The position numbers were made by a program, and so were the translations under genes. A stretch of 64,000 bases of DNA. Origin: Candidatus Aenigmatarchaeota archaeon. Its GTDB lineage: Archaea > Aenigmatarchaeota > Aenigmatarchaeia > GW2011-AR5. Location of the stretch: positions 40,962 through 104,961 of the forward strand of contig JACPRW010000010.1 in NCBI GenBank assembly GCA_016193585.1, in the 5' to 3' direction. Shown piece by piece: positions 1 through 64,000 of the stretch; the stretch's first letter is position 1, and every line of letters starts with the position of its first letter. A model generated the notes under the pieces. It made no database searches and was not told the DNA's origin. It was given only the letters and a program-made list of their open reading frames with translations.

Positions 1-762
1 GAGAAAAACTGGGGAGCCCGGCACATGTTCCGCGCACCGTACAGCTTGAACGAAAAGACATGGCTCGTGTCGCTGCCGCTTACATTCGGCAAACTTCAGC
101 ATTTTTCTCCTGAGAGAGCGAAACCGGAGTCAGTTTCAGTGGAAACGCCGTTTTTTAGCGGCTCTGAGAACGAAGCTGAGCAACTGCTGCTCGAGGCGCT
201 CGACTGGCACGCCATGCGGAAAAAAGAGGAGAAGAAGAGCACTGCCAAGCCTGTTCCTAGAAACGTGTACGAGGGAAGGATACCCGAAGAGCTGTTCCCG
301 CCGTGCATCAAGCTTATTCTTGCTGGCTTGAACGACGGAAGGAAGCGGAGCATCTTCACCCTCGTCAACTTCCTGCGCATGGCGAACTGGAACTGGCAGG
401 AAATAGAAGAACGGTTATTCGCGTGGAACGAAAAAAATACAAGCCCGCTGCCGCGCAACATAGTCATCATGCACCTGCGGAGGGCGCAAACAATCTCTTA
501 TACAACGCCGAACTGCGACAACGACCAGTTCTACGGCAGCATCGGCATCTGCAGACCGGACGCGACGTGTACGCTCAACGGCAATGGAACGATAACGGTC
601 AAGAATCCTGTCAACTACCCGTTCAGAAAAATGCGGCAGGCGAGGAAAGAAAGAAAAGAACTAAAGCCTCCCGAATACAAGTGCATGCATTGCGACAGGG
701 GATTCAAGAGCATGCAGTCGCTTTCGATGCATAAATCAAGGACGCACGACGTGGTCGATTAG
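1..762 (+). CDS. C-terminal part of fused archaeal primase (PriS/PriL-like) with terminal C2H2 zinc finger; 5' truncated by window
   Basis: Frame is open from base 1 (EKNWGARHMFRAPYSLNEKTWLVSLPL, PriS-like C-terminus), followed by a PriL-like Fe-S/C-terminal region (PPCIKLIL...NCDNDQFYGSIGIC...VKNPVNYPFR) and YKCMHCDRGFKSMQSLSMHKSRTHD. Confidence 0.75.
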   Translation, partial: EKNWGARHMFRAPYSLNEKTWLVSLPLTFGKLQHFSPERAKPESVSVETPFFSGSENEAEQLLLEALDWHAMRKKEEKKSTAKPVPRNVYEGRIPEELFPPCIKLILAGLNDGRKRSIFTLVNFLRMANWNWQEIEERLFAWNEKNTSPLPRNIVIMHLRRAQTISYTTPNCDNDQFYGSIGICRPDATCTLNGNGTITVKNPVNYPFRKMRQARKERKELKPPEYKCMHCDRGFKSMQSLSMHKSRTHDVVD

Positions 763-781
763 CTACCGGTTCCTGGAATTT

Positions 782-1360
782 CTACGAAAAGCATCGCTTT
801 TTGCAATTTTGGCGCGTATCCGTCGCCGCAGCCTTCTCATTGTCCAGTACATACGAAATAATCTTTTCTGCGCATGCCTGTAGCGGCAATTCGGATGTAT
901 CGACCGTAACGTCGTACCGTTTTCTCTCGTGAACCCTGCCGAATTGATAGCGGGCTGTCCCTGGTTTCCTGTCCCCTCGCTCCTGCTCTCTCGTTTCCAC
1001 GACTGCAAGGGGGCAATGGACGCCGACCAGCGTTACATCGTACGCCGCAAGCGCTTCCGCAAGGGAAAGAGACCACCGGAACTCCTCAAGCACATGGTCC
1101 ACGATTACGTTGGCGCCTTCTGCAGCAAGCGCTGCTATAGCATCATGGAATCGTGCAATTTCATAGTCCAGCACATGCGGTGGCGGCTTTCCCCGAAGAG
1201 TGGGATAGCGGCTCCGCCGCAACTCATCCCCGAACTCGTCGAGGGAGATGCGGCAGTATGCTCCGTCGAATGCCTTCTCGAGAGCCCGCGCAATGGTTGA
1301 CTTTCCCGAGCTCGAAGTGCCGTTAAGAACAATGATTTTGCCATAGTCGTTCGTTGCCAT
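782..1360 (-). CDS. Chloramphenicol phosphotransferase-like P-loop kinase
   Basis: GKIIVLNGTSSSGKSTIARAL Walker A plus CPT-like DEF/DHVL motifs. Confidence 0.7.
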   Translation of the reverse strand: MATNDYGKIIVLNGTSSSGKSTIARALEKAFDGAYCRISLDEFGDELRRSRYPTLRGKPPPHVLDYEIARFHDAIAALAAEGANVIVDHVLEEFRWSLSLAEALAAYDVTLVGVHCPLAVVETREQERGDRKPGTARYQFGRVHERKRYDVTVDTSELPLQACAEKIISYVLDNEKAAATDTRQNCKKRCFS

Positions 1361-1453
1361 AAGTATGGGATGAGGGTAATTTTTTTAAATCTTTGTGCCG
1401 CTGTCGCTTCGCCAATGATAACTGAAGCCGAATGGCTCGGAAGACGTGCGTGT

Positions 1454-2869
1454 CTACTTCGGCTTGAATCCCATCTTTTCTGCCATCCGCTCCCATGACG
1501 TTTTCGGCTTCTCGCCTGCATAACCGGGAGGTTGTTCCATCTGATAAGGCGACTTCGCCGCGTACTGGTTTGCCATGCGGTACTCGTGCGAAAGCGAAAC
1601 ATGATCAGCAAAAACCGTGCTTCTGGTTTCAGGTTTCCATAGCCTGTAGATGCGCCTGTTCATCTCGTTGATCTGGTCAATGACTGTAGGAAGGGGAGTT
1701 GAAAGCTGCGATTCGTATTTGGCGCCGGTTCTGAAATTCCATACAGGCTTGCGCGTGTGCAATGAGAGGGCGTAGAGGTTGCAGTCCCAGGACCCGAAAT
1801 AGACGGTATCGTTCCATACGGTAGCTGCTGCACTGATGTAGCCGCCGGTGCGGAATTTCCACTGCTCCTTGCCGTCAAGAGAAACTGCATGGAGGCAACT
1901 GTCGACAGAGCCGACGTAGATCGTTTCATGGCATACGAGCGGGTCTGCGGTAACGGCGCCGCCGGTGCGGAATCGCCATTTCAGTGTGCCTGTTTGTGTA
2001 TCCAGCGCGTACAGGTGCTGGTCAAAAGATCCTACGTAGAGGATGCCTTTGTATACGGTGGGAGAAGAAAAGATGATCGGCCCGTCGGTCCTGTACCTCC
2101 ATTGCTCCTTACCGTCCAATGTCAGCGCATACACGTGGTTGTCCCATGAACCGAAATAAAGCATTCCATTGGTGACCGTGGGAATGTGCAGCGTCTGCGT
2201 ATGCACGCTCCATACTTCGTCACCGTTGCTGTTGGTTATTGCCGGAATCGAATCAATGCCATCGCTGGTCATGAATTTCCACTTGAGCGAGCCTGTTGCT
2301 GCATCGAGCGCGTACATGCATTTGTCTCCGCAGCCGAAAAAGAGGGTGTTGTTCGCAAGGGAAGGCGTCTGCACAGGACCGTTTGCTTTGAACGTCCACT
2401 GTATGTTCCCTGATCGCGCATCAAATGCGTACATGGTGTCGACGCCGCTGCCAGTGCCCACGTACAGCGCGCCGTTGGCAACAACCGGCGAACCGCCAAA
2501 CGGTGCCCCGACGCGCTGCTTCCAGATGAGCGAACCGTCTGCTGCAGAAAGCGCATAGACATACATGTCCCTAGAGCGCAGATAAATGATGCCGTCAGCA
2601 GCGGCAGCGTAGTGCCAGATAAGGTCTCCTGTCTTAAACTTCCAGAGCAGCAGGCCGCTCGCTGCATCGAGCGCATACAGGTAGGTATCGTTGGCACCGA
2701 GATAGAGCACGCCATCGTAGACCAGCGGCCGGGTCACGATGCTGCCGCCAACCTTGATATCGAACTGTGATAAGAGCGCCTCTCGTATAGAGCCGCTCCC
2801 GCCTGCAGGCGCTTGGCTCTTTTTCTCGATATAGGTGATGTATTCCTTTTCCCCCGCCTTCTCATACAT
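1454..2869 (-). CDS. PQQ-like beta-propeller repeat protein
   Basis: Repeated LYALDAATG.LKWKF / YVGS.D..LYAL blades. Confidence 0.85.
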   Translation of the reverse strand: MYEKAGEKEYITYIEKKSQAPAGGSGSIREALLSQFDIKVGGSIVTRPLVYDGVLYLGANDTYLYALDAASGLLLWKFKTGDLIWHYAAAADGIIYLRSRDMYVYALSAADGSLIWKQRVGAPFGGSPVVANGALYVGTGSGVDTMYAFDARSGNIQWTFKANGPVQTPSLANNTLFFGCGDKCMYALDAATGSLKWKFMTSDGIDSIPAITNSNGDEVWSVHTQTLHIPTVTNGMLYFGSWDNHVYALTLDGKEQWRYRTDGPIIFSSPTVYKGILYVGSFDQHLYALDTQTGTLKWRFRTGGAVTADPLVCHETIYVGSVDSCLHAVSLDGKEQWKFRTGGYISAAATVWNDTVYFGSWDCNLYALSLHTRKPVWNFRTGAKYESQLSTPLPTVIDQINEMNRRIYRLWKPETRSTVFADHVSLSHEYRMANQYAAKSPYQMEQPPGYAGEKPKTSWERMAEKMGFKPK

Positions 2870-2935
2870 GTTGAGTAATTAGATGGGGAAACGGTTAAAA
2901 ACAAGCGTTTTAAGTTTTCCCTGAATGCTAATAGC

Positions 2936-3457
2936 ATGCTGACGTTCGAGAAGATTCGCGACATCGAACGGGCAGAACGCGAGGCGAAGCAGCTGCAGCG
3001 GCTTCCGGAGCAGTTTTTCGACGAATTGCGCGACTACATCCACAAGAAGGGGAACGCGAAGGACAAGACGTCCATCGACGTTCTCGAACTGGAGAACGTG
3101 AGGAATACCATCAAGCGCTTCCTGGAAGCACGGGAAAGGAAACTGGTCGAGCTGGCGCTCTCCACCGCGCGTGGCGGTCTGCCGCCTGACAACCTGACGG
3201 CGCTTGAGGAACGGTATTTCACCCGCATCGCCGGCCTGCTGAAGGCATTCAGGGGCGAGTTTTTTGACGAGATCGGCAGGGAACCTGCGCAGAAGGCGGA
3301 GAAGAAGACGGTCTTCCGCGTGAAGAAAACGCTGCCGGCATTCGTCGGCCCGGACATGAAAACGTACGAACTCAGGGAAGGCGATGTGATCGAGCTGCCA
3401 AAGACTTTAAATGATTTGTTGCTGAAAGAGGGAATAATCGAAAGGACCGAAGTGTGA
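2936..3457 (+). CDS. GINS complex subunit-like DNA replication protein
   Basis: GINS-like N-terminal helices and C-terminal VFVG/YELREGDVIELP B-domain. Confidence 0.75.
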   Translation: MLTFEKIRDIERAEREAKQLQRLPEQFFDELRDYIHKKGNAKDKTSIDVLELENVRNTIKRFLEARERKLVELALSTARGGLPPDNLTALEERYFTRIAGLLKAFRGEFFDEIGREPAQKAEKKTVFRVKKTLPAFVGPDMKTYELREGDVIELPKTLNDLLLKEGIIERTEV

Positions 3458-3464
3458 TTCTGTC

Positions 3465-3746
3465 GTGATTATCCCGAAGACCCAGAAGCGGTATTGCCCG
3501 TTCTGCAAGAAGCATACCGAGCATACGGTCGAGGAGGCGAAGCGCAAGCCGCGAAGGACGCTGAGCCGCGGCCAGCGCCGGTTCCTGCGCAAGATGTCCG
3601 GATACGGCTCGTTCCCCAAGGAAAATCCGAAAGGCAGGGAAAAGCCGACCCGCAAGCTGGATTTCCGTTACGTCTGCAAGGAATGCAAGAAGAAGCATTC
3701 TGTCGGCAGGGGATTCAGGCTGAAGAAGACAGAATTCCAGAAGTGA
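3465..3746 (+). CDS. rpl44e: Ribosomal protein eL42/L44e
   Basis: PKTQKRYCPFCKKHTEHTV...VCKECKKKHSVGRGFRLKK. Confidence 0.95.
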   Translation: MIIPKTQKRYCPFCKKHTEHTVEEAKRKPRRTLSRGQRRFLRKMSGYGSFPKENPKGREKPTRKLDFRYVCKECKKKHSVGRGFRLKKTEFQK

Positions 3747-3750
3747 GCGC

Positions 3751-4389
3751 ATGGGCATTCTAACGTCGCTGCTTCCGTTCCATCCGGCGATGTCGCTGCT
3801 CGTTGTTTCGTGCGTGGTGCTGTTCCTTATCAACTTGTCCTACAAGCTCCTCATAAACCAGGGGGAAGCGAAGCGCATCAAGGCGAGGATGAACGACCTC
3901 AGGAAGAAGCTCGACGAGTCGAAGGACGACAAGAAGAAGACAAGCGAAATTTTCTCAGAGATAATGCGTGAAAATGGCACGCTCATGCGCATGTCGCTGA
4001 AGCCCATGATCTTTTCCGGCGTTATCGTTCTGCTTATCATACCGTTTGTTACCGAAGATTTCGGCGACAGGTTCGCCGAGCTCAGGGATGGCAGGGGCAA
4101 CGTGACCCTTAGCGGCAGCACATATCAGGTCGGGCTTGTGGGCGGCACGCTCGAGGTGAGCGACGGCACGCCGTTTGACTGCGTGCTCCCGTGCAGGCAC
4201 GCGTTTGCCGGCGGCTTGTGGAATGTCGAGAAGGAAGGCGACGCCAAAATAAAGTTCGCCCGCATCGTTGCGTTCCCGCCGTTCAGCCTGCCATTTACCG
4301 GCGAGGATATCGGCTGGGTGGGCTGGTACCTTATGGCTTCCATTCCGCTTGCGCTGCTCATGAGGAAGCTGCTCAAGATTTACGTGTGA
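3751..4389 (+). CDS. EMC3/TMCO1 (DUF106) family membrane protein
   Basis: TM - charged coiled coil - TM topology, NQGEAKRIKARMNDLRKKL. Confidence 0.7.
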   Translation: MGILTSLLPFHPAMSLLVVSCVVLFLINLSYKLLINQGEAKRIKARMNDLRKKLDESKDDKKKTSEIFSEIMRENGTLMRMSLKPMIFSGVIVLLIIPFVTEDFGDRFAELRDGRGNVTLSGSTYQVGLVGGTLEVSDGTPFDCVLPCRHAFAGGLWNVEKEGDAKIKFARIVAFPPFSLPFTGEDIGWVGWYLMASIPLALLMRKLLKIYV

Positions 4390-4394
4390 CACGC

Positions 4395-4886
4395 ATGGAC
4401 GAAACGATACGCATTTTCGTGACCGGCGGCACGTTCGACAAGGAGTACAATGATTTGGACGGGCAGCTCTTCTTCAAGGATACGCATCTGCCCGAAATAC
4501 TCGAACTCGGGCGCTCGCGCGTTGACGTCGACATCCGCACGCTGATGATGGTTGACAGCCTTCACATGACCGAGGAAGATAGGGAAACGATTGTCAGAAA
4601 CTGCCTTGCAACAAAGGAAAACAAAATCGTAATCACCCACGGCACGGATACCATGGTGGAGACTGCCAGGGCGCTCGCCGGGAAAGTGAAGAACAAGACA
4701 ATAGTCATGACAGGCGCAATGGTTCCGTATGTTTTTCGGAGCTCTGACGGCCTCTTCAATCTCGGCAGCGCGCTTGCGTTTGTCCAGACGCTCCCACCAG
4801 GCGTCTACATCGCCATGAACGGGCAGTTCCTCCCATGGGACAAGGTGCGCAAGAACAAGAAGACAGGAAGATTCGAATCGATCTAA
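4395..4886 (+). CDS. Asparaginase-type (N-terminal-domain only) protein
   Basis: FVTGGTFDKEY, ITHGTDTMVETA, MTGAMVPYVFRSSDGLFNLGSA. Confidence 0.8.
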   Translation: MDETIRIFVTGGTFDKEYNDLDGQLFFKDTHLPEILELGRSRVDVDIRTLMMVDSLHMTEEDRETIVRNCLATKENKIVITHGTDTMVETARALAGKVKNKTIVMTGAMVPYVFRSSDGLFNLGSALAFVQTLPPGVYIAMNGQFLPWDKVRKNKKTGRFESI

Positions 4887-5158
4887 TTCTGGGCCCGCTG
4901 CCTGTTCCGTTTCCAGACGCGCTTGAAGAACGGCAGCGTCAGCGTTGAGAGCATGAACGCGAACGCAGGCACGATGGCGTGCAGCCACGCGTCCCTGACG
5001 CCGATGGCATGCAGGTAGGCGCCGACCGCGACGTACGTAAAGAGCACGAGCAGCGCCCGCCGGGAATAGCTTGTTTCCCACGCCTTGTCCGATTCGACTT
5101 TCCTGTTCCGCTCCTCGATATGCGCTATCCGTTCTTCCAGTTTCCTGAGGGATGCCAT
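4883..5158 (-). CDS. Two-TM hypothetical protein
   Basis: Amphipathic N-terminus and two hydrophobic helices. Confidence 0.5.
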   Translation of the reverse strand: MASLRKLEERIAHIEERNRKVESDKAWETSYSRRALLVLFTYVAVGAYLHAIGVRDAWLHAIVPAFAFMLSTLTLPFFKRVWKRNRQRAQN

Positions 5159-5221
5159 ATGTGTATCCCTTATTTTACAAATTTACAAATCATCTCAGTT
5201 GGTTTTGTCACAAATTCCAGC

Positions 5222-5340
5222 TATAGTCTGGATCACATCAAAACTTCCGTCTTCGGAAGTATGTGTTCCAGACTATTCATAATTCTGCACAGTCCTCTGA
5301 ACCAAGATATAATACCTGATTATTTACTTGGTTCACTATA
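5222..5340. repeat. TATAGT/ACTATA-bounded hairpin element, copy E1
   Basis: Stems AGTCTGGA/TCCAGACT (with nested ACTTCC/GGAAGT) and TGAACCAAG/CTTGGTTCA; right hairpin is the reverse complement of the left hairpin of E2. Confidence 0.75.
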
Positions 5341-5360
5341 AAAGCGTGCGGACTTAAACG

Positions 5361-6299
5361 TTGCGTATGGAGGATTCTGACTGGATTGTGAAATCTGCTG
5401 ACGAGCCTGCCCGCGGAAGAAAACCTGAAGAGCGCAGCGTCGAGGAACTGCTCGCCAACGGCATTGTCATCCTTGACAAGTGGCAGGGACCGACGTCGCA
5501 TGACGCCGTCGCAACGGTCAAGAAAGTGCTCGGCCTGAAAAAAGTCGGCCACGCAGGCACGCTCGACCCCGCGGTGTCCGGAGTGCTGCCGCTGACGCTG
5601 GAGAGCGCGTGCAAAGCCATCCCCGCGCTGCAGAAGGTCGATAAGGAGTACGTCGGCATCATGCACACGCACAAAGACGTCGATGAAGCGGCGCTCAGGG
5701 GAATTATGCAGGCCTTCACCGGCACTATACGCCAGCTGCCGCCGGTGCGGAGCGCCGTGGCGCGGAAAGAGCGCCAGCGACGCGTGCATGCGTTCGAGCT
5801 GCTCGAGCTGAAGGGCCGCGATGCCCTTTTCAGGATCGAGTGCGAAGCAGGAACGTACGTGCGGAAGATTGTCCATGATGTCGGGAGGCAAATAGGCGGC
5901 GCGCACATGCAGGAACTCAGAAGGACGCGGGCAGGGCCCTTTGCGGAGGATGCGGCAGTAAAAATGCACGACCTTGCGGACGCGTACCTGCAATGGAAGC
6001 AGGACGGCGATGAGCGTATCAGGAAATACGTGCTGCCGGTCGAGGCAGCCGCCAGCCATCTGGGAAAAATAATTGTCAAGGATTCGGCAGTCCGTTCCCT
6101 GACGAACGGCTCGCCGCTGTACATCTCCGGCGCAAGCAGGGTACAGAAGGGGATACGGCAGGGTGACCTGGTCGCATTGGTGACCTTGAAAGGCGAGCTC
6201 GTCGCGCTCGGACGCGCGGAGGCAGACAGCGAGCGCATGACCAAAAGCCGCATCGCGAAGACCGACAGGGTTGTTATGATACAAAAGACTGCAGCGTAG
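5361..6299 (+). CDS. cbf5: tRNA/rRNA pseudouridine synthase Cbf5/TruB family
   Basis: GIVILDKWQGPTSHD, KVGHAGTLDPAVSGVLPL, PUA-like C-terminus. Confidence 0.9.
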   Translation: MRMEDSDWIVKSADEPARGRKPEERSVEELLANGIVILDKWQGPTSHDAVATVKKVLGLKKVGHAGTLDPAVSGVLPLTLESACKAIPALQKVDKEYVGIMHTHKDVDEAALRGIMQAFTGTIRQLPPVRSAVARKERQRRVHAFELLELKGRDALFRIECEAGTYVRKIVHDVGRQIGGAHMQELRRTRAGPFAEDAAVKMHDLADAYLQWKQDGDERIRKYVLPVEAAASHLGKIIVKDSAVRSLTNGSPLYISGASRVQKGIRQGDLVALVTLKGELVALGRAEADSERMTKSRIAKTDRVVMIQKTAA

Positions 6300-6350
6300 G
6301 CTGTGCGTTTTCTCTCGTTGCTTTTTAACATTTGCAAGGGAAGAATTTTT

Positions 6351-6989
6351 GTGGACATTGAAAAACTGCTTGCCGGCTACCCCGGGCGCGGCATATTTCT
6401 CGGCCTGACGGGAACGAGCCCCTGTTTTGCCTATTTCGTCACCGGCAGAAGCACTGCAAGCATGGAGAGGAGGGCTGTCGTCGACGGCAGTCACGTGCGC
6501 ATCGAGCCTCTGCAAGGCAGGAGGAGCGATGCGCTGCGCCATTACGAATGCATCCGGACCAGCAGCAGGTCGGCGTTCATCACAAACGGCAGCCATATCG
6601 CTGCAATTGCAAGACCGTTTATGAACAAAGTACTTCTCGCCGAGGCATTGCGCAAAGCCGGTCATGAGAAGGACGGGCTGAAAACGCCGCGCATCGCCGG
6701 CGCCATCCTTCCGGGAAACAGGATGTATCTCGGCATCGTGTCCTCGCATCCGGTTGTACGCAAGCTGGAAACGAAGACAGGTAGCATGTCGGGCATCGTG
6801 ACGTACAATGGTGATGTCAGCAGGCCGGAGCCGTTCGATGCTGCTGCGCTGTCGGTGCCGATACGGGCAGAAACTCCTGAAACGCTCGCCCGCTTTTTCT
6901 TCGACATGCTGAACAAGGATCTCCGTGTCTGCGCTGTTGCAGGCGTGCTGAAGGAGCAGTGGCACCTTCACGCCGTGAACAGAAATTAA
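6351..6989 (+). CDS. purO: IMP cyclohydrolase (PurO-like)
   Basis: GYPGRGIFLGLTG, AYFVTGRS; GTG start proposed inside ORF 6303..6989; next to AICAR transformylase. Confidence 0.7.
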   Translation: MDIEKLLAGYPGRGIFLGLTGTSPCFAYFVTGRSTASMERRAVVDGSHVRIEPLQGRRSDALRHYECIRTSSRSAFITNGSHIAAIARPFMNKVLLAEALRKAGHEKDGLKTPRIAGAILPGNRMYLGIVSSHPVVRKLETKTGSMSGIVTYNGDVSRPEPFDAAALSVPIRAETPETLARFFFDMLNKDLRVCAVAGVLKEQWHLHAVNRN

Positions 6990-7020
6990 ATAGATTTCCC
7001 TCCAAGTAAATGGGGATGAG

Positions 7021-8121
7021 ATGCTCAGGGACGTATACGCCACAAAAACAAAAGGCGACTTTCCTGAAAAGATGACGCTCGTTCTCGAATCCGCCGGAAA
7101 GAAGACGGAACACGTGTTTCTGCCGTTGTACGAGCTGCGGTACGGCACGAACCCGCACCAGCCTGGAATGCTCTACATTAACGAATCGTACAACTTCCGC
7201 ATCGCCGAGGTGAAGTCCGGGAAGAGCGGGCTGTCGCTTGGCAACGCGGAGGACATTTTCAGGGCATCGAATCTCCTCAAGTACTTCTCTCTGCCCGCAT
7301 GCGCGGTCATGAAGCACTGCAACCCGACCGGTGTTGCAGTTTCTGCGACGGCAGGCGATGCCTTCGCTAAGGCGTGGCACTGCGACCCGGTCGCGGCATA
7401 CGGAAGCGTGGTTGCGTTCAACGTCGCGGTGACAAAAGAACTTGCCGAAACGCTGGCGCGTAAAGACTATTTTGTCGAAGTTGTTGCGGCACCGGCGTTC
7501 GAGGAGCGCGCACTCGATGTTTTCGCGGCAAAAAAAAATCTCCGCGTGGTTGTGCTGGAAGGGCTGGGCACGTTGCCAAAATTCGCCGGCGATGACGCAA
7601 CACCGTGGATCAAGAGCCTCGGCAGCTTCAGGGGAATCATTGTCCTCGAGGAGCCGTTCCTGACGCACTTCAGGAAGCCGGAAGACCTGCTTGCTGCGGA
7701 GGGCGGTGGCGTGGTGACGAAACGGGAGCCGGCGAAAAGGGAGCTCGAGAATCTGCTCTTTGCGTGGTACGTATGCTCGTCGCTCCGCTCGAATGCGATA
7801 GCGATTGCACGGGACTTATACACGGTCGCGTGCGGAACCGGCCAACCTGACCGCGTGCGTGCCGTGTACCAGTCGGTGCAGCGGACAGCATGGCTGGACA
7901 AGAGGCTGGGGAATCGGGAGGATTACCGTCTTGAAGGCTCGGTGCTCGCGTCAGACGGCTATTTCCCGTTCGCTGATTCTATCGAGGCATGCGCCGAGTC
8001 CGGCATCACCGCCATCGTGCAGCCCGGAGGATCGATAAGGGACAAGGAAATCATCGAGGCCGCGGACAAGGCAAACATCTCGATGGTTTTCACCGGTGAG
8101 CGCTGCTTCTCGCACCATTAG
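7021..8121 (+). CDS. purH: AICAR transformylase (PurH C-terminal domain type)
   Basis: LRYGTNPHQPGMLY, MKHCNPTGVAVS, DPVAAYGSVVAFN, VQPGGSIRDKEII. Confidence 0.9.
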   Translation: MLRDVYATKTKGDFPEKMTLVLESAGKKTEHVFLPLYELRYGTNPHQPGMLYINESYNFRIAEVKSGKSGLSLGNAEDIFRASNLLKYFSLPACAVMKHCNPTGVAVSATAGDAFAKAWHCDPVAAYGSVVAFNVAVTKELAETLARKDYFVEVVAAPAFEERALDVFAAKKNLRVVVLEGLGTLPKFAGDDATPWIKSLGSFRGIIVLEEPFLTHFRKPEDLLAAEGGGVVTKREPAKRELENLLFAWYVCSSLRSNAIAIARDLYTVACGTGQPDRVRAVYQSVQRTAWLDKRLGNREDYRLEGSVLASDGYFPFADSIEACAESGITAIVQPGGSIRDKEIIEAADKANISMVFTGERCFSHH

Positions 8122-8181
8122 CTCCGTGGAAGCTCTGGAAGCATAACAATATTTAAATCTTCAGAATGCATTACAGTAACC

Positions 8182-8332
8182 ATGCTCAACAATCCAGCAG
8201 ACCTTTTTTTCGCCGCCGTACAGATTATTGCAGCGTTGCTGCTCTGGCTCAAGATAGCAGCGCCGGATGCGGTGGTCATGTTCATGGCGTTCATGCTGGT
8301 GCTTTCCGCAATTATTGATATTTTTACGTAGG
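8182..8332 (+). CDS. Small hydrophobic protein (49 aa)
   Basis: MLNNPADLFFAAVQIIAALLLWLKIAAPDAVVMFMAFMLVLSAIIDIFT. Confidence 0.45.
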
Positions 8333-8339
8333 TGGTTGT

Positions 8340-8507
8340 ATGCTCAAGAAAGATCTGCTCGAGATTCTGGCATGCCCGAAGTGCAAGGGCGACCTTGTGT
8401 ACAATAAAAAGAGGAATACCCTCGCCTGCAACGCATGCAGGCTCAGGTACGGCGTGCTCGACGGCGACATCCCGAACATGCTCATAGAGGAGGCTGCGCG
8501 GTTTTGA
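8340..8507 (+). CDS. Trm112-like zinc-binding protein
   Basis: MLKKDLLEILACPKCKGDLVYNKKRNTLACNACRLRYGVLDGDIPNML. Confidence 0.8.
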   Translation: MLKKDLLEILACPKCKGDLVYNKKRNTLACNACRLRYGVLDGDIPNMLIEEAARF

Positions 8508-8615
8508 GAGGAGTAGCAACGGTCATATGGTCTCTCCTCGCCCTGCTCATCCTTGGTATCCTTGGCGTCGTGTTCTTTTTCCTGCTGGGAAACGTGTAAG
8601 CTACGAATGCCTATA

Positions 8616-8764
8616 TATAGTGAACCAAGTAAACAATCAGGTATTATATCTTGGTTCACTTACACGCAAAAAGCAAAGCTTTTTGGTGCACCGGAAAACC
8701 TTGTTTTCCGCGTGTAGCGGACAACAAAAGTAATATGTTGGTATTCTTTTGTTGGTCCACTATA
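8616..8764. repeat. TATAGT/ACTATA-bounded hairpin element, copy E2
   Basis: GTGAACCAAG..CTTGGTTCAC; double-hairpin cassette TACACG[..]GTGCAC[..]CGTGTA; GGACAACAAAAG..CTTTTGTTGGTCC with loop TAATATGTTGGTATT. Confidence 0.85.
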
Positions 8765-8803
8765 AACCTTGCAAAAAGAATGCTTTTTTGCGCCGCGGGC
8801 GCT

Positions 8804-8945
8804 GCTGGGGTAGCCAAGTTTGGTTCAAGGCGCAGGTCTGGAAAACCTGTGAGCGAAAGCTCGCGTGGGTTCAAATGACCTTTTCTTGAAAAGGAAATCT
8901 CAGCCAAAAGAAGAGAGAAAAGGCCGGAAAGTCCCACCCCCAGCG
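8804..8945 (+). tRNA. tRNA-Ser(GGA) with T-loop intron (~8877..8932)
   Basis: Acceptor GCTGGGG/CCCCAGC; CAGGTCTGGAAAACCTG anticodon arm; T-arm GTGGGTTCAAAT[56 nt]CCCAC. Confidence 0.85.
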
Positions 8946-9009
8946 CTTTTTTCCACCGCACATTTAAGCATTGCTTGCCAGAGTACTGACATAGACAGCA
9001 GGAACCAAA

Positions 9010-9175
9010 GGGCCGGTAGTCTAGTAAGCTTTTTGGGAAAAAGCTTAACCAAAAACTTGGAATATGGTTATCTGCAAAGACCCGGGATCTTTGAGATCTT
9101 GGTTGCAGAATTGCAACCACAGATGACGCCACGCTTACAACGTGGAGACCGGCAGTTCGATTCTGCCCTGGCCCA
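9010..9175 (+). tRNA. tRNA-Val(TAC) with one or two D-arm introns
   Basis: Acceptor GGGCCGG/CCTGGCCC; anticodon arm CCACGCTTACAACGTGG; ~90 nt inserted in the D-arm. Confidence 0.85.
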
Positions 9176-9208
9176 TTCATTTTTATAATTACCCGCTAAG
9201 AATCCTTC

Positions 9209-9850
9209 ATGGGCATTTCAGACCTGTTCATCCCCCGCGAGGAAAAGTTCTTTGAATTGCTCAAGCAGCAATCGGGGCATCTCGTTCTCAGCGCCAGAAA
9301 ATTCGGCGACTTGATAGAGAACTACGGGAAACTCGCGCCTGAAGAGCGCGGCGGGCGCGTCAAGGAACTGAAAGAGCTTGAAGAAGCCGGCGACCGGATG
9401 GTGCACAACCTTATCACCGCGCTCCACAGAACCTTCATAACGCCTATCGACCGCGAGGACATCCACCGGCTCGCCTGCGAGCTCGACGACGTCCTTGATT
9501 TCATAAACGGAACTTCGGTGAGGCTGCTCCTTTTTCGCATCGAGCGCCTGACGCCGCATGCCCGTGATATGGCAGCGCTCATCGTGAAAGCTGCAGTACA
9601 GATGGATATGGCGGTGGCAAAACTGAGCGGAAACAGCAATAACGTGCACGAGCACATAGCTGAGATACACATGCTTGAACATGCGTCGGACACCGTGTTT
9701 CATCGCGCGCTGCTCGACCTGTTCGACGGCACTGACGACGCAAAGGAAATCATAAAGCTGCGCGAAATCTACGATTTTCTCAAGGCTGTCATGAACGAAG
9801 CAGAGGGCGTTTCGGACACTATAGAGGCAATCGTGGTCAAGCATGGCTGA
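9209..9850 (+). CDS. DUF47/PhoU-like phosphate transport regulator
   Basis: Helical DUF47 pattern, TPIDREDIHRLACELDDVLDFI; overlaps pit. Confidence 0.85.
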   Translation: MGISDLFIPREEKFFELLKQQSGHLVLSARKFGDLIENYGKLAPEERGGRVKELKELEEAGDRMVHNLITALHRTFITPIDREDIHRLACELDDVLDFINGTSVRLLLFRIERLTPHARDMAALIVKAAVQMDMAVAKLSGNSNNVHEHIAEIHMLEHASDTVFHRALLDLFDGTDDAKEIIKLREIYDFLKAVMNEAEGVSDTIEAIVVKHG

Positions 9851-10832
9851 CCTCGTGCTTATAGGGTTCATCATCGCCATCGCGCTCATATTCGATTTCA
9901 TCAACGGCTTCCACGACGCGGCTAATGCGATTTCGACCGTTGTCGCGACCAACGTGCTCACCCCGCGGCAGGCGGTGCTGCTTGCGGCGTTCTGGAACTT
10001 CGTCGGCATGTTTTTCTTTGGCGTGGCAGTGGCAACGACCATCGGCAAGGGGATTATCAGCCCTTCGGCGTCGACTGTTGCGGTCATCTTTTCAGGACTG
10101 GTAGGCGCCATCGCGTGGAATATTATCACATGGTATTTCGGCCTGCCGACGTCAAGCAGCCACGCGCTTATCGGCGGTTTCGCCGGCGCTGCGGTCGCAT
10201 CTGCAGGGTTCGGCGTGCTGCTCTGGGAAGGCATCACCAAGACGCTCACGTTCATGGCGCTTGCGCCGCTCATCGGGTTCGCCGTCGCCGGGCTCTTCAG
10301 CATCGCGGTGCTCAACCTGTCGAGGAATGCGGTGCCGCTCAGGGCGAACGCGCGCTTCAGGAAGCTGCAACTGCTCTCATCAAGCCTCTACAGCCTGGGT
10401 CACGGCACGAACGACGCGCAGAAAACCATGGGCATCATCGCGATTCTGCTGTTTAGCAGCGGCATCACATCGGAATTCCATGTGCCGTTGTGGGTGATTT
10501 TCCTAAGTCACGCCGCCATAGCGCTCGGCACGTACGCAGGCGGCTGGCGTATCGTCAAGACGATGGGCAAGCGGATAACGAAACTCAAGCCGGTGGACGG
10601 GTTCTGTGCAGAGTCTGCCGGAAGCACGGTCCTCATCGGCACTGCCGTCACCGGCATTCCGGTGAGCACCACGCATGTCATCTCAGGCTCGATAATGGGT
10701 GTCGGGACGGTGAAACGCGTCACGTCAGTCCGCTGGACAGTGGCGCGGACTATGTTTGTCGCATGGGTGCTCACCATCCCTGTCGCGGCGCTCATCGGCG
10801 CAGGGGCATACCTGCTCGTTTCGTTGCTCTAG
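9843..10832 (+). CDS. pit: Inorganic phosphate transporter PiT family
   Basis: DFINGFHDAANAISTVVATNVL, GLPTSSSHALIGG, GHGTNDAQKTMG. Confidence 0.93.
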   Translation: MADLVLIGFIIAIALIFDFINGFHDAANAISTVVATNVLTPRQAVLLAAFWNFVGMFFFGVAVATTIGKGIISPSASTVAVIFSGLVGAIAWNIITWYFGLPTSSSHALIGGFAGAAVASAGFGVLLWEGITKTLTFMALAPLIGFAVAGLFSIAVLNLSRNAVPLRANARFRKLQLLSSSLYSLGHGTNDAQKTMGIIAILLFSSGITSEFHVPLWVIFLSHAAIALGTYAGGWRIVKTMGKRITKLKPVDGFCAESAGSTVLIGTAVTGIPVSTTHVISGSIMGVGTVKRVTSVRWTVARTMFVAWVLTIPVAALIGAGAYLLVSLL

Positions 10833-10862
10833 GATGGTAGCGTTTATAAGGTTCCTCGCTCT

Positions 10863-11258
10863 ATGAAGCTTATGGCACAGAATTTCGAGGAGGCGGCGAA
10901 GAAGCTCGACATACGGGCGCTCCTCGTCTCGTCTGTCATAACTGCCCTTGCGTTCGTCGTGGGCCTGACGTGGAACGAAGCCATCAAGCAGACGATTGCG
11001 CAGATAGTGCCCACAGGCGAGAGCTTGTTCTACAGCTATCTCGCTGCCGTTGCTGTCACGTTCATGGCGGTCACCGTCGCCTATTTCCTCTACAGGAGCC
11101 AGGAAGTAAAGATACACAATCTGGAGCGGCTGCTGAGGAACAGGCAACTGGAGCGGTTCGCCAATCAGCAGACGCTGCTGAGGAGCATCGAGCTCATGAG
11201 GGTGGCGAAGAAGGAAAAGGAACGCCTCAGGCGCGCCCTTATCAAGGACGAGCTGTAA
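10863..11258 (+). CDS. DUF5654-like small membrane protein
   Basis: FVVGLTWNEAIKQTI plus TM and coiled-coil tail. Confidence 0.55.
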   Translation: MKLMAQNFEEAAKKLDIRALLVSSVITALAFVVGLTWNEAIKQTIAQIVPTGESLFYSYLAAVAVTFMAVTVAYFLYRSQEVKIHNLERLLRNRQLERFANQQTLLRSIELMRVAKKEKERLRRALIKDEL

Positions 11259-11300
11259 CATGCTTGCTATTAAAAGCTTGCCGGCAACAATTCCTTTTTC

Positions 11301-11420
11301 GCTCCGTTAGTCTAGCCCGGTCAAGGATGGTGGCCTTTCGACGACCTTTTTTGGAAAAAAAGCTCGACCAAAAAAGCGGGAGCAAAGCCGCAGACACGGG
11401 TTCGAATCCCGTACGGAGCA
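11301..11420 (+). tRNA. tRNA-Glu(TTC) with 45-nt intron after the anticodon loop (11342..11386)
   Basis: GCTCCGT/ACGGAGC acceptor; GTGGC CTTTCGA [intron] GCCGC. Confidence 0.88.
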
Positions 11421-11456
11421 TGCAGACTATCAAAATAATTTATACATGAGGAGTGA

Positions 11457-12692
11457 ATGAATACTATGGCACTTGAGCCCTTCAGCCTGCTCGTTCTTTT
11501 TGCGATTACCATCGTCGTCGGCTACATCGGCTCGCTGGTCTTTGAAAAGACGCACATCCCTGACATCATCTGGCTGATGCTGTTCGGGCTTCTCGTGTCC
11601 TCGCTGAACCTCGTGGACCGGAACGTGTTCGTTGTCATATCGCCGTTCCTTTCCGCGATTGCAATCCTCATCATCCTCTTCGACGCCGGCCTGAACATGG
11701 ATTTCTACCAGATGGTGCGCGGCGTGCCGCGCGGCATGTTCCTTGCGCTCATCGGCGCCGTCGTCGACACGCTCGTTGTCACTGCGGTGGGCGTGCTGGT
11801 CATTGGCATGAACCTGCTCCATGCGCTCCTGCTCGGCATCATCCTGGTAGGCACGAGCTCGGCAATAGTTTTGTCGGTTGCCTCCCGGCTGCGGGCGCGG
11901 GAAAAGATAAAGATGACGCTCGAGCTCGAATCGATATTCACCGACCCGCTCGTTATCGTCGTTGCCATTGTCCTGCTCAACATCATGGTGCAGCCCGGCG
12001 CGCAGCTGAGCACCGTCTCCGTGGCGGGGAGCAGCGTCATGAGCGCGTTCTCCATAGGCGCGGTGGTGGGGATGATAACGGGCCTCATATGGCTGTTCGC
12101 GCTCGACAAGCTCAAGGGAAAGCCGTTCGACTATATGCTCTCGCTCGCAATCCTGCTGCTCGTCTACGTGTTCGTCGAGGCGGTGGGCGGCTCGGGAGCT
12201 ATAGGCGCGCTGTTCTTCGGTCTCGTGCTGGGCAACGGCGCCGCCTTCTCGCGCATGCTCAAGTTCGAGAAGCAGTTCACGATAGACCACCTGTTCAAGC
12301 GGTTCCAGAACGAGGTGAGCTTCTTCATCCGCTCCTTCTTCTTCGTGTATCTGGGGCTCATCGTCAGCATACAGGCGCAGTACGTGCTCTACGGCATCGT
12401 GATAACCTTCGTCATTGCGGTGAGCCGCTTCGTGGTGGTGAAGCTCGGCACCGCCGGCCTGCAGCTCCCGGCCTCAGAGAAGCGGGTGATGAGCATCATG
12501 ATACCGCGCGGCCTTGCCCCCGCCGTCCTTGCGCAGCTGCCGGTTGTCTACGGCATCGAGGGCGCTGACATATACACCAACGTGATTTTCGTGGTCATCC
12601 TCGCGAGCGTGCTGTACACGACCGTCGCGATAAAGTTCGTTGACGGCAGGAAGCATGAAATTGCACCGCACGTTCCGAAAAAAGATAAGTGA
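11457..12692 (+). CDS. Cation:proton antiporter (CPA1/NhaP-like)
   Basis: Polytopic; LFDAGLNMDF, GTSSAIVLSV. Confidence 0.85.
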   Translation: MNTMALEPFSLLVLFAITIVVGYIGSLVFEKTHIPDIIWLMLFGLLVSSLNLVDRNVFVVISPFLSAIAILIILFDAGLNMDFYQMVRGVPRGMFLALIGAVVDTLVVTAVGVLVIGMNLLHALLLGIILVGTSSAIVLSVASRLRAREKIKMTLELESIFTDPLVIVVAIVLLNIMVQPGAQLSTVSVAGSSVMSAFSIGAVVGMITGLIWLFALDKLKGKPFDYMLSLAILLLVYVFVEAVGGSGAIGALFFGLVLGNGAAFSRMLKFEKQFTIDHLFKRFQNEVSFFIRSFFFVYLGLIVSIQAQYVLYGIVITFVIAVSRFVVVKLGTAGLQLPASEKRVMSIMIPRGLAPAVLAQLPVVYGIEGADIYTNVIFVVILASVLYTTVAIKFVDGRKHEIAPHVPKKDK

Positions 12693-12733
12693 AACTCTTA
12701 AGAGCATTTCATTGCAATGCTAGCCGGATATAT

Positions 12734-13006
12734 ATGAACACCGTCCACTGTGCCCACATCCTCGTGAAGACCGAGCAGGAAGCGAGCGAGGTGCTGAAGG
12801 CGCTCCGGGCTGGCTCGAGCTTCGCGAAGCTTGCACAGGAGAAGTCGCTGTGCCCGTCGCGCAAGCAGGGCGGCGATCTCGGCACGTTCGGCAGGGGTCA
12901 GATGGTCCGTCCCTTTGAGCAGGCAGCGTTCGCGCTCGAAAAAGGCCAGCTGTCGCCGCCGGTGAAGACCGAGTTCGGCTGGCACGTCATCAGGCGGCTC
13001 GGGTAA
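12734..13006 (+). CDS. Parvulin-type peptidylprolyl isomerase
   Basis: AHILVKTEQEA...GGDLGTFGRGQMV.PFEQAAFAL...TEFGWHVIRRLG. Confidence 0.92.
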   Translation: MNTVHCAHILVKTEQEASEVLKALRAGSSFAKLAQEKSLCPSRKQGGDLGTFGRGQMVRPFEQAAFALEKGQLSPPVKTEFGWHVIRRLG

Positions 13007-13038
13007 TTTGCGCGTCCTTCTTGAAAATCTATTAATGC

Positions 13039-13302
13039 ATGCGGAGAAAATATAGTATAAGTGATATTGTGGCGTTCGACCTTGCGGTAAATGTTCAGTC
13101 GTTCCCGAAGTGCAACGTGTGCGGCCATGAGATGGCGCTCGTCAAGGTGTACGAGCTCGAGATGGAGAGCGACAAGGAGGAGGGTGGCAGTCCGCACGGC
13201 CACAGCTTCAGGCCGGGTCTCGAGAAATCAAACAGCGACGCCGCCTACTTCACGTGGAAGTGCAGCTGCGGGAACATTATCAGCGCGCACGCGGGCGACT
13301 AA
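13039..13302 (+). CDS. Small zinc-ribbon-like protein
   Basis: CNVCGHEM...CSCGNII. Confidence 0.5.
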   Translation: MRRKYSISDIVAFDLAVNVQSFPKCNVCGHEMALVKVYELEMESDKEEGGSPHGHSFRPGLEKSNSDAAYFTWKCSCGNIISAHAGD

Positions 13303-14516
13303 GCGGCTGGAGAGGGCGCATGGCGCCGCTCCCCTGCAAGCAGCAGTTCGCTGTCATGTGCATACCGCGCCGGCTGCTCGGTCCACCAACTGGGATAGTC
13401 GTGGGTGACCGCCCATGTAAAGCAGCTTGCCTGGCTGCGGAGCGCGTTGCGCTCCAGCCTGTTGAGAACTTCGGGAGGCGTCCCGTTCCGTAGTCCGCCT
13501 TGGTACAGTTGCCATACCCTGTCTATATTCTCCCAGAGTTTGTTGTGCCGTTCATTGCCGTCCCAGATGACAAAGCCGCCGGGATAGTATGACGTTGGTG
13601 GTATAACGGCATCGGTGTGCACCGGACTTCGCAACGATGCGAATTCTGGAAGGTGTGTCGTTCTGACGCCGTGCCGCTCGACGACGCTGTACAGCTCGTC
13701 AAGGTACCGTTCTGCCTTGTCGTGGGGCACGCCGGCAAGGAGCGCGTGGTGGAAAAATGCCTCGCCGTCGAGGTCGGTCAGCATGAATGGTGATTGTAAA
13801 AGCTGCTGTGCAAACTCTTCGGCAGCATCGCGGGGGTCGCCTCCGTAATCCCTGAACCACGTGAAATAATTCCTGCCGTAGTGGTCCATGCCGCTCAGGA
13901 GGTTTGACAACCCGTCATCGCGGCAGAGGAGTACAAGGTTTCCTTTTTTGTAGGGAACGCCGTACTGAAGGCCTGCGGCAGCGTACGTCACGCCGCTGAG
14001 GAGCGCAATATCGTGGTATTCCCCCACCAGAGCAAGCGTTCTTTCGTCAACCGCGTACTCGGGGAACCTGAATGCTTTCGGCATCGTGCCGAACAGCGCG
14101 CGTTTGCGCTCGATGTCCTTCTCGATATGGAGCCGTGCCGCAGCATCGCCATAACGATTGCAGACGAGCGGCAGGATGGCGTGGCAATCTGCCGTTCCGG
14201 TGAGATGTATCTGGCCGCGGTCGCTGCCGTTTCGTATGCGGTCAATGAACTCGGGGTTGTATCGCTCCATCAGCTCGAGCAGCGTGCCGGTGACGTTGAG
14301 ATTCACCATGATGCCCGGGTGCGCCTCAAGCACGTCCAGATGGTGCCGGTACGAGCGCTCGGCGCACTCATCGTAGTAGTGCCGCGTCGCCGCATCATAT
14401 GGCGGCTGGTGCCAGTGGAAGACAGGGCACCAGACCGGATTGGATGATCCATGTGTTTGTTGCGGGTAGAGAAATTTGGCTGCACTGGGACCGGGAGAAT
14501 TGTGCACAACCCGCAC
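13299..14516 (-). CDS. GH57-like glycoside hydrolase/deacetylase-fold protein
   Basis: PVFHWHQPPYD, VNLNVTGTLLELMERYNPEF, FRFPEYAVDERTLALVGEY. Confidence 0.65.
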   Translation of the reverse strand: MRVVHNSPGPSAAKFLYPQQTHGSSNPVWCPVFHWHQPPYDAATRHYYDECAERSYRHHLDVLEAHPGIMVNLNVTGTLLELMERYNPEFIDRIRNGSDRGQIHLTGTADCHAILPLVCNRYGDAAARLHIEKDIERKRALFGTMPKAFRFPEYAVDERTLALVGEYHDIALLSGVTYAAAGLQYGVPYKKGNLVLLCRDDGLSNLLSGMDHYGRNYFTWFRDYGGDPRDAAEEFAQQLLQSPFMLTDLDGEAFFHHALLAGVPHDKAERYLDELYSVVERHGVRTTHLPEFASLRSPVHTDAVIPPTSYYPGGFVIWDGNERHNKLWENIDRVWQLYQGGLRNGTPPEVLNRLERNALRSQASCFTWAVTHDYPSWWTEQPARYAHDSELLLAGERRHAPSPAA

Positions 14517-14588
14517 AAAAGATTATTATCCGTCATCTATAAAATCCTTTGGTTCGATGTATACTGAAGGACACAAGTAATCGTGAGA

Positions 14589-14744
14589 GCGGGGGTCTCC
14601 TAGCCAGTTCGGTTGCAAAGCAACAGTAGCCTAGAGTGGTCAAACGCAGGGACCTTTGGAGCAAGATTGCAGCATGATGCTGCAAGGCGAAGTTGAGGGC
14701 CTTGTGCGTTAGTCGCTTCGAGAGTTCAAATCTCTCCCCCCGCA
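14589..14744 (+). tRNA. tRNA-Leu(GAG) with D-arm insertion and anticodon-loop intron
   Basis: GCGGGGG/CCCCCGC; CAGGG..[intron]..TTGAGGG CCTTG; T-arm GAGAGTTCAAATCTCTC. Confidence 0.8.
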
Positions 14745-14779
14745 TTTTCTTTCTTAAGCTTTTGCATCGTAGTTCGCGC

Positions 14780-15049
14780 ATGAAACGACGCGCTGCGATT
14801 GAGGAAAGTGCCTGCGACCATCCGTTCGTCTACGTGAACGGCAGTGCAACAGATGGCGGATACAGGGACGCGCACTGCACGGCGTGCGGCGGAGGGTACC
14901 CGTTCTCGGCATCACGCACCATGAACGGCGTGCGGTACGATGGCACAGCATTGAAACTTCGTGTGCGCGGTCGGAAAGATGATGAACAGTATCCTCTTTT
15001 TGTGCGGGCGGACGTCATGGAGCGCGTCGCCGAAGCGGTAGGAACTTGA
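14780..15049 (+). CDS. Hypothetical protein
   Basis: ORF after tRNA-Leu; HC..CGGGYPF. Confidence 0.45.
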   Translation: MKRRAAIEESACDHPFVYVNGSATDGGYRDAHCTACGGGYPFSASRTMNGVRYDGTALKLRVRGRKDDEQYPLFVRADVMERVAEAVGT

Positions 15050-15075
15050 CTGTTATTTTCTTTGAGCGCATGGCT

Positions 15076-15171
15076 TATAGCAGATTGTAATAATAATGGA
15101 ACTTTTTACCACAATCTGCTATAGGGAAAGAACATTGTAAAATGTTCCAAAATCAATGTTCTTTACTATTA
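15076..15171. repeat. Hairpin element, copy E3
   Basis: TATAG CAGATTGT..ACAATCTG CTATA, then AAAGAACATTG..CAATGTTCTTT ACTATTA; loops contain TGGAAC and GTTCCA. Confidence 0.85.
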
Positions 15172-15199
15172 CATTCCTCGCCCTCTCTACGTATTTTTC

Positions 15200-15517
15200 T
15201 TATCCCTGCAGGAAGTGTCGTGCGCTGTCAATATTCTCGTAGAAGTGGTTCGTCAGCCAGCCGTCGTAGCAAAAGCCGGTGTTCCGCAGCGCGATGTCCG
15301 CCGCCGTGCGCAGGTGATCGAGCGTGCCGCCGACATCGGTGCCAAGTGCGTGGCTTATGCGCTGGCGTTCGTGGAGCAGCGTGTTCAGCTCAATGCCCGA
15401 AAAGAAATGAGTAGCCGGCATCCGCTTCTCGATGGAAACGCGCCTGATGAGTTCGGCGTCCTTGACGACCTCGTCCGGCATGCCGTGGTGATAGATGAAA
15501 CAGAGGGCGAGTTGCAT
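15200..15517 (-). CDS. Hypothetical protein
   Basis: ORF only. Confidence 0.45.
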   Translation of the reverse strand: MQLALCFIYHHGMPDEVVKDAELIRRVSIEKRMPATHFFSGIELNTLLHERQRISHALGTDVGGTLDHLRTAADIALRNTGFCYDGWLTNHFYENIDSARHFLQG

Positions 15518-15571
15518 ACGCGGTCACATGTACAATTGGTGAAATTTAAATGTTGGAGAAAGATAAATAGC

Positions 15572-16288
15572 ATGAGAAGCCGCCGCCCGATGCCCGCCCA
15601 CGAAATCCTCGCGCGGTACAAGAAGGGCGAGCGCAGCTTCGACAACGTCATGTGCACGGGCGCGCAGTTCGACGGCGTGACGCTCGCCGGCATCTCGTTC
15701 AGGAACGCGGATTTAAGCTTCTCCTCGTTCGACACCGCCGACCTCACCGGCGCCGATTTCTCGGAGGCGTTCCTCGACTGGTCGTCGTTCCGGCGCACGG
15801 TTGTGCGCAGGACAAAATTCGACGGCGCGTCGATGAAGTGGTGCGCGCTCAACGAGGCAATTGTCGACAAGACGAGCTTCAGGAAAGCGGACATGAGCTG
15901 GTCCATCATGTTCAGCACCAACCGCAACAACGCGGACTGGACGGACGCCAACTTCATTACCTGCGCGTTCGACCCGTCGGAAATCACGGCAAAGGGCATC
16001 GCCCTGCATCCTGACCAGATCGAGAAGCTCAAATCGAGGATACCGTACGAGATATGGCTGCGCATAAAATTCAGCCTCCAAACCGTCGCGATGCGGTTCG
16101 AGCGGCGAGCGGAGCTGGACGTGAGCAGGAGTTCGTATGCAACGTCGCTCGTGAAGGCGGGCTACGGCGCAGGCGCTGGTATGGTCGTGCGGCAGCCGAA
16201 AGCGGGCGCGTACACGCCGGGCGCTGCGTACACGATTACCAACCCGTACCAGACCGAGCGGAAAAAGACAGGGTCATATTGGGGATAG
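15572..16288 (+). CDS. Pentapeptide-repeat protein
   Basis: ISFRNADLSFSSFDTADLTGADFSEAFLDWSSFRRT. Confidence 0.85.
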   Translation: MRSRRPMPAHEILARYKKGERSFDNVMCTGAQFDGVTLAGISFRNADLSFSSFDTADLTGADFSEAFLDWSSFRRTVVRRTKFDGASMKWCALNEAIVDKTSFRKADMSWSIMFSTNRNNADWTDANFITCAFDPSEITAKGIALHPDQIEKLKSRIPYEIWLRIKFSLQTVAMRFERRAELDVSRSSYATSLVKAGYGAGAGMVVRQPKAGAYTPGAAYTITNPYQTERKKTGSYWG

Positions 16289-16319
16289 TATGGTTCACGG
16301 GTTGCCAGAAGCTGGACTG

Positions 16320-16589
16320 ATGCAGTATCACACTATTGCATACGGCCTCGTGCAGGGCGTGTTCTTCCGCGACTTCGTGCGGCAGAGCGCTCTGGAGCTC
16401 GGCGTCACCGGCTGGGCGAAGAACCTGCCCGACGGCTCTGTTGAGATTCTGGCAGAAGGCGACAAAGAGCAGCTCGAAAAACTCTTGGAAAAGGTCCGCG
16501 TCGGCCCGGACCGCGCGCGCGTCGAGCGGCTTGAAATAGAAAAAGCGAAATGCGACAAAAGGCAGTACGCGGGATTTGCACTATACTGA
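16320..16589 (+). CDS. acyP: Acylphosphatase
   Basis: AYGLVQGVFFRDFVRQSALELGVTGWAKNLPDGSVEI.AEG. Confidence 0.93.
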   Translation: MQYHTIAYGLVQGVFFRDFVRQSALELGVTGWAKNLPDGSVEILAEGDKEQLEKLLEKVRVGPDRARVERLEIEKAKCDKRQYAGFALY

Positions 16590-16608
16590 AGGACATCAGA
16601 GAAACATG

Positions 16609-17061
16609 TTACTGAGCTATGTCAGCTACGTCGAGGTGGGGCAGGACATCTTTCAGATACTGTACTGGAAAATAAATAGTCTTCGTATTGTCATCGGGGT
16701 GGCAGTTGATTTCTTTTAGCTTCAGCACACCGTTATCGGCAATCACTTCAGGGCAGGAAAAAAGGTTTACCGCCCCCACATCCACGCCTGTCTGTGTCTT
16801 GACTTCTTCAGGAGTAGCCATCCTCACCCTTTTGGTCCTGCGAAAATCCCGTATCTTGTCAAAATCGCACCTTGTATCCCCGCACAGCACAATCAGGAAA
16901 AAGCCTTTCTCGTCTTTCATCAAAATATTCTTGACCACCTTACTTGGATGTATGCCCTCCGCTTCGCTTGCCTCTGCGATGTTGTAAACAGGTTTATGGC
17001 TGGCGACCTTAAAGGGTATATGGTGCTCCGATAGGAATTTTGCCATCATCTCCTCGTTCAT
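16609..17061 (-). CDS. YbaK/EbsC-type aminoacyl-tRNA deacylase family
   Basis: VVKNILMKDEKGFFLIVLCGD, TGVDVGAVNLF. Confidence 0.8.
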   Translation of the reverse strand: MNEEMMAKFLSEHHIPFKVASHKPVYNIAEASEAEGIHPSKVVKNILMKDEKGFFLIVLCGDTRCDFDKIRDFRRTKRVRMATPEEVKTQTGVDVGAVNLFSCPEVIADNGVLKLKEINCHPDDNTKTIYFPVQYLKDVLPHLDVADIAQ

Positions 17062-17069
17062 GTGCGCAC

Positions 17070-17228
17070 CTAGAACTTGAAGGCGAACCAGAGCACCGAC
17101 AGCAGCAGGTACAGCACCGCAAGAATCATGCCAATGGTCGACGCAGGCTCCTTCGCGAGCCACAGGCGGATAAGCTCTCCTGCCAGCAGAATGCCGGTGA
17201 AAAAGCGCAGGTAGCTGCCGAATGCCAT
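17070..17228 (-). CDS. Small membrane protein
   Basis: MAFGSYLRFFTGILLAGELIRLWLAKEPASTIGMILAVLYLLLSVLWFAFKF. Confidence 0.5.
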   Translation of the reverse strand: MAFGSYLRFFTGILLAGELIRLWLAKEPASTIGMILAVLYLLLSVLWFAFKF

Positions 17229-17940
17229 CAGATACGTCGGTGAACAGTCTTTTAATACTTTAAGCACGGATAGTAGTTGGGTTTTCAGCGGCGTGAACGT
17301 CCGTTCACGTCGAAGGGCGGCTTGGTTTGGCAACTGTTGCTCACAGGATTTTGATACGCAGAGGGCGCACTGTCCTTTGGTAATCAGCAATTAGCAGAAC
17401 CAACCGTTTCTCTGTTTCATAATCACGAGCTCTTCGGAGCGATGAATCACGCTGCGCGCCTCGGTAATGGCGTTGTTTTCGAGTGTATGCAAAAAAGAAA
17501 CGGCGGACGCACGGCGTCCGTCCCGCATGCGATGAAAAAACAGTTCACGCGCAGCTCAGGTGAAGGCATTATGCAGTCATAATGTCGGATAGAGGTATGA
17601 GCAGGCCAAACACTATTAGAAAAATTTGCAGGGTAAGTGTTTTCCCTACAATTCCGGTTGATCCCGCCGGAGACTACCTTTATCAGGATTCGGCTAAGCC
17701 ATGCGAGTCACTGCCGCAAGGCAGGGCGAACTGCTCAGTAACACGTAGCTAATCTGCCCTCAGGAAGGGGATAACGCCGCGAAAGTGGCGATAATACCCT
17801 ATAGGCGATAGAGGCTGGAAGGCGCTTTCGCCAAAAGCCGCAAGGCACCTGAGGATGAGGCTGCGGCGGATTAAGCTGTTGTTAGGATAAATGCCTAACA
17901 AACTTATAATCCGTACGGGTCGTGAGAGCGATAGCCCGGA

Positions 17941-18818
17941 GAGAGGTGGTTAACTTTAAATTTTCCCTGAGGCAAGTACCTGTATGCATGTGAATGAAAG
18001 ACGCATGTCAAGATTTATAGGGTATCTGTTCAGTGATGGGAGTTTAAGACGCAAAAAGAATAAAATGGGAATAGAACAAGTAGAAGTTTCGATAGAGTGT
18101 GCAGATCTAGCGATAGTGCAGGATTTTCGGCAACTTTGTAGCGACATTTTAGGAAGAAACGTTGGGAAAATAACCAAGAGAAAACGTGATAAAAACTGGA
18201 GAGCCAGCTACAGCTTTTATTGCAAGTTAAATAAAGAGTGGAGAAAGTTTTTGTTTAGCATGTCACCAACTTTTAGAACTTCTCCATGCCTGGTTAACCT
18301 CCACGGCGGTAAGCTGTGTCAGAAATGTTTAACAAAACACTATAAAGACACGACGTACCCGGGGATTAAAATCCCAAGATTCGTTTATAAAAGCAATAAC
18401 AACATAAAGGATTTTCTTCAGGCATTCACAAATTCAGAAGGAAGTGTTCAGTTAAGAGCAAATAGACATGGCAAATGGCTTGAGTTTTCAAGACATATAA
18501 AGATTTCAACTGAACATCCGCTGCTATTAAAAGGAATTTCTAGGATGCTGAAAACCCTTAAAATAAATCATAGATTTGTGCCGAAAACAAACCCAAATTC
18601 AGTGATAATACAACAAAAAGAATCGATCAAAAAATTTCGAAAATTAATTGGATTCATGGGTGGCATCAGAATAACCCCAACGGGTATCTGGGGAAACTAT
18701 GAAAAAACAAAAATTCTAGATGCAATAATAAAGACATTCGATTTTGATCGAGGATTTCTGCAAACATTTTTAGATGATAATGAAATATACTCTTTCATAA
18801 AAGTTAACCACCTCCCGG
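17941..18818 (+). mobile_element. 16S intron 1 with LAGLIDADG gene
   Basis: Terminal complementarity GAGAGGTGGTTAACTTT / AAAGTTAACCACCTC; interrupts the conserved region after AGCCCGGA. Confidence 0.8.
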
Positions 18819-18859
18819 ATATGGCTTCTGAGATTTGCAGAATAGAATCTCTGAAGTAA
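17984..18859 (+). CDS. LAGLIDADG homing endonuclease
   Basis: FIGYLFSDGSL and FLQAFTNSEGSV; C-terminus appears to read into the 3' exon. Confidence 0.85.
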   Translation: MHVNERRMSRFIGYLFSDGSLRRKKNKMGIEQVEVSIECADLAIVQDFRQLCSDILGRNVGKITKRKRDKNWRASYSFYCKLNKEWRKFLFSMSPTFRTSPCLVNLHGGKLCQKCLTKHYKDTTYPGIKIPRFVYKSNNNIKDFLQAFTNSEGSVQLRANRHGKWLEFSRHIKISTEHPLLLKGISRMLKTLKINHRFVPKTNPNSVIIQQKESIKKFRKLIGFMGGIRITPTGIWGNYEKTKILDAIIKTFDFDRGFLQTFLDDNEIYSFIKVNHLPDMASEICRIESLK

Positions 18860-19075
18860 GAATGCTCTCATTGAGCCGCATTCTTAGGCTTGCTGTTCTG
18901 CGAACAGAAAACATAAAGCCAGGCTCTACGGAGCGCAGCAGGCGCGAAACCTTTCCAATGCGCGAAAGCGTGAGAAGGGAATCCTGAGTGATTTCGCGCG
19001 AGCGAAATCTTTTCTCTAGTCTAAACAGCTGGAGGAATAAGTGGTGGGTAAGACGGTTGCCAGCCGCCGCGGTAA

Positions 19076-19157
19076 TTTGCAGAATCGACGCACGATTCAG
19101 TCTGGCATCGCATGGATTTCAGGCGATTCTGAAATTTCCGGTTCTGCGAACCGTAAA
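19076..19157 (+). mobile_element. 16S ORF-less insertion at the ~530 loop (GCGGTAA | CCGCGCC)
   Basis: ~80 nt between universally conserved 16S segments. Confidence 0.75.
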
Positions 19158-19233
19158 TAACCGCGCCACGAGAGGTAGTCACGATTATTGGGCCTGAAGC
19201 GCCCGTAGCCGGGCTGGTGTGTCTCTGGTGAAA

Positions 19234-19300
19234 TTCGCAAAAAGCAGAGCTTTTTGGAATTTGCTGTTCGCAACTTCCGATGCTTCATTTGCGAACACCA
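19234..19300 (+). repeat. 16S insertion containing CAAAAAGC-aga-GCTTTTTG hairpin
   Basis: Extra sequence in the helix before GGAGATACTACCAGTC; hairpin nearly identical to those in E2 and a 23S insertion. Confidence 0.7.
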
Positions 19301-19894
19301 AATCCGGCAGCAAACTGTCGGGCTTGCTGGAGATACTACCAGTCTTGGGACCGGGAGAGGCCGATGGTACGTTACGGGTAAGGGTAAAATCTTTTAATCC
19401 GTAACGGACCACCTGTGGCGAAGGCGATCGGCTGGAACGGGTTCGACGGTGAGGGGCGAAAGCTAGGGGAGCGATCGGGATTAGATACCCCGGTAGTCCT
19501 AGCTGTTAACGATGCCCGCTTGGTGTTGCATGTCCTTCGTGGACATGCAGTGTCGTAGCGAAGGCGATAAGCGGGCCGCCTGGGGAGTACGACCGCAAGG
19601 TTGAAACTTAAGGGAATTGGCGGGGGAGCACTACCAGGGGTGGAGGCTGCGGTTCAATTGGATTCAACGCCAGGAACCTGACCCGGGAAGACAGCAGAAT
19701 GAGGGTCACTCTGAAGGGGTTACCTGACAAGCTGAGAGGTGCTGCATGGCCGTCGTCAGTTCGTGCTGTGAAGTGTCATGTTAAGTCATGAAACGAACGA
19801 GACCCGTGCCGCTAGTTGCCACTCCCTTCTTCGGAAGGGAAGCACTCTATCGGGACCGCTGGTGCTAAACCAGAGGAAGGGACGGTCGACGGCA

Positions 19895-20725
19895 GATAGG
19901 GGAAGGTGAATCTACAAATACTAGCCTAAACAAGGTTAGTATATGCCTCCAACGTCAGTATCTTTACATCAAATTAGAAAGATGTTCAGAGACGTTAAGA
20001 AACTGACAAAAGATTTCAGAGAAATAAAGCCAGAATTGATTGAAAATGATGCATCCAAAATACTAATCTTGCGCTTGGCTCTCCAAATGTCGCAAAATAA
20101 TTTTGAAACATTTGTCGGGGCTGAAAACAACAAGAATATCAGCAAGTATGAAAGGGGCATCATAAAGAAAATGAAAGCGAAAACTGCAGAAAAGTACATA
20201 GAAAAGATTAAAGGAAAACTAAAAGAAAATGTAACAGAAGAAAATGTACTTCTGGCTTACAAAAGAATGGCTTCTGAATCAAATGGTTTCTTCAAAGCAA
20301 ACCAAGGGACTAAAAAAGTTCTCTTGGCCCAAAGAAAAGGTGCAATAAATTCATTGCGTCTCAGATCGACTGAACAGGAAATGTCTGTGATGGCTTTTCT
20401 CGAGTCTAACGGACTTAATCCAGAGATAAATTTTCCATTAGACGAAAACAAAGGCATCATAACCGACATCTTTCTACGAGATCATCATATAGCAATTGAA
20501 TGTAAGGATATCAAAACAAAAAGCTACAAAGAGCACAAAAATAACATACGGCTTCTTGCATATCAAGGTTATAGAATAAAATTTAATTTCAAAACACTAA
20601 AACTTGCTGCATTCGTGAAATCTAACTTCGCAGTAAGTCAGAGAGACCTTGAAGAATTGAAAGGACCTTATGATTTTGTTTTTACTGACGTTGGAGAGCT
20701 GAAGCATATCATCGTCCCCTAGCCG
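19895..20725 (+). mobile_element. 16S intron near site ~1205 encoding a non-LAGLIDADG nuclease
   Basis: ATAGGGGA...TCCCCTA terminal stem; interrupts GACGGTCGACGGCAG | ATGTCAGTATGGCCCGAATTCC. Confidence 0.85.
19943..20722 (+). CDS. Predicted XRE-HTH + PD-(D/E)XK-like (putative homing) endonuclease
   Basis: LALQMSQNNFETFVG..ISKYERG HTH-like; RSTEQEMSVMAFLESNG...ITDIFLRDHHIAIECKD nuclease-like motif; no LAGLIDADG. Confidence 0.65.
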   Translation: MPPTSVSLHQIRKMFRDVKKLTKDFREIKPELIENDASKILILRLALQMSQNNFETFVGAENNKNISKYERGIIKKMKAKTAEKYIEKIKGKLKENVTEENVLLAYKRMASESNGFFKANQGTKKVLLAQRKGAINSLRLRSTEQEMSVMAFLESNGLNPEINFPLDENKGIITDIFLRDHHIAIECKDIKTKSYKEHKNNIRLLAYQGYRIKFNFKTLKLAAFVKSNFAVSQRDLEELKGPYDFVFTDVGELKHIIVP

Positions 20726-20895
20726 ATGTCAGTATGGCCCGAATTCCCTGGGGTTACACGCGGCCTACAATGCGTAGGACAATGGGATGCGATGCCGTGA
20801 GGCAAAGCCAATCTCCTAAACCTACGCTTAGTTCGGATCGGGGGCTGCAACCCGCCCCCGTGAAGCCGGAATCCCTAGTAAGCGAAGGTCATCAT

Positions 20896-20993
20896 GAATG
20901 CGCGTTCGCAGGATGATTGGTCGTGCATGCGGCGGAGTGTAACGCTGCGTGCAGTGCAGCACAATGACATGTTCGCGCGTCCGTGAACTCTTT
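20896..20993 (+). mobile_element. 16S ORF-less insertion near site ~1391
   Basis: ~100 nt between GGTCATCAT and GCTGAATGCGTCCCTGCTCCTTGCACACACC. Confidence 0.75.
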
Positions 20994-21002
20994 CGCTGAA
21001 TG

Positions 21003-21034
<32 letters not shown>

Positions 21035-21102
21035 GCCATCCGAGTGGGAACTTGGTGAGGCGTGCGTTGAGCACGTCGAATCAAGTTTCTGCAAGGAGGG
21101 CT

Positions 21103-21268
21103 AAGAGCTCTTCTGTTCGCGCAAAAGAGCGAGCATTCGTAAAGTAACGAATGGGCGATTTGATTTGCTGGGTATGTAGATTACAAGGCTTGACCCTGAA
21201 CCAGCAGAGATGACAGGACTGAAGCGGCAGTGACGACGTGTTCGTCACTCAGTATCCAGTCGTTGCTC
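21103..21268 (+). mobile_element. 16S ORF-less insertion near the 3' end
   Basis: ~165 nt between AAGGAGGGCTAAG and AACAAGGTAGCCGTACGGG. Confidence 0.7.
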
Positions 21269-21467
21269 GGCAAACAAGGTAGCCGTACGGGAACGTGCGG
21301 CTGGATCACCTCCTTTATTTTTTCTCGAAAGAGCTTCGGCTCGAGTAGGGAAAAAGAAACGTGTGCGTTCTGATAGTAAGCCAAATCACCGGAAGCTGCG
21401 GCTTCCGTGATTTCCCGGAAAGTTCTGCTTTCCGAGGAAATGCTCATACCTCTGTCCTTAACCTTTT

Positions 21468-22532
21468 CTATCTGGAAAACCTCGCCTCGTTATTCTTCCA
21501 CAATAATCGTTCACGTATTTTTCGTGGTGCAGCCCTGACGCTTTCCCTCATTAAAGCATATTCATCTTCTGACAACTGACCTGCCCGCATGCGTGCCGTG
21601 GCTGCTGCCTGCTCCCATTCTCGTAAATCTGACAGAAATCTCTGATAGACGGCGACGCCATCCTCAAGGCGGGATATACTGTTTGCCTTGCTGCTATCGG
21701 AATAGTATCTCTGCCGTAGATGCGCCATTCTCCGCTGCATCTCAGCTGCAAGCCGGTCAATAGGCATGAGAAGTGCATCAGAATATACAGCATGTAAAAA
21801 TACACGACGCAACAGATCGTCTAATGCCAGTATGTTGTTGGGAGACGGAGACGTGTATGGCCTGTCAACGCCGTATACTCTGAATATTTCTGAAAAATTC
21901 AACTGGTGATTTACGTTTGTATCAGTTCCCGACAAATATGCAGGATCCAGTCCCTTGACGCCTTGTATATCGAAGGGATGATAACCTCTTCGTGAAACTT
22001 CGTCCATGACAGTATCCCGATTCTGGTGTGCAATAACTGTTGTTGAATCGGGAAGGAAGATTTTTCCAAGAACGACCGTATCATGTGTAAATACGCAAGT
22101 AACCTGATCAATTATATCACGTAGGGGGATAAGGTAAGCGTATCGTTTGCCTTTCCATGAATAGCTTCGTTCTCGCATATCACCCCCTGTGTGGTCCGCA
22201 ACAACCCCGTTCAGGGTAAAGCTGAGTGTTTCTCTGGGGAAAAACCACTGTTCCCCGTCCTCAACAGCCGGCGAATACGAATGTGGTTTTAATGCGCCGT
22301 CTCTAACGTCCTGGTCCGTTAGGTGCACCGCTATCAGTTCATCCAACGGTACGGGATGATACGTTGGCGGTTTCCACCCGATATTCGGCGTGTACGGCAT
22401 TTCTTCTATGCTGCGTCCTAAAAAATCCCGGTCGCTGTATCTCCGGTCTCTGACTGGCTCTCCGATTTTGTAGTTTGCCATGGTACCACGAAGCGGTATG
22501 TGGTATGCATGTAACCTTATTAAATCTGCCAT
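21468..22532 (-). CDS. Hypothetical protein in the 16S-23S spacer, opposite strand
   Basis: 354-aa ORF (alternative start MANYKIGEPV ~22481); no family recognised. Confidence 0.65.
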   Translation of the reverse strand: MADLIRLHAYHIPLRGTMANYKIGEPVRDRRYSDRDFLGRSIEEMPYTPNIGWKPPTYHPVPLDELIAVHLTDQDVRDGALKPHSYSPAVEDGEQWFFPRETLSFTLNGVVADHTGGDMRERSYSWKGKRYAYLIPLRDIIDQVTCVFTHDTVVLGKIFLPDSTTVIAHQNRDTVMDEVSRRGYHPFDIQGVKGLDPAYLSGTDTNVNHQLNFSEIFRVYGVDRPYTSPSPNNILALDDLLRRVFLHAVYSDALLMPIDRLAAEMQRRMAHLRQRYYSDSSKANSISRLEDGVAVYQRFLSDLREWEQAAATARMRAGQLSEDEYALMRESVRAAPRKIRERLLWKNNEARFSR

Positions 22533-22549
22533 CCGAAAGAATTAGACAC

Positions 22550-22696
22550 GGGCTGGTAGATCAGCTGGAACACGTGCGGCAAAGATCGCCTGCTTTGCAA
22601 ATGCCCCGCAGCCTGCGGCTGCGTTGCATCCCATTTTACGATGAGAGGGGCAATCAAACCAGCAGGAGGCCATGGGTTCAAATCCCATCCAGTCCA
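22550..22696 (+). tRNA. tRNA-Ala(TGC) with ~61-nt anticodon-loop intron and D-loop insertion
   Basis: GGGCTGG/CCAGTCC; CCTGC TTTGCAA [intron 22601..22661] GCAGG; T-arm ATGGGTTCAAATCCCAT. Confidence 0.88.
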
Positions 22697-24038
22697 TTAT
22701 GAGCTACCGATGGGAACCGCAGCGCATCGAGCTGCCGCTCGACGTCAGGTGGCCGCAGTTGCGGGAAGTCTATGAGCGTCTCGACAGGAAGGGGAAAAAG
22801 TCTCGGTATCGAGACGCATCCGACCTACCTCATTGTCGTTGCCGTACCGCTTGATCCTCGGGACATGAGCGACATCCGGCGGGTGAACGGACCGGAAGGC
22901 TACCATGCAGGGGATTGAATCGCGGCTCCCGCACTCGTCATCTTTATATACTTTTATCCGGTATTAGTGCTGGTTGCAGGGTCAGCAATCCTGCGTTTGT
23001 TTTACAGTACCATACGAGAAAACTACCGAGGCTGTTCAGAGTCGGTACAAGCTTTGTGGCAGAAGCGTGTGTCGTCAGCGGGTAGCGGCGTGAATCAGAA
23101 CGTCACTATGCATGCGTTGCTTCTGGACTTCTTCGGTGCACTACCTGCAATGGCAGCACGCTGTGCGAGTCAGCTGTTGTCGGTTGACATGTGGCCGGCC
23201 AGCGCCGCTGGTTTGGTTGAATGCTGATGTTCTTGATGAGGCAGTCATAGTCCAGGACGAAGATAGCTAGCTCCCACGCTGTCAGGTGGATAGCTCGGTT
23301 CGCGAGGCGACGAAGGAGGTGGCAAGCTGCCGTAAGGTGCGGCAAGGCGCATGCAGCCTTTGAACCGCACATCTCCGAATGGCACATAGCCGACAACTCG
23401 CGGAAGACAAATCGACGCACCCTCAGGTGCGTCAAGTCGCTTTCTGCGAGAGCGAACGCAGAGAATTAAAACATTTTAGTACCTGCAGAAAGAGAAAGCA
23501 ACAGCGATCTCCCCAGTAATGGCGAATGAAAAGGAGACAGAACAAACCGAAGCTCCCTGGAAACAGGGTAGCGATGTGGAGAGGGCAGGGGCCGTTCTTC
23601 GTTTGCCGACCCGAAGTGTGCTGGAACGCACTGGTACAAAGCGTGATACCCGCGTAGGGGAAGGCAAAAAAGAATATGCCCTGCTGCACGAGTATGGCCG
23701 GCCGGATAGCCGGTCAGAATACGGGTCTCATCTAGACCCAATTCTAAACACTCCGCGAAACCGATAGTGAAGTAGTACGGTGACGGAACGATGAAAAGAA
23801 GGGGTAACACCCGATGAAAAAAGCTTGAAACCTGGCAGCTATCGTTTGTTGGGTAAGGCTCCCGCAAGGGAGAAGAATCCAACGTCCGTTTTGAATAACG
23901 GGGCAGGGAGTTCATGGCAGTGGCGAGGCTAAGCGCTTCACGCGCGGAGCCGGAGCGAAAGCGAATGCGCGCAGGCAACAAGGCGCACCGTATGAAAGTG
24001 CGGAAGTCACTGCCCTGAGACCTGAAAATTTGGGAGTG

Positions 24039-24862
24039 AGTGAAGGTTTGCTGGCTCGATGGGCTTATTTTTCTTTTGCTGAAGCGAAATTAAGATAAGC
24101 CCATCTTGCCCAATAAGTCTATGGAAGCGAGAGATACGTTGATGGCTCGGCTCATAGCTTTGTTGCTTACCGATGGCGGACTTTGTGGAATAGGTAAAAG
24201 GTGGCGGATTCATTTCACGTCAAATTCAGAACAATTGGTAAGTGAATTCCAAGCACTGGTAAAGAATCTTTTCGATCTCAAAATGGTAAAAGACTATCGG
24301 AAAGGTGCATGGAGAATTCAGACATGGGTGAGCAATAAAGTGAAAGAAGAGCTTTTAGCATATTCCAAAACGTATAGAACGCTTTCTATAGAGGAAAAAG
24401 AGACGGAAGCTGAAATACCGGCTTTTATCAGAAACGACAAAGAACTTGCACGCGAATTCCTAAAATATGCATTCACGGCAGACGGGACAGTAATTTTCAA
24501 CATCGGAAAAGCACGGTATGGCTTTAGGTTCGATAGATGCGTGAAATTATATTCCGAGCACGCCCGTCTGAGAAACCAGTATTTCGAACTTTTGCAGAAA
24601 CTTGGTTATAGACCGGTCATGCTTAAAGATGCGGTGCTGCTAAGAAAGCCAACCAACATGACTAAGTTTGCAAACGAAATTGGTTTTGTAGAAGGTGTAA
24701 AAATTTCAGGCAAAGGTTTATGGAAAGGTATTACAAAAGACCGATTAACGGAATTCGCCGCAAATTCGTACAGTTTGAAGCCGAAAAAATTGGGGAAATC
24801 AAAAGCTGACATTCATGCGAACCTTGTAAATCTCATTCTCAAATCAGGAGACCAGATGATCT
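24039..24862 (+). mobile_element. 23S intron with LAGLIDADG gene
   Basis: Interrupts ..GGGAGTGAG | CTAGCCCTGGGCAAGG.. Confidence 0.8.
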
Positions 24863-24864
24863 AG
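24106..24864 (+). CDS. LAGLIDADG homing endonuclease
   Basis: LIALLLTDGGL and FLKYAFTADGTV; stop TAG lies in the 3' exon CTAGCCCTGGG. Confidence 0.88.
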   Translation: MPNKSMEARDTLMARLIALLLTDGGLCGIGKRWRIHFTSNSEQLVSEFQALVKNLFDLKMVKDYRKGAWRIQTWVSNKVKEELLAYSKTYRTLSIEEKETEAEIPAFIRNDKELAREFLKYAFTADGTVIFNIGKARYGFRFDRCVKLYSEHARLRNQYFELLQKLGYRPVMLKDAVLLRKPTNMTKFANEIGFVEGVKISGKGLWKGITKDRLTEFAANSYSLKPKKLGKSKADIHANLVNLILKSGDQMI

Positions 24865-24956
24865 CCCTGGGCAAGGCGACGCTGGGCGAAAGCTCAGTAG
24901 AAGCCTGCTACCGAACATAGTACAAACTTGTCGGGTGACCTGGGGTTAGGGGTGAA

Positions 24957-25273
24957 ATTCAGGGAGAAGAAGACTTAAGAAGATGTCCGTGAAAATGCGA
25001 GGAATGGGAACATGTGAGTATTGCAAACGTCCTGTATCGCCATTCGGCGATATGTCACGAGGGATACCGGGCCCATCGTATGCACTGCTGGAAGATGGTA
25101 AAGAAATAGCATTTTGCGGGGTTCCTTGTGAAATGTTCTATGTGCTGGAAACGGGCACTTCGCTCAGAAAAACTGATGGAAGACCGAATGAAGCATTTCC
25201 AAGCGATATTGGAAGTGAAGGCATCGCGGATCCTAAACATCCTGGATATAGCAAGAACTAGTTCTCTCTGAAC
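24957..25273 (+). mobile_element. 23S intron encoding a small zinc protein
   Basis: TTCAGGGAGAA / TTCTCTCTGAA termini; interrupts GGGGTGAAA | AATCGAATCTGG. Confidence 0.75.
24983..25261 (+). CDS. Intron-encoded TRASH-like zinc-binding protein (92 aa)
   Basis: CEYCKRPV...IAFCGVPCEMFYVLE (CxxC..FCxxxCxxFY). Confidence 0.55.
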   Translation: MSVKMRGMGTCEYCKRPVSPFGDMSRGIPGPSYALLEDGKEIAFCGVPCEMFYVLETGTSLRKTDGRPNEAFPSDIGSEGIADPKHPGYSKN

Positions 25274-25620
25274 ACCAAAAGCCAATCGAATCTGGTTATA
25301 GCGGGTTCCTTCCGAAATGTATCTCAGTACAGCCTCGTCTTGGGTAGATAGTGGGGTAGAGCACTGATTAGGCAGTCAAGGAGGGAGACTTCCACCTGTC
25401 TTGTCAAACTCCGAATCCATTATCGCGCAGACGGGAGTGAGCATGCCGGAGTAATTTTGGCATGCGAGAGGGAAACAACCCAGACCATGGTTAAGGTCCC
25501 TAAGTAGCTGTTAAGTACACCGAAGGTAGTCCTGAATCTCAGACAACGGGAAGGTTGTCTTAGAAGTAGACATCCTATAATCAACGTGTAATAACGGACC
25601 CGCCGAGATTCAGGGCGCTG

Positions 25621-25690
25621 AAAATAAACTTTTTGGGAAAAAGTTTAATCAAAAACCCAGAATGTTTGTCAGCAAAATGGACGGGGTTAA
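25621..25690 (+). mobile_element. 23S mini-insertion homologous to the tRNA-Val D-arm intron
   Basis: TAAACTTTTTGGGAAAAAGTTTAATCAAAAACCCAGAAT vs TAAGCTTTTTGGGAAAAAGCTTAACCAAAAACTTGGAAT. Confidence 0.75.
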
Positions 25691-25830
25691 ACAGCTCACC
25701 GATACCATGGGCACTGCACCCGCAGTGTGGTAGGGAGGCGTGCTGCGAGGGCAGAAGCTTCTCCGTGAGGAGGGGTGGACCTTGCAGCAATGAAGATCCT
25801 GCCGGGAGTAGCAATCAAGTCGGGCGAGAA

Positions 25831-26198
25831 ATGGCAGGAGAAGGTATATGAAAGTTTCTGATAGAGTAAATAGTACTGATAAATAGACTTGAAATAAGGT
25901 TTTCCACATGCATCAGTATAGGCTTAGTCTAAAAAGATGGAAAATTTCAAGTGAATTGCCGCGTATAGCAGGCGAGTTTTATGAAGCAGTACACAAACGG
26001 CAACTCTGGGATAATTTAAGACCCGAATTATCAATTAAACCTGATGGGCCTTATGTCAATACGTGCCATCTTAGAGTCAGGAAAGGATTATACCCAGCTA
26101 TTTATTCTATGGCAGATTCTTACGATTTAGAAATAGAAGATACAACATCTTTGTTTCTACGACTTAAGTTTTGGTAATTCTTTCTCCTCCACTCAATT
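25831..26198 (+). mobile_element. 23S intron encoding an 89-aa orphan protein
   Basis: AGGAGAA / TTTCTCCT termini; interrupts GTCGGGCGAGAA | AATTCCCGACCGCC. Confidence 0.7.
25908..26177 (+). CDS. Intron-encoded orphan protein (89 aa)
   Basis: ORF fills the insertion; no recognised family. Confidence 0.45.
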   Translation: MHQYRLSLKRWKISSELPRIAGEFYEAVHKRQLWDNLRPELSIKPDGPYVNTCHLRVRKGLYPAIYSMADSYDLEIEDTTSLFLRLKFW

Positions 26199-26995
26199 CC
26201 CGACCGCCTGAGGGGCCAGGGTTTCCGCTTAAAGCTTATCTGAGCGGAGTTAGCCGGTCCTAACCGCGCTCTTACGAAGACGCGTGGGAAAGGGAAACAG
26301 GTTAACATTCCTGTGCCATCCAGTGTTCGTCAATCCTGCGGTAAACGCTTCAGGATAGTCCGAGTATGGTCGTCGCCATATCCAAGCCTCGAAGCCGGGG
26401 GAGTGTAGTAACTGCGAGAACCCGGTGAAAGGGTGACGGGACTGATGTATGTCGGTTTTGGACGACTCCCGGAGCCCATGAAAATACTGCAGAGTAGAAT
26501 GCTGGGTGCCCGTACCCAGAACCGACTGTTTAGTTGATGTACTCAACTAAATCGGGAAACAGGTGCCCCTCGCTGAGAACTGAAAAGAGAAGTGTAAACG
26601 CACAGGCAAGAAGTACTCTGAAACCAGCGATCCAGAGCGGTCGATAAACTATGTAGCCAAGCCTGCCAGTGCACGAAACTGGAACTTCTTTTCTTTTCAC
26701 TCAATGGCGAAGGTGTTCGGGAGAATCCGCCTTAGGGAATTCGGCACGAATTGTTTGTTCATGCAAACATTCCCGTAAAATTAGCCGGGTATCTTTGGTA
26801 GAACCGGTGCCTAGTCAGGGATGACTAGGTCGCAGTGACAAGAGGGGTCCGACTGTTTAACAAAAACATAACTGACCGACAAGCCGAAAGGCCTTTTATG
26901 GTCAGCGAGTCGTGGCCACTAGCGGTGTGTGAAACCCCATTCCAATGGGTCTATGCCCCGCTGTAGGCCGGCCCTAACTCTGAGGGTCTTAAGGT

Positions 26996-27288
26996 GACAA
27001 CGTTGCCTTAGTAAAATTTGGCTATATGCGGGAACATCTTGGTGAAGCTTCAGTAGGCAACTGCTGTGGCGACACGGCAACAAAACCTAACAATCTGAAG
27101 CCAAGAGACAATCCGCAGGAAAGGCTTCTCTTTTGGAGAAGAATCCCCAGAGACTGTACGCCAGACTCTTCAATCGGAAGAGAAGATACAGTCCGAACCT
27201 CACGGTGACGTGAGGAGGCGCCAGCGAGTGCCCGCCTTTCACGATAATTATCCGAACCAATGTGAAAGGTTCCCAAGCAACAGAATTG
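26996..27288 (+). mobile_element. Group I intron in 23S rRNA (site ~1931), no ORF
   Basis: P1 AAGGU/GCCUU with U.G at the splice site; P/Q TATGCGGGAAC ... GACAATCCGCAGG; R/S AGACTGTACGCC ... AAGATACAGTCCGAACC; terminal G before exon AGCGTAATCCC. Confidence 0.9.
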
Positions 27289-27310
27289 AGCGTAATCCCT
27301 TGCCAACTAA

Positions 27311-27363
27311 ATTGCAAAAAGCAAAGCTTTTTGGGATCCCCGAAAAGCCATGCTTTTCGTAGA
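27311..27363 (+). repeat. 23S insertion: double hairpin with GGATCC linker
   Basis: CAAAAAGC-aaa-GCTTTTTG GGATCC CGAAAAGC-cat-GCTTTTCG. Confidence 0.8.
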
Positions 27364-27626
27364 TATTGGCCTGCATGATAGATTCACGAGATCCCTGCTG
27401 TCCCGAGGCGGAACCCGGCGAAACCATTTTTCTGGTGAGTAGGCCAGAGACCTCTAGTGGGAAGAGTAGACCCCGTGGAGCTTTACTGTAGTCTGATGTT
27501 GTGGTATGCGTATGAGTGTATAGCGTAGGTAGGAGGCGTCGAAGCCCTGCTGTAAGGTGGGGTGGAGCCGGCGATGTAACACTACCCATTCAAACGCATA
27601 TCGCTCACTTCGCGAGAAGGACACCA

Positions 27627-28280
27627 TCAGATGGACAGTTTGGCTGGGAATTCAAGAGAGGCTAACGAGTTTTTGGCAATCCCAAATTTAGGCGAGTTGC
27701 TATCAGACACAAGGCTCTCATCCAAGAACCCTGAAACTGAAAGAAAGCGCTTGCAGTTGTCAAATCCGGTGATGAGCACAGCCCTGCCGGTCAACCGGCA
27801 CTGTATGTCAAGCGTGGCAAGGCATTCGGCGAGGTGCGTTCTGAGATGCGGATAGTAGCAAGTAATTTCAACTCTGAGTATGCTGTATTTTTTGTTGGCA
27901 TACACTGAACCGTCGCCAGAAGCAAACCCCCTGAGAAAAGCTGCCGCAAAGCTCCTGTCGGTGCGTATAGCAACAGGAACGTTGCAGGTACCTTTTCTAT
28001 AGTGGGGATGCTTTGCTTCCACGCCGTTTCCGGGGATTGATAAGGAAATCAAGGCTCTAGCAATTGGTGAGGAAAAGAACCTCACCGAAACCGCATTGGT
28101 GCATTTGTTTTCGTGAAACCTGCTGATACCGAAACAGTCATGCGCAAGTTTCATGAAAACGTGCCTCAAGCCTTGAAGCTTATTGGTAAATTGGATGCAA
28201 TACGTGCGTTTCGATTTGTCATAATAAATTGAGCCGTCTGATAACAACAAACCGAGAAAAGTTGCCATCTTTTCGTCCAT
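27627..28280 (-). CDS. LAGLIDADG homing endonuclease encoded antisense to 23S rRNA
   Basis: FLGLLLSDGSI and FLRGFASGDGSV; likely start MDEKMATF; stop in the upstream rRNA exon. Confidence 0.85.
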   Translation of the reverse strand: MDEKMATFLGLLLSDGSIYYDKSKRTYCIQFTNKLQGLRHVFMKLAHDCFGISRFHENKCTNAVSVRFFSSPIARALISLSIPGNGVEAKHPHYRKGTCNVPVAIRTDRSFAAAFLRGFASGDGSVYANKKYSILRVEITCYYPHLRTHLAECLATLDIQCRLTGRAVLITGFDNCKRFLSVSGFLDESLVSDSNSPKFGIAKNSLASLEFPAKLSI

Positions 28281-28365
28281 GATGCTTGTTTGCTCCCTGT
28301 GTTTATAGGTGCTTGCCGAGCACATGAAGACTGAAAAGTCGATGAGTTTACTCTCTTGGGTCAGC
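27649..28365 (+). mobile_element. 23S intron carrying an antisense LAGLIDADG gene
   Basis: Interrupts GGACAGTTTGGCTGGG | GGCGGTACGC; CAAGAGAG / CTCTCTTG termini. Confidence 0.82.
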
Positions 28366-28569
28366 AGGCGGTACGCTTTTGAAAGGATATCAAAAGCCCC
28401 CAAAGTTCGGCTTGGCAGGGTCAGAAATCCTGCGGTCAAGTGCAAGCGCAAATGCCGGATTGACTGGACTCCCAACAGTACGGTGTCCAGCGTCGAAAGA
28501 CTGGGCTAGCGATACGCTGGTTGGCCTAGATGGCTGCCAGTGACATGAGAAAAGCTACCCCGGGGATAG

Positions 28570-29165
28570 ATTTATACGTCGGTGTGCACAAGTTAAGCGA
28601 ATGCAAGAAAAAGGTTTCATCTTGGGTGCAACTGAAGACGGTATACTCTACTACAGAGAGAATAAGAATGAATATGGCCTAGAAATCGAACAAAAAGTAA
28701 TGGAATGGCTGTTAGTTGTCCAGGAAGCGCTGAAAATTGCCTATAACAAGCAATCCAGAATAAGGAAAATGAAAAAGGGCTATTATAGGTTGAATGTGTA
28801 TTCAAAATCGCTCTATCATGAGCTGGTTGGATTACGAAACAACCCACAGCGCATTCTTGAGCAACCAGAAGCATTCCAGACTGGCTTCCTTCAAGGTATT
28901 TTTGATGCAGAAGGAAGCGTTCGATTAGATAGAAACCATATAAGCGTCAGCTCAAATAGGGAAAGTCTGATAAGCCTAGTTACTTTCCTGTTAGTCAAAA
29001 GGGATATAATTGCAGGAAAACCATGGCAAGATTCAGCTGGCGTGATATCTCTGTCAATATATGGCATAGATGATATCAAGAAGTTCTCTGATTTAGTAGG
29101 ATTCAGGCACCCTGAAAAAAAGCATAGACTTCAACTTTTAGTGAATGGTGTATAAATCCCCTATA
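28570..29165 (+). mobile_element. 23S intron in the peptidyl-transferase region with LAGLIDADG gene
   Basis: Interrupts GCTACCCCGGGGATA | GGTGTCGTAGCGGGTGAGAG. Confidence 0.8.
28601..29155 (+). CDS. Single-motif LAGLIDADG homing endonuclease
   Basis: FLQGIFDAEGSVRL. Confidence 0.8.
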   Translation: MQEKGFILGATEDGILYYRENKNEYGLEIEQKVMEWLLVVQEALKIAYNKQSRIRKMKKGYYRLNVYSKSLYHELVGLRNNPQRILEQPEAFQTGFLQGIFDAEGSVRLDRNHISVSSNRESLISLVTFLLVKRDIIAGKPWQDSAGVISLSIYGIDDIKKFSDLVGFRHPEKKHRLQLLVNGV

Positions 29166-29198
29166 ATGGTGTCGTAGCGGGTGAGAGTTCTCATCCGC

Positions 29199-29446
29199 GC
29201 TCTTCTTGAGGAATAACGCTGGTAGTGACGAGAATATACCCGTCCCAGTATGAGCGCCGCTTCGCGGCGCGGTGATTACAGCAGGGTAGCTTCTGAACCA
29301 GGCGAAACGTTGTTCCGCAAACACTAGCTAGATGAAGAGCTCATAGCCTTCGAGCCGTCGAAGGCGCTCAGAGCTGTCGTTAGTAAGCAGAACCGAGAGC
29401 CGTGGAGGTCTCGGAACTGCGAGCGAAGCGAGTGGTTCTGAGTGCG
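29199..29446 (+). mobile_element. 23S ORF-less intron
   Basis: TCCGCGCTC / GAGTGCGGA termini; interrupts GAGAGTTCTCAT | CAGATCGACCCCGCG. Confidence 0.72.
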
Positions 29447-29509
29447 GAGAACAGATCGACCCCGCGTGTTGCGGCGTCGCTGTCGGCTGGGCCTCTCCTG
29501 GCTGTGCAG

Positions 29510-29624
29510 CAAAGAAATAAGGCGAACATCTTGCTTGCCCTCAACCGTTTGACACGGCGGATAGCCTCGTATGAAGAACGGCGTTACAAGCGGGATAAGA
29601 ATAACGCCTTGTTTCTCTGCATGC
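29510..29624 (+). mobile_element. 23S ORF-less insertion
   Basis: GCAAAGAAATAAGGCG / CGCCTTGTTTCTCTGC termini. Confidence 0.68.
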
Positions 29625-30173
29625 AGCCAAGGGTGACGGAGTTCACGTATTAAAAGGCCACCTTAGCTGGGTTCAGAACGGCGTGAGCCAGTTTGGTCTA
29701 TATCTGCTAGAGGTGTTACTGCCTGAGGGAAAGGAGGGATAAGTACGAAAGGAACATCCCTTCGTGGCCTCTAGTTTACCTGCTGTCTGACAAGGCATGC
29801 AGGGTAGCCACGCCATACGCTCATTAGGGCTGAAGGCATCTAAGCCTGAAGGAGCTCTCGAAAAGAGGCAGATGGTACGCGCAAGACGACGCGGTATGGG
29901 AGCGGGGTGTACGCACCGAGCTTCGGCGAGGTGTTCAGCCCACGCTTCCCTACACCAATGCTAGCCTTCAAATGGCGCCAGTTGCGGCTGGCGCTTCCTG
30001 GAAACAGGGTCCTGAGACTATGACTGCCCCACGGGAAACGCAGGAATAGCTACTTTAACCTACATTCTCGGGTATAGAAAGGCTTATATATTAGTCCGTT
30101 ATATAAAGTAGTACGTGTGGTTTGGGTTACTCAGTTAATTCAATACATTACAGGCTAGATTGGGGTGTGGACT

Positions 30174-30278
30174 ATGAAGAAGAAGATTCACTACTGTGGA
30201 GGCGGCTTCAAGGGCCAGGTAGTCAAAGCGCGGGGTATCAGCTTTTGCGGCTTCTGCGGCAAGGAGTTCAGGCTCTGA
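30174..30278 (+). CDS. Tiny zinc-ribbon protein (34 aa)
   Basis: MKKKIHYCGGGFKGQVVKARGISFCGFCGKEFRL. Confidence 0.4.
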   Translation: MKKKIHYCGGGFKGQVVKARGISFCGFCGKEFRL

Positions 30279-30345
30279 CCAAGGAACCGCTTTTCCTCCT
30301 TCTTGCAAAGCGCCATTTTTATAGATTGCATTCATCCAGGCAGTC

Positions 30346-31017
30346 ATGCCGTTTGACAAAGCAGCCCTTGCACAGTTCCGCGAGCACGCGCCGGACCACT
30401 ATGAGCGGTTTCCCCATGAGACATACATGGATGCTATCAGGGCGCTTGCTGGAGCAGACCCCATAGAGCCATGGTTCCATCAAGAGGTCGGGCTTGCCGC
30501 CTATCGTCCTGCAGACTTCTATCTGGTGAACGGCCGTGAAGGAATCAGCTTTAATCTGATACAGGCGGAACGCGGGAAGCCCGATGCCACGCTCCATACG
30601 CACCACGTAGGGCGTGATCCATACTTTCCTACACGCAACGACATTGAGTACTTTGGCAGAGGACACCACTTTATCCTTTCAAGGCAAGGTGGCATGTATT
30701 TTATTTCCAGATACGGGAGCACAGGATTCGACCTCTTCGATGGCGGCCGCTGCATCTGGCCCGAGAACGAGTCCGGCACAGGCCTTACGATCAGCATGCC
30801 TCCTGCCTTCCTGCTCCACGCGGGTGTGGATGTCATGCCGCTGCGCACTGAGGAGCGGGTTCATGGTCGCATTATGCGGGCGCTGACTGGCTCAAAAAAA
30901 GTCATTTTCGATGTCCTCCCGCTTGAATTGGTCGAGCAGCTGCACATCGCGTACGGTGACGACGTGTTCTACGGTGACATCGACTGGTACACCGAGGGCA
31001 AGCGGCTGCAGCGCTAA
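30346..31017 (+). CDS. Hypothetical, possibly cupin-like
   Basis: Single long ORF, beta-rich C-terminal half. Confidence 0.55.
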   Translation: MPFDKAALAQFREHAPDHYERFPHETYMDAIRALAGADPIEPWFHQEVGLAAYRPADFYLVNGREGISFNLIQAERGKPDATLHTHHVGRDPYFPTRNDIEYFGRGHHFILSRQGGMYFISRYGSTGFDLFDGGRCIWPENESGTGLTISMPPAFLLHAGVDVMPLRTEERVHGRIMRALTGSKKVIFDVLPLELVEQLHIAYGDDVFYGDIDWYTEGKRLQR

Positions 31018-31046
31018 CCTTTATTAATCATCGCCTCCAACAATAA

Positions 31047-31413
31047 GCGGTGACCTGTCAGGCAACCATCGGTCGGGCCGAGGAAGCTCGATAGCTCCCT
31101 CTCAGAAGGGAGGTATCGGAACCGCAGGTTCTGATTGAGGAAGCTCTGTCCACCCAGCCCCGCTATTACGGCGTGGCTCACGTGCAGAGACGAAGGCATA
31201 TACCCATATGCTGTGCTCGCAGCCGAAATGCTGCTGGGAAGAACAGAAACGATACCGGCCGCAGGCGGATCCGTGATGCCTGCACCGCGCGGAAACGCGC
31301 AGCTGGATGAAACGGCTTCGCATGCATGGGTGTAAGCAAGTAGCGCTTAGACAGATGTTGCACCGCCGTTCCCGCAAGGGCGGCGTACTCAAGACGGGCT
31401 ATGGCAGGTCACC
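31047..31413 (+). ncRNA. rnpB: RNase P RNA
   Basis: P1 GGTGACCTG/CAGGTCACC; GAGGAAGCTC, AACAGAAACGA, GGATGAAACGGC, GCAAGTAGCGC, GACGGGCTATGG. Confidence 0.75.
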
Positions 31414-31914
31414 ACTTTCTTTATTTCGGGCTAGTCAAAGCAGGCTAGCGCCATAATTTTTACAAAGCTACCGCTAAAACTATCCCGAGCGTTAAAACTA
31501 ACGCTAAACCGGCCAAACCCCGTTAGTTTGCTAACACCTTCTAACGACCTGTACCGCTAAACTGTGAAACAGCCGTTACATTTGTACCACTCGGCACTTC
31601 TTGATCCTTATCCCCTGTTTTCTAACTATCTGCACGACACAGCTATTACAGGCAAAATTACCTTATCATCAAATACATGCAATACGCCTTCTGCATTCGG
31701 ATGCATCACGCCAACGTGCGATTCGGCGTCTTCTGCTTTAGTGAAATAGCCGCCGCATGCAACGCATGCTATACCTTCTTTCGATATCGTTTCCATTCTG
31801 GTCGGGGCTATGGCGACGAATTAAAAGCTTGCATCTATATGCTGGAGAATAGAAGAAATCAACAGTAATTGATAGAAACTGATAGTAATTGATTGTTATT
31901 GATAGTAAATCTGG

Positions 31915-32403
31915 TTATGCAGCATTCAGCAGCCACACTCCGGCATTGAGCGCCGCAGCAACAGTAACCCACAGGATGTAAGGAACAAGGAGCAAGGCCG
32001 CATTCTTTGATATCATATAGAATGCCCTTATCGTCAGGGCAATAGTGATCCATAAAACAATTATCTCAATCAGGGCGAGCAGCGGCGAGCGCAAGCCGAA
32101 AAATAATATTGACCAAACCACGTTAAGGCCCAGCTGCCCGAAGTAGAGCTTCAATGCCGGGTGTGATAGTGTTTTCTTTGCATGCCAAATAAGCCCTGCT
32201 GCAATGCCCATCAACGCGTACAATATTGTCCATACAGGGCCAAAGACCCATGACGGCGGCGTGAACCATGGCTTCACGAGAGAAGCATACCACGCGCCTA
32301 TTACAGGAAAAGTAAAGGCAGAGCCAACAACGCCGGCGAGTTCAGCCACAACAATCATAATGATTATTTTTGTAAGCAAGCTGCGAGAATTTTTCTTTGC
32401 CAT
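31915..32403 (-). CDS. TspO/MBR family protein
   Basis: WYASLVKPWFTPPSWVFGPVWTILYALMGIAAGLIW. Confidence 0.92.
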   Translation of the reverse strand: MAKKNSRSLLTKIIIMIVVAELAGVVGSAFTFPVIGAWYASLVKPWFTPPSWVFGPVWTILYALMGIAAGLIWHAKKTLSHPALKLYFGQLGLNVVWSILFFGLRSPLLALIEIIVLWITIALTIRAFYMISKNAALLLVPYILWVTVAAALNAGVWLLNAA

Positions 32404-32511
32404 GAAATATACATGCCAGGAGTATAAGATAAAGGTTCATGACGCATGACACCTGTGACGCTTTCTGCCAATTTTGGCATGATTTTTCCACTAGCTTGAT
32501 TTATGTAACCC

Positions 32512-32542
32512 GTAATGCTCCCGTAAGGTATGGCAGGTCACC
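32512..32542. repeat. 31-bp direct repeat (copy 1), 3' part equals the RNase P RNA 3' end
   Basis: GTAATGCTCCCGTAAGGTATGGCAGGTCACC. Confidence 0.9.
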
Positions 32543-32786
32543 CTCATCTTTACGGAAGGTGATTCCACATTGCTCAGAAAGCGTAGCTTTCTGGCATCTG
32601 CGGAGAAGCTTTGCTTCTCCGCATATCCTCCTTTATTATTTCATTTAGCTCTTGCTCTAAGAAGTCGCGGACGTTAGGCCTTTCCATGAGCTTGTCCATG
32701 ATAGTGGCAGTAACCCTTCTCTTTTCTTCTATCTACATATACACTTATATGTAACATTTATATACCTTCTTACACAAAAGAACTGC

Positions 32787-33095
32787 ATGCCAACGATTGG
32801 TATGGAAAAGAAGCCTGTAAACATAAGGCTAGGCGAGAATATACATCACTGGCCTACTCTCAAAACTGTTTTGATGGTTGAGAAAGCACTAAAAGACGCG
32901 GACGGCCCTGTTTCCCTTGAGGAACTAAAACGCAAGCTCAGGAAGAAGGTAATGGACCAGACGCTCAGGCTTATTCTTGCTTATCTCGAGGACAAGGGCT
33001 CTATCCTGATAGGCCCCAAAGGCGTATCCTGGATAGAGAACAAGAATGCCAGATTCATGAAATTCATCGAAAGGACTAAAGTGATAGAAGTATGA
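32787..33095 (+). CDS. Winged-helix antitoxin-like protein
   Basis: HTH pattern SLEELKRKLRKKVMDQTLRLILAYLEDKG; overlaps the following toxin-like gene. Confidence 0.6.
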   Translation: MPTIGMEKKPVNIRLGENIHHWPTLKTVLMVEKALKDADGPVSLEELKRKLRKKVMDQTLRLILAYLEDKGSILIGPKGVSWIENKNARFMKFIERTKVIEV

Positions 33096-33451
33096 AACCT
33101 GTCAGGGTGCAGCTTGTGGGGAATGCTGTGGAGGAATTTGAGAAACTGAATAAGGTTGTCGGAGAGGAGCAGGCAGGCGGCATACAGAACTCCGAGCGCC
33201 AGCAGCTACTCAAGTCTATAAAGCAGAAAATAGAGATGATTAAATCTAATCCGCAGTACGGCGCTCCTGTGCCAAAGGCTTTGGTGAAAAGAAGCGGGTA
33301 TCCTGTTGACAACCTGTGGGCCGCTGATCTTGTCGGCTACTGGAGAATGCTTTATACGCTCAAAGGCAGCCAGATAGAGATATTGTGTTTCATCTTGGAA
33401 ATCATCGATCACAAACGTTATGACAAAATTTTCGGGTACAAAAAGAAATGA
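33092..33451 (+). CDS. RelE/ParE-like toxin
   Basis: LWAADLVGYWRMLYTLKGSQIEILCFILEIIDHKRYDKIFGYKK. Confidence 0.75.
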   Translation: MKPVRVQLVGNAVEEFEKLNKVVGEEQAGGIQNSERQQLLKSIKQKIEMIKSNPQYGAPVPKALVKRSGYPVDNLWAADLVGYWRMLYTLKGSQIEILCFILEIIDHKRYDKIFGYKKK

Positions 33452-33487
33452 CGCTTTCGTTTGGATTACCCTCAAAAACGATAACCT

Positions 33488-33518
33488 GTAATGCTCCCGT
33501 AAGGTATGGCAGGTCACC
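33488..33518. repeat. 31-bp direct repeat (copy 2)
   Basis: Identical to 32512..32542. Confidence 0.9.
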
Positions 33519-33521
33519 GTT

Positions 33522-34040
33522 TTACTTATTTTGGTAAAGATTGCTCTCTATCTCCAGCTTTATCGGGGTTGTCAGGCAGTAAACCCCAGGGCACCTTTCT
33601 GTTGCAAGCATTTCCACCTCGTTCATATCCCCATTTCCAGAAGCAGTTACAGATAACCTCACGTTCTCCACTATCGGCTCGTCACCAAGCCCCAAAGACT
33701 TCGACAGGTTGACCTTGTTCTCTACTGATACTTTCAGCTGCTTCAGTTCCACGCCTTTCTCAGCGGCTATTGAGGCAAACGTCTGCGCATAGCACGCAGC
33801 CAAGCCAAACAAGCAGTACTGGATAGGGTCTGGCTTCACTCCAGAGCCTCCCATGAAAGGCGGGCCGTCTGCTTCTGCTATTGTTTTCCCGCTTGCATGG
33901 TCCAGAATTGCAGTAAATTGCGCGCCTGAGAAATTCCATTCGCCTTCAACACGTTTTGTTTTTATTGCCTTGCTTTTGTCCGCTTTAACTTCTTCCAGGA
34001 AAACGCCAGCTTTGTCCATGTCTATATTGTTCAATTTCAT
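33522..34040 (-). CDS. OsmC family protein
   Basis: PIQYCLFGLAACYAQTFASIAAEKGVELKQLKVSVE. Confidence 0.85.
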   Translation of the reverse strand: MKLNNIDMDKAGVFLEEVKADKSKAIKTKRVEGEWNFSGAQFTAILDHASGKTIAEADGPPFMGGSGVKPDPIQYCLFGLAACYAQTFASIAAEKGVELKQLKVSVENKVNLSKSLGLGDEPIVENVRLSVTASGNGDMNEVEMLATERCPGVYCLTTPIKLEIESNLYQNK

Positions 34041-34159
34041 ATCGACACCTCAGATATAGTGAAATAGGAAAATAATAGTTTATCAATTATTAATATAGCC
34101 AGCATTAATGGTGCCGCCGCGCCGATGGCTTTTATTGCTGCGGAGGCGAGTATACATCA

Positions 34160-36271
34160 ATGGCAGCTGCTGCCGCAGTGTTCGCGCTTGTTCTGGCAGG
34201 CATAGCTCACGGACTCGTGCTGGATTTTTATGTGACAAACGGCTGGGACGCGAGCAACGGCATCGCGTCGCAGTTTACGACGTCGGATATCAACCGTCTC
34301 AACGAGAGCGACGATTCCAGGATGGCTACGAACGCGTGGTCAGGCCTTGAAACATTCGATGAGTCTCGGTACGTCGAATTTATCTTCTCGCCGAACATAA
34401 CCGGCACCGTGCGGAACGTGAATCTTACGTTCGAATACCGCCGGAATGGCGTTTTGAACGGCACGAAACTTGAGGTATGGGACGGCATAGGGTGGCGGAA
34501 TGAAAGCATCGGCATGCCGAACGCGTCGTCAACAGATGTCGCGTACTGGCTGGACAACCTCAGTTACATCAATGCATCGAACATCAACGGCGCCAAGGTG
34601 CGGTTCCTTGCGTACCGGAACACGACAGGGACGAGCCAGACGACGTCGCACGACCTCGTGAAGATTGCCGTCGACCACAACAGGTACCCTGCCGTAACGC
34701 TCCTCGCTCCTGCAGCTGGCGATAGTATATCGGGCAACAGGACGATTGCATGGAATGCCACTGATGACGAAAGCCTCCTTGTAACCATTGCCTACAACAG
34801 GAACGGGACATTGACTGGCATCGCGGTAAACGAAACAAACGACGGCGCATACGAGATTGACACGACACCTCTCGGTGATGGGCTGTACGAACTGAGGGCA
34901 GCGGCATCTGACGGCGAGCTTGCGGCGGAATCATCCGTCAACGTTACCGTCGACAACACCAAGCCGGTCATTTCCTATGTGCTGATGTCGCCGGAAGTGC
35001 CGCGCCGCGGCCGGAATTTCACGTTCATCGTTGCTCCGGTGGATGCGGCCGTTGCCGGCGTCAATGTTTCATTTGGTAACCAGACGCTTGCGCTCGCTGG
35101 TGCAGGGCACGCATGGACGGCGGCCGTAGTTGCCGCTGACGACGGGAATTTTTCCGCAACTATCCGGGTCGCGGACCGTGCAGGGAACCTGGCGCAGAGC
35201 ATCCATAATTTTACTGTTTCGCCGAACGGTACCGACCTTCACTATTACAATACAACCACTATCGGGCAGTCAAGCCGCATGGTCGCCAACATCTCCGGCA
35301 ATACGTCGGTCGCGCTTAATTTCAGCCTGCACGCTGCCGTCAACGGTACCGTGAGCATTGCAGCGTACAGGTCGGCGCCATCTGTTGCCTCTGTGGGGAA
35401 GCAGTGGCTGCCAGCATTCATAGCTATAAACGTCAGTGATGCCGTGAGGAGGAACCTGTCATCAGCGATACTGACGATACACTACACTGACGCGGATGTT
35501 GCGGGCCTTGACGAAGCGTCGCTGGTCCTGTATGCTTACAACGAAACGTCGCTTGCCTGGCAGCCCGCCCCGAGCACGGTCAATGCAGGCGGCAATGCGA
35601 TTTCTGCGAACGTGAGCCATCTGAGCTGGTGGGGCATTTTCGGTGTCCCGGCGGGCACGACCACGACAGCATCGACGCCGGCCGCAATGATATCGACGGC
35701 GACCACGACAACAGCCCTGCAGCATGCCAATGCAACGCAGCCGTGCACCAACAGCTCAAAGCTCTCGGTGCCTGCTTCGCTGAAAGCCCATGAGAACAGC
35801 ACCGTGACAATTGCGGTGATTGTATCGAACACAGGAACCTGTGAATGGAGCGCGCGGATGAACATGAGCCTTCCCGCAGGATGGGGGTATGAGAAACCCG
35901 GAACAGCACGCGTACCAGGGGGCAAGGCGCATACATGGCAGGTTGCCGTGCGCGTTCCAGCGAATGCCGGAGGAGTGTCCACAATCTACGTCGGGGTCGC
36001 GGCAGGAAACAGAACGGAAACAGGACAGGTGCGCGTGGAAGTGCTGACGGCAGGAAACCAGAACGAACCAGCAACAACGACAACTGAAGTAATTGCCAGG
36101 AAAGAACCTGATAAGCAGGAACAAGCGCCAGTCACCGGACTTTCGGTCTCAGGAAAGGAAGCGGCAGTTGTTGCTGCCGTCGTGCTGGCTGCCCTGCTTC
36201 TTGTCAGGCGCATCCGCGAACGGGATTTCAGGGAGCGGTTCCAGCGGCAGCTTACTGAATCAAGGGAATGA
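34160..36271 (+). CDS. Large cell-surface protein with Ig-like domains, Thr-rich stretch and C-terminal TM anchor
   Basis: Signal-like N-terminus, repeated N-x-S/T, AAVVAAVVLAALLLVRRIRER. Confidence 0.75.
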   Translation: MAAAAAVFALVLAGIAHGLVLDFYVTNGWDASNGIASQFTTSDINRLNESDDSRMATNAWSGLETFDESRYVEFIFSPNITGTVRNVNLTFEYRRNGVLNGTKLEVWDGIGWRNESIGMPNASSTDVAYWLDNLSYINASNINGAKVRFLAYRNTTGTSQTTSHDLVKIAVDHNRYPAVTLLAPAAGDSISGNRTIAWNATDDESLLVTIAYNRNGTLTGIAVNETNDGAYEIDTTPLGDGLYELRAAASDGELAAESSVNVTVDNTKPVISYVLMSPEVPRRGRNFTFIVAPVDAAVAGVNVSFGNQTLALAGAGHAWTAAVVAADDGNFSATIRVADRAGNLAQSIHNFTVSPNGTDLHYYNTTTIGQSSRMVANISGNTSVALNFSLHAAVNGTVSIAAYRSAPSVASVGKQWLPAFIAINVSDAVRRNLSSAILTIHYTDADVAGLDEASLVLYAYNETSLAWQPAPSTVNAGGNAISANVSHLSWWGIFGVPAGTTTTASTPAAMISTATTTTALQHANATQPCTNSSKLSVPASLKAHENSTVTIAVIVSNTGTCEWSARMNMSLPAGWGYEKPGTARVPGGKAHTWQVAVRVPANAGGVSTIYVGVAAGNRTETGQVRVEVLTAGNQNEPATTTTEVIARKEPDKQEQAPVTGLSVSGKEAAVVAAVVLAALLLVRRIRERDFRERFQRQLTESRE

Positions 36272-36332
36272 TACGGCAGACAGAAACTGACAGCACTGGA
36301 ACTTTTAATTCCCAGAAAACCATAGTAGTAGC

Positions 36333-36641
36333 ATGGAAAAGCCTTTTGCATACCGCATATTCAGGCAGGGCGGCGAGACCCTGCTCGCGATTGCCGATGC
36401 CGACATCATCGGCAAGACCTTCGCTGGCGAAGGGATGCAGCTAGAAGTTGCCCCGGAGTTCTACGCCGGGCAGGTGTGCACGACTGAAGACGTTGCCGGC
36501 CTGGTGAGGAGCGCGACCATAGTCAATGCAGCCGGCGAAAGGGTCGTTGAACTGCTCGTCAGAGAAGGCATGGTGAGCAAGGACATGGTGCTTCGTGTCG
36601 GCAACGTACCGCATGCCCAGATCATTATGTTGGGTAAATAA
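36333..36641 (+). CDS. DUF424-like protein
   Basis: GGETLLAIADADIIGKTF.EG..LEV. Confidence 0.7.
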   Translation: MEKPFAYRIFRQGGETLLAIADADIIGKTFAGEGMQLEVAPEFYAGQVCTTEDVAGLVRSATIVNAAGERVVELLVREGMVSKDMVLRVGNVPHAQIIMLGK

Positions 36642-36666
36642 GGCTGCGATTCATCGAGGAATAGCT

Positions 36667-37077
36667 ATGAAAGGGCAGTGGTTCCTGATATCTGCCGTCG
36701 TTGCGTCCGGTGCATTTCTTGCCATATCGCTATTCTTCAGGGGATATTTCTCGGCGTCCCCTGAAAAGGTGGCGCTTGCGGACGAGGACTATTATCTCTG
36801 GATGATCAAAGACGGCATGAAAAAAACGATAGACATATCATGCAGCCAGGGAGGGCTGACGCTCACCGAACGGCAGAATGCCGAGCGGAACCTGAACGAG
36901 TTTATACAGGAGAGCAAGAACAGCCTGGCGGCGCTGGGATACGTCGTCGAGGTGGTGCTTGACGCCAACCTTGCCGACCTCTGCACCGAGAAGATGCGCA
37001 ATGTCGAGCTTATTCTCGTCAAATCAGAACGCGGAGAGGCATGGGAAGGCGAGCGTCCTGAGGTGGAGATAGGATGA
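36667..37077 (+). CDS. Membrane-anchored hypothetical protein
   Basis: N-terminal TM; overlaps downstream surface gene. Confidence 0.5.
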   Translation: MKGQWFLISAVVASGAFLAISLFFRGYFSASPEKVALADEDYYLWMIKDGMKKTIDISCSQGGLTLTERQNAERNLNEFIQESKNSLAALGYVVEVVLDANLADLCTEKMRNVELILVKSERGEAWEGERPEVEIG

Positions 37078-40000
37078 AAGCAGGTATTTTAGTTTTGATC
37101 GTTTTGTTTTCCAGCGTAGCTTATGCTTCATCTGATAGTCCCTTTTTCTTAAAATTATTCGGCCAAAAGAAAGCGACTGAATCCTCTCGAAACATGGTCA
37201 CGGCAAATGAAGTCTACCATGCTGCAGGAGTACTGGTGGACAGGAGCAGCACGCCCAACAAGGTGTACGTCGTCGATACAGGAAACAACAGGATTTTAGG
37301 GTTTAACGGGATTGGTTACTGCACCAACAGCGCGAGCACGCCGTGCACCATCGACAGTGACTGCAGCGCTGGCGGAACGTGTTCTATCGACGGGACCAAG
37401 AATGCAGATATTGTTTTTGGTCAGCCTGACTTTACGTCTGCTGCCTGCAACGGGGATAACAACCTTGGATTCACGAAGCCACCGACTGCATCGACCATGT
37501 GCCTCACAGCATACCCTTTCGGAACGAATGTCGCAGAGCAATGGGCACACAGTAACATCGATGTCGACAGCGAGGGCAATCTGTATATGGTGGACAGGTA
37601 CAATAACCGTGTGCTGAAGTATAATAAGCCTTTCAGCACTGACACTAGTGCCGACTTCGTATGGGGGCAACCTAACTTTATCTCGAACGGAAGAAATCGC
37701 GGCCCTCATTTTGGGACATTAGCTGCTCCCACGAGCAGTTCTCTTGCAACATCATTAGCACCGATTGATGCAGGATCGGCAGTGGGCGTCTCAGTTGACA
37801 ATAAAGGCAATGTCTGGGTTGCTGATACGTTCAACAGCCGTGTGCTCCGGTTTCCTGCCAATTCCGAAACTGCGGACCTAGTTTTGGGCAAGCCGGATTT
37901 TACCACGAACGGCTGTGTTTACGACGGTTCCTTAAACCGCATGTGCGTCCCTATTCTGGCAAGAGTCGACCCTGAAACAGGCAATCTGTACGTTATTGAT
38001 GAATACCCCAGCCCTTTCAAAGCACGGATACTGGTCTTCCGGCCACCGTTCACCAATGGCATGCCAGCATCCAAGAAAATTGTCCCGACGCAGGGGCCGT
38101 TTTGGGGAGAGGGAACAGGGTATTTCTTCCAGGCAAGTGGTTTCGTATTCAACACCTACAAACAGGGAGCATACGCTGCCGGCAAGCTATGGGTCAATGA
38201 ACATGCAGCCTTCCGTACCATTCTGATTGATGACGACGGCAACATCATCAAGGTGATCGGAGCCAAAAATGCGACGGGCAGGGGAGGCGATACGCAATAC
38301 AGTAGCCAATGCGGTTCTATATACGATGGGTTTAAACTGTGGTTTCCAGGAGGGTCAATCGGCATTGACAGCGCTAATAATATTTATCTTGCTGATGAGC
38401 AGTTTCACAGCATTTCCCGGTATGCACTGCCGTACGAAACGCGCACGGTGAGTGGCAGTACATGCCTCCCGCTACCGAACGGCGGGCTCTTTCCTGCGCC
38501 CTCTGCCCAGGAGGGGAGAGGACCCAATCGCTGGAGCGATGAAAAACTGGGCGAATCAGTAGGGCTTGTGGTGTTCCAGAACCAGCTCATTGTGAAGGAC
38601 GAAAAGAGGCTGAAGGTATGGAATAACTACCTTGCGAAGAACAGCGGCGACAAGGCTGATTTTGAAGTTTCTGGGTATGGCATCAGAGACATGAGGGGGC
38701 TGCTCAGCGATGCAGTTGATGACGCAAACAGATTGTGGTTTTTTAATGAGTTCGGCCTACTGAGGGTTGACCAGTTGCCGTATAGGAGCGGCAGCGCTCC
38801 TCTGGCAAATAATCTCAAATTGTATTGGCATGACGATGGCTCTAAAATTACCTACCGCGTTTATGGGAGTGGAATAGCGTTTGACAAGATACACAAAAAA
38901 ATCTATCTTGTTGATGCTCCCAACAACAGGATTCTCCGGATAAGCAACTACAATGATTTTAATTCGGGCAGACTGAACGTTGATATGGTCATCGGCCAGC
39001 CGGACAAAGCAACAACATCGTGCAATCATGGTTCGGGAACGGTGGTTGCTGATGGTTTGTGCGAGCCATACCAGATAAAATTTGATAGATTAGGAAATTT
39101 ATACGTAGTGGAAAATAGTTACGAGTGCCACGGGAATGACAGGATTACCGTGTTCCTGGCAGACGACTTGTGGGATGCACAGGGATTATTTCCTGGATTG
39201 CAGGCGAAAAAGGTTTTTGTAGCAAACAGCCTTACAGAAAAAGGACCGTGCGCTTTTGACACAGTAGACAAGCCCGGGTCTCCGGTGAGCATCGCATTTA
39301 ACAGCCGCAACCAAATGGTCATCGGCAATGACGGCTATTACGGCAATGAGCAAGAACGGCACCGCAAGCAGTTGTGGCTCTACCGCGACCCGCTGCATAA
39401 GCAAACGCCTGATGCAAGTATCAATCTTGTCATGGGAGCTCCTGGAGAGATGACGTTTGATGCCAACGATAATCTCATTGTGCAGGATCACACGTGGAGC
39501 AGGGTGTGGATCATTGATAATCTTGATGCTTTATCATCTACGACCACAACGACTACGATAAGCACTCCTTCCTGCACGCTTTCATCAGCGTCCGTTTCGC
39601 TCAATGATGCAAACGGCAATGGAAAAGCTGACAAAGGGGAAACAGTTTCCATAAGAGAAACGTTCTCTGGTTCCTGCCAGCCTGAAAAAGCCGATATGTA
39701 TTTGCAGATTGATGCTAAAAACTGCAGGGACAATGACAAGAACAATATCTGTGACGGCGCTCCTGACACAACGGTCTGTGACGTCCAGTACACCGGCGGA
39801 GACATGTCCGGCATGACACAAGGGAATGTGGATATAAGTGTAGTGTCGACTTATGAAGGCACCCAGATAGTGTCGACGACCTATATAAGCACGTGGACAG
39901 TGCCGACGGTGCACCCTGACTGCTCAGGCAAAACAGTGTACGGGTGGGCAGCTGCGCTGTGGAGCGGTCCCCCGGGAATAGGGACAAGGATCTCCACTAT

Positions 40001-42161
40001 CCTTGAGGACAGTTCGCCTGCGGACGCACAGCCGGTGAGCGGTTCGCTGGCGTTTCCTGACGTAGACATCACCCCTCCGTCAATCTCTCGTGCAAGCGTT
40101 GAAGGCGACACCGCTTCGCCGTACTACGACACAGTAGCTGATGGCAATACCGATATTATTATCAATGGCGAATCGTTGATGACATGCAGGTTCTACCTGA
40201 CTGATGTAGCGTACTCTGATGCCTCAGGTACGCTCTGCACCACCTCGGGAACGCAGGCGACATGTATAGTGCCAACGACTTCAGGCCTGTATACACGGTA
40301 CATAGGATGCAAGGATTCTGCGGGTAATAGGCAGTCTGCCGCACAGAGTCTCGATGTAACGTGGACTGTGGATACGGGAGCACCAGAAACAACACTCATT
40401 GCATATTCGCCTGACCCGGCAAGCGACCACACGCCCACCTACAGCGGCAGCGCGGTGGATGCATTGTTAGCCATTGAGCATGCTGAGTACCGGTACAAAT
40501 CTTCTACCGGCGAGTGGAGTGGTTGGGCAAGCGTGGATGCATTTGTCCCTGCAAAATCGGTTTCGTTCACGTTCACGATGCCGCCACTTGCTGACGGGAC
40601 TTACGCCATTGAAGTGCGTGCCTATGACGCAGCGGGCAACGTGGACCCGACAGTAGCGAGCGATACGCTGACGATAGCTCCACCTGAAACGACAACCATT
40701 CCTTCCTGCACGCTTTTATATGGAGGCACGGGACTTTTAGATGCAAACAGCAACGGAAAAGCTGACAGGGGGGAAACAGTTGTTATGGATGTGATGGGCT
40801 CTGGTTTCTGCCAGTCTGGAGAGAATGTATACTTCCAGATAGATGCGAAAAATTGCAAAGACGATGACAGGAACAATATCTGCGATGGCACCCCTGACAC
40901 AGTAGTCTGTGATGTCCAGTACACCGGCGGAGACATGTCCGGTGTGACACGACCGAATCCGGATGTTTTTAACAATATATACTATCAAGGTACATGGACA
41001 GTGCCATTCGTGCATCACGACTGCGCAGGCAAAAATGCCTATGTGTGGGCAATTGCGTTGTGGAGCGGCACACCGGGAACAGGGACACGCATCTCCACTG
41101 TCCTAGAGCATAGCTCGTCTATGGCCGCACAACCGGTGACCGGCTCGCTGTTGTTTCATGTCCCAGACCCGTCAGACACGCCTGAGCAGGAAAAAAAACC
41201 CACAAGAAAGACATCTGTTGCAAGCATCGAAAGCATCCCGGTACGGCAGACCGATGGTCTCCCTTTCCCGGTCTATGACGAGGTGAATGATGGCGACACC
41301 AATATTGTTGTCAATATCGAAATGGGGATGACGTGCAGGTTCTACCTATCTGATGTGGCGTACTCTGATGCCTCAGGCACGCTCTGCACCACATCGGGAA
41401 CGCAGGCAACATGCATCGTTCCGACGTCTTCGGGTTCGTATACACGGTACATAGGGTGTAAGGATGCCAGAGGTAGGGGTCAGCCTCCCTCGGAGAATCT
41501 TGACGTAACGTGGGTTGTAGATCTGGCAGCGCCCGAAACCACGATCGAAACATCGTCGTCCCTAATTCAAGGACTAGTACTCGCTACGAACATCGTGACA
41601 AGCGATCACACGCCCACCTATCGCGGCAGCGCGGTGGATGCCCTGTCAGAGATCGTGCGCGTTGAGTACCGGTACAAGTCATCTGCCGGTGAGTGGAGTG
41701 GTTGGGCAAGCGTGGATGCATTTGTCCCTGCAAAATCGGTTTCGTTCACGTTCACGATGCCGCCACTTGCTGACGGGACTTACGCCATTGAAGTGCGTGC
41801 CTATGACGCAGCAGGTTACCGCGACCCGACGCCGGCAACCGATACGCTGACGATAGCTCCACCTGAAACGACGACCAGCACCACGACAACGACCACGACG
41901 ACAACGATACCCGCCCCGTCAGGAGTGGTGAATGAAGTGAAACTGATGATCAAGCCTGTTCCCTACGATTTCAGGGTGAGGCTGGATTTCTACAACAGCA
42001 GCGGCTTTATCGGCTCGGTGCCGGTGACTATCGCTGCGAACACAAGGCAGATTGAGGTTGACGTCAGGAGCCTGAATCTTGACAGGGAAGTGCACAGGAG
42101 CATGTATGTGGTGCTCAACAGCCCGCTCCTTGTAGGACAGATGAAGTTCTACATAGCCTGA
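37074..42161 (+). CDS. Giant secreted NHL/beta-propeller + Ig-like repeat surface protein (1695 aa)
   Basis: NKVYVVDTGNNRILGF blades; two long C-terminal internal repeats; Thr-rich linkers. Confidence 0.8.
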   Translation: MKAGILVLIVLFSSVAYASSDSPFFLKLFGQKKATESSRNMVTANEVYHAAGVLVDRSSTPNKVYVVDTGNNRILGFNGIGYCTNSASTPCTIDSDCSAGGTCSIDGTKNADIVFGQPDFTSAACNGDNNLGFTKPPTASTMCLTAYPFGTNVAEQWAHSNIDVDSEGNLYMVDRYNNRVLKYNKPFSTDTSADFVWGQPNFISNGRNRGPHFGTLAAPTSSSLATSLAPIDAGSAVGVSVDNKGNVWVADTFNSRVLRFPANSETADLVLGKPDFTTNGCVYDGSLNRMCVPILARVDPETGNLYVIDEYPSPFKARILVFRPPFTNGMPASKKIVPTQGPFWGEGTGYFFQASGFVFNTYKQGAYAAGKLWVNEHAAFRTILIDDDGNIIKVIGAKNATGRGGDTQYSSQCGSIYDGFKLWFPGGSIGIDSANNIYLADEQFHSISRYALPYETRTVSGSTCLPLPNGGLFPAPSAQEGRGPNRWSDEKLGESVGLVVFQNQLIVKDEKRLKVWNNYLAKNSGDKADFEVSGYGIRDMRGLLSDAVDDANRLWFFNEFGLLRVDQLPYRSGSAPLANNLKLYWHDDGSKITYRVYGSGIAFDKIHKKIYLVDAPNNRILRISNYNDFNSGRLNVDMVIGQPDKATTSCNHGSGTVVADGLCEPYQIKFDRLGNLYVVENSYECHGNDRITVFLADDLWDAQGLFPGLQAKKVFVANSLTEKGPCAFDTVDKPGSPVSIAFNSRNQMVIGNDGYYGNEQERHRKQLWLYRDPLHKQTPDASINLVMGAPGEMTFDANDNLIVQDHTWSRVWIIDNLDALSSTTTTTTISTPSCTLSSASVSLNDANGNGKADKGETVSIRETFSGSCQPEKADMYLQIDAKNCRDNDKNNICDGAPDTTVCDVQYTGGDMSGMTQGNVDISVVSTYEGTQIVSTTYISTWTVPTVHPDCSGKTVYGWAAALWSGPPGIGTRISTILEDSSPADAQPVSGSLAFPDVDITPPSISRASVEGDTASPYYDTVADGNTDIIINGESLMTCRFYLTDVAYSDASGTLCTTSGTQATCIVPTTSGLYTRYIGCKDSAGNRQSAAQSLDVTWTVDTGAPETTLIAYSPDPASDHTPTYSGSAVDALLAIEHAEYRYKSSTGEWSGWASVDAFVPAKSVSFTFTMPPLADGTYAIEVRAYDAAGNVDPTVASDTLTIAPPETTTIPSCTLLYGGTGLLDANSNGKADRGETVVMDVMGSGFCQSGENVYFQIDAKNCKDDDRNNICDGTPDTVVCDVQYTGGDMSGVTRPNPDVFNNIYYQGTWTVPFVHHDCAGKNAYVWAIALWSGTPGTGTRISTVLEHSSSMAAQPVTGSLLFHVPDPSDTPEQEKKPTRKTSVASIESIPVRQTDGLPFPVYDEVNDGDTNIVVNIEMGMTCRFYLSDVAYSDASGTLCTTSGTQATCIVPTSSGSYTRYIGCKDARGRGQPPSENLDVTWVVDLAAPETTIETSSSLIQGLVLATNIVTSDHTPTYRGSAVDALSEIVRVEYRYKSSAGEWSGWASVDAFVPAKSVSFTFTMPPLADGTYAIEVRAYDAAGYRDPTPATDTLTIAPPETTTSTTTTTTTTTIPAPSGVVNEVKLMIKPVPYDFRVRLDFYNSSGFIGSVPVTIAANTRQIEVDVRSLNLDREVHRSMYVVLNSPLLVGQMKFYIA

Positions 42162-43201
42162 CCGAGCAGCGTCGCGTACGCGGCAAGCTTCCGTGTCGAG
42201 CAGTGCAGCGAGCGCGCCAGTTCCGTGTTGCCGTTGTTCCGGGAGTAGAACCGCGGCGGCTTGTACGAAACGAATGCATTGTTGCGCGCTGTTTTGCTCA
42301 GGGCAATGCCGAACGCCGGCAGCTCTGCAACGTATTTCTGCAGCGACCACGACTGCCGCCTGCGTATGCGCGCGACGAGGATGTCTGCCTTCGAAAGGTA
42401 GTCGTATGACGCGGCAATCGCACCGGGGTCGCGGTACTCCTCGGCGACGTTTTCTTCGAGCCAGAGCAGCATCTCCTCCGGGTCCTTGCCTGACATCTGG
42501 AGCGCTATGCGCGCGTTCTCGATGCTCGATGTTTTGAACAGTATTTTGAGCGCCGTGAACACGCTTTCATCCTGCTCGCGGAAGCCGAGCTGCCGTGTGC
42601 TGCCCATCCTGCAGACGTCGAGGTCGATGAGCGCGGCGCGTATGTCGCCGTTGCACATCTTGGCAAGCTGGTCTGTCGACGATGCCCCGAGCGGTATGCC
42701 TTCGAGCTCGCAGATGCGCCTGAGGAACTTTGAGATGATGTCGTAGCGGACTTTGGTGAACTTCAGTATCGTGCAGTGCTGGCGGATCTGCCTGATGCTC
42801 TCGTACTCGGTGGTGATGAGAATGACGGGAGCGGGGCTCTCTTTGATGAGTTCCACTATCCCCTTGCCCGAATCAACAAGCTCGAAATCATCGATGACAA
42901 GGAGTTTTCTGCTTGACAGGAGGCTTCGCTGCTTCGCGGCGGAGAGCAGCGCCCTGATGTCGGCGAGCCCGCGGTAGTCAGATGCATGGCTCTCAATGGC
43001 CTTGTAGCCCATGGCTTTCGCGGCGAGCGCAGCAAGGAGCGACTTTCCCGTGCCTGGCGGACCGAGCAGCACGAGGGCATTTCCCTGCTTCCACGAGCCG
43101 AGCCATTGCTGCACGGCGCGGGACTGCGCAGCGCACCCCACCGCGTCGCTGAGCTTGTGCGGCCGGTACTTCTCCACGAGCATACGCATCGATTCATTCA
43201 A
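42149..43201 (-). CDS. rfcL: Replication factor C large subunit
   Basis: VEKYRPHKLSDAVG, LLGPPGTGKSLLAALAAKAMGY, ESHASDYRG. Confidence 0.88.
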   Translation of the reverse strand: MNESMRMLVEKYRPHKLSDAVGCAAQSRAVQQWLGSWKQGNALVLLGPPGTGKSLLAALAAKAMGYKAIESHASDYRGLADIRALLSAAKQRSLLSSRKLLVIDDFELVDSGKGIVELIKESPAPVILITTEYESIRQIRQHCTILKFTKVRYDIISKFLRRICELEGIPLGASSTDQLAKMCNGDIRAALIDLDVCRMGSTRQLGFREQDESVFTALKILFKTSSIENARIALQMSGKDPEEMLLWLEENVAEEYRDPGAIAASYDYLSKADILVARIRRRQSWSLQKYVAELPAFGIALSKTARNNAFVSYKPPRFYSRNNGNTELARSLHCSTRKLAAYATLLGQAM

Positions 43202-43241
43202 AATCTTTTATAGTTTCAGCGAGTGGTATATATAAAATGGG

Positions 43242-43264
43242 ATACGACACCAAAGGTGGGGTAT
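43242..43264 (+). promoter_or_regulatory. Start-codon-proximal hairpin, copy 1
   Basis: ATAC-GA-CACC-aaa-GGTG-GG-GTAT then T-ATG. Confidence 0.6.
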
Positions 43265-43265
43265 T

Positions 43266-43460
43266 ATGGCGAAGCGAAAATTCCGCTGCATGCGCTGCCT
43301 GAAGGAGTTCTCCACGTGGAATGGCCTCGCAGGCCACAGCAGGCAGCATACCGCGAAGCCGGCGCTCGTGGAGATAAAGCTGCTGCAGCAGGGCAAGCGC
43401 CCTGAGCTCAACAAGGTGGGCCAGGAGTTCAAGGGCAAGAACAGGATTATCGTGAGCTAG
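43266..43460 (+). CDS. Small C2H2 zinc-finger protein
   Basis: FRCMRCLKEFSTWNGLAGHSRQHT. Confidence 0.75.
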   Translation: MAKRKFRCMRCLKEFSTWNGLAGHSRQHTAKPALVEIKLLQQGKRPELNKVGQEFKGKNRIIVS

Positions 43461-43504
43461 GCAGCTGCTTCTCAGGGATTTACTGGAGAAACTGGTTGTG
43501 CCGG

Positions 43505-44188
43505 TTAAGCAGCTGCAGGCAATGCGCTGCGTTGTGCTGCGTATTTGTTTGCAAGCGTGGTTATTTTTTCCCCTGCCTTACGAAGTAAGCGTTTGAGCGG
43601 TCCGTACATGCTTGCTTCCCTCTGCACGTCTCCTATCAGTGCGTGGTAGCCCCTGCTGCCGTCGGGGCCGACATATTCCCTGTCAGCCACTTCCCCGATT
43701 GCTCTCGCGAGCGGATACGGATTCTCTTCTTCCAGAATCGTTGTTGCGAGTTCATGATTGCCACGGCTCCTCTCGAACTGTGCCCGTGCATAGGTCGGAA
43801 TCGACTCCATGAGCTGGTTTGACCAGTGATTTCTCATGTCGTCATACGTCGCAAGCGCTGCTGAAAGCACATGGTCGAACTCGTGCTTCGCGACGCGTTT
43901 CGCGCGCCCGAAATAACCCTTCAGCTTTCCTATGCTTGTATTGAGCCCGACGACGGCCGCCTGCATTGTATCCTTTATCCCGTTGTATGTTATCTCCGTC
44001 ACGCCGAGCGTATGCGGATCGTCAAGCGCGTCAACATAGACAGGGACGTGCTTGAGGTTGGGTGTGCCGTCGTTGTCATGGTAAAGCCCCATGAAACGTG
44101 CGAAATCAGGCCCTTCGGCTGCTGCTTCCTTCCTCGCATCCCCGGCTGCACGGTATAATTCCTCGGTCAGACCGTCGGTATCTGCCAT
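43505..44188 (-). CDS. Hypothetical protein
   Basis: ORF only. Confidence 0.5.
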   Translation of the reverse strand: MADTDGLTEELYRAAGDARKEAAAEGPDFARFMGLYHDNDGTPNLKHVPVYVDALDDPHTLGVTEITYNGIKDTMQAAVVGLNTSIGKLKGYFGRAKRVAKHEFDHVLSAALATYDDMRNHWSNQLMESIPTYARAQFERSRGNHELATTILEEENPYPLARAIGEVADREYVGPDGSRGYHALIGDVQREASMYGPLKRLLRKAGEKITTLANKYAAQRSALPAAA

Positions 44189-44205
44189 ATCGTTATCACT
44201 TGTTC

Positions 44206-44922
44206 TTATAGTAGGTTCGAATTATTCATCTCGTACAATGCTTTTATTTCTTCGTAGGTGAGCTGGTGCACCTTTTTCCTCGCCAATTCTTGTGGGAAAT
44301 CCTTTAAAACGTTTCGGACGTCCCTGTTCCGCTCGCGGTAGATGGGGGAGAGGAATTTCCAGAAGCGCTCGTCCATGGGTTGCTGCTGGTCGATAACGAC
44401 GATGCTCGAGTCGTATGGAGCGGCGGGATAGAAATCCTGCCGGGAAACGTGTGCAGCCACAGCAACCGACGCGCAGCCGCTGAGCAGCATGCCCAGCTTC
44501 GTTGGAGTAATGAGCTTTTCGGCAAACTCTTTCTGGACAATGAGCACTGCCCGCTCCCATTGCATCTTGAGCAGCATGAGAAGGAGCGGCTGGGATAGGG
44601 CATAGGGTATGTTGGAAATGATTTTGTTGAACGCGGGCGCATGGGCAAGCACCTCGAGGGCGTCGCCGTGAATGACCGTCGTGCGCGGTAGTTTTTCGAG
44701 CTGCGGCAGAAACCTCCTGTCCTTCTCGACCGCTATAACGTGGCAGCGCTGGGCGATGAGCCCCGTCAGGTTGCCCGGCCCTGCGCCTATTTCGAGCACC
44801 GTGTCATGTTCCGAAAGCTCTGCAAGCGACAGCTCCGCTGCAAGGGCGCTTTGAGAAACGAGAATGTACTGGCCCAGTTTTCTGTTCGGCTGGACTGCCG
44901 GAAAAAACGGTTTTTTGCTCAT
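44206..44922 (-). CDS. ksgA: 16S rRNA dimethyladenosine transferase
   Basis: LGQYILVS, VLEIGAGPGNLTGLIA, NIPYALSQPLL. Confidence 0.92.
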   Translation of the reverse strand: MSKKPFFPAVQPNRKLGQYILVSQSALAAELSLAELSEHDTVLEIGAGPGNLTGLIAQRCHVIAVEKDRRFLPQLEKLPRTTVIHGDALEVLAHAPAFNKIISNIPYALSQPLLLMLLKMQWERAVLIVQKEFAEKLITPTKLGMLLSGCASVAVAAHVSRQDFYPAAPYDSSIVVIDQQQPMDERFWKFLSPIYRERNRDVRNVLKDFPQELARKKVHQLTYEEIKALYEMNNSNLL

Positions 44923-44927
44923 GGAAA

Positions 44928-45131
44928 CTATACGGCGAACCGTGATATGTCCCTGTGCGCGTCGTGGTGCGTCAGGAAGAGGGCGCGGCAGCAGTAGCGC
45001 TCGAGTCCCAGTTCATCGAGAACAGCGCCCGGCTTTTCTCCTTTTGCCACGCGCTCGTTGTATTTTTCCCAGAGATGCGCGACAGGCTTCCCGCAACTCA
45101 GGCACCGGACAGGTATGATGATACGAACCAC
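44928..45131 (-). CDS. rpoN: RNA polymerase subunit N
   Basis: IIPVRCLSCGKPVAHLWEKY...LDELGLERYCCRALFLTH. Confidence 0.95.
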   Translation of the reverse strand: MVRIIIPVRCLSCGKPVAHLWEKYNERVAKGEKPGAVLDELGLERYCCRALFLTHHDAHRDISRFAV

Positions 45132-45157
45132 CGCTCTCTTTTCATTGTAAAATACAT

Positions 45158-45352
45158 TTAAAAGCCATAGCGCCAGCTGCTGAGCGATTCAGCGAAGCCG
45201 TCTCCCCAGCCTTCCTGCTTTATCTTTTCCATGATTTTCTCGAGCTCGCCCCTGTCAAGCCATATGCCGTGCTCGTTGCAGACGTCGGTCATGATTCCAC
45301 GTATCTCCCTCGCTTCCATGCGCTTGTTGCAGACAGGACATTCCATGGGCAT
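45158..45352 (-). CDS. zf-TFIIB-like small protein
   Basis: CPVCNKRMEAREIRGIMTDVCNEHGIWLDRGEL. Confidence 0.8.
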   Translation of the reverse strand: MPMECPVCNKRMEAREIRGIMTDVCNEHGIWLDRGELEKIMEKIKQEGWGDGFAESLSSWRYGF

Positions 45353-45362
45353 TACCTCTCCG

Positions 45363-45503
45363 TCAGAACGACATCCTCTTTGCTATCTCGGCAACTTCCT
45401 TGTAATGGGCGCCGCACGCAAATAAACTTTTTGTCGAGCCGAAAACTTCCATGAAGGGGAGTGCACGGAGGTTTTCCGTTTTCCCGCATATCTCGCATTG
45501 CAT
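45363..45503 (-). CDS. Small Cys-rich protein (46 aa)
   Basis: MQCEICGKTENLRALPFMEVFGSTKSLFACGAHYKEVAEIAKRMSF. Confidence 0.5.
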   Translation of the reverse strand: MQCEICGKTENLRALPFMEVFGSTKSLFACGAHYKEVAEIAKRMSF

Positions 45504-45530
45504 GATGCCTCACGCCTGAATTCCATTCTA

Positions 45531-45965
45531 TTATCGCTTGCTTTGCTGCTTGCTTCGCCGCGGGCCGGCAGTGCTTCGCGATGGCTTGTGCGGCTCTGTC
45601 CTGCGCGGGTCCGAAATAAGGAGGCTCCTGTCGTATTCGAGGTACATATTCTTAAGGTTCTCATTCTTGTGGAAGTTGACAAGTCCGTTGGCGATAGCGG
45701 TGCGCGCGGCTTCTGCCTGCCCCCACACGCCGCCGCCATGGACGGAAACGCTGATGTCGACTGATTTGGCAAGGTCGCCGGCAAGTATGAGCGCTTCCCT
45801 GATTCGCATCTGCCGGTAGCGGGGGCTGATGTGGTCAAGCGGGATGGAATTCACCCGCACGACGCCTTTCCCCTCGCGCACCGTAGCCCGGGCAATCGCC
45901 CGCTTTCGCTTGCCGACCGTGACCATGGTCTTTTTTCGCTTCTTCTTTTGTTCGGCTTCAGTCAT
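45531..45965 (-). CDS. rps9: Ribosomal protein S9
   Basis: TVGKRKRAIARATVREGKGVVRVN...SVHGGGVWGQAEAARTAIA. Confidence 0.93.
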   Translation of the reverse strand: MTEAEQKKKRKKTMVTVGKRKRAIARATVREGKGVVRVNSIPLDHISPRYRQMRIREALILAGDLAKSVDISVSVHGGGVWGQAEAARTAIANGLVNFHKNENLKNMYLEYDRSLLISDPRRTEPHKPSRSTAGPRRSKQQSKR

Positions 45966-45969
45966 ATGA

Positions 45970-46380
45970 CTAGACCTGTCTTTTCCATCCCAGTGTCTTC
46001 GCAAGGTCTTCCACGTACAGGAAATTTGAGCTGATTTCCTTGGCGGCAACTGTTTGCATCTCGCCCTTGATTTCTCCGGGGAGCGAGACGTACACGCGGA
46101 GCCTCCTGAGAGCATCGCGTCCCTTGTTGGTTTTGTACGGCAGCATCCCGCGCACCGCGCGCTTGACAATCATGTCAGGCCTTGACGGGAAGAAGGGACC
46201 GTGCTGGGGCGAGCCTTTTTTCCGCCGCGCAAGGTATTTTTCTTTTATCTGCTTCTTATTGCCAGTGATGATCACTTTCTCTGCATTGACAAGCATTATT
46301 TCCTCGCCTTTGAGGAGCCGCTGCGCTATGTGCGAAGCCAGCCTCCCGAGCACCGCATTCTTGCCGTCAATTGTTATCAA
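45970..46380 (-). CDS. rpl13: Ribosomal protein L13
   Basis: GKNAVLGRLASHIAQRLLKGEEIMLVNAEK. Confidence 0.93.
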   Translation of the reverse strand: MITIDGKNAVLGRLASHIAQRLLKGEEIMLVNAEKVIITGNKKQIKEKYLARRKKGSPQHGPFFPSRPDMIVKRAVRGMLPYKTNKGRDALRRLRVYVSLPGEIKGEMQTVAAKEISSNFLYVEDLAKTLGWKRQV

Positions 46381-46386
46381 CGTCCA

Positions 46387-46746
46387 TTACCTTTTCATTT
46401 GATACTGTATTTCATGTTCCGTCAGCTCTCTGAGCGAGTCGCCATCCACCGCCAGCACATTGAAGTCCTCGACAATGACGCCACTCAAAGCGTTGAATTC
46501 TGCCACATCAGGCTTCAATTTTTTGAGCTCCCGGGCAACATTTTTCCCTACAGGATAGGCTTTCAGGACAACTACATTAGGATTCCCGTCATCATATAGA
46601 GGGCTCATGTTTCCTGCGTAACACTTTCCCCCTCTGTAAATTACCACAAGAGCTGAAGGATGCGCGCCCAGTATTTGCTGCAAAGGCCCAAGCGCCTCAT
46701 GCATTGCCACGATGTAGCGGGCTTTCTCCCCGGTTGTCTGTTTCAT
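46387..46746 (-). CDS. Hypothetical protein between L13 and L18e
   Basis: ORF overlapping L18e. Confidence 0.5.
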   Translation of the reverse strand: MKQTTGEKARYIVAMHEALGPLQQILGAHPSALVVIYRGGKCYAGNMSPLYDDGNPNVVVLKAYPVGKNVARELKKLKPDVAEFNALSGVIVEDFNVLAVDGDSLRELTEHEIQYQMKR

Positions 46747-47072
46747 ACCACTATCCTTGCCTTCTCCTTTGACTTCAGGATTTCTTCAAGCGGCAGCGCC
46801 GCGCCGCCTGCTTGTGCTATCTTCTCCTTTGACCGGTGCGAGAACTGCCATGCAAACACTTTTACCGGCTTGGTAAGCTCTCCTTCTGAGAGAACCTTGC
46901 CCGGGACGACGATGCTCTCGTTGCTCCTGGCCAGCTTGTTTATCTTCCATAAGTTCACGGAGTTCCGCTGCCTGCGGCCAGCAGCGAGCTGGCTGGCGAT
47001 GTCCTTGTATTCGCGTTGCTGCTGCAGTGTCGCGATAAGCTTCCGGAGGCCTGGATTGTCTTTGTGCGGCAT
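46743..47072 (-). CDS. rpl18e: Ribosomal protein L18e
   Basis: L18e/L15-like: VVPGKVLSEGELTKPVKVFAWQFS. Confidence 0.88.
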   Translation of the reverse strand: MPHKDNPGLRKLIATLQQQREYKDIASQLAAGRRQRNSVNLWKINKLARSNESIVVPGKVLSEGELTKPVKVFAWQFSHRSKEKIAQAGGAALPLEEILKSKEKARIVV

Positions 47073-47091
47073 AGTGTTCGGTTCTCAGGGA

Positions 47092-47321
47092 TGCGGGGGA
47101 AGGGATTTGAACCCTCGTAGCGAATCGTCAGCGGCGCACGAGCGCCGTCCGCTAACGCACAGGATCTTAAGTATGGCAATCATTAAGCATATACGTTAAA
47201 AAGCTTAATGTTCCTGCCCCTTTTTCCGTAACGCCTTCCGTCAACGCTTGTGCGTGAGCAAAAGGGTCGAGCCAGACTTGGGATGGGGACAGCCGAGCAG
47301 CGCTAGGCCGTTTACCCCCGC
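47092..47321 (-). tRNA. tRNA-Leu(TAA) with multiple introns (~230-nt gene)
   Basis: GCGGGGG / CCCCCGCA; CAGGA[intron]CTTAAGATCCTG; T-arm GAGGGTTCAAATCCCTT; additional D-arm insertions. Confidence 0.8.
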
Positions 47322-47410
47322 AACACATGCATGCCGCATGTGGTGTGCCTGGCATGCTCATGTTATGGAACAGTGCTTTAAAATGTATCTGTGCCGGAAA
47401 AGATGAGAAT

Positions 47411-48193
47411 TTACTTGATTGCCTTCTTCGCTTCTTCGGCGAATTCCTGTGCCATGTCCTTGACTGTGGCAAGTGCCATGAGCAGGACCTGCTGGGCGTT
47501 GAGGCCTGATATCGACTCGACGTCGAATGCGAATGAGTTCTCATGAGCCTCTACCCTGACGCCGTCGCTCAGCTCAACGCAGCGCATGCAGAGAATGCAC
47601 TGCTGCTCGTTGACTACCTTTACCTTGCCGTCTTTTTTTTCAAAAACGTGCGTCGGGCACGCGTCCACGATTTTTTCGTCTGCCTTGTCGGGGCTTACCT
47701 TGACGACCGGCGTGTGCCGGTAGCCTGCTATCGACGCTTTCCATTTTGCATGGTCCCTGCCGAAGCCGAGCTGCGCGGTTGCGGAGAATTTGAGCCGCAC
47801 TCCCTCGAGCAGCTCCACGATGGGTATCTCCGTCTCGAGGACGGCGACACCGGCGTCCTGCGATGCGATGTCTCCTGACCTGACGGTGCACGGTCCTGTC
47901 TTCTCGAGGGTCAGGATGGCCTCGCAGTTGGAGCAGCCTTTGCCGTTGCATTTGCAGTCGTCCTTGAGCTTGTACGATTTCGGGTCAAAAACAAGTGGGA
48001 TGAGGCCGAGCCGGTGCGCGATGACCTCGTCGAAGAGCCCGGAGGTGTTCTCCTCCATGTCAACGTATTCTATGGCGAGCACTGGTATTTCGTTCGTCAT
48101 GGTCCTGCGCAGGGCGTTGGCGAACGCTGCATCAGTGCCCTCCAGCACAAACGTAAGTTTCCGGTCTGACTTTTCCAGAATGCGAAAATTCAT
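47411..48193 (-). CDS. rpoD: RNA polymerase subunit D (with Fe-S-type Cys insert)
   Basis: AFANALRRTMTNEIPVLAIEYVDMEEN; CPTHVF..CILCMRC. Confidence 0.93.
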   Translation of the reverse strand: MNFRILEKSDRKLTFVLEGTDAAFANALRRTMTNEIPVLAIEYVDMEENTSGLFDEVIAHRLGLIPLVFDPKSYKLKDDCKCNGKGCSNCEAILTLEKTGPCTVRSGDIASQDAGVAVLETEIPIVELLEGVRLKFSATAQLGFGRDHAKWKASIAGYRHTPVVKVSPDKADEKIVDACPTHVFEKKDGKVKVVNEQQCILCMRCVELSDGVRVEAHENSFAFDVESISGLNAQQVLLMALATVKDMAQEFAEEAKKAIK

Positions 48194-48251
48194 AGAATCG
48201 CTCCGTTGTCCTTTTCATCAGCAAAGGATTAAAATATACGTGCAGGTGATG

Positions 48252-48641
48252 CTACACTCTTCTTCCACGCCGCCCTCCCTTTTTCCGTATCGAATCATGG
48301 GAAATCGGCGTGACGTCCTCGATGCTGCCTATCCTGAAGCCTGCGCGCGCCAGTGCACGGATTGCCGGCTGCGCTCCCTGGCCGGGTATCTTGGACTTGT
48401 TTCCTCCCGGGGCGCGTATCTTGATGTGCAGGTTGGTGATGCCTATGGCAACCGCCTTGTCGGCTGCTTTCCGGGCGGCTTTCATCGCAGTGAACGGCTT
48501 TCCCTTGTTCATATCCTTGTCAGAAACCATGCCGCCGCTTGCGACAGCTATGGTTTCGGCGCCGGTCAGGTCGGTTATGTGCACGATGGTATTGTTCATC
48601 GACGAAAAAATATGCGCTATGCCCCACTTTTCTCTTGCCAT
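48252..48641 (-). CDS. rps11: Ribosomal protein S11
   Basis: [27 protein letters not shown]. Confidence 0.95.
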
Positions 48642-48654
48642 ACGTCAACACCTG

Positions 48655-49137
48655 CTATGCAGTTTTCGGTTCCCCCGCCGGCACGTGCGCGAGGATTATC
48701 TTTTCCTCCAGCACTTTGGGAACAAGATAGCTCGGCCAGAGTATCTTCCGGCGGTCAACAATCACGTGTCCGTGGACAATGAGCTGGCGTGCATGCTTGA
48801 CTGAATGCGCGTATCCCTTCTTGTACACGAGTGTCTGCAGCCGCCTGTCGAGGATGTCCTCGAGCCCTATGTCGAGGATGTCCTCGAGCTTCGAGCAGCT
48901 GATGCCCAGCTTGTTGAGCTTCTCGAAAAGTATGCGTTCTTTCTGTTCGTCATGTTTTGCCTGCAGCGCGCGCGCCCGCTGCCTGAAATTCCTGAGGATG
49001 GACTGGGTGCGCCACACCTCGCGCTTCCGACGCAGCCCGAACGACTGGAGGAGCTTCTTTTCCTTGTCTATCCTGTCCTTGTCGAAAGGCCTGAGTGGCC
49101 GTTCGTACTTCTTGCGCTGCTTTTTTGGATGGCCCAT
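48655..49137 (-). CDS. rps4: Ribosomal protein S4
   Basis: EDILDRRLQTLVYKKGYAHSVKHARQLIVHGHVIV. Confidence 0.95.
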   Translation of the reverse strand: MGHPKKQRKKYERPLRPFDKDRIDKEKKLLQSFGLRRKREVWRTQSILRNFRQRARALQAKHDEQKERILFEKLNKLGISCSKLEDILDIGLEDILDRRLQTLVYKKGYAHSVKHARQLIVHGHVIVDRRKILWPSYLVPKVLEEKIILAHVPAGEPKTA

Positions 49138-49169
49138 ACTATCTCACAATATCAAGAACGCTGGTGATG

Positions 49170-49655
49170 TTATTTTTTCGCCTCCTGTTTCGGCGCCGAA
49201 GCCGCAGGTTTCTGCGCCGCCCGCGCTGCCTTCTTCATGACGCCGACGGATTTCTGCGTCCTGAACGAGCTGCGTGTCCTTTGGCCGCGCACCGGCTGTC
49301 CCAGCGAGTGCCGCACGCCGCGGTATGCCCTGATTCGCCTGAGCGTGTTGATGTCGTCCCGCTGCCGCAGGTCAAGGATGGAACCAGTGAAGTGCAGGTC
49401 AGTTCCTGTTTCAGGGTCCCTCCGCCTGTTGAGCATCCAGCGGGGAAACGTCGGATTGGTGATAGCTTGCGCGAGTTCCTGCAGTTCGCTGTCGCTCAGA
49501 AGCCCTATCTTCTTCTTCGGGTCGACCTTGCTTGTCAGGCACAAGGCATGCGAGAATGTCTTGCCGATGCCCTTTATTCTCCGTAGCGCCCGCTCGGCCG
49601 CAAGATTCCCCGGCAAGTCAGTTGCCAAAAACCGCACGATTTTTCTAGGCTCCAC
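49170..49655 (-). CDS. rps13: Ribosomal protein S13
   Basis: IVRFLATDLPGNLAAERALRRIKGIGKTFSHALC. Confidence 0.93.
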   Translation of the reverse strand: MEPRKIVRFLATDLPGNLAAERALRRIKGIGKTFSHALCLTSKVDPKKKIGLLSDSELQELAQAITNPTFPRWMLNRRRDPETGTDLHFTGSILDLRQRDDINTLRRIRAYRGVRHSLGQPVRGQRTRSSFRTQKSVGVMKKAARAAQKPAASAPKQEAKK

Positions 49656-49685
49656 AAAAATACCTCTTGCTTCGGGGTCTATTCC

Positions 49686-49784
49686 ATACTATACCCAGAG
49701 ACATTAATATTTGAACAAATTAATGTCTCTGGCATATCCTGAATGACACTATACAATGTTCAATAATTTATGTCATTCAGTATA
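49686..49784. repeat. Hairpin element, copy E4
   Basis: CCAGAGACATTAAT..ATTAATGTCTCTGG and CTGAATGACA..TGTCATTCAG; loops carry TTGAACA / TGTTCAA. Confidence 0.8.
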
Positions 49785-49835
49785 ATTGGCACGACCACGC
49801 CAGCATCAGTTTAATATAAGGCAAAGCTTAAAATC

Positions 49836-50339
49836 TTGTTGTTCGTCAGAGAATCCAAACTTTTTATTGCTGCACGGCAAACTACTACCGTGAAAGTTGC
49901 TGACGTGATGTCGCGGCGCGTGGTGGCGCTCAAGCCCTCGCATACGCTGCACGACGCGCTGAAGCTGTTTGCTGCCAACAGGATTTCCGGCTGCCCGGTG
50001 ACGAGCCGCGGGAAGCTCGTAGGCGTGCTGTCCCAGTCCGACATCATCGCCCTGATTGACGTGCATGCGAAAATACAGAAGGAAACGACGTCACTGGTTC
50101 TTGCTGCGCTCGTGTCGGAAAAATACGATGCGCTCAAGCCCGCGATCAGGAAGCTGCTGAACCACGAAGTAAGAAGGTACATGCAAGGGAACGTGGTCAC
50201 CATCAGCTCTGGTGATGACCTCTATGAAGCCGCGAAGCTGATGAACAAGCACAAAATAGAGCGCCTCCCGGTGGTCGATGGCATGAGGCCGGTCGGCATC
50301 ATCTCGAAGAGCGACATCGCCAGAGCTTTGGGGGAGTAA
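49836..50339 (+). CDS. CBS-domain protein
   Basis: VADVMSRRVVALKPSHTLHDALKLFAANRISGCPV; second CBS. Confidence 0.9.
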   Translation: MLFVRESKLFIAARQTTTVKVADVMSRRVVALKPSHTLHDALKLFAANRISGCPVTSRGKLVGVLSQSDIIALIDVHAKIQKETTSLVLAALVSEKYDALKPAIRKLLNHEVRRYMQGNVVTISSGDDLYEAAKLMNKHKIERLPVVDGMRPVGIISKSDIARALGE

Positions 50340-50391
50340 GCTGAACTGTCGGGAGAAACACTGCCTCGATCAGTTCTTCGAACAGCTGTGC

Positions 50392-50769
50392 TTATTCTTC
50401 TGTATCATCTTCAAGAGCTATTCGTTCCCTGCCGAGTCTGTACAATGTTCCTTCGTAATGTTCGAGCAGCCCTGCTTGCAGTAATGCTGTAGTAACAGGA
50501 TAGGGGAAACGTTCCTCGGTTTCGGGCAGGTAGACCGTTTCCTGAGTATCAACGTGACCGCCGGCGTCGGCACGTTTCTCATCCAGCTTCCTGTAAGCGA
50601 TACGTAATAACGCCTCTGCATCCGGCAAAAAGAAAAAAGCAGGGCCTTGATATCCTGGAGGGGGCTCGAAGCCATAAGACGCGTTTCCTCGTAACTGCAA
50701 CGTGCCATCATGCACTTCTCTTCCTGTCTCAGTTGATAACAAAAGTTCTCGCAATCTGTTGCTCGGCAT
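50392..50769 (-). CDS. Hypothetical protein
   Basis: ORF only. Confidence 0.45.
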   Translation of the reverse strand: MPSNRLRELLLSTETGREVHDGTLQLRGNASYGFEPPPGYQGPAFFFLPDAEALLRIAYRKLDEKRADAGGHVDTQETVYLPETEERFPYPVTTALLQAGLLEHYEGTLYRLGRERIALEDDTEE

Positions 50770-50812
50770 ACGATTACCTCTTGTGAGAATCTGTCTGACG
50801 TAATGAAAGCAG

Positions 50813-51574
50813 TCAGCAGCTTACATTTCTTGACTTTTCTTCAACAGGGACAAAGGTGTTGCCAGAATGCTCGTATCGTGTAACTCGTACACGGCAACGA
50901 GAGCCATTGTTCTTCTCGACAACTGTTTCAAATCCGTAGAGATAACGGGCGGGATCACCTGGCAGAAACCCATGAAAGCTTCCTGGAGGACCAGGTGGCG
51001 TTATGGTAAGTCCGGAAGTTTCCAGTCTGTCAGGGAAAAAAGGTCCATGAAATTCAAACGAGGCACCTGGTCCGGCTGATTGGGCAAATAGAGTATCCAT
51101 AGTCGCGCCATCAAGGACTTGATAGTTGTAGCGATATTCGTTTCTCTGCGTATCAAAAACAATGTGTCTTGTAAGCAGCTCACCGGTACCGTCTCCGGTT
51201 ACATCAGCGCAGCCTACAACAAGATTTCGTAGAGGGTAGTCTCCTTTTCGTAGAGGGGAGTCTCCTCTGGACGGACCATCGGCCCTTACATACCAAAGGG
51301 GTATCGACGGTATGGCTGCGTTATCACAACCGTATACGCGCGCGTTTATGCGTGACACCCTTCCATCAGTGGCCGGCTCTTCAGGGATTCGCTCGTACCC
51401 TGGTGTTGCTGTTGGTCGTGGCGCCGCTGTTGGCACTGCTGTTGGTGTCGGCGTACCTGTGGTGTACGCGACCGCTGTCTTTGGAATAGCAGACGGCGCA
51501 GGCGAAGCTGCCTGACTGCAGCCAGCAAGCAATGCGGCTAGCACTGCCGGACGCAGGTACGTTCCTATTCGCAT
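50813..51574 (-). CDS. Putative lipoprotein with Thr/Pro-rich linker
   Basis: LAALLAGCSQAASPAPS lipobox-like; TPTPTAVPTAAPRPTATP. Confidence 0.6.
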   Translation of the reverse strand: MRIGTYLRPAVLAALLAGCSQAASPAPSAIPKTAVAYTTGTPTPTAVPTAAPRPTATPGYERIPEEPATDGRVSRINARVYGCDNAAIPSIPLWYVRADGPSRGDSPLRKGDYPLRNLVVGCADVTGDGTGELLTRHIVFDTQRNEYRYNYQVLDGATMDTLFAQSAGPGASFEFHGPFFPDRLETSGLTITPPGPPGSFHGFLPGDPARYLYGFETVVEKNNGSRCRVRVTRYEHSGNTFVPVEEKSRNVSC

Positions 51575-51711
51575 GAGAATCGTATAAACCCTCGTAGGAA
51601 AGTATTTAAAGGTTATGTATTTTGCTTCTCTATAGTAATAACAAGTTTACTTTGTATAAAACTCACCACGATATCTATGCAGAGGCTGGACATTCCTGAG
51701 AACGCTGCTCG

Positions 51712-51876
51712 TTACGCAGGTTTCGCCCACTTGAACCTTCTTGGGTCCCTGCCGAGCTTGAGCAGGTTCTTTTCGCATTTCTTGCTGCAGAACCAGCTTA
51801 TCTTGCCTGCCCTGTCGACGACCATGGTACCGGTCCCTGCTTCGAGCGTGCCGCTGCAAAACGAGCATTTCGCCAT
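51712..51876 (-). CDS. rpl24e: Ribosomal protein L24e
   Basis: MAKCSFCSGTLEAGTGTMVVDRAGKISWFCSKKCEKNLLKLGRDPRRFKWAKPA. Confidence 0.95.
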   Translation of the reverse strand: MAKCSFCSGTLEAGTGTMVVDRAGKISWFCSKKCEKNLLKLGRDPRRFKWAKPA

Positions 51877-51967
51877 TCAGAACCCACCATTATATTCAAA
51901 AATCTTTCAGATTTTTCAGCATCTCCGATGCTGTAATGTAGTCAGTTCCTGACCTCCGAAAGAAGTT

Positions 51968-52177
51968 TTACCTTCTGCCGTAGCTTTCGCTTGACTCCAT
52001 TTCCGTTTCCCTGAGCATGAGCACGTCGCCGAGCCTGACCGGGCCGAGGACGTTGCGCGTAAGGACTTTGCCCTTGTCCCTTCCGTCGGTGAGGCGGCAC
52101 TTGACCGAGACAACGCCCTTGGCTCCGTGCCTTCCGAGTATTGTTATAACTTCAGCCGGTATTGCATCGTCTGCCAT
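51968..52177 (-). CDS. rps28e: Ribosomal protein S28e
   Basis: VVSVKCRLTDGRDKGKVLTRNVLGPVRLGDVLMLRETEMES. Confidence 0.95.
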   Translation of the reverse strand: MADDAIPAEVITILGRHGAKGVVSVKCRLTDGRDKGKVLTRNVLGPVRLGDVLMLRETEMESSESYGRR

Positions 52178-52249
52178 ATCGCATCAGTCGCCAGTTTTTA
52201 GGATGTCGTCTGGTGAAGCGGGTATTTTTCAAGTGGTGAATGGGTTCCA

Positions 52250-52573
52250 TTATCCCTTGACCAGGTCATCGAATTTTTTCTTCCCTTCGCCTGCGTCCAC
52301 AATTGCGATAGCTGCCGAACCAACGTCTAAACCAGCAGCCCTGCCGAGCTCGTTTTTGCTCGGGATTTTGACGAACGGTATTTTCTTCTCCTCGCACATG
52401 ACCGGCAGATGCATGATGATTTCAGGGGGGTCGACGTCCTCTGCCGTGATGACCAGTTTTGCTACGTTGCGCTCGACGGCTTTCGTCGCCTCGTTGACGC
52501 CTTTCCGTATCTTGCCGGTGTCTCTGGAGATTTCAATGAGTTCTAGAATGTCGTCCACTTTCATAGGAATCAC
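52250..52573 (-). CDS. rpl7ae: Ribosomal protein L7Ae
   Basis: GKIRKGVNEATKAVERNVAKLVITAEDVDPPEIIMHLP. Confidence 0.95.
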   Translation of the reverse strand: MIPMKVDDILELIEISRDTGKIRKGVNEATKAVERNVAKLVITAEDVDPPEIIMHLPVMCEEKKIPFVKIPSKNELGRAAGLDVGSAAIAIVDAGEGKKKFDDLVKG

Positions 52574-52763
52574 CTCAAGTCGTGGATTAACCTTATCAGG
52601 GAAAAGTTCTTATAGCAATACAAGGGACAAAAAGGATGCCACCTCATACTGCATAGTGGTTCTTGCATGTCGCATTCCGCGTGCAGTAACCACTGTTTGA
52701 AAACCGTGGAATGTGAGCATTTAAAAGTTGTCATCAAAGTATGCTTCGTCAAATGCCGGGGGG

Positions 52764-52943
52764 ATGCACGTGACAGGAAGCAAGTTTCTCAAGATCAAAT
52801 GCGCGAAGTGCATGAACGAGCAGATTATGTTCAGCAAGCCTTCGATGAGCGTCAAATGCCTCGTGTGCGGCGAACTCCTTGCGACAGCAACAGGCGGCAA
52901 GGGGGCGATAAAGGCGACTGTTGTCGAGGAGCTCGACAGGTGA
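52764..52943 (+). CDS. rps27e: Ribosomal protein S27e
   Basis: [42 protein letters not shown]. Confidence 0.93.
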
Positions 52944-52947
52944 CCAC

Positions 52948-53703
52948 ATGAAAAAAAGGGGATTGCCGTCGCAGGGCGAGCTCGTCATAGGTCGTGTAAC
53001 GAAACTCAACCCCAATTCCGCCTTTATCGAGCTCATCGAATACGAGCACAGCTATGAGGGCATGGTCCATATTTCCGAGATTGCGTCGGGATGGGTCAGG
53101 GATATACGGAATCACCTTCGTGCCGGCCAGCTTGCCGTAGCCCGTGTTATGCGCGTCGAGGACAGGGGCATGAGCCTCTCCATCAAGCGCGTCAGCCAGA
53201 ATGACGCGAACGAGAAGATGAAAGAGTTCAACCTCGAGAAGAAGGCCGACAAGATGCTCGAGATGGTCGCGGTCAAAGCGAAGCTGAGCACCGGCGAAAC
53301 GCAGAAGAAGCTCGGGTTTGTGCTTCAGGAGAATTTCGGGACGCTCTACGAAGGGTTCAAGCGCGCGCTGCAGAACCCCGAATCGCTCAGGAAGCGGGGC
53401 ATAGAGGATAACTGGATAGAGCTGCTCAGGGAGGTCGCTGAAAAGAACATCGAGCAGAAGGAATTCGAATTCAGGGCGCGGCTGCTGGTAAAAACTTATA
53501 AACCGGACGGTGTAAATATTATAAAGAGGGTCCTGAAGGAAGCGGAAAACAGCGACCTGGAAGTCAAGTATATTTCTGCGCCAGAGTACCTTGTTAAATA
53601 CAAGACAAAGGTGGCGAAGAAAGGGGAGAAGGAGTTTCTCGAAAAACTCGAATCCCTCAAGGCAAAGGACGCGGACATTCAGTTCGAGGTCATTAAAGTC
53701 TGA
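52948..53703 (+). CDS. Translation initiation factor aIF2 alpha
   Basis: GELVIGRVTKLNPNSAFIELIEYEHSYEGMVHISEIASGWVRDI. Confidence 0.93.
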   Translation: MKKRGLPSQGELVIGRVTKLNPNSAFIELIEYEHSYEGMVHISEIASGWVRDIRNHLRAGQLAVARVMRVEDRGMSLSIKRVSQNDANEKMKEFNLEKKADKMLEMVAVKAKLSTGETQKKLGFVLQENFGTLYEGFKRALQNPESLRKRGIEDNWIELLREVAEKNIEQKEFEFRARLLVKTYKPDGVNIIKRVLKEAENSDLEVKYISAPEYLVKYKTKVAKKGEKEFLEKLESLKAKDADIQFEVIKV

Positions 53704-53746
53704 TGGTCAAAATTATAGAATGGGATAAGCACTCGCATAACATGGG

Positions 53747-53771
53747 ATGCGACACGCGGAGCGTGGGGCAT
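53747..53771 (+). promoter_or_regulatory. Start-codon-proximal hairpin, copy 2 (nop10)
   Basis: ATGC-GA-CACGC-gga-GCGTG-GG-GCAT then T-ATG. Confidence 0.6.
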
Positions 53772-53772
53772 T

Positions 53773-53940
53773 ATGGCACCGATGCTGAGGCGCTGCGGGG
53801 CATGCGGCCGGTACAGCACTGCTCGGCAGTGCCCGTCATGCAGTTCGCCGACAGTCGGTGCGCATCCGCCGAAATTCTCGTTTCCTGACAAATACGGCGA
53901 ATACAGGCGGAAGGCAAAGCAGCGGACGACGCAGCCATGA
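53773..53940 (+). CDS. nop10: H/ACA RNP protein Nop10
   Basis: MAPMLRRCGACGRYSTARQCPSCSSPTVGAHPPKFSFPDKYGEYRRKAKQRTTQP. Confidence 0.95.
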   Translation: MAPMLRRCGACGRYSTARQCPSCSSPTVGAHPPKFSFPDKYGEYRRKAKQRTTQP

Positions 53941-53967
53941 AACGTAATACGACGTTCATAGAATGGC

Positions 53968-53999
53968 ATGCGACTACGTGCAGCAGCACGGAGGGGCAT
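53968..53999 (+). promoter_or_regulatory. Start-codon-proximal hairpin, copy 3 (PAC2-family gene)
   Basis: ATGC-GA-CTaCGTGC-agca-GCACGgAG-GG-GCAT then T-ATG. Confidence 0.6.
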
Positions 54000-54000
54000 T

Positions 54001-54768
54001 ATGGAGACGACAATCAAAGTCCTTGAAAAAGTGAAGCTCAGGAAACCGATACTCGTCGAAGGGCTGCCCGGAATCGGCAATGTTGGCCGCGTCGCAGCGG
54101 GCTACCTGGTGAGCGAACTCAAGATGAAGCGGTTCGCCGAGCTCTATTCCCCCCATTTCCTGCCGCTGGTCATCATACACGACGACAGCGTCGCGCAGGT
54201 GCTCAGGTGCGAATTCTATTACTACAAGGGGAAGGAAAACGACATTATCGTTCTGACAGGCGACACGCAGAGCATATCGCCGGAAGGGCACTATGACGTG
54301 TGCGAAAAGGTGCTCGACTTTTGCGAGAAGCTCGGTGTAAAGCGCATCGTCACGCTCGGCGGTTTTGCCGAAGGTAAGATAGTCGAGGAGCCGAAAGTCA
54401 TCGGCGCGGTGACCGACAAGAAGCTCATCAAGACGTACGGTCATCTTGGCATCGATTTCGGCAAGCAGCAGCCTGTAGGAACCATTGTCGGCGCCTCGGG
54501 CCTGCTCATTGGCCTCGGAAAGATACGCGGCATGGATGGCATCTGCCTGATGGGCGAGACACTCGGTTTGCCGCTGCTGACCGACCCGAAAGCGGCGGAC
54601 AAGGTGCTGCAGGCTCTCGCGAAGATGCTCAATCTCAGGATGGACCTGAACAAGCTGGAAAAGATTATCAAGGAAATGGAGGAAAAAATCAAGAAGACGG
54701 AAAAAATACACAAGAAGATTCTCGAGGAGCTCCCGAAATCCAAAGAAGACATCAAGTACATCGGCTGA
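54001..54768 (+). CDS. PAC2-family (proteasome assembly chaperone-like) protein
   Basis: LVEGLPGIGNVGRVAAGYLV...GDTQSISPEGHYDVCEKVLDF. Confidence 0.88.
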   Translation: METTIKVLEKVKLRKPILVEGLPGIGNVGRVAAGYLVSELKMKRFAELYSPHFLPLVIIHDDSVAQVLRCEFYYYKGKENDIIVLTGDTQSISPEGHYDVCEKVLDFCEKLGVKRIVTLGGFAEGKIVEEPKVIGAVTDKKLIKTYGHLGIDFGKQQPVGTIVGASGLLIGLGKIRGMDGICLMGETLGLPLLTDPKAADKVLQALAKMLNLRMDLNKLEKIIKEMEEKIKKTEKIHKKILEELPKSKEDIKYIG

Positions 54769-54861
54769 ATCACGGGGGCGCTGCGCATTATTCGTCCTCG
54801 GCATTATGGTGCTGATTGCTCTGCAATCGCACAATTCGTCAGATTCCTTAGAATCTGACGA

Positions 54862-54956
54862 TATAGTGAAACCAGAAAAGAAACGGAACATGTTTCTGGT
54901 TTCACGGTGAGGAGTCCAAGAAAGTCGTACGCCGATTGTTTTCTTGGACGACTATA
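54862..54956. repeat. Hairpin element, copy E5
   Basis: TATAGTGAAACCAGAAA..TTTCTGGTTTCAC and GTCCAAGAAA..TTTCTTGGAC gACTATA. Confidence 0.8.
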
Positions 54957-55006
54957 AGGTTAAAAATTTATAGATTCTATAGAGGGCATACGTTCTGTAG
55001 GTAGAT

Positions 55007-55204
55007 ATGATGTTTTCTTACCCGCGACTGACCAGATTCGAAAAGGCTCGGATTATAGCCGCCCGGGCATTGCAGATATCAATGGGGGCGCCGGTTTTGC
55101 TGAAAACCGAGCTTCACGACCCCAAGGAGATAGCAGTGCACGAATTTGACCTCGGGATCCTGCCGATAACCGTCAAGAGAACGCCGCCCAGGAGGATTGA
55201 GTAG
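55007..55204 (+). CDS. rpoK: RNA polymerase subunit K
   Basis: [25 protein letters not shown]. Confidence 0.93.
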
Positions 55205-55206
55205 TC

Positions 55207-55812
55207 ATGATGAAGAAAGAGCGCCTGTTGCTGCCGAGGGAAAAGTACCTCTCGGCAGGCGTCCATATAGGCATGACATCGAAGACTGCGGACATGCAGC
55301 GATTTATCTACAAGATACGGCCTTCAGGCCTTGCGGTCATGAACATCGGCCTTCTTGATAAGCGCATCGGCATAGCCGCGAACATGCTCAGCCAGCGGAA
55401 GAAGATACTTGTCGTTTCCAAGAAAGAAAATGGCTTTGAGCCTGCCAGAAAATTTGCCGAAGTGGTGGGAGCGAAGGCGACGACCGGCAGATTCATGCCC
55501 GGTTCGCTCACCAACCCGACCTATAAGGAATTTTTCGAGCCAGACATCTTGATAGTGACCGATCCTGGCATGGACAAGCAGGCGATAAAAGAAGCGGTGC
55601 AGATGCGCATCCCTATCGTCGGTCTTGCAGACACGTTCAACGAGACATCGTACCTTGATTTTATTCTGCCGTGCAACAACAAGGGCAAGAAATCGCTCGC
55701 ACTCATCTACTGGCTCCTGGCAAAGCTTATTGTCGAAAAGCGCGCGGCGGAGAAGGGGGAAAAAGTAGAATTCCAGCTGAAGCCCGAAGACTTCGGGTAT
55801 GAAGGGCAGTAA
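55207..55812 (+). CDS. rps2: Ribosomal protein S2
   Basis: GVHIGMTSKTADMQRFIYKIRPSGLAVMNIGLLDKRI. Confidence 0.93.
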   Translation: MMKKERLLLPREKYLSAGVHIGMTSKTADMQRFIYKIRPSGLAVMNIGLLDKRIGIAANMLSQRKKILVVSKKENGFEPARKFAEVVGAKATTGRFMPGSLTNPTYKEFFEPDILIVTDPGMDKQAIKEAVQMRIPIVGLADTFNETSYLDFILPCNNKGKKSLALIYWLLAKLIVEKRAAEKGEKVEFQLKPEDFGYEGQ

Positions 55813-55831
55813 AAAGGGAAAAAGAAAGAGC

Positions 55832-56359
55832 TTACGCTTTCTGTGCAACGATTCCAGCGACCTGCTTCACGGTTTCTGCGTTTTCTTCATAGACGCGCGG
55901 TTCCAGAATCCTGTAGAGCTGGTCGTCGTTGCCGACAGGCTTCATGTTCAGGAGATAGTCGCCGAAGATGCCCGAAGCCGTGACGGTGTTGTAGTAGTTT
56001 ATCCGGTGGTGCTGGATGACGAGCTTCAGTGCGCCACTTTCCGAATCGAAGGTTGCGACGAGTGTTCCTGTCTTCTTGTCGAACGTAACGTCGCCTGAAT
56101 CCAGTTCGACTGCCTTGCCGTTGAGCAGCAGGTAGTAGCTTTGGTACGCAAACGTGCCGCCCTCCCTGTCCACGGCAAGGAACACTGCAGAGACCGCCGT
56201 GCTGTCCTTGACCGCCACGCCTTTCATCACGAGCGTTTCGGGATAGTCATTGGTATCGTAGTATGGCATCCCCGGTTCTATTTTCGTGCTGAGTACCTCG
56301 CTTGCAAATGCAAGGCTGGTGACCAGCACGACGGCAACCGCTGCCATGGATATTTTTTT
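55832..56359 (-). CDS. Secreted hypothetical protein
   Basis: MKKISMAAVAVVLVTSLAFASE signal peptide. Confidence 0.6.
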   Translation of the reverse strand, partial: KKISMAAVAVVLVTSLAFASEVLSTKIEPGMPYYDTNDYPETLVMKGVAVKDSTAVSAVFLAVDREGGTFAYQSYYLLLNGKAVELDSGDVTFDKKTGTLVATFDSESGALKLVIQHHRINYYNTVTASGIFGDYLLNMKPVGNDDQLYRILEPRVYEENAETVKQVAGIVAQKA

Positions 56360-56460
56360 CATGGTTATCACCGCACGTATGTGGAGCAGGCGCTTTTTCA
56401 ATACGTGCGAAATGAGAGGGTTTTTGCCCTATTGCCCTGGGGTATAGAGAATTGCGTTGC

Positions 56461-57042
56461 TTATGACCTATGAAAACGCAATTCGCTGGATGAGAAATGC
56501 GCAGCCTCCAAGGGCATATGCTGCGTATTTCTCCATATCTTTTTCTGTTTGAGAATAAGGTAGCTGAAGCCGAGAAGAGCAAACAGAATGAACAGCACGC
56601 CGATGGTTGCGTCCGCTTGGAATCCAGACGTCCCTACGCTCGATGTCGCGTTTACGGCGTCGGCAAGTGTCTTGCCACTTGCTTCCCGCGGCATAGAGGC
56701 AGGCGAAGCGGAAAAGCCCTGAAAGATGCGGGAAATGCCGACGACCAAACTCAGGAGCGACAGCGAAAAGACGATAACCCACGAATAGTACGAGGGCTTG
56801 AAGAGCTTCTCGCCTTTCGGTGTCAGTCCGTAATAGACCCACTTGTTGGTGCTTTCCTTGCGGCTGACGAGGCCCGACTGCTCAAGGACGTTCAGGTGCT
56901 CGGATACCGTGGTCACATGGCGGCGCAGCAGCGTCGCAAGCTCTGAAGCGGTGTAAGGGCGCTTCGCGAGCAGCTTCACGATGTCCTGTCGCGTCTCGGC
57001 GCCGAGAGCTTTGATGGTGTTTTTGTCGAGGATTTCAGGCAT
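56461..57042 (-). CDS. ArsR-type HTH transcriptional regulator with C-terminal TMs
   Basis: DIVKLLAKRPYTASELATLLRRHVTTVSEHLNVLEQSGLVSRKE. Confidence 0.85.
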   Translation of the reverse strand: MPEILDKNTIKALGAETRQDIVKLLAKRPYTASELATLLRRHVTTVSEHLNVLEQSGLVSRKESTNKWVYYGLTPKGEKLFKPSYYSWVIVFSLSLLSLVVGISRIFQGFSASPASMPREASGKTLADAVNATSSVGTSGFQADATIGVLFILFALLGFSYLILKQKKIWRNTQHMPLEAAHFSSSELRFHRS

Positions 57043-57106
57043 AAAACCAATTACATGCCGGGTATTTATAACACTTTCCTTTTATGAGGGCAGTGACCAG
57101 AACAAG

Positions 57107-57628
57107 CTATGCATGCTCGACAACGATCTTGCACGGCGTCGGCAGCTTGTGGACTGCCTGGCGCAGCGCTGCCTTGGCTACGTCGGCATGGCCGGCATTC
57201 ACGCGGACCTCGATGATCTTCTGGTTCACCCTGACCTGCGCTGCCGTGCTGACCGGCTTGCCGAAGCTCTGCCGCATGCCCTGCTGGAACCTGTCCGCGC
57301 CGGCGCCTGTTGCGAGCGCGTTCTCGCGGAGCACGTGATGCGGGTAGACGCGTATCTTCATGAAATAGTCGCCTGTTTTGCCGATGCGCTTCTCCAGAAG
57401 CTGCACGCATGCCACGCGTGCGGATTCGAGCGCATTGTGGCGTATCTGGACGCTGTTTTTAGCGGTAAGGAAGAATGTCATATCGTAATCCGTTCGCTTG
57501 CCCATCTCGTATTCGGCTAATTTTGGCTTGGGAACACCTTTAATATAGCCTTTCCGCGGCACCCGGACCGACTGCCGCGTGTACGGCCGGTGCAATCTCC
57601 GGTATGCCCTTCCTGGTCGTAGTGCCAT
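57107..57628 (-). CDS. rpl10e: Ribosomal protein L10e (uL16)
   Basis: MALRPGRAYRRLHRPYTRQSVRVPRKGYIKGVP. Confidence 0.92.
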   Translation of the reverse strand: MALRPGRAYRRLHRPYTRQSVRVPRKGYIKGVPKPKLAEYEMGKRTDYDMTFFLTAKNSVQIRHNALESARVACVQLLEKRIGKTGDYFMKIRVYPHHVLRENALATGAGADRFQQGMRQSFGKPVSTAAQVRVNQKIIEVRVNAGHADVAKAALRQAVHKLPTPCKIVVEHA

Positions 57629-57697
57629 ATCAATACCCCGCGCTTGGCGAGTATCATACTACAACAATAAGGCTTTAATTCGTTCAGCCTCGTTCGT

Positions 57698-57789
57698 TAT
57701 AGCAGGTTCTGATAATACCGGAACTATTCGAACCTGCTATACGGTATGTTCAGCATAGAATGTTCCAGAATCAACTGAACGTACTATTA
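57698..57789. repeat. Hairpin element, copy E6
   Basis: TATAGCAGGTTC..GAACCTGCTATA and TATGTTCAG..CTGAACgTA ACTATTA; loops GGAAC / GTTCC. Confidence 0.82.
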
Positions 57790-58953
57790 CCAGCTCCGGT
57801 ACCGCTTGCCGTTCGCAAGCCTGAGAAGCGGAGGGGTAATGAGGATGGTGATGATGACGAATGCTATGATGGCGGTGTACAGGTCCTTGGCGATGACCGA
57901 CGATGCGAGCGCTATCTGCGCGATGACGATGCTGTATTCTCCGTGAGGTATCATGCCGATGCCGATGAGCATCTGTTCCCGCAGGTTGTACCCCCAGAAT
58001 CTGCTGATGATTCCTGTCCCGATTATCTTGGCGATGGAGCCGACGAGGACGAGAAGGCCGACAAGGTACCAAGAGCTTGACAGGACGGTGAAGTCAAGTA
58101 TGAGCCCTGAATACGCGAAGAACAGCGGAATGAAGAAGCCGAAGCCCAGTATCTTTATTTTCGGGAATATGATCGGCTCGTTGAGCGACGACCTGCTCAT
58201 CGCAAGCCCTGCGAGGAAGGCGCCGGTGACGCCTGCCACGCCGACGTTCTCGCTGACATAGGCAACGAAAAACAGTATGACCAGTGGTATGCTGACGAGC
58301 ATCTGCTCGTCGGCAAGGCGCTGCACGAGTGAAAGGAACCTGTTCACGTAGCGTGCCCCTGCGGTGATGATGAGGAAAAAGAACCCAAGAACGATGAGGA
58401 AGAGTGTGAAGACGTTAAGAGGGTTCACGCTGCCGTGGGTAAGGAAGGTGACGAGCAGCGACAGCGAAAGTATTGCAAGGACGTCGTCCGCCATGGAGAT
58501 GATGAGCGATATCTGGTACACAGGGCTCTTGAACTCCCCGATGTCCTTGAGTGTGCGGAGCGTTATGGCGGTGCTGGTGGAAAGGATGGCGATGCCGAGA
58601 AACACGCCCACGGTTACGTCGCTGAACATGAAATATCCTATGGCGAAGCCTGCCGCGAATGCGAAAACTGCCCCGAGGACGGCCAGGTATACGCCTGTGT
58701 AGATGTCGCCCTTTATCTCGTCGATCTTCGTTTCAAGCCCTATCAGGAAGAGCAGGAAGAAGATGCCGAGGGATGCTATCTGGAACAGGAGGTCCGACGG
58801 GTGGACCAGGCCGAGTAGAGGCCCTGCGACAATCCCGGCGCACACCTCGCCAATCAGCGCGCCTATCTTGAGCCGCTCGGTTATTTCCCCCAGCAGCTTT
58901 GCGAACAGCAGTATGATGGCTATGTCGAGAAGGATGCTCACTTCGAATGACAT
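57787..58953 (-). CDS. Cation:proton antiporter (CPA2/KefB-like)
   Basis: Polytopic; LIGLETKIDEIKG, GIAILSTSTAITLRTL, FLAGLAMSRS. Confidence 0.88.
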   Translation of the reverse strand: MSFEVSILLDIAIILLFAKLLGEITERLKIGALIGEVCAGIVAGPLLGLVHPSDLLFQIASLGIFFLLFLIGLETKIDEIKGDIYTGVYLAVLGAVFAFAAGFAIGYFMFSDVTVGVFLGIAILSTSTAITLRTLKDIGEFKSPVYQISLIISMADDVLAILSLSLLVTFLTHGSVNPLNVFTLFLIVLGFFFLIITAGARYVNRFLSLVQRLADEQMLVSIPLVILFFVAYVSENVGVAGVTGAFLAGLAMSRSSLNEPIIFPKIKILGFGFFIPLFFAYSGLILDFTVLSSSWYLVGLLVLVGSIAKIIGTGIISRFWGYNLREQMLIGIGMIPHGEYSIVIAQIALASSVIAKDLYTAIIAFVIITILITPPLLRLANGKRYRSW

Positions 58954-59023
58954 GCGTGCACCGTGTATTTATTACATGCACAGAAAGAAATAGTTTCGTG
59001 CACGTAGGGTTTGCAGCAAAGAG

Positions 59024-59130
59024 CGCTGGGGGTGGGATTTGAACCCACGCTCCCTTTCGGGAACAGGTTTAGCAAACGAGCGCTTAGCCAAAACTAATCT
59101 GCGCCTTGAGCCAAACTTGGCTACCCCAGC
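59024..59130 (-). tRNA. tRNA-Ser(GCT) with 21-nt intron in the 5' anticodon stem (~59078..59098)
   Basis: Removing ATTAGTTTTGGCTAAGCGCTC gives CAGGT TTGCTAA ACCTG. Confidence 0.82.
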
Positions 59131-59208
59131 TTTAAATGCGGCGAGAACAATATATTCGTGTCAGCTTTAAATGTTTTGAAAGCGCTATAACAACGCAAGT
59201 GGTTTCGC

Positions 59209-59508
59209 ATGTCTATTTCGGTCAAGAGCTTTTCGGAAATGACGAAGAAAGACGTGTTCACCAGCAAGGGACTGTACTGCGGGAAGGTCACGGACATCGG
59301 CCTCGACCTGGAAAAATTCCGCGTCAAGTCGCTCGTCGTCGATGCCGTGCGCGGCTCGTTTCTCGCGTCGCTGGTAGGCGACAAGCGTGGTGTCGTTGTG
59401 CCGTACACGCTCGTACAGAGCGTCGGTGACATCGTCATCATCAAGCACATATCGCCGACAGCGGTCGAGCCCGAAGAGCAGCCGATGGAAGAGCCTCTCA
59501 GGATATAG
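59209..59508 (+). CDS. PRC-barrel-like protein
   Basis: KKDVFTSKGLYCGKVTDIGLDLEKFRVKSLVV. Confidence 0.8.
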   Translation: MSISVKSFSEMTKKDVFTSKGLYCGKVTDIGLDLEKFRVKSLVVDAVRGSFLASLVGDKRGVVVPYTLVQSVGDIVIIKHISPTAVEPEEQPMEEPLRI

Positions 59509-59631
59509 GCGTGGCGCCTGTCTCTTGCAGCATAGAAAGGCTCCTTATTATCCTACTTATCCTACTTCGGGCGCTTCCTTTGCCAATAATTGCCATACCT
59601 TTAAATCGACGCGGCAGAAAATAGTATGGGA

Positions 59632-59885
59632 TATACTAAACTGCGAAACTTATATGACGCAGATTCGCAGTTTGTATACAGATATAGCAATACAAGGAAA
59701 TAAACACGATACGAGGAGAATCGAAGATTCTCCTGTACAGGTGGATTCATGGAATCCACCTTGTATGACTTCCTTGTTTGCTATACATGGTGAAACAACG
59801 TTTCACCTGTACAGGTAAAGCTTTGCTTTACCATGTATGTGAAACAAGAAGTAATATGTCGGTATTATTTTCTTGTTTCACTATA
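59632..59885. repeat. Hairpin element, copy E7 (largest; two double-hairpin cassettes)
   Basis: AAACTGCGAA..TTCGCAGTTT; ATAGCAATACAAGGAA..TTCCTTGTTTGCTAT; two ATAC..TGTACA..GTAT cassettes; GTGAAACAAGAA..TTCTTGTTTCACTATA. Confidence 0.88.
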
Positions 59886-60005
59886 ACTGCTCATAATATG
59901 TCATAGCGTTCCATCATGTTCCGCGAAAGTGCTGCGCGGAAGTGCGGGTAGCGAAGGTGGAGCAGTACGATTGGCATCAGAATCCATGGCAATGGCCTCC
60001 AGAAC

Positions 60006-60458
60006 GTGGAAACAGCGTGCACCATCCTATCCAAGGCAATCTTCTCTTCAGGCTTGTACGTGACCTCGTTTACGGCACCGGCGCTCGAACGAACGCCACT
60101 CAGGGTGGTGTGCCATATCAGCTGCGATAAGAAACAGTTCTGGAGCAGGGAGCCGGTTGCCGAGGCTGACATAGCGCTCGTGTGCGATCCGGCAGCGAAC
60201 ACTGCAGACGTGGCGAAAACCGTGAAAGACAGCGGCATCCTGATATGCAATGCGTCTGAAAAGCCGAAACTGACGACCAAAAGAAATATCCAGCTGCATT
60301 ACGTCGAGTCGGCAGACGGGTGCGGCCCGCTGCTCGGTGCCTGCGCTAAATTTTTCAACCGCATCACGCTCAGGAACGTGAAGACCGCGGCAGCTGAACT
60401 GAGCAGGGAAAAGGACATGTCGGCTGCTATTGAAGCAGGCTACAAGAATGCCCGGTGA
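60006..60458 (+). CDS. 2-oxoacid:ferredoxin oxidoreductase gamma-like subunit (true start probably upstream, non-ATG)
   Basis: DIALVCDPAANTADVAKTVKDSGILICNASEKP; upstream in-frame TIGIRIHGNGLQNVETA resembles IRIHGRGGQG. Confidence 0.7.
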   Translation: METACTILSKAIFSSGLYVTSFTAPALERTPLRVVCHISCDKKQFWSREPVAEADIALVCDPAANTADVAKTVKDSGILICNASEKPKLTTKRNIQLHYVESADGCGPLLGACAKFFNRITLRNVKTAAAELSREKDMSAAIEAGYKNAR

Positions 60459-60462
60459 GCCT

Positions 60463-60720
60463 ATGGACCTCCTTGCGCCGACGATGAAGAAAACGACCAT
60501 CTGCTCATTTTTTTTCACCGTCCTCATGTTCAGCTTTGTGGAAAGCTGCGTTGGCACCTTCGCCCTCGGCATCGCGGCCAGCTGCAACGCACAGTTCTAC
60601 TTGTTGTATACCGCACTCTTCTTCATCGTGTCGTATCTCGGGGCGTGCATGCTCGTCTCCTATTACGAAAAGATTGGTGAAACACGTGGTTCCGGAAGAA
60701 TCCATAAAGCCCGCCGATAA
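60463..60720 (+). CDS. Small two-TM protein within the por-like cluster
   Basis: MDLLAPTMKKTTICSFFFTVLMFSFVESCVGTFALGIAASC... Confidence 0.55.
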   Translation: MDLLAPTMKKTTICSFFFTVLMFSFVESCVGTFALGIAASCNAQFYLLYTALFFIVSYLGACMLVSYYEKIGETRGSGRIHKARR

Positions 60721-60952
60721 GAAAGACCAGATGAAGCCCGCCGGAGAAAATGCGAACTGGAGGGTGTTCAGGCCGGTCATCGACGTGAAGAAATGCAAGA
60801 AAACGTACGGCTGCTACGCGTTCTGTCCTGAGAATGCGATACAGATAGACAAGAACGGATTTCCTTTTATAGATGCCAACCTGTGCACCGGCTGCCTTAT
60901 ATGCCTGCGGGAATGCCCGTGCGGCGCTATCAGTGAGGTCAAGGAAAAATGA
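60686..60952 (+). CDS. 2-oxoacid:ferredoxin oxidoreductase delta (ferredoxin-like) subunit
   Basis: CKKTYGCYAFCPENAIQ ... CTGCLICLRECPCGAI. Confidence 0.8.
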   Translation: MVPEESIKPADKKDQMKPAGENANWRVFRPVIDVKKCKKTYGCYAFCPENAIQIDKNGFPFIDANLCTGCLICLRECPCGAISEVKEK

Positions 60953-61004
60953 ACTGCCCGTACAGTGTTTTTGAGCATTTCTTTCGAACACGAGGGTATG
61001 TGCA

Positions 61005-62084
61005 ATGAAGCAGGAGCTTCTTTCCCAGACTGAAGCAGCGGCGCGCGCAGCATATGCCGCCCGGGTGCAGTCTGTTCCTCACTTCCCTGCGCCGCTCAGC
61101 GCGCCTATAGGCACGCATTTCTCTGCGCTTGCACAGCCTTCAGCCGATTATTATGAAGTTGAATCACAGTCAGCGGCGCTGTCCGCTGCCATGGGATCGG
61201 TAGCTGCGGGAAAGCGGACGTTTCTCCCGATGTCGATTCCGCATGTCATGCAGGACTTCTGGGCGGCATCAGCATTGCGCCTTCCGGTTGTTGCTGCAAA
61301 TGTCTCCCGTGTGCCAGGGCTGTTTTCAGTGGCATCAGACCACAACGATGTGCTGGGCCTGCGGGATGCCGGCTGGCTGGTATTTGCTGCGGCCGGTAGC
61401 CAGGAAGTGCTCGACAGCATCATACAGGCATATCGCGTGTGCGAGGACCAGCGCGTCCTGCTGCCGGCAGTGGTGAACATAGACGGCATCGCCAACTGGA
61501 GGGAACCGGTAACCGTGCCAAGCGAGCAATCGGTTGCAAAGCTGCTGCCGGCGCCCAAGGTGCGATGGGACGGGAAAAGGCAATCGGTGTATGCGGAACA
61601 CGACTACGTAGAAACACGGATGCAGCAGCAACGGGCGATGTCCCAGGCACTCAAGGCGCTTGAAATGGTTCATGAGGACTGGAAGAAGCGGTTCAAGCAG
61701 GATTATGGGCTGGTTGAAAAATACCGCCTTGATGATGCTGAAACGGTGCTGGTGATGGCAGGCTTCCACACGGCAACGGCAAAAGCGGCAGTCGATGCGC
61801 TGAGGGAAAAGGGGGAAAAGGTTGGCCTGCTGAGGCTCCGCGTGCTGCGCCCGTTCCCGGCACACGACATCAGGGAGTCGCTGAGTGTCGCGAAGAAGAT
61901 AGGCGTGCTTGACCAGAATATATCTGTAGGGCATGCGGGCATCCTCCACACCGAGGTGCAGGCAGCTCTGTGCAGGCCGTGCAGCGGTTTCATCATGCTC
62001 GGCAAGCACCCGGCGCAGCGTGATATAAGCGACGTGTTCGGCCATCTCAAAAAATCGGAAAAGGATGAACGTATATGGCTGTAG
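61005..62084 (+). CDS. porA: 2-oxoacid:ferredoxin oxidoreductase alpha subunit
   Basis: DHNDVLGLRDAGWLVFAAAGSQEVLDSIIQAYRVCED.RVLLPAVVNIDG; VGLLRLRVLRPFP. Confidence 0.85.
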   Translation: MKQELLSQTEAAARAAYAARVQSVPHFPAPLSAPIGTHFSALAQPSADYYEVESQSAALSAAMGSVAAGKRTFLPMSIPHVMQDFWAASALRLPVVAANVSRVPGLFSVASDHNDVLGLRDAGWLVFAAAGSQEVLDSIIQAYRVCEDQRVLLPAVVNIDGIANWREPVTVPSEQSVAKLLPAPKVRWDGKRQSVYAEHDYVETRMQQQRAMSQALKALEMVHEDWKKRFKQDYGLVEKYRLDDAETVLVMAGFHTATAKAAVDALREKGEKVGLLRLRVLRPFPAHDIRESLSVAKKIGVLDQNISVGHAGILHTEVQAALCRPCSGFIMLGKHPAQRDISDVFGHLKKSEKDERIWL

Positions 62085-62515
62085 CAGTGCGGCGGGGAAG
62101 GGAATTTTATTCGGAGACCTACACGAGGTCACTCGAGCTGTGCCGGAAGGGAAAAAGCGTTAGCGACATAGCACAGGAGCTCGGTATATCGTATTCGTGT
62201 GCATACCACTGGACGAAAGGCTTGCGGAAGCCTGACGCGGGCAAGCTGAACGAATTCAGGGGGTTCCTCGAGGAACATGGCCCGACGCCGGCAATCGATA
62301 TAAAGGAGAAGTTTCCGAAGCACAACGAGCTTTTCCTGACGGCAAGCAAGCGGGAGTTGCCGGTCAGGCGTCTGGTGCTCAAGAGAAAATTCGGCGAGTA
62401 CGCGACGTGGTATTTTGTTGACGGTCAGGAAGCCGAGCTCGAAACGCGGGTGGAGGATCTCTTTGCGAAAGTGAAAGAACTCCAGTCGCGGATCAAGCAC
62501 GCGCTCCTTCAATGA
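62075..62515 (+). CDS. HTH DNA-binding protein inserted between porA and porB
   Basis: GKSVSDIAQELGISYSCAYHWTKGLRKP. Confidence 0.75.
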   Translation: MAVAVRRGREFYSETYTRSLELCRKGKSVSDIAQELGISYSCAYHWTKGLRKPDAGKLNEFRGFLEEHGPTPAIDIKEKFPKHNELFLTASKRELPVRRLVLKRKFGEYATWYFVDGQEAELETRVEDLFAKVKELQSRIKHALLQ

Positions 62516-62528
62516 ATAAGGTGTTACG

Positions 62529-63335
62529 ATGGTGGACGAAGAAGGTCATGCAGAGGAAAAGGACCCTGACGTGGACCCGGTACTCAAGGAGCTTGCGGCG
62601 CGGAACAAGGTAGTCCTTGCCGGCAATCCGTGCTGCCCTGGCTGCGGATGCTTGCTCGGGCTCAAACTGGCGCTCCAGTCCCTCGACGGCTATGCACTGG
62701 TGCTTTCGCAGGGCTGCATCGGGCTGTTGCCGAACTTCCAACCAAGGGTACCGATGGTGCGGCTCGGCATGAATGCGGCCGGCGTCGCGACCGGGCTGGC
62801 GCGCTCGCTGCCGGCGCCGATACTCGTGTACGCAGGTGACGGCATGACGAGGATGCATTTCCAGACCGTCGCTGCCTGCGCCGAACGGAACGAGCGCATG
62901 CTGTACCTATGCTATAACAACCTCGGCTACTGCAACGCAGGCAGCAACTTCGTCTCAAGTTTCGCGTCTTCGCTCAATGCGCACTATGCTGCAACTGCCT
63001 CCATCGCCAACGTGGAAGATTATGTCAGGAAACTGAGGAAGGCTGCGCAAATGACGGGCTTCCGCTTCCTGGAAGTGCTGTGCCCGTGCCCTGCGTCGTC
63101 AGGTTTCGACGCATCGAACACAATCGAGGTCGCGCGGGTTGCCGTTGAAAGCGGGTTCTGGCCGCTCTATGAGGTGCAGAACAGAAGAATAGAGGTGACG
63201 TACAAGCCGTCGCGCCTCGAAACGATAGACAGGTTTTTCAGCATGCAGCAACATTTCGTGGCAATGAAACCGAAGGAGAAGGAAACGATTAAGAACTGGG
63301 TCGCAGGCAACTGGAAAATGCTCAGATGGGTGTGA
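62529..63335 (+). CDS. porB: 2-oxoacid:ferredoxin oxidoreductase beta (ThDP) subunit
   Basis: GNPCCPGCGCLLGLKLAL; AGDGMTRMHFQTVAACAERNERMLYLCYNNLGYCNAG. Confidence 0.85.
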   Translation: MVDEEGHAEEKDPDVDPVLKELAARNKVVLAGNPCCPGCGCLLGLKLALQSLDGYALVLSQGCIGLLPNFQPRVPMVRLGMNAAGVATGLARSLPAPILVYAGDGMTRMHFQTVAACAERNERMLYLCYNNLGYCNAGSNFVSSFASSLNAHYAATASIANVEDYVRKLRKAAQMTGFRFLEVLCPCPASSGFDASNTIEVARVAVESGFWPLYEVQNRRIEVTYKPSRLETIDRFFSMQQHFVAMKPKEKETIKNWVAGNWKMLRWV

Positions 63336-63517
63336 GAAGAGAAATAAAACGAGAATCAGAAATGCGCTGCCTCAGAAACCTGTTTATCGTTTTCTTTTTT
63401 TTGCCGCCATCATCATCACCCGGAAATGTTTATGTGATTATTGTTCCGCGATTGATATAAATAAATATTGCAATTACGCCACTCATTTCCGGTGGAAAAT
63501 GCGAGCGCGGAAGAACC

Positions 63518-63655
63518 CATAAGCTTTGCACGTAAAGTACCCACACCATTCATGATGGTAGTGGGTTACCAGTTAGCCTACGCCGAAACAGATAGACGCA
63601 CCGTAGGTGCGTCAGTTCAACACACGTAGGCGACTTTACATGCAAAGCCTTTGAG
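63518..63655 (+). ncRNA. Candidate structured RNA / multibranched hairpin region
   Basis: Outer CTTTGCACGTAAAGT/ACTTTACATGCAAAG; inner ACCCAC/GTGGGT, GCCTACG/CGTAGGC, GACGCACC-gta-GGTGCGTC. Confidence 0.5.
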
Positions 63656-63672
63656 AGAAAAAACCCATGTAT

Positions 63673-63861
63673 TATAGCAGATTGTAATAATAATGGAACT
63701 TTTAGCCGCAATCTGCTATAGATAATTGCGCAGCTTATGTCGTATTAACGCGCAATTTTCTATAGGTGAATTGCAAATAATATCAGGACATAACCAGTGC
63801 AATTCACCATATATGGAAAGAACATTGTAAAATGTTCCAAAATCAATGTTCTTTACTATTA
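63673..63861. repeat. Hairpin element, copy E8 (nested: E3-like outer + inserted two-hairpin cassette)
   Basis: Near-identical to E3 on both sides of a ~93-nt insertion; inner loops TTATGTC / GACATAA. Confidence 0.88.
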
Positions 63862-64000
63862 TATCATGCAGCGGGGCGTGCGGTCGAAGGTCGCTGAAAC
63901 ACCGCCGCAGTTCGTGGTGACGATTACCTTGGAGAAATCGTCAGGGCACGTGTTGCCAGACCAGCCGTCATTCGCCTGGTAGCCGGTTGAGTTCACCACG
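63859..64000 (-). CDS. C-terminal end of a secreted/surface-type protein (truncated by window)
   Basis: ..VVNSTGYQANDGWSGNTCPDDFSKVIVTTNCGGVSATFDRTPRCMI*. Confidence 0.6.
   Translation of the reverse strand, partial: VVNSTGYQANDGWSGNTCPDDFSKVIVTTNCGGVSATFDRTPRCMI

Follow-up and report, generated by a model that had tools for sequence, protein, structure and literature searches.

Does the 23S rRNA gene of this archaeon house, within one of its introns, a gene that is not a homing endonuclease, and if so, what kind of gene is it? The locus lies in a window of 64,000 nucleotides (the whole stretch of DNA that was analysed), which is part of the 1.17 Mb genome G000 of Ca. Aenigmatarchaeota. Archaeal rRNA introns have been reported to contain LAGLIDADG genes, hairpins and uncharacterised remnants (PMC4496867; PMC6125680), and those of CPR bacteria also 23S_rRNA_IVP and GIY-YIG genes (PMC11270868). 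The first-pass annotation had described a small zinc protein without nuclease motif inside a 23S intron and had called such a cargo unexpected. With fairly good confidence we regard the feature as a BHB rRNA intron which is the home of an autonomous gene for something other than a homing endonuclease, and most likely it is one member of a class of BHB rRNA introns in which autonomous genes other than endonucleases have settled. The elements on which the analysis is based are the following:

23262–29969, forward strand: host 23S rRNA gene, split by several introns (match to RF02540, archaeal LSU rRNA, 1661.8 bits)
24027–24864, forward strand: LAGLIDADG intron with approximate ends, situated about 95 nt upstream of the intron under study (insertion; LAGLIDADG_3, E 1.5e-8)
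24951–24957, forward strand: 5' strand of the BHB, central helix GGTG (24951–24954) and bulge AAA (24955–24957) (folds; counted pairs)
24957–25278, forward strand: BHB-type intron of 322 nt, exon junction GGGGTGAA/AAGCC (insertion relative to intronless relatives; BHB ends with covariation)
24958–24968, forward strand: 5' arm of the intron stem, TTCAGGGAGAA, partner 25262–25272 (11-bp helix; covariation)
24974–24981, forward strand: TATA-like box CTTAAGAA, with a purine-rich BRE-like stretch (24962–24973) before it (spacing of 26 nt to Met8; peak at 24–26 nt across the class)
24983–25261, forward strand: ORF of 92 aa, ATG to TAG, as called in the first-pass annotation (ORF list; coding tests)
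25004–25261, forward strand: probable actual gene, which starts at Met8 and encodes 85 aa, with C-x2-C...FC-x3-C (promoter spacing; N-terminus aligned with that of eL24, MAKCSFC)
25262–25272, forward strand: 3' arm of the intron stem, TTCTCTCTGAA, with the stop codon abutting (fold; comparison)
25273–25279, forward strand: 3' strand of the BHB, CACC (25273–25276) and bulge AAA (25277–25279) (folds; counted pairs)
25831–26195, forward strand: another intron of this 23S gene with a small ORF (89 aa, 25908–26177); intron ends approximate (insertion; ORF length; codon model)
51712–51876, reverse strand: canonical eL24 gene of the same genome (compared with the intron ORF)

The 23S gene spans 23262–29969 as compared to the usual ~2.9 kb and is oversized because several introns lie inside it, namely LAGLIDADG introns, a group I intron at 26965–27215 and two introns with small ORFs. 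The 92-aa ORF was indeed located in one of these introns, at 24983–25261 within a 322-nt insertion into the LSU rRNA match. In many relatives the site is empty and the uninterrupted sequence reads GGGGTGAAAAGCCAATCGA, i.e. GGGGTGAA followed by AAGCC without gap; since 322 nt separate the two here, the intron comprises 24957–25278, and comparison with intronless homologues revealed the precise insertion expected of an archaeal BHB intron. The site, counted by hand from the E. coli sequence, presumably corresponds to about E. coli position 782. The intron ends fold into the 11-bp stem, the four-pair GGTG/CACC helix and two AAA bulges, corresponding to a BHB motif (4-bp central helix, 3-nt bulges at both splice sites) in a relaxed form, because a 3x3 internal loop forms on the outer exon side. 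Among 12 introns at this site standard pairs occupied 93.8% of the pair cells, double changes were found in all stem pairs (8/8), and 29 double-change cells were observed versus 8.9 upon shuffling. As a control, the partner was slid by 1–3 columns, whereupon pairing fell to 30–53%. Furthermore, the G000 genome contains a gene for the tRNA-intron (splicing) endonuclease, and the spliced 23S junction is predicted to read GGGGUGAAAAGCC. A group I identity of 24957–25278 was rejected, as RF00028 matches only 26965–27215.

Several other elements were observed in and around the rRNA genes. The group I intron at 26965–27215 (Rfam 68.9 bits) carries no long sense ORF and sits alongside BHB introns. 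A LAGLIDADG gene at 27627–28281 (reverse strand) lies inside an intron, antisense to the 23S, and antisense ORFs of 188–217 aa were found at the same site in L133, L169 and L141. A 16S intron ORF at 19943–20722 encodes 259 aa with an HTH-like N-terminus and, judged by eye, a PD-(D/E)XK-like motif (TDIF...AIECKD); it showed no Pfam match and a weak match to a PHROG homing endonuclease (E 0.012). A motif like GAAA..TAGATAAG..C.GCTTC, a candidate promoter or RNA element, occurs ~25 nt before the start codons of homing-endonuclease genes and is shared by the LAGLIDADG ORFs of L131, L136, L143, L169, L171 and L177 at different 23S sites. At ~22547–22698, the 16S-23S spacer contains a tRNA-Ala-like sequence (GGGCTGGTAGATCAGC ... 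GGTTCAAATCCCATCCAGTCCA) with insertions, which was reported by neither ARAGORN nor Rfam.

To judge from its sequence, the ORF at 24983–25261 is very probably coding. In dinucleotide shuffles a sense ORF of this length arises by chance with P ~0.003. According to a codon model for intron genes, for which 29 long-intron ORFs, mostly of the LAGLIDADG type, had served as training set, the log-odds were +13.3 in frame versus −12.0 and −25.9 in the two remaining sense frames, and none of 500 shuffles reached the score of the ORF (P < 0.002). A codon model trained on host genes failed to recognise the ORF (P 0.37), probably because intron genes, unlike host genes, have AT-rich third positions. Upstream, GGGAGAAGAAGACTTAAGAA resembles a BRE/TATA promoter whose TATA-like part lies 26 nt before the ATG at 25004, and leaderless archaeal genes exhibit the same TATA-to-start spacing. 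Because the box CTTAAGAA is found 26 nt before it, Met8 at 25004 is probably the true start, which would yield a product of 85 aa beginning with MGTCEYCKRP. The promoter score of this gene was 4.4 versus a class average of 5.6, and it fits only with the Met8 start. No homologue of the 92-aa protein was detected in 156 genomes of the phylum, GTDB contigs, IMG/VR, phages and plasmids; phylum matches at E 0.01–0.2 turned out upon inspection to be canonical eL24 (L005, L007) or noise. An origin of the ORF from a host-gene fragment was discarded, the genome containing no parent.

The intron is one of several of its kind. For the census, insertions in the 23S regions of 59 relatives (metagenome assemblies) and of G000, i.e. 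60 genomes, were listed against a profile built from 23S genes that are largely free of introns, and an insertion was assigned to the class if it held one sense ORF of 65–160 aa with P ≤ 0.02 for its length and no LAGLIDADG remnant. Seventeen of the 45 insertions of 180–559 nt fell into this class, with about one false positive expected at the threshold of P ≤ 0.02. These introns, 262–524 nt in length and distributed over 11 of the 60 genomes, carry mutually unrelated, non-LAGLIDADG small ORFs. An 18th member was found outside the census on contig L075, resulting in a total of 12 genomes or contigs and approximately nine sites. The contig is named Nomurabacteria (a bacterium) but contains a 23S stretch of the Aenigmatarchaeota kind with a BHB intron and is probably mis-binned. 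With the intron-gene codon model the annotated frame was the best of the three sense frames for each of the small ORFs (18/18). The TATA score of the 18 introns peaked 24–26 nt before the start codon with a mean of 5.6 versus 2.8 for shuffled sequences, a value reached in 0 of 2000 shuffles; the box varies by member, and a few class introns are without a good one. Since a similar, weaker TATA peak also precedes the genes of the long introns, mostly LAGLIDADG, the intron genes of this phylum seem to be transcribed independently. In several class introns the stop codon lies directly against the 3' arm.

Searches of the 18 small ORFs against Pfam, NCBIfam, PHROGs and PADLOC returned no confident family. 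Hints of RimP-SH3 (E 0.0048) and LSM (E 0.02) for the 108-aa ORF of L172, as well as a Cas6 hint among the small ORFs, were not trusted. The L172 intron (profile column 848) places this possible RNA-binding cargo at the very site of the zinc-knuckle ORF. The 89-aa ORF at 25908–26177 likewise yielded no family in domain scans, and at the site of its intron L131, L133 and L134 hold introns of 321–349 nt with other small ORFs. Phylum-wide searches with six cargoes (92, 83, 112, 160, 89 and 108 aa) gave convincing relatives for one of the six only, the 160-aa ORF that lies in a 23S intron of G073. Over 117 residues it matches free-standing genes of G088 and G072, whose open frames comprise 171 and 172 codons, respectively, with no rRNA in either neighbourhood. 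A profile of these two genes scored 32 bits for the intron ORF versus 10.4 bits for the best of 3660 scored shuffles. The 160-aa cargo is thus the firmest case of a non-endonuclease family gene inside a 23S intron.

Against this background it appears unlikely that the ORF at 24983–25261 is a chance or decaying frame in a degenerate homing-endonuclease intron. Such a frame would have no homologue and could fail the host-codon test, as observed, and LAGLIDADG remnants do occur in other introns (L141, L147). However, the frame is intact at a length of P 0.003, its coding signal reaches P < 0.002 and it bears no LAGLIDADG similarity; the promoter spacing is class-wide, in several class introns the 3' arm follows the stop codon immediately, and one member of the class has true homologues.

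The first-pass annotation had further suggested a maturase, an RNA chaperone or a minimal DNA-binding homing factor; on such a reading the protein would serve its intron, in the case of the chaperone by assisting BHB splicing. It is a small, intron-encoded protein, and its zinc-knuckle-like pattern would be compatible with nucleic-acid binding, but the other occupants of the site render these roles improbable. Five small-ORF introns are found there with ORFs of 83, 86, 92, 108 and 112 aa, among which no relationship was detectable; the likeness of their DNA is confined to ~20 nt at the 3' end, shared by three of the four others. Relatives contain ORF-less introns of 44–69 nt with the same BHB at the same site, which in other genomes is occupied by a LAGLIDADG intron. 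Consequently, splicing at this site does not need the 92-aa protein, and the splice-competent shell is independent of its cargo. It is the splicing endonuclease that takes out BHB introns (PMC7714728). The absence of a nuclease motif noted at first reading was confirmed, as no LAGLIDADG or other recognised nuclease domain was found in the ORF: Pfam gave no LAGLIDADG match at E ≤ 10, whereas neighbouring ORFs do match, and neither Pfam nor NCBIfam matched 23S_rRNA_IVP. The only His of the 92-aa protein is located in its tail, and a His-Me nuclease core is therefore lacking. A role in the service of the intron is accordingly disfavoured.

What the protein resembles can be stated in part. The predicted C-x2-C ... 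FC-x3-C pattern is present and uses the only four cysteines of the protein, and the top three matches of phmmer against PDB sequences were archaeal eL24 (E 0.11 to 0.5), in alignments that bring the four cysteines into register. The claimed TRASH/L24e-like character is thus backed by the four-Cys pattern and a distant eL24 match, but the resemblance is weak and membership in the family is not established. The intact protein matched neither Ribosomal_L24e nor any other domain library profile (Pfam, NCBIfam, PHROGs) and falls short of the eL24 family profile; Pfam Ribosomal_L24e was matched (E 0.033) only by a shortened copy with the loop removed. Our own profile of ~30 eL24 sequences gave 8.4 bits in two pieces, the best of them 4.7, and the best-domain score was reached by 13 of 5000 full shuffles and by 69 of 5000 shuffles with fixed cysteines. 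A TRASH-type zinc knuckle in the broad sense has C-x2-C and FC-x3-C pairs separated by a beta-hairpin; the only four cysteines fit the two pairs. The structure prediction proposed in the first-pass annotation was run with AlphaFold without alignment and, with pLDDT 44 for the 85-aa protein (50 for the 89-aa protein), was uninformative for the fold, and the strands of the model were given no weight. In common with eL24 and TRASH zinc knuckles the intron protein has the C-x2-C ... FC-x3-C spacing and a short N-terminus; it differs by a longer loop and another C-terminus, and the similarity is not significant. Taken from the sequence, a treble-clef or TRASH-like zinc knuckle in the 85-aa protein is plausible. 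That the gene encodes a divergent eL24-like ribosomal protein inside the rRNA which it would bind, comparable to fungal mitochondrial rps3, is a very doubtful proposition, since the eL24 matches in PDB, the position in the 23S and the alignment of MGTCEYC from Met8 with MAKCSFC are outweighed by a canonical eL24 gene already present at 51712–51876 (a relocation of eL24 into the 23S was rejected on this ground), by the failure of Pfam to find the intact protein, by the missing GTGKMFVKNDG and KWT segments, which are conserved in the eL24 of relatives, and by a score within reach of 69/5000 Cys-fixed shuffles.

For the preferred reading, a BHB intron colonised by an autonomous non-endonuclease gene, the following course is proposed. 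The splicing endonuclease would cleave within the two bulges of three nucleotides, after 24956 and after 25278, whereupon the exons would be ligated and the intron, released from the pre-23S, would be joined into a circle, a fate described for substrates of this enzyme in Haloferax (PMC7714728). Separately, the gene would be transcribed from a BRE/TATA promoter that belongs to it and lies in the 5' arm, presumably as a leaderless mRNA starting from or near Met8. Its product would be a small protein of the treble-clef/TRASH type with four cysteines, which may bind zinc and which, as a cargo, should be dispensable for splicing. Silence at the RNA level could explain why the intron persists. It may spread by co-conversion with neighbouring LAGLIDADG introns, and the one at 24027–24864 is a possible driver; cutting by I-PogI is known to carry along a neighbouring ORF-less intron (PMC4496867).

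In comparison with known systems, the intron shares its type, host gene, BHB ends and splicing route with the archaeal BHB LAGLIDADG introns, which are present elsewhere in this 23S, but its cargo is not a recognised endonuclease and it measures ~320 nt versus 600–1400 nt. The 'HP' hairpin introns of Thermoproteales 16S genes (PMC4496867) possess the same BHB shell, to which the 44–69 nt versions at this site correspond, whereas here the loop is occupied by a gene that has its own promoter signal. Fungal mitochondrial rps3 in the rnl intron (PMC4162613) is likewise a non-endonuclease cellular gene in an LSU rRNA intron, but there a group I intron in a mitochondrion carries one conserved cargo, while here archaeal BHB introns carry many unrelated ones. 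Bacterial 23S_rRNA_IVP intervening sequences (PMC11270868) also place a small non-endonuclease ORF in a 23S insertion; they are excised without ligation and contain one known family, in contrast to the BHB ends and orphan proteins observed here. With respect to the open-access literature, in which no account of the class was found, the cargo may rightly be called unexpected, but it is not a singleton. Surveys of rRNA introns annotated their ORFs by Pfam (PMC4496867, PMC6125680, PMC11270868) and would miss orphan cargo, that is, protein genes inside rRNA genes.

In reviewing one of these surveys (PMC4496867), W. F. Doolittle asked whether anything stops genes essential for the cell from colonising rRNA introns, which the authors found hard to answer. 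The class renders the question of colonisation testable, although 'essential' status is not implied for its genes. Besides the usual selfish nucleases, the rRNA introns of these archaea thus seem to accommodate ordinary genes. More tentatively, the 23S BHB introns may constitute a gene-cassette system whose cargo genes have been exchanged over evolution, and its shell could, with similar reserve, consist of a purine-rich arm doubling as BRE, a TATA box, one small gene and a stop codon abutting the pyrimidine-rich arm. If this were true, the cassette system would provide a protected, mobile place for the cell's accessory genes.

Follow-up and report, generated by a model that had tools for sequence, protein, structure and literature searches.

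The large subunit (LSU) rRNA gene of an archaeal genome, G000, is interrupted in the loop of H71, at E. coli position ∼1954/1955, by 52 nt that consist almost entirely of two hairpins and a linker, and the first of these hairpins recurs in an intergenic element, E2, and within the small subunit (SSU) rRNA gene. What kind of insertion is this, and how did one hairpin come to be present at three loci? The G000 assembly comprises 1.17 Mb in 10 contigs and is 90.75% complete; coordinates refer, unless a locus is named, to the window, by which we mean the whole 64-kb stretch of its contig C8 that was analysed.

The hairpin and its copies

Searching the window with the motif CAAAAAGC-NNN-GCTTTTTG gives perfect matches at 8667, 19238 and 27315, all on the + strand. 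These are the E2 hairpin (CAAAAAGC-AAA-GCTTTTTG, 8667–8685), a hairpin in an SSU insertion (CAAAAAGC-AGA-GCTTTTTG, 19238–19256) and the first hairpin of the LSU insertion (CAAAAAGC-AAA-GCTTTTTG, 27315–27333), and they lie exactly where a preliminary description of this DNA had reported three near-identical hairpins. That description read the LSU linker as GGATCC; the palindrome is present, inside a full linker of 7 nt, GGATCCC (27334–27340, + strand), which is followed by the second hairpin, CGAAAAGC-CAT-GCTTTTCG (27341–27359, + strand). With up to two mismatches allowed, the window contains six matches to the hairpin motif, whereas 100 shuffled versions average 0.09.

Across the G000 genome we found 33 perfect copies of the hairpin and one with a mismatch. 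Alignment of the flanks of all 33 shows that 31 of them, the copy at 8667 included, belong to a single MITE-like repeat of ∼149 bp, and thus the high hairpin count reflects the repeat rather than the hairpin. The E2 copy of this element (8616–8764, + strand) begins with TATAGTGAACCAAG and ends with TTGGTCCACTATA, which form its terminal inverted repeat, and carries a double hairpin of the form TACACG-hairpin-GTGCAC-hairpin-CGTGTA; a genome-wide search with the left end alone finds 55 sites that match exactly, and 93 at up to one mismatch. The only perfect copies outside the repeat are the two in the rRNA genes. These match E2 over the 19–20 nt of the hairpin alone, and no terminal inverted repeats of E2 were found around the rRNA inserts. 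The hairpin is nonetheless common to a dispersed family and to two rRNA insertions, and to this extent the link drawn in the preliminary description between intergenic DNA and rRNA is borne out. Separately, loci L154, L156, L158 and L159, together with 59640–59880 of the window, hold nested MITE-like families with TATAG..CTATA ends and often a central double hairpin.

Insertions in the rRNA genes as candidate introns

According to the rRNA models, by which G000 is archaeal, the SSU gene spans 17651–21143 and the LSU gene 23262–29969, and the region is swollen by 17 insertions. In E. coli numbering these lie at ∼302, 532, 608, 1196 and 1363 of the SSU, and at ∼676, 782, 1127, 1284, 1615, 1632, 1675, 1931, 1954, 2252, 2449 and 2534 of the LSU. 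The LSU 1931 insertion (26996–27288) is a group I intron, with a core identified by Rfam at 26965–27215 (+ strand); it sits directly upstream of the LSU-1954 insertion, beside many BHB introns. The Rfam match stops at 27215, and no group I catalytic core was found in 27312–27363. Several of the insertions carry LAGLIDADG reading frames (17984–18859, 24106–24864 and 28601–29155).

BHB geometry was scored by script for 15 insertions, leaving out the SSU insertion at 17942–18820. Ten score at least 14, which is the 99th percentile when placements are random and sliding is allowed, and three, LSU-1954 among them, score 12.5–13. No BHB model was obtained for two of the 15 as placed by the alignment (25828–26194 and 26577–26702), the latter being BHB-like by eye. 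The preliminary description had called the rRNA inserts expansion segments; most of them have the geometry of BHB introns instead. Sites such as 2252 and 2449 of the LSU lie in the catalytic core, and this also argues that insertions are removed.

A clear case among the hairpin-bearing insertions is that at E. coli ∼608 of the SSU (69 nt, 19233–19301, + strand, BHB score 17). Its geometry, GGTG-AA^A-TTCGCAAA..TTTGCGAA-CACC-AA^A-TCC, has the textbook form of two 3-nt bulges and a 4-bp central helix, with an inner helix of 8 bp. Excision of the insertion would give GGTGAAATCC, the exact sequence of relatives that do not have it. Bulges, helices and exon rejoining together make a strong case that this insertion is a BHB intron. 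It lies inside h21 and not at the tip, and predicted splicing restores the sequence of relatives exactly, which lends no support to the earlier proposal that such elements colonise the tips of rRNA helices. The same intron is present in G007, where it is 122 nt long and its hairpin is CAGAAAGC-GAA-GCTTTCTG, a compensatory change relative to the CAAAAAGC hairpin of G000. Presence and absence of cassettes is here a comparison across genera, and the difference observed is one of intron contents: the additional 53 nt in G007 contain two further hairpins.

The LSU-1954 insertion (27312–27363, + strand, or an equivalent sliding placement) is a less clear case, and we propose it as a minimal BHB-type intron. 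The putative motif, ccaa-CTA-AA^T-tg..cg-TAG-A^TA-ttgg, has bulges of 3 and 3 nt, but its central and inner helices measure 3 and 2 bp, and its score of 13 is close to the 99th percentile for randomly placed insertions, between the values of two null settings (12–14). In itself it appears weaker than the SSU-608 motif, and the insertions of relatives come to its aid. In the 18 genomes for which the region was available, the site is empty in 12 (a 32-nt site) and occupied in six, by insertions of 52 nt (G000), 128 nt (G003), 744 nt (G006), 70 nt (G007), 57 nt (G013) and 131 nt (G030). In all six, an exon YTA is complementary to an intron TAR placed exactly 3 nt before the 3′ exon; the triplets are TTA:TAA in five genomes and CTA:TAG in G000, a compensatory change. 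The G006 insertion has, by eye, a canonical BHB, in which the pairing is TTAA:TTAA and a 9-bp inner helix encloses the long insert, and those of G003, G007, G013 and G030 are BHB-like. Excision from G000 would leave CTAAATATTGG, identical to the sequence of G008 and G009. The 23S insertion does lie in a loop, but in five relatives this site is occupied by other insertions, whose BHB pairing is the same. The preliminary description had named, as the observation that would count against it, the same expansion in relatives in unrelated sequence with no intergenic counterparts. This is seen in part: G006, G007, G013 and G030 have unrelated sequence inserted at the site, but the insertion of G003 has hairpins of the dispersed type. 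It contains a double hairpin of its own, with different stems, CAAAGAGC and CAGAAAGC, both of which are also dispersed in G000, CAGAAAGC being dispersed in G003 too.

Could the 52 nt instead be kept in the mature rRNA, as an expansion of the H71 tip? In G006 the insertion at this site is a canonical BHB, in four further genomes it is BHB-like, and H71 lies at the subunit interface, so we consider retention improbable, with the weakness of the G000 motif speaking for it. It also has a precedent, in that hairpin elements of mitochondrial rRNA are described, in passages of PMC2800124, as not removed.

RNA folding complicates the picture of local hairpins. The two-hairpin arrangement assumed in the preliminary description is not the predicted minimum-energy fold of the LSU insertion: a 77-nt segment at the site folds into a single rod at −29.0 kcal/mol, compared with −19.7 kcal/mol for the double hairpin plus BHB. 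At SSU-608, an end-to-end stem has −28.1 kcal/mol, compared with −10.6 kcal/mol for a partial structure written by hand. Other structures than the local hairpins being favoured at both rRNA sites, the RNA may lack these hairpins altogether. A rod as long and stable as that at LSU-1954 is what would suit an intervening sequence, cut out by a double-strand RNase and not followed by ligation, so that the 23S rRNA would be fragmented; the BHB pairing of the exon is kept in all six genomes, which fragmentation would not need, and we regard this alternative as highly improbable.

Cleavage of the motif would fall to the tRNA-splicing endonuclease. G000 has one PF01974 ORF, of 211 aa, a size which suggests an alpha4-type enzyme. 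Endonucleases of this type are strict for the canonical BHB, which is an argument against the splicing of a motif as weak as that at LSU-1954. Archaeal splicing endonucleases of broad specificity are described in part of PMC12397907.

A second hairpin type and the wider hairpin class

A second hairpin type makes the same kind of link between rRNA and other loci. The LSU insertion at E. coli ∼1127 (53 nt, 25623–25675, + strand, BHB score 16) contains the hairpin TAAACTTTTT-GGG-AAAAAGTTTA, and the D-loop intron of tRNA-Val(TAC) contains TAAGCTTTTT-GGG-AAAAAGCTTA (9025–9047, + strand). The tRNA-Val gene, at ∼9010–9175, was read by eye, ARAGORN having made no call. The two introns are identical at 29 of 32 nt, with a score of 49 against a null maximum of 24 (n = 2000), and the identity extends past the hairpin. 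The pattern TAARCTTTTT-NNN-AAAAAGYTTA followed by AAYCAAAAA occurs, at up to one mismatch, in 6 of 19 family genomes. Both G008 and G011 have it within tRNA introns, the one oriented oppositely to the other with respect to the tRNA, while in G014, G002 and G003 (three in tandem in the last) it lies outside tRNA genes. The tRNA genes from which the orientations were read were identified by eye, with none called by ARAGORN. That both orientations exist argues for spread as DNA and not by reverse splicing. At 11301–11420 the window holds a further tRNA gene whose intron contains A/T-run hairpin sequence.

These two types belong to a wider set. Perfect hairpins with a stem of at least 8 bp and a loop of 3–5 nt number 72 in 200 kb sampled from G000, where a Markov control has 11, and 43 in 120 kb of G007, where the control has 4. 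The sequence examined contains 29 distinct double hairpins in G000 and 25 in G007. The cassettes have stems of 8–11 bp and mostly 3-nt loops, and are arranged in tandem; the linkers between them are short and in many cases palindromic. Linkers are palindromic in 17 of the 29 in G000, where shuffles give a mean of 7.8 and a maximum of 14; the corresponding 10 of 25 in G007 is not significant (shuffle mean 7.4, maximum 14). Cassettes are located in MITE-like elements, intergenic DNA, tRNA introns and rRNA introns, and this occurrence of short tandem hairpins at unrelated loci places them in the class of double-hairpin or repetitive hairpin elements. The motif AAAAAGC-NNN-GCTTTTT has 30 copies in G007 and 24 in G013, mostly in arrays such as ATTCT-hairpin-GAATCTC-hairpin-CAAGA (as read at 14 loci of G007 and one of G013), and one G007 copy lies, by eye, inside an apparent tRNA gene with an intron.

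Using crude ORF calls, hairpin clusters are commoner between genes than in ORFs in both G000 and G007. On the same crude calls, clusters per kb amount to 1.1 in divergent, 0.7 in convergent and 0.29 in tandem intergenic positions in G000, and to 0.77, 1.48 and 1.43, respectively, in G007. A simple role as terminators is unsupported, given that enrichment between convergent genes is not consistent between the two genomes.

Several other features were noted. In G007 (loci L081–L094), loops of the CAAAAAGC hairpin are mostly GCA or GTA, oriented by the flanks, and the linkers on either side of the stems are complementary, with an offset of one base. Locus L151 has two copies (1000–1330 and 8800–9060) of a structured sequence of ∼300 nt with 3–4 tandem hairpins and conserved outer parts. 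A hairpin GACGCACC..GGTGCGTC occurs at 23414–23433, in a variable region of the LSU, and at 63595–63613, outside the rRNA genes. A PurH-like gene occupies 7021–8121; among the matches listed, the closest (∼42–44% identity) are in Hydrogenedentota records, a possible transfer.

Our conclusion from this set of results, which we hold with somewhat more confidence than doubt, is that the 23S insertion is a BHB-type intron with a double-hairpin body, whose stems are shared with other loci as a result of hairpin DNA having been copied between non-coding sites, and that splicing removes it. Short hairpin DNA would be copied from one non-coding site to another, introns included; the tRNA-splicing endonuclease would excise the introns that carry it; and introns would tolerate such inserts by virtue of their removal. 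If inserts are removed by splicing, the rRNA itself would not be expanded, and the mature ribosome is probably ordinary, since the hairpins lie in intron-like stretches of the genes.

Is copying needed to explain the shared stems? The stems are purine-rich, draw on a narrow vocabulary and have a strong position bias, and a vocabulary so restricted could account, through convergence, for some of the identity. On this alternative, a small set of purine-rich stems would be made, and kept perfect, in place by template switching during replication, with no copying between loci. Template switching can create and maintain perfect hairpins, and the mechanism is described for RNA genes in parts of PMC8794818; as it predicts, the loop of one stem type, when oriented by its flanks in the arrays of G007, reads by eye both as TTC and as GAA, the two possible orientations. 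However, a position model gives stem CAAAAAGC a probability of P = 0.00057, yet two of eight rRNA hairpins have it. Furthermore, identical stem pairs in distinct contexts number 21 (∼16 after removal by hand of copies of the same element), while 300 draws from a first-order null model have a mean of 2.7 and a largest value of 15, and the LSU-1127/tRNA-Val match continues beyond the hairpin. We therefore favour copying over convergence for the shared stems, and regard convergence as unlikely.

A point against copying of hairpin DNA, as we propose it, is that no mover was identified from the two transposase families searched for. Y1_Tnp, the mark of an IS200/IS605-type mover, is absent from G000 and was found in 7 of 19 family genomes, and the DDE_3 transposase is likewise absent from G000. 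We have also considered that the cassettes may form a self-standing class of very small mobile DNA in this archaeal family, whose self-complementary ends would pair with the rRNA or tRNA gene that they enter and generate BHB introns de novo, a proposal that we think rather doubtful.

Comparison with known systems

No report of hairpin repeats in archaeal rRNA introns was found in the open-access literature, searched by titles and abstract openings with limited wording. If our reading is right, hairpin-forming repeats, known mainly from mitochondria, are active in an archaeal chromosome, and introns are places where they can persist in rRNA and tRNA genes, offering a testable route by which the bodies of archaeal introns may change or originate. 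It would also carry a warning, namely that a hairpin 'expansion segment' deduced solely from the sequence of an rRNA gene may in fact be an intron, absent from the ribosome.

The insertions described here resemble archaeal BHB introns of rRNA and tRNA in their exon–intron BHB geometry, in sites shared across genera, in the LAGLIDADG genes of some and in the presence of a tRNA-splicing endonuclease gene. They differ in that their bodies consist of repeat hairpins that are also found outside introns, and the LSU-1954 copy differs further in its minimal length (52 nt) and in its central helix of 3 bp. Group I and BHB introns are known to occur together in archaeal rRNA, site LSU 1931 included, from portions of PMC6125680, and the group I intron just upstream of LSU-1954 is at this known site; the LSU-1954 insertion is separate and has no group I core. 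E2 is like a MITE in its ∼149-bp length, its terminal inverted repeats (TATAG..CTATA), its many near-identical copies and its nesting, whereas the rRNA copies have the internal hairpin alone and no terminal repeats.

Nearest in kind are the mitochondrial double-hairpin and other repetitive hairpin-forming elements, a literature to which the Allomyces work reportedly belongs. Those of fungi, sponges and others are likewise, in the passages of PMC2800124 that concern them, short single or double hairpins with conserved stems and variable loops, placed between genes and in rRNA genes. The elements described here differ from them in being part of an archaeal chromosome, where BHB introns and MITEs contain them, and in having linkers that are in many cases palindromes.

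Follow-up and report, generated by a model that had tools for sequence, protein, structure and literature searches.

The 23S rRNA gene of this Candidatus Aenigmatarchaeota archaeon is interrupted in the P-loop by an archaeal BHB intron, and this intron carries a LAGLIDADG homing endonuclease gene on the strand opposite to the rRNA. We consider it likely that the whole is a mobile intron inserted after position 2252 (E. coli numbering), whose opposite-strand homing gene is served by a promoter of its own. The window (the whole stretch of DNA analysed, 64,000 nucleotides) contains the following features, in window coordinates.

23262..29969, + strand: 23S rRNA host gene with several introns (Rfam RF02540 over its full length; insert map)
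27649..28367, + strand: 719-nt archaeal BHB intron in the P-loop, after E. coli 23S position 2252 (canonical BHB; ligated exons CUGGG^GCGGUACGC)
27633..27648, + strand: 5' exon end GGACAGTTTGGCTGGG, P-loop, left half of the presumed homing site (comparison with E. coli)
28368..28381, + strand: 3' exon start GCGGTACGCTTTTG, right half of the presumed homing site (BHB borders)
27627..28280, - strand: gene for a 217-aa LAGLIDADG homing endonuclease, antisense to the rRNA (PF14528; homologues; codon constraint; predicted fold)
27627..27648, - strand: last six codons of that gene (PAKLSI) and its stop, the complement of 22 nt of the 5' exon (reading frame; homologue comparison)
28302..28307, - strand: TATAAA, candidate leaderless archaeal promoter of the antisense gene, 27 nt before its ATG (recurrence in homologues)
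26965-27215, same 23S gene: group I intron without an endonuclease gene (Rfam)

The intron at 27649-28367 has the full architecture of an archaeal BHB intron, namely a 4-bp central helix (GCUG:CAGC), two 3-nt bulges at the borders (5' bulge GG/A, 3' bulge AG/G) and an inner helix of 11 bp. In 20,000 shuffles of the intron sequence the BHB never recurred, and Rfam gave no group I match at 27649-28367. The exon borders lie inside the CTGGG^GCGG of the P-loop (E. coli counterpart CTGGGGCGG at 2248-2256); at the sequence level, removal of the intron gives back a continuous conserved exon, and the predicted ligated junction in mature 23S RNA is CUGGGGCGGUACGC. The same motif is present in all seven homologues described below, with compensating changes in the inner helix. 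In two of these the splice site has slid, by 2 nt in G096 (L105/L126; central helix UGGG:CCCA) and by 3 nt in G005 (L111; central helix GGGG:CCCU), and in both the intron side is altered to fit. Predicted ligation gives back the conserved exon in all seven cases, and we infer that the 2252 intron is excised by splicing. G2252 of the P-loop pairs with the CCA end of tRNA. As the P-loop itself is interrupted, a failure of splicing should be lethal.

The preliminary description of this DNA had placed a LAGLIDADG gene opposite to the 23S rRNA, and this was borne out. The intact 217-aa frame (28280-27627, - strand) matches PF14528 (LAGLIDADG_3) with an E value of 4.5e-11, above the curated cut-off, contains both LAGLIDADG motifs (LGLLLSDGS and LRGFASGDGS) and is interrupted by neither a stop nor a frameshift. 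Its start is the ATG at 28280, which is conserved in homologues; the TTG start at 28475 given in the list of open reading frames was rejected, because homologues align from the ATG and the promoter spacing fits it. Among homologues, identity at codon positions 1, 2 and 3 is 53, 64 and 34%, dN is 0.49-0.72 and dS is saturated or above 2. The AlphaFold model has an I-DmoI-type LAGLIDADG fold (pLDDT 86.9) and lies near I-DmoI itself, although the closest solved structure, by sequence profile (E 7e-5) as well as by fold, is the TliVMA intein endonuclease (PDB 7qsu). The protein has the two helices of a monomeric LAGLIDADG endonuclease with one catalytic acidic residue each, as judged from Pfam, the predicted fold and the two catalytic aspartates, D15 and D123, which are invariant in the six intact copies. 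The codon-position pattern, the I-DmoI-type predicted fold, and the site and orientation common to seven homologues argue that the frame is more than chance; on these comparisons, it is under coding constraint.

A search of 156 genomes of the phylum added three homologues (G096, G073 and G005; 48-62% protein identity), and three more, from Micrarchaeota (L128, L129 and L130), came from a scan of 84,980 species genomes. Recognizable homologues thus number seven, four from Aenigmatarchaeota-phylum genomes (the window copy included) and three from Micrarchaeota; the carriers in the phylum include GenBank CP070662 (archaeon isolate bin779) and JACPJV010000031 (Candidatus Aenigmatarchaeota). Intact members were recovered with E values below 1e-90, and the next best matches had values of 1e-29 to 1e-34. 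A full search of 301 Micrarchaeota genomes yielded no further members, and no relatives were found among viral contigs and plasmids. The exon-intron border pattern also had three exact matches in other Micrarchaeota, but these lay outside rRNA (no LSU match) and were discarded.

It had been suggested in the preliminary description that orientation be compared in homologous introns. All seven homologues are antisense, in a 23S BHB intron at the 2252 site (two with splice sites slid by 2-3 nt). By contrast, at 80 LSU loci of the phylum every LAGLIDADG intron outside the 2252 site is in the sense orientation. The scan of 78 intron ORFs from these loci gave 47 PF14528 matches, antisense ones included; no match occurred in 17 control antisense ORFs. 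Antisense homing genes as a common occurrence in rRNA introns are ruled out by this survey, where all are sense except the 2252 family.

The preliminary description had also held that such a gene needs its own promoter, and the present data support this. A TATA-like box occurs in four of the seven homologues, at -27 in the window copy, -28/-27 in L129, -31 in L128 and -29 in L130. This compares with 5.4% at random antisense ATGs (P about 3e-4) and 5% at random intronic positions (P about 2e-4). The statistic relies on a fixed TATA pattern, controlled by position and by random ATGs; a Gibbs-like de novo search for promoter motifs returned no TATA motif. Upstream of divergent genes of this genome, TATA-like boxes are in excess at -32 to -27 (23 matches in six positions), a peak at the spacing of leaderless archaeal transcripts. 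In 23S introns of the phylum (loci L046-L125), sense ORFs of at least 150 aa are similarly equipped. TATA precedes 15 of these 52 ORFs against 1.8 expected; 17 matches fall at -34 to -29, and the stretch from -64 to -41 has none. Two of the 52 are preceded by Shine-Dalgarno motifs. The start of each sense gene was taken as its first ATG, which blurs these figures. The antisense gene most likely has its own leaderless promoter, as predicted from these patterns, and, whichever strand they occupy, the intronic homing genes of the phylum seem to be self-contained leaderless units. If so, the survival of the antisense one needs no special explanation. In principle, the spliced intron could supply the mRNA of a sense gene but never that of the antisense gene.

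A strict TATA at the expected distance is absent from three of the seven homologues; two of these have a GATAA-like sequence at -28 to -30 of an alternative ATG, and the third is the broken copy. These absences would be accommodated if the antisense gene had no intronic promoter and were expressed by read-through of a longer antisense transcript begun downstream of the intron, and promoters further out on the - strand would be compatible with the sequence. However, a TATA box at the leaderless distance is enriched about tenfold in the homologues, what lies further out on the - strand is more rRNA exons and sense introns, and the sense homing genes show the same private TATA. We therefore regard read-through as unlikely and favour the internal promoter.

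In a phylogenetic tree the seven homologues form one clade (95/95) once the row for G005 is counted in (X_L034p0_227, the second half of that broken copy). The four phylum copies are a subclade (97/95), within which G096 and G005 pair (98/92) and the window copy pairs weakly with G073, from the same order (82/47). The LSU loci of the phylum at the 2252 site include four with this intron, one with a mini-intron and 41 that are visibly uninterrupted. The mini-intron, in G113 (L083/L194), is a 42-nt BHB element; its position and central helix are the same, but it contains no gene, and it is either a remnant after gene loss or the state before gene arrival. The site thus displays the states of a homing cycle: intact (six copies), broken (G005), gene-less (G113) and empty. 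As for a homing intron, the same site is occupied in distant hosts, the occurrence is sporadic and the sites of relatives are empty. The distribution may fit horizontal homing or old vertical inheritance with losses, the phylum group itself being a subclade. The long persistence of the antisense arrangement argues against its carrying a heavy cost.

Homing genes usually decay after fixation, and the antisense frame could be a decaying relic that is no longer expressed and is merely carried along by a spliceable intron. The G005 copy, which is fast-evolving and broken by an internal loss and a frame change, and the 42-nt mini-intron that is all G113 retains at the site would both suit such a relic. 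The preliminary description had proposed looking for a disrupted frame in sibling strains; homologues of other genera were compared in their place, and G005 is the one in which the frame is lost. The other six copies are intact, with 38-50% protein identity and a clear constraint on codons. Together with the invariance of both catalytic aspartates and the uninterrupted window copy, this makes decay a quite improbable account of the gene, and we retain the reading of an expressed endonuclease.

The statement that the gene ends in the complement of the exon is correct for the window copy, whose last six codons and stop take up 22 nt of the 5' exon. Only this copy and L130 (51 nt) run into the exon. 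In G096, G073, L128 and L129 the frame ends 5 to 14 nt short of the exon, and G005 likewise has its stop within the intron. Because five of the seven homologues stop within the intron, the overlap is, as far as the reading frames indicate, incidental and set by where the next stop falls. An exon-encoded C-terminus is ruled out as a conserved feature, and the special role that had been envisaged for it finds no support.

The preliminary description further considered the mRNA to be antisense to the splice site. This holds for the 5' splice site if the predicted transcript is correct, but not for the 3' site. The predicted start, at about 28280, lies within the intron, some 87 nt away from the 3' splice site, and the predicted antisense RNA would thus cover the 5' site only. 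No T-run terminator was found within about 270 nt after the stop of the window gene, and the antisense RNA therefore probably continues into the 5' exon. It is very unlikely that this mRNA is functional against the pre-rRNA and that coupling of expression to splicing, in a cell with a single polymerase, has preserved the orientation across two phyla. A regulatory mRNA would pair with the pre-rRNA over the 5' splice site and couple endonuclease expression to splicing or rRNA output. This would suit the orientation conserved in the whole clade, and also the predicted transcript, which would be complementary to the 5' strand of the BHB, to the 5' splice site and, if no terminator intervenes, to the exon. 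Such a role is highly improbable given that a single inversion followed by spread accounts for the orientation without regulation, that the exon overlap varies and that rRNA transcripts should far outnumber any antisense mRNA.

We suggest instead a model of a mobile intron with a self-sufficient gene, in which what happens to the RNA and what happens to the DNA do not depend on each other. On the RNA side, the tRNA-splicing endonuclease would recognize the BHB motif observed here and cut the intron out of the pre-rRNA, restoring the P-loop. On the DNA side, the LAGLIDADG protein would be made from a separate leaderless antisense mRNA that starts at the predicted internal TATA box. As expected from its family membership and the sporadic distribution of the intron, the protein would cut the intronless 23S gene at the P-loop, and repair would copy the intron in. 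The single clade observed is consistent with the gene having been placed antisense once, the intron then being inherited or spreading across Aenigmatarchaeota and Micrarchaeota. The antisense orientation would be tolerated since, in these archaea, an intronic homing gene would bring its own promoter along in either direction.

The system resembles the archaeal 23S and 16S BHB introns with LAGLIDADG genes (I-DmoI, I-Tsp061I and relatives) in having a BHB at a conserved rRNA site and a monomeric protein with two motifs, here with a predicted I-DmoI-like fold. It differs from them in that the gene lies on the strand opposite to the rRNA. The TliVMA endonuclease, although closest in structure, belongs to an intein in a protein gene rather than to an rRNA intron. 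Archaeal group I introns in LSU rRNA (PMC6125680) share the type of host gene, and one is present in this 23S gene (26965-27215), but the 2252 intron has a BHB motif instead. Antisense homing genes are documented in group I introns of eukaryotic nuclear rDNA, namely the His-Cys genes of Didymium iridis S956-2 (I-DirII) and D. squamulosum L2066 (I-DsqI); opposite-strand expression has been demonstrated for I-DsqI, and spatial separation of polymerases was proposed as a way around interference (PMC9548176). In these, as here, an endonuclease gene antisense to the rRNA sits in a spliceable rDNA intron and needs a separate transcript. The Didymium systems combine a group I ribozyme with a His-Cys endonuclease whose gene has poly(A) and a spliceosomal intron; their rDNA is multicopy, and two RNA polymerases are at work. 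The 2252 system has a BHB intron, a LAGLIDADG protein (by Pfam) and a predicted leaderless promoter with a TATA box; there is one polymerase, and the assembly gives a single 23S match. It works like the antisense nuclear group I homing genes, yet is no member of that class. It is set apart from the known antisense homing genes by LAGLIDADG in place of His-Cys, BHB in place of group I, its archaeal host, its conserved family and its candidate promoter. A literature search, with most subscription papers outside its reach, found no earlier archaeal or BHB antisense case, and the words 'antisense', 'opposite' and 'orientation' are absent from three papers on archaeal and CPR rRNA introns (PMC4496867, PMC6125680 and PMC11270868).

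The expression of a protein gene that lies within an rRNA gene becomes an acute question when the gene faces the rRNA polymerase. Archaea have no nucleolus or second polymerase to part the two transcripts, as proposed for the slime moulds. The orientation kept across two archaeal phyla, the predicted private leaderless promoters in both orientations, and the intact, broken, gene-less and empty states make the question testable in archaea.

The genome is archaeal and measures 1.17 Mb, and an archaeal 16S gene lies at 17651-21143 (Rfam). Mapping against an LSU profile of 11 intronless relatives gave nine inserts of at least 60 nt in the 23S gene, some of which are probably expansion loops. Two more LAGLIDADG genes, both in the sense orientation, occupy other introns of this gene (24106-24864 and 28601-29155), and the former is a distant relative of the antisense protein. 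A 322-nt intron at profile site 840 (24957-25278) contains a 92-aa Cys-containing ORF with no Pfam match; introns of 323-388 nt with similar ends but unrelated small ORFs occur at this site in L097, L093, L089 and L117. The 367-nt intron at profile site 1338 (25831-26197) contains an 89-aa ORF of no known family, and introns with similar ends in L110 and L117 are without it.

Follow-up and report, generated by a model that had tools for sequence, protein, structure and literature searches.

A probable MITE-like double-hairpin element with mirror-image ends beside a ribosomal protein gene of an Aenigmatarchaeota-type archaeon

The window (the whole stretch of 64,000 nucleotides analysed here; G000:C8:40962-104961) belongs to a 1.17 Mb assembly that is 90.75% complete. 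It is archaeal, with SSU and LSU rRNA genes recovered by an Rfam scan; both genes are much enlarged by introns (17651-21143 and 23262-29969), among them a group I intron at 26965-27215. Elsewhere in the window, a plus-strand CBS-domain gene diverges from the minus-strand gene for ribosomal protein S13 (49170-49655), behind which come an S4-domain gene and an RNA polymerase Rpb3-type gene. Much of the intergenic region between the CBS-domain and S13 genes (49655-49893), upstream of the ribosomal S13 operon, is taken up by a double-hairpin element, E4, which may lie within the promoter or leader of this operon. The Rfam scan of the window returned nothing matching at E4.

E4 is composed of two adjacent stem-loops (Table 1). 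Both hairpins are strong, and direct reading of the sequence bears out the loops TTGAACA and TGTTCAA given in the preliminary description, as well as the loops TGGAAC and GTTCCA assigned to another element of the window, E3, and the statement that the stems of the two elements are unrelated. When folded as single-stranded DNA, the 99 nt that hold E4 reach -19.8 kcal/mol (z -7.1; equalled by none of 200 shuffles), and when folded as RNA, -30.4 (z -6.5).

Table 1. Position of E4, its parts and the other elements and genes discussed (window coordinates unless a contig is named).
Feature	Position	Strand	Remarks
E4 double-hairpin element	49690-49784	.	body about 49692-49782, TA on each flank
Hairpin 1	49695-49708 / 49719-49732	+	14-bp stem, loop ATTTGAACAA
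Loop core TTGAACA (hairpin 1)	49711-49717	+	19 nt from E4 left end
Hairpin 2	49739-49748 / 49771-49780	+	10-bp stem, 22-nt loop
Loop core TGTTCAA (hairpin 2)	49757-49763	+	19 nt from E4 right end
Left terminal inverted repeat TATACCCAGAGACATTAATATTTGAACA	49690-49717	+	75% complementary to 49757-49784
Right terminal inverted repeat	49757-49784	+	partner of 49690-49717
E3, family F1	15074-15172 (about)	+	cores TGGAAC / GTTCCA; about 40 genome copies
Family A' element	57698-57787	+	cores CGGAAC / GTTCCA
F1 element with F2 element inserted between its hairpins	63670-63860	+	F2 cores TTATGTC / GACATAA
Family D element	56445-56533	-	cores ATGCCCT / AGGTCAT, mismatch at centre
Double hairpin with non-complementary loops	54866-54949	+	counter-example
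DDE_Tnp_1 transposase with SWIM zinc finger	L261:1426-2658	-	only intact one in search of own genome

E4 is one of many such elements. Scans covering some 460 kb of the host genome (the window plus about 400 kb elsewhere) revealed numerous double hairpins that fall into the families F1, A', F2, D, K, the E4 type and G/H/J. The E4 type occurs at six places in this genome, with two near-full copies, one divergent copy (80%) and three partial ones, while F1 and F2 reach about 40 and about 50 copies, many of them 100% identical and located at differing sites. The elements are short (about 95 bp), free of genes and multicopy, as MITEs are. They are repeatedly nested in the loops or inter-hairpin linkers of one another, in every listed case at ATA or TA. 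Loop complementarity is mostly weak in families G/H/J, and the multicopy family G shows no convincing loop match. In a phylum-wide homolog search of 156 genomes, relatives of the E4 and F1/A' types turned up in roughly twelve genomes, which belong to the same family and order, those of E4 in other genomes at 74-98% identity; double hairpins are sparse in raw stretches of the relatives. Viral contigs searched with F1 and F2 patterns gave no match, and among the papers searched nothing relevant was retrieved on comparable elements of DPANN archaea or Aenigmatarchaeota.

Several arrangements in this genome deserve a separate mention. At L065-L070, F2 elements at separate sites share a family G insertion at an identical loop position, with inner modules of varying length, as if the F2 and G composites moved as units or the insertion site were a hot spot. 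In a family E element (L085:13517-13606), the loop of the AAACTGCGTT-hairpin appears inverted relative to family K, which suggests that the loop may have been inverted across a stem. At 8660-8717 and 27312-27362 of the window lie related hairpin modules with two arms, the first of them AAAAAGC..GCTTTTT; one module is within the LSU rRNA region. Family G elements carry a 52-nt form, with the ends TACACGC..GCGTGTA, in their linker. Nested hairpins are densely clustered at 59600-59885, together with long quasipalindromes.

Two alignments of homologs, A2 (33 rows, F1/A' type) and A3 (16 rows, E4 type), were examined for paired changes. In the stems, cells changed on both sides number 114 in A2 against 48 in shuffles and 14 in A3 against 3, neither count being reached in 500 shuffles. 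Stem covariation is clear in both alignments, and therefore the two hairpins are real and are maintained by compensatory change.

Do the loops covary as the stems do? The preliminary description had taken the step from the E3 loops to those of E4 as covariation that directly attests a tertiary contact between the loops. This comparison is not a covariation test, because the two elements belong to different families with unrelated stems. A swap test on the collected copies, in which true loop pairs are set against exchanged ones, gives no signal in the E4 family (17 distinct homologs from nine genomes; 13.35 for true against 13.53 for swapped pairs, p=0.64). In A3, both-sided loop cells number 6 against 2.7 after shuffling (13/500), and the covariation score is matched by 43 of 500 shuffles. 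All seven loop pairs are intact in three of the 16 rows only, namely the window copy, L032 and a G015 copy with 98% identity, and the central pair is broken in seven. The centre of the 7-mer drifts independently, the very behaviour that the preliminary description had named as evidence against its contact: G003 and G009 carry TTGTACA opposite TGTTCAA, G004 has a TTATACA loop, a second G015 copy has TTCCGACA/TGTCTTAA and G020 has TTCGTATA/TATGACCAA, and even L035, a divergent copy from the host genome itself, retains only five of the seven pairs. Within the family of E4, the claim that covariation directly attests a tertiary contact does not hold.

The copy-based test comes out differently in sister families, being modestly positive in A' (p=0.004) and K (p=0.006); F1 gives p=0.20, and a test stratified over F1, A', E4 and K, with kinship ignored, p=0.004. 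In A2, both-sided loop cells number 10 against 4.6 in shuffles (1/500). Loop boundaries were set by hand, several alignment rows are close relatives and none of these tests takes account of phylogeny. Swap tests pooled over all families (p=5e-5) or over a mixed F2/D/K group (p=2.5e-4) were set aside, because each family inherits its own matching halves and only within-clade tests count. The covariation in the sister families modestly supports a loop-loop contact, which is possible, and is explicable otherwise too; it is no proof of a kissing contact, because recognition of inverted-repeat ends or template switching predicts the same.

The loop match of E4 is by itself weakly improbable (p=0.044 given loop size and composition), and it extends outward into a 28-nt terminal inverted repeat of 75% complementarity. 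In E4, hairpin 1 is similar to hairpin 2 read as its reverse complement (p=0.0013), also with the core masked (p=0.003). The same mirror similarity is present in all eight representative elements (p 0.0003-0.008), seven of which lack direct similarity between the two hairpins, and it persists in seven when the core is masked (p<0.05), the exception being F1 (p=0.16). The core is placed at an equal distance from both ends: 19 nt on either side in F1, A' and E4, 16 nt in F2 and G002, and 18 nt in D and K, the exception being the E4 relative of G007, in which the two distances differ by one base. Among the 16 E4 homologs the outer spacing is constant in all, and the inner spacing is variable. The elements have terminal inverted repeats, as MITEs do, and the 6-10 nt loop core, 16-19 nt from either end, is their inner, best-kept part. 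The loop match is the inner portion of an imperfect terminal inverted repeat. If the ends are inverted repeats measured from the termini, loop complementarity is automatic when the element arises.

Empty and filled sites can be aligned exactly in nested cases, for example GGACATA^ACC with GGACATA[..]ATAACC and GATA^CAACG with GATA[..]ATACAACG. Of 59 F1/A' copies, 49 have the same triplet at their left and right ends, where the permutation mean is 38.6 (p=5e-5), as in TTA/TTA, TCA/TCA (four times) and TAA/TAA. Target-site duplication, expected of a MITE, is seen in these triplets and nested pairs; E4 itself has TA on each side and no empty site of its own was seen, and for F2 a duplication of the flanking TA is indistinguishable from target preference plus the element end. 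Duplications of TA or TNA are known from the IS630/Tc1-like and IS5-like groups. At the completeness given above, the host genome has neither a Y1 (PF01797) nor a DDE_3 (IS630-type, PF13358) transposase; in the control for the Y1 search, six of 14 control genomes were positive. A search for IS4/IS5-type enzymes in the same genome recovered a single intact DDE_Tnp_1 gene, on L261, and a broken second one, on L262. No double-hairpin ends were seen around the L261 gene, and these searches tied no enzyme to the elements.

The host genome carries many such families, mutually nested and with TA/TNA duplications. E4, about 95 bp long and flanked by TA, is likely to be a mobile DNA element of the MITE-like, non-autonomous kind, whose hairpins are diverged inverted copies of each other. 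Some enzyme would recognise two equal ends, each made of a terminus and a core at fixed distance, and move the element. The loop complementarity would then stem from inverted-copy ends that need to stay alike, either for recognition by a protein or, less probably, for mutual pairing. Against the MITE-like reading stand the enzyme searches, which gave no candidate with matching ends, the ambiguous TA flanks of F2 and the lack of an empty site among the E4 observations; a purely double-strand inverted-repeat mechanism also leaves the selection on the hairpin stems unexplained.

A true kissing contact, in which single-stranded DNA or RNA of an element has its two loops paired, the hairpins are locked together and selection keeps this pairing, is rather unlikely, even though changes that preserve complementarity on both sides do occur in the sister families: TGGAGC/GCTCCA (L162), CGGAAC/GTTCCG (L203 and L248), TATTGGAAC/GTTCCAATA (L239) and, in family K, a series from TATGTTACAT/ATGTAACATA (L252) through a T.G intermediate (G003) to C-G (L254). 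The A', K and stratified swap tests and the loop pairs of A2 point the same way, and the coexistence of several distinct cores in one genome is easier to picture with pairing than with one sequence-reading protein. However, inverted-repeat ends yield identical signals, and E4's own family shows none by swap test or covariation score. One-sided, non-wobble changes are common (C.A and A.C in G020, G018, G015 and A'), and three of six G/H/J elements have loop matches at chance level (p>0.2), with p=0.83 in the swap test, although family G occurs in many, nested copies all the same. A coaxial kissing helix would also be sterically difficult to form between hairpins separated by linkers of only 0-9 nt. 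A bolder version, in which the ends of an element are joined by base-pairing of the hairpin loops, each family has its own pairing code and one core-blind enzyme moves many families, seems improbable to us.

Quasipalindrome correction, by which template switching during replication would copy one loop onto the other and paired changes would be single events free of selection for pairing, is about equally improbable. Template switching in imperfect palindromes is an established mechanism, every element is a long quasipalindrome, and the double changes co-occur in single copies (L162, L203, L239). Yet the arms beside the cores are only about two-thirds to three-quarters alike, so that correction would need to be confined to the core, and no copy was noticed in which conversion reached further. 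Chance would fit the E4 match taken alone (p=0.044) and the many loops inspected, given that a complement of 6-7 nt is frequent between AT-rich loops of 10 and 22 nt. It is very improbable as the origin of this match, and is largely refuted by the mirror similarity of the ends, which outlasts masking of the core, and by the equal end spacing, shared with other families.

What emerges is the small genome of an Aenigmatarchaeota-type archaeon, heavily seeded with double-hairpin families that insert into one another's loops and lack an obvious enzyme. Should their loop cores pair, they would provide a base-pairing route to the joining of transposon ends. If they do not, ancestry from inverted repeats mimics the covariation of a tertiary contact, a warning for the inference of RNA and DNA structure.

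Among known systems, the REP and REPIN sequences with their TnpA-REP (PMC8266576) likewise consist of inverted, paired palindromes spread across intergenic DNA; here the genome has no Y1 transposase and the duplications are TA/TNA. Derivation from a REPIN or an IS200-IS605 element was rejected, the Y1 HUH transposase being absent from the own genome as assembled. Two adjacent stem-loops, an intergenic location and apparent mobility are also features of the double-hairpin elements (DHE) in fungal mitochondrial DNA (Paquin et al., 2000, cited in PMC4618339) and of the RHE of sponge mitochondria (PMC2800124), among which forms with extra sequence between the hairpins occur as well. The loops of the sponge RHE are reported as not conserved, and tertiary contacts were judged unlikely there (PMC2800124). 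In contrast to these organellar elements, those of the E4 type reside in an archaeal chromosome, are longer, and have loop cores that are conserved and inversely repeated. With prokaryotic MITEs (reviewed in PMC10969869), the elements have in common that they are short, AT-rich, intergenic, multicopy and gene-free, with terminal inverted repeats and short duplications. They differ in that searches of their own genome yielded no matching transposase and in that both terminal repeats are hairpins in their own right, with loop cores that are conserved.

Follow-up and report, generated by a model that had tools for sequence, protein, structure and literature searches.

Palindromic elements derived from IS200/IS605 (PATE-like elements) have a fixed left tetra- or pentanucleotide target, which they do not duplicate. 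REPINs are inverted doublets of GTAG-tagged REP sequences, and the loops of GTAG REPs measure 2–20 nt, often 2–3 nt (PMC3116915, PMC3733652). Two further groups that invite comparison are the MITEs of the IS5 / PIF-Harbinger (PHIS) type (PMC4482050, PMC10969869) and the mitochondrial double-hairpin or repetitive hairpin elements (PMC2800124 and papers cited there). For archaea, a description of elements like those reported here was not found in the open-access literature. The present analysis concerns a nested locus, E8, in a 64,000-nt stretch of DNA (hereafter the window; contig C8, positions 40962–104961) from the genome of a Candidatus Aenigmatarchaeota archaeon, G000, which comprises 1,170,395 bases in 10 contigs and is about 91% complete.

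The elements of this genome are REPIN-like in build, and two of their families, E and F, are IS5/PIF-type-MITE-like in target duplication. With REPINs they share two short inverted hairpin units, a conserved tag at both ends, an intergenic location, high copy number, the capacity to adopt either a single long hairpin or two hairpins, and insertion into each other. They differ in that the tag is (T)ATAG (i.e., TTA or TA followed by TAG) and not GTAG, the loops are 10–24 nt, two hairpins are usually more stable than one, E and F produce a TNA duplication, the host is an archaeon, and the about 91% complete genome gave no match to RAYT (PF01797). Like PHIS-type MITEs they are about 91 nt long, gene-less and multicopy with inverted ends, and E and F, but not A, B, C or G, have a 3-bp TNA/TWA duplication. 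Unlike such MITEs, each half is itself a hairpin, and TA takes the place of the 3-bp duplication in families A, B, C and G. An autonomous parent IS sharing their ends was not found among four profiles and the IS5-family gene in this ~91% complete genome. Mitochondrial hairpin elements are likewise small, probably mobile and intergenic, whereas the present elements have a prokaryotic host, a defined target duplication, halves that originate as an inverted pair, and extensive nesting.

By direct reading, positions 63672–63861 of the window consist of TTA, TAGCAGATTG...CTA, 93 nt, TATGG...TTCTTTACTA and TTA. The features of the locus, with the uninterrupted element E3 for comparison, are as follows.

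63672–63674, unstranded: left target-duplication copy of the outer E, TTA, matching the right TTA at 63859–63861
63675–63858, + strand: outer element of family E (TAGCAGATTG...TTCTTTACTA), 91 nt of its own and the 93-nt insertion
63673–63720, + strand: E hairpin 1, arms 63673–63684 and 63709–63720, 12 bp, 100% paired
63716–63765, + strand: A hairpin 1, arms 63716–63731 and 63750–63765, 94% paired, loop core TTATGTC at 63735–63741
63719–63809, + strand: inserted element, family A (TAGATAATTGCGC...TGCAATTCACCA), 91 nt, at least 37 copies genome-wide
63765–63808, + strand: A hairpin 2, arms 63765–63775 and 63798–63808, 11 bp, 100% paired, loop core GACATAA at 63787–63793
63810–63811, unstranded: TA to the right of A (duplicated or target TA), which with the TA at 63717–63718 brackets A
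63817–63854, + strand: E hairpin 2, arms 63817–63827 and 63844–63854, 11 bp, 100% paired
63859–63861, unstranded: right target-duplication copy of the outer E, TTA (flank concordance in E and F, 43/48)
15078–15168, + strand: E3, uninterrupted E element with TTA/TTA flanks

The first-pass annotation had described E8 as an E3-like copy carrying a second two-hairpin cassette, and this description holds: the left 56 nt and right 55 nt of E8 are 91% and 96% identical, respectively, to E3 (15069–15174). The gained DNA (63719–63811), put earlier at about 93 nt, is exactly 93 nt long and lies between both E hairpins, but the junction is CTA|TATGG, with TA as the target, and not CTATA|GG. Both hairpins ascribed to the insert are present, with loops longer (18 and 22 nt) than the cTTATGTCg and agGACATAAc originally given; the 7-nt segments within them are exact complements, as claimed, and form the core. 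Folded as RNA, E8 reaches -56.9 kcal/mol (z = -7.2), and none of 200 shuffles did equally well. The stretch between the last gene and E8 (63518–63653) is also strongly structured, with a three-way-junction-like fold (z = -7.9) and no Rfam match, and is possibly a novel structured RNA.

Family A is a mobile element with exact ends. The genome holds 23 uninterrupted copies and at least 14 that are interrupted or truncated, and near-identical copies occupy mostly unrelated flanks; among 20 uninterrupted copies with distinct flanks, 15 equal the query, four differ from it by one base and one by two. A copies that have both ends and no nested element invariably add 93 nt of DNA, TAGATAATT...CACCATA, and the dinucleotide to the left of A is TA in 28 of the 30 copies with both ends and CA in two. 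Searching for the cassette alone, as had been proposed, returned at least 36 further genomic sites, nearly always without E (one sits at the edge of another E copy), and the reciprocal search found about 28 genomic copies of E without a cassette inside. Removal of the 93 nt from E8 leaves CTATATGGAAAG, as in the unoccupied E copies of loci L043–L045. The same excision gives the unoccupied forms CTATATGG in host E, AAGTTATAATATCC in host D and AAGATATAATACC in host B, and in host G gives CATGATACAACGC, compared with the unoccupied CATAATACAACGC. E8 is thus a true insertion, since removing the 93 nt restores empty forms in four different hosts, and since A mostly occurs without E and E without A. 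A 3-bp ATA duplication for A was considered and rejected, since it would make the empty sites of three hosts 2 nt longer than they are. The earlier proposal of CTATA as the target is right in that the inter-hairpin TATA is hit, but this is one among many TA sites used. The competing account, raised in the first-pass annotation itself, that E8 is the ancestral long form and that E3-like copies arose from it by loss of the cassette, is refuted, as A is found separately in many unrelated contexts and E mostly lacks it; nothing was found in its favour.

Beyond this genome, an exact 27-mer of A had no match in collections of genome and viral contigs, and patterns of E and B had none in the viral-contig collection, the own genome possibly being absent from these collections. 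A search for A in 58 relatives gave two weak matches, one of them a diverged relative of the same build.

A and E belong to a superfamily of at least eight families in this genome that are built alike, with TAG followed by hairpin 1, a junction containing TATA, hairpin 2 and CTA. The elements are 86–93 nt long and end in CTA or CCA, and the first bases are TAG in all eight families with inverted ends (TAC in the G2 variant). When the left half was compared with the reverse-complemented right half, identity was 56–73% over the full length in all 12 elements examined; this full-length match identifies each element as two hairpin units placed in inverted orientation, the arrangement of REPINs. 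Four relatives (G002, G014, G017 and G018) carry elements of this build but of other sequence, and the superfamily has spread within this archaeal family. Other representatives in the window include the following.

8612–8774, + strand: family B element; a small palindromic element sits between the two hairpins
49689–49784, + strand: family J double hairpin, loop complement TTGAACA/TGTTCAA
57700–57786, + strand: family F element with TTA/TTA flanks
59631–59887, + strand: cluster of nested G2/C-type elements

Abundance was assessed in a 362-kb sample made up of complete stretches (contig C9, the greater part of C1 and the window), which contained 53 double hairpins compared with none in one local shuffle; the window alone contained 10, compared with 0–1 after shuffling. 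Eleven element types, smaller nested palindromes included, make up 7.0 kb in 123 pieces, or about 2% of the sample, and extrapolation from it suggests that the elements number in the hundreds genome-wide. Their GC content is 36%, against 53% for the genome. Under a simple ORF model, 15–23 of 85 element midpoints fall in ORFs where 78–84% of the DNA is coding, so that genes are avoided. In-frame insertion into genes was considered and rejected, as the only long open frame (L013) resembles, by eye, the antisense of another gene. GC skew was too weak for a comparison with element orientation. Nesting is extensive and, at defined TA/TNA sites, reaches a depth of three: A lies within E, D, B and G and, in addition, at the edge of F; the loops of A contain B and C, F contains H, and small palindromes lie within B and C. 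Several composites recur: A carrying B in loop 2 occurs in about eight places and D carrying A in four, and A carrying C in loop 1 recurs as well, the composites with B in loop 2 or C in loop 1 being found at several sites (L030–L036, L037–L041). This suggests that composites are mobile as single units or, alternatively, that TA sites in loops are hot spots.

Strong folds and an intergenic location would also be expected of functional RNA elements, such as terminators or determinants of RNA stability, that had been spread by gene conversion and not by transposition. We consider this very improbable, as the elements have precise ends and target duplications, insert into one another and into unrelated DNA, and match no Rfam family. 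On the window, Rfam returned rRNA, tRNA and a group I intron only, with E8 matching at chance level.

The rRNA genes of the window (17651–29969) are swollen by introns, with matches spanning 3.5 kb for the SSU and 6.7 kb for the LSU; there is a group I intron at 26965–27215, and there are LAGLIDADG-like ORFs at 17984–18859, 24106–24864 and 28601–29155. A 120-nt tRNA gene match at 11301–11420 probably contains an intron.

Target sites distinguish the families. Among 48 independent insertions of E and F, the outer 3-base flanks were TTA/TTA in 37, TCA/TCA in four, TAA/TAA in two and discordant in five. The concordance was significant for F alone (p = 5e-6, permutation), and for E and F together the observed level was reached in none of 200,000 permutations. 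As the variable middle base agrees on both sides, these flanks are a TNA target duplication, which marks a staggered double-strand cut of the kind that DDE-type transposases make. Single-strand HUH/Y1 transposition is not expected to duplicate variable target bases. Elements of families A, B, C and G are flanked by TA left and right, where a duplication is indistinguishable from an element-borne TA. A second palindromic element type, family H (TCTTGAATGCC...GGAGCATATCA; L010, L014, L015, L043 and others), has TTA on the left, TCA and then T on the right, and no duplication, an IS200/IS605-like pattern. Only H behaves like the IS200/IS605-derived elements, E and F differing by their duplication, and it is present even though the genome gave no TnpA or TnpB match.

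The nested loop complements of E8 had been read as a kissing pair inside a kissing pair. The complementarity is statistically real but modest, with p = 0.007 by exact permutation across nine families not chosen for complementarity (the value of 2e-5 for a larger set is biased, as that set includes families found through complementarity), while one functional kissing pair within another is not supported as stated. Since the inverted-pair build extends through the entire element, complementary loops are largely to be expected. It might still be argued that loop–loop kissing is a selected and mechanistically required contact joining the element ends, as exact complements of 7–9 nt with very different sequences occur in A, C, J, three families of G002 (a/b/c) and two of G014 (a/b), and as the complementarity holds across families not selected for it. 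That is unlikely in our judgement: the inverted-pair build predicts such loops on its own, the loops of B, G, G2, G014c/d and G017a score like random pairings and no better than the loops of other families, the mosaics L141 and L143 lack a core complement, and in subfamily F2 (loops AACCAAAC / GTTCACTAACC) the core no longer pairs although the target duplications are clean. Kissing as a required step of transposition is possible but unproven. Hairpin formation itself seems to be constrained, because, with DNA parameters, 10 of 12 elements fold more favourably as two hairpins than as a long one and a change in F hairpin 2 is compensated (TTCAG/CTGAA versus TTCTG/CAGAA).

Searches for the enzyme with Y1_Tnp (PF01797), Resolvase (PF00239), TnpB (PF07282, the Cas12f1-like TNB domain) and DDE_3/IS630 (PF13358) gave no match in the genome, of which about 9% is missing; as the assembly is about 91% complete, the actual enzyme may be absent from it. 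A single intact IS5-family transposase is present (410 aa, with a SWIM finger; C5:81428–82657), and its full-length relatives occur in G014 (two) and G002, both carriers of the elements, with a broken copy in G005. As a parent of the elements this transposase was rejected, the ends of its own IS being GGCTTTGTTTAA and not TAG, and as their mover it is at best a suspect. Directly upstream of its gene lies an AT-rich TATAG...CTATA inverted repeat (L131, C5:80000–83536).

An archaeal REPIN-type element moved through folded single-stranded DNA by a Y1 (RAYT/IS200-like) HUH transposase, which would recognise the two-hairpin fold whether or not the loops pair, would account for the inverted hairpin pair and its conserved tag (TAG in these elements and GTAG in REPs), for the preference for two hairpins over one in 10 of 12 elements, and for the IS200-like pattern of family H; Y1 genes are also present in 7 of 19 relatives. 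We nevertheless give it only a modest chance, in view of the 3-bp duplication at E and F, the lack of a PF01797 match in the about 91% complete genome, and the inspected Y1 genes of relatives, which do not have these ends. One Y1 gene in G018, about 100 bp from an element of this kind, looks like a separate IS200-type gene. The interpretation we favour, and consider probable, is that E8 consists of two nested, MITE-like transposons that are non-autonomous and built like REPINs, and that a DDE-type transposase moves them in trans. E would first have inserted into a TTA site, duplicating TTA, and A would then have entered the TA between the two hairpins of E. The transposase acting in trans would recognise the TAG inverted ends and cut targets rich in T and A with a short stagger, the target being a 3-bp TNA for E and F and TA for families A, B, C and G. 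Excised circles or single-strand junctions of A, were they formed, would carry the sequence CCATATAG. The hairpins or the loop pairing may help the element ends to come together. Three points count against this interpretation: no enzyme with matching ends was found among the families searched in the genome, the TA flanks of A-type elements are indistinguishable from an element-borne TA and give way to CA on the left in 2 of 30, and two duplication lengths within one superfamily would be unusual. A more specific scenario, that a REPIN-like inverted-hairpin architecture served in trans by a DDE transposase, possibly the stand-alone IS5-family SWIM protein, has evolved in archaea, and that paired hairpins and complementary loops join the ends in folded or cruciform DNA, is decidedly speculative and we think it quite unlikely.

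A genome of 1.17 Mb thus carries at least eight families of transposons of about 91 nt, some recent enough for identical copies to be present. With one build, varied loops, ends and targets, and both filled and empty sites, they form a natural series for studying the role of hairpins and loop pairing in transposition, and they allow one to ask whether REPIN-like elements exist without RAYT.
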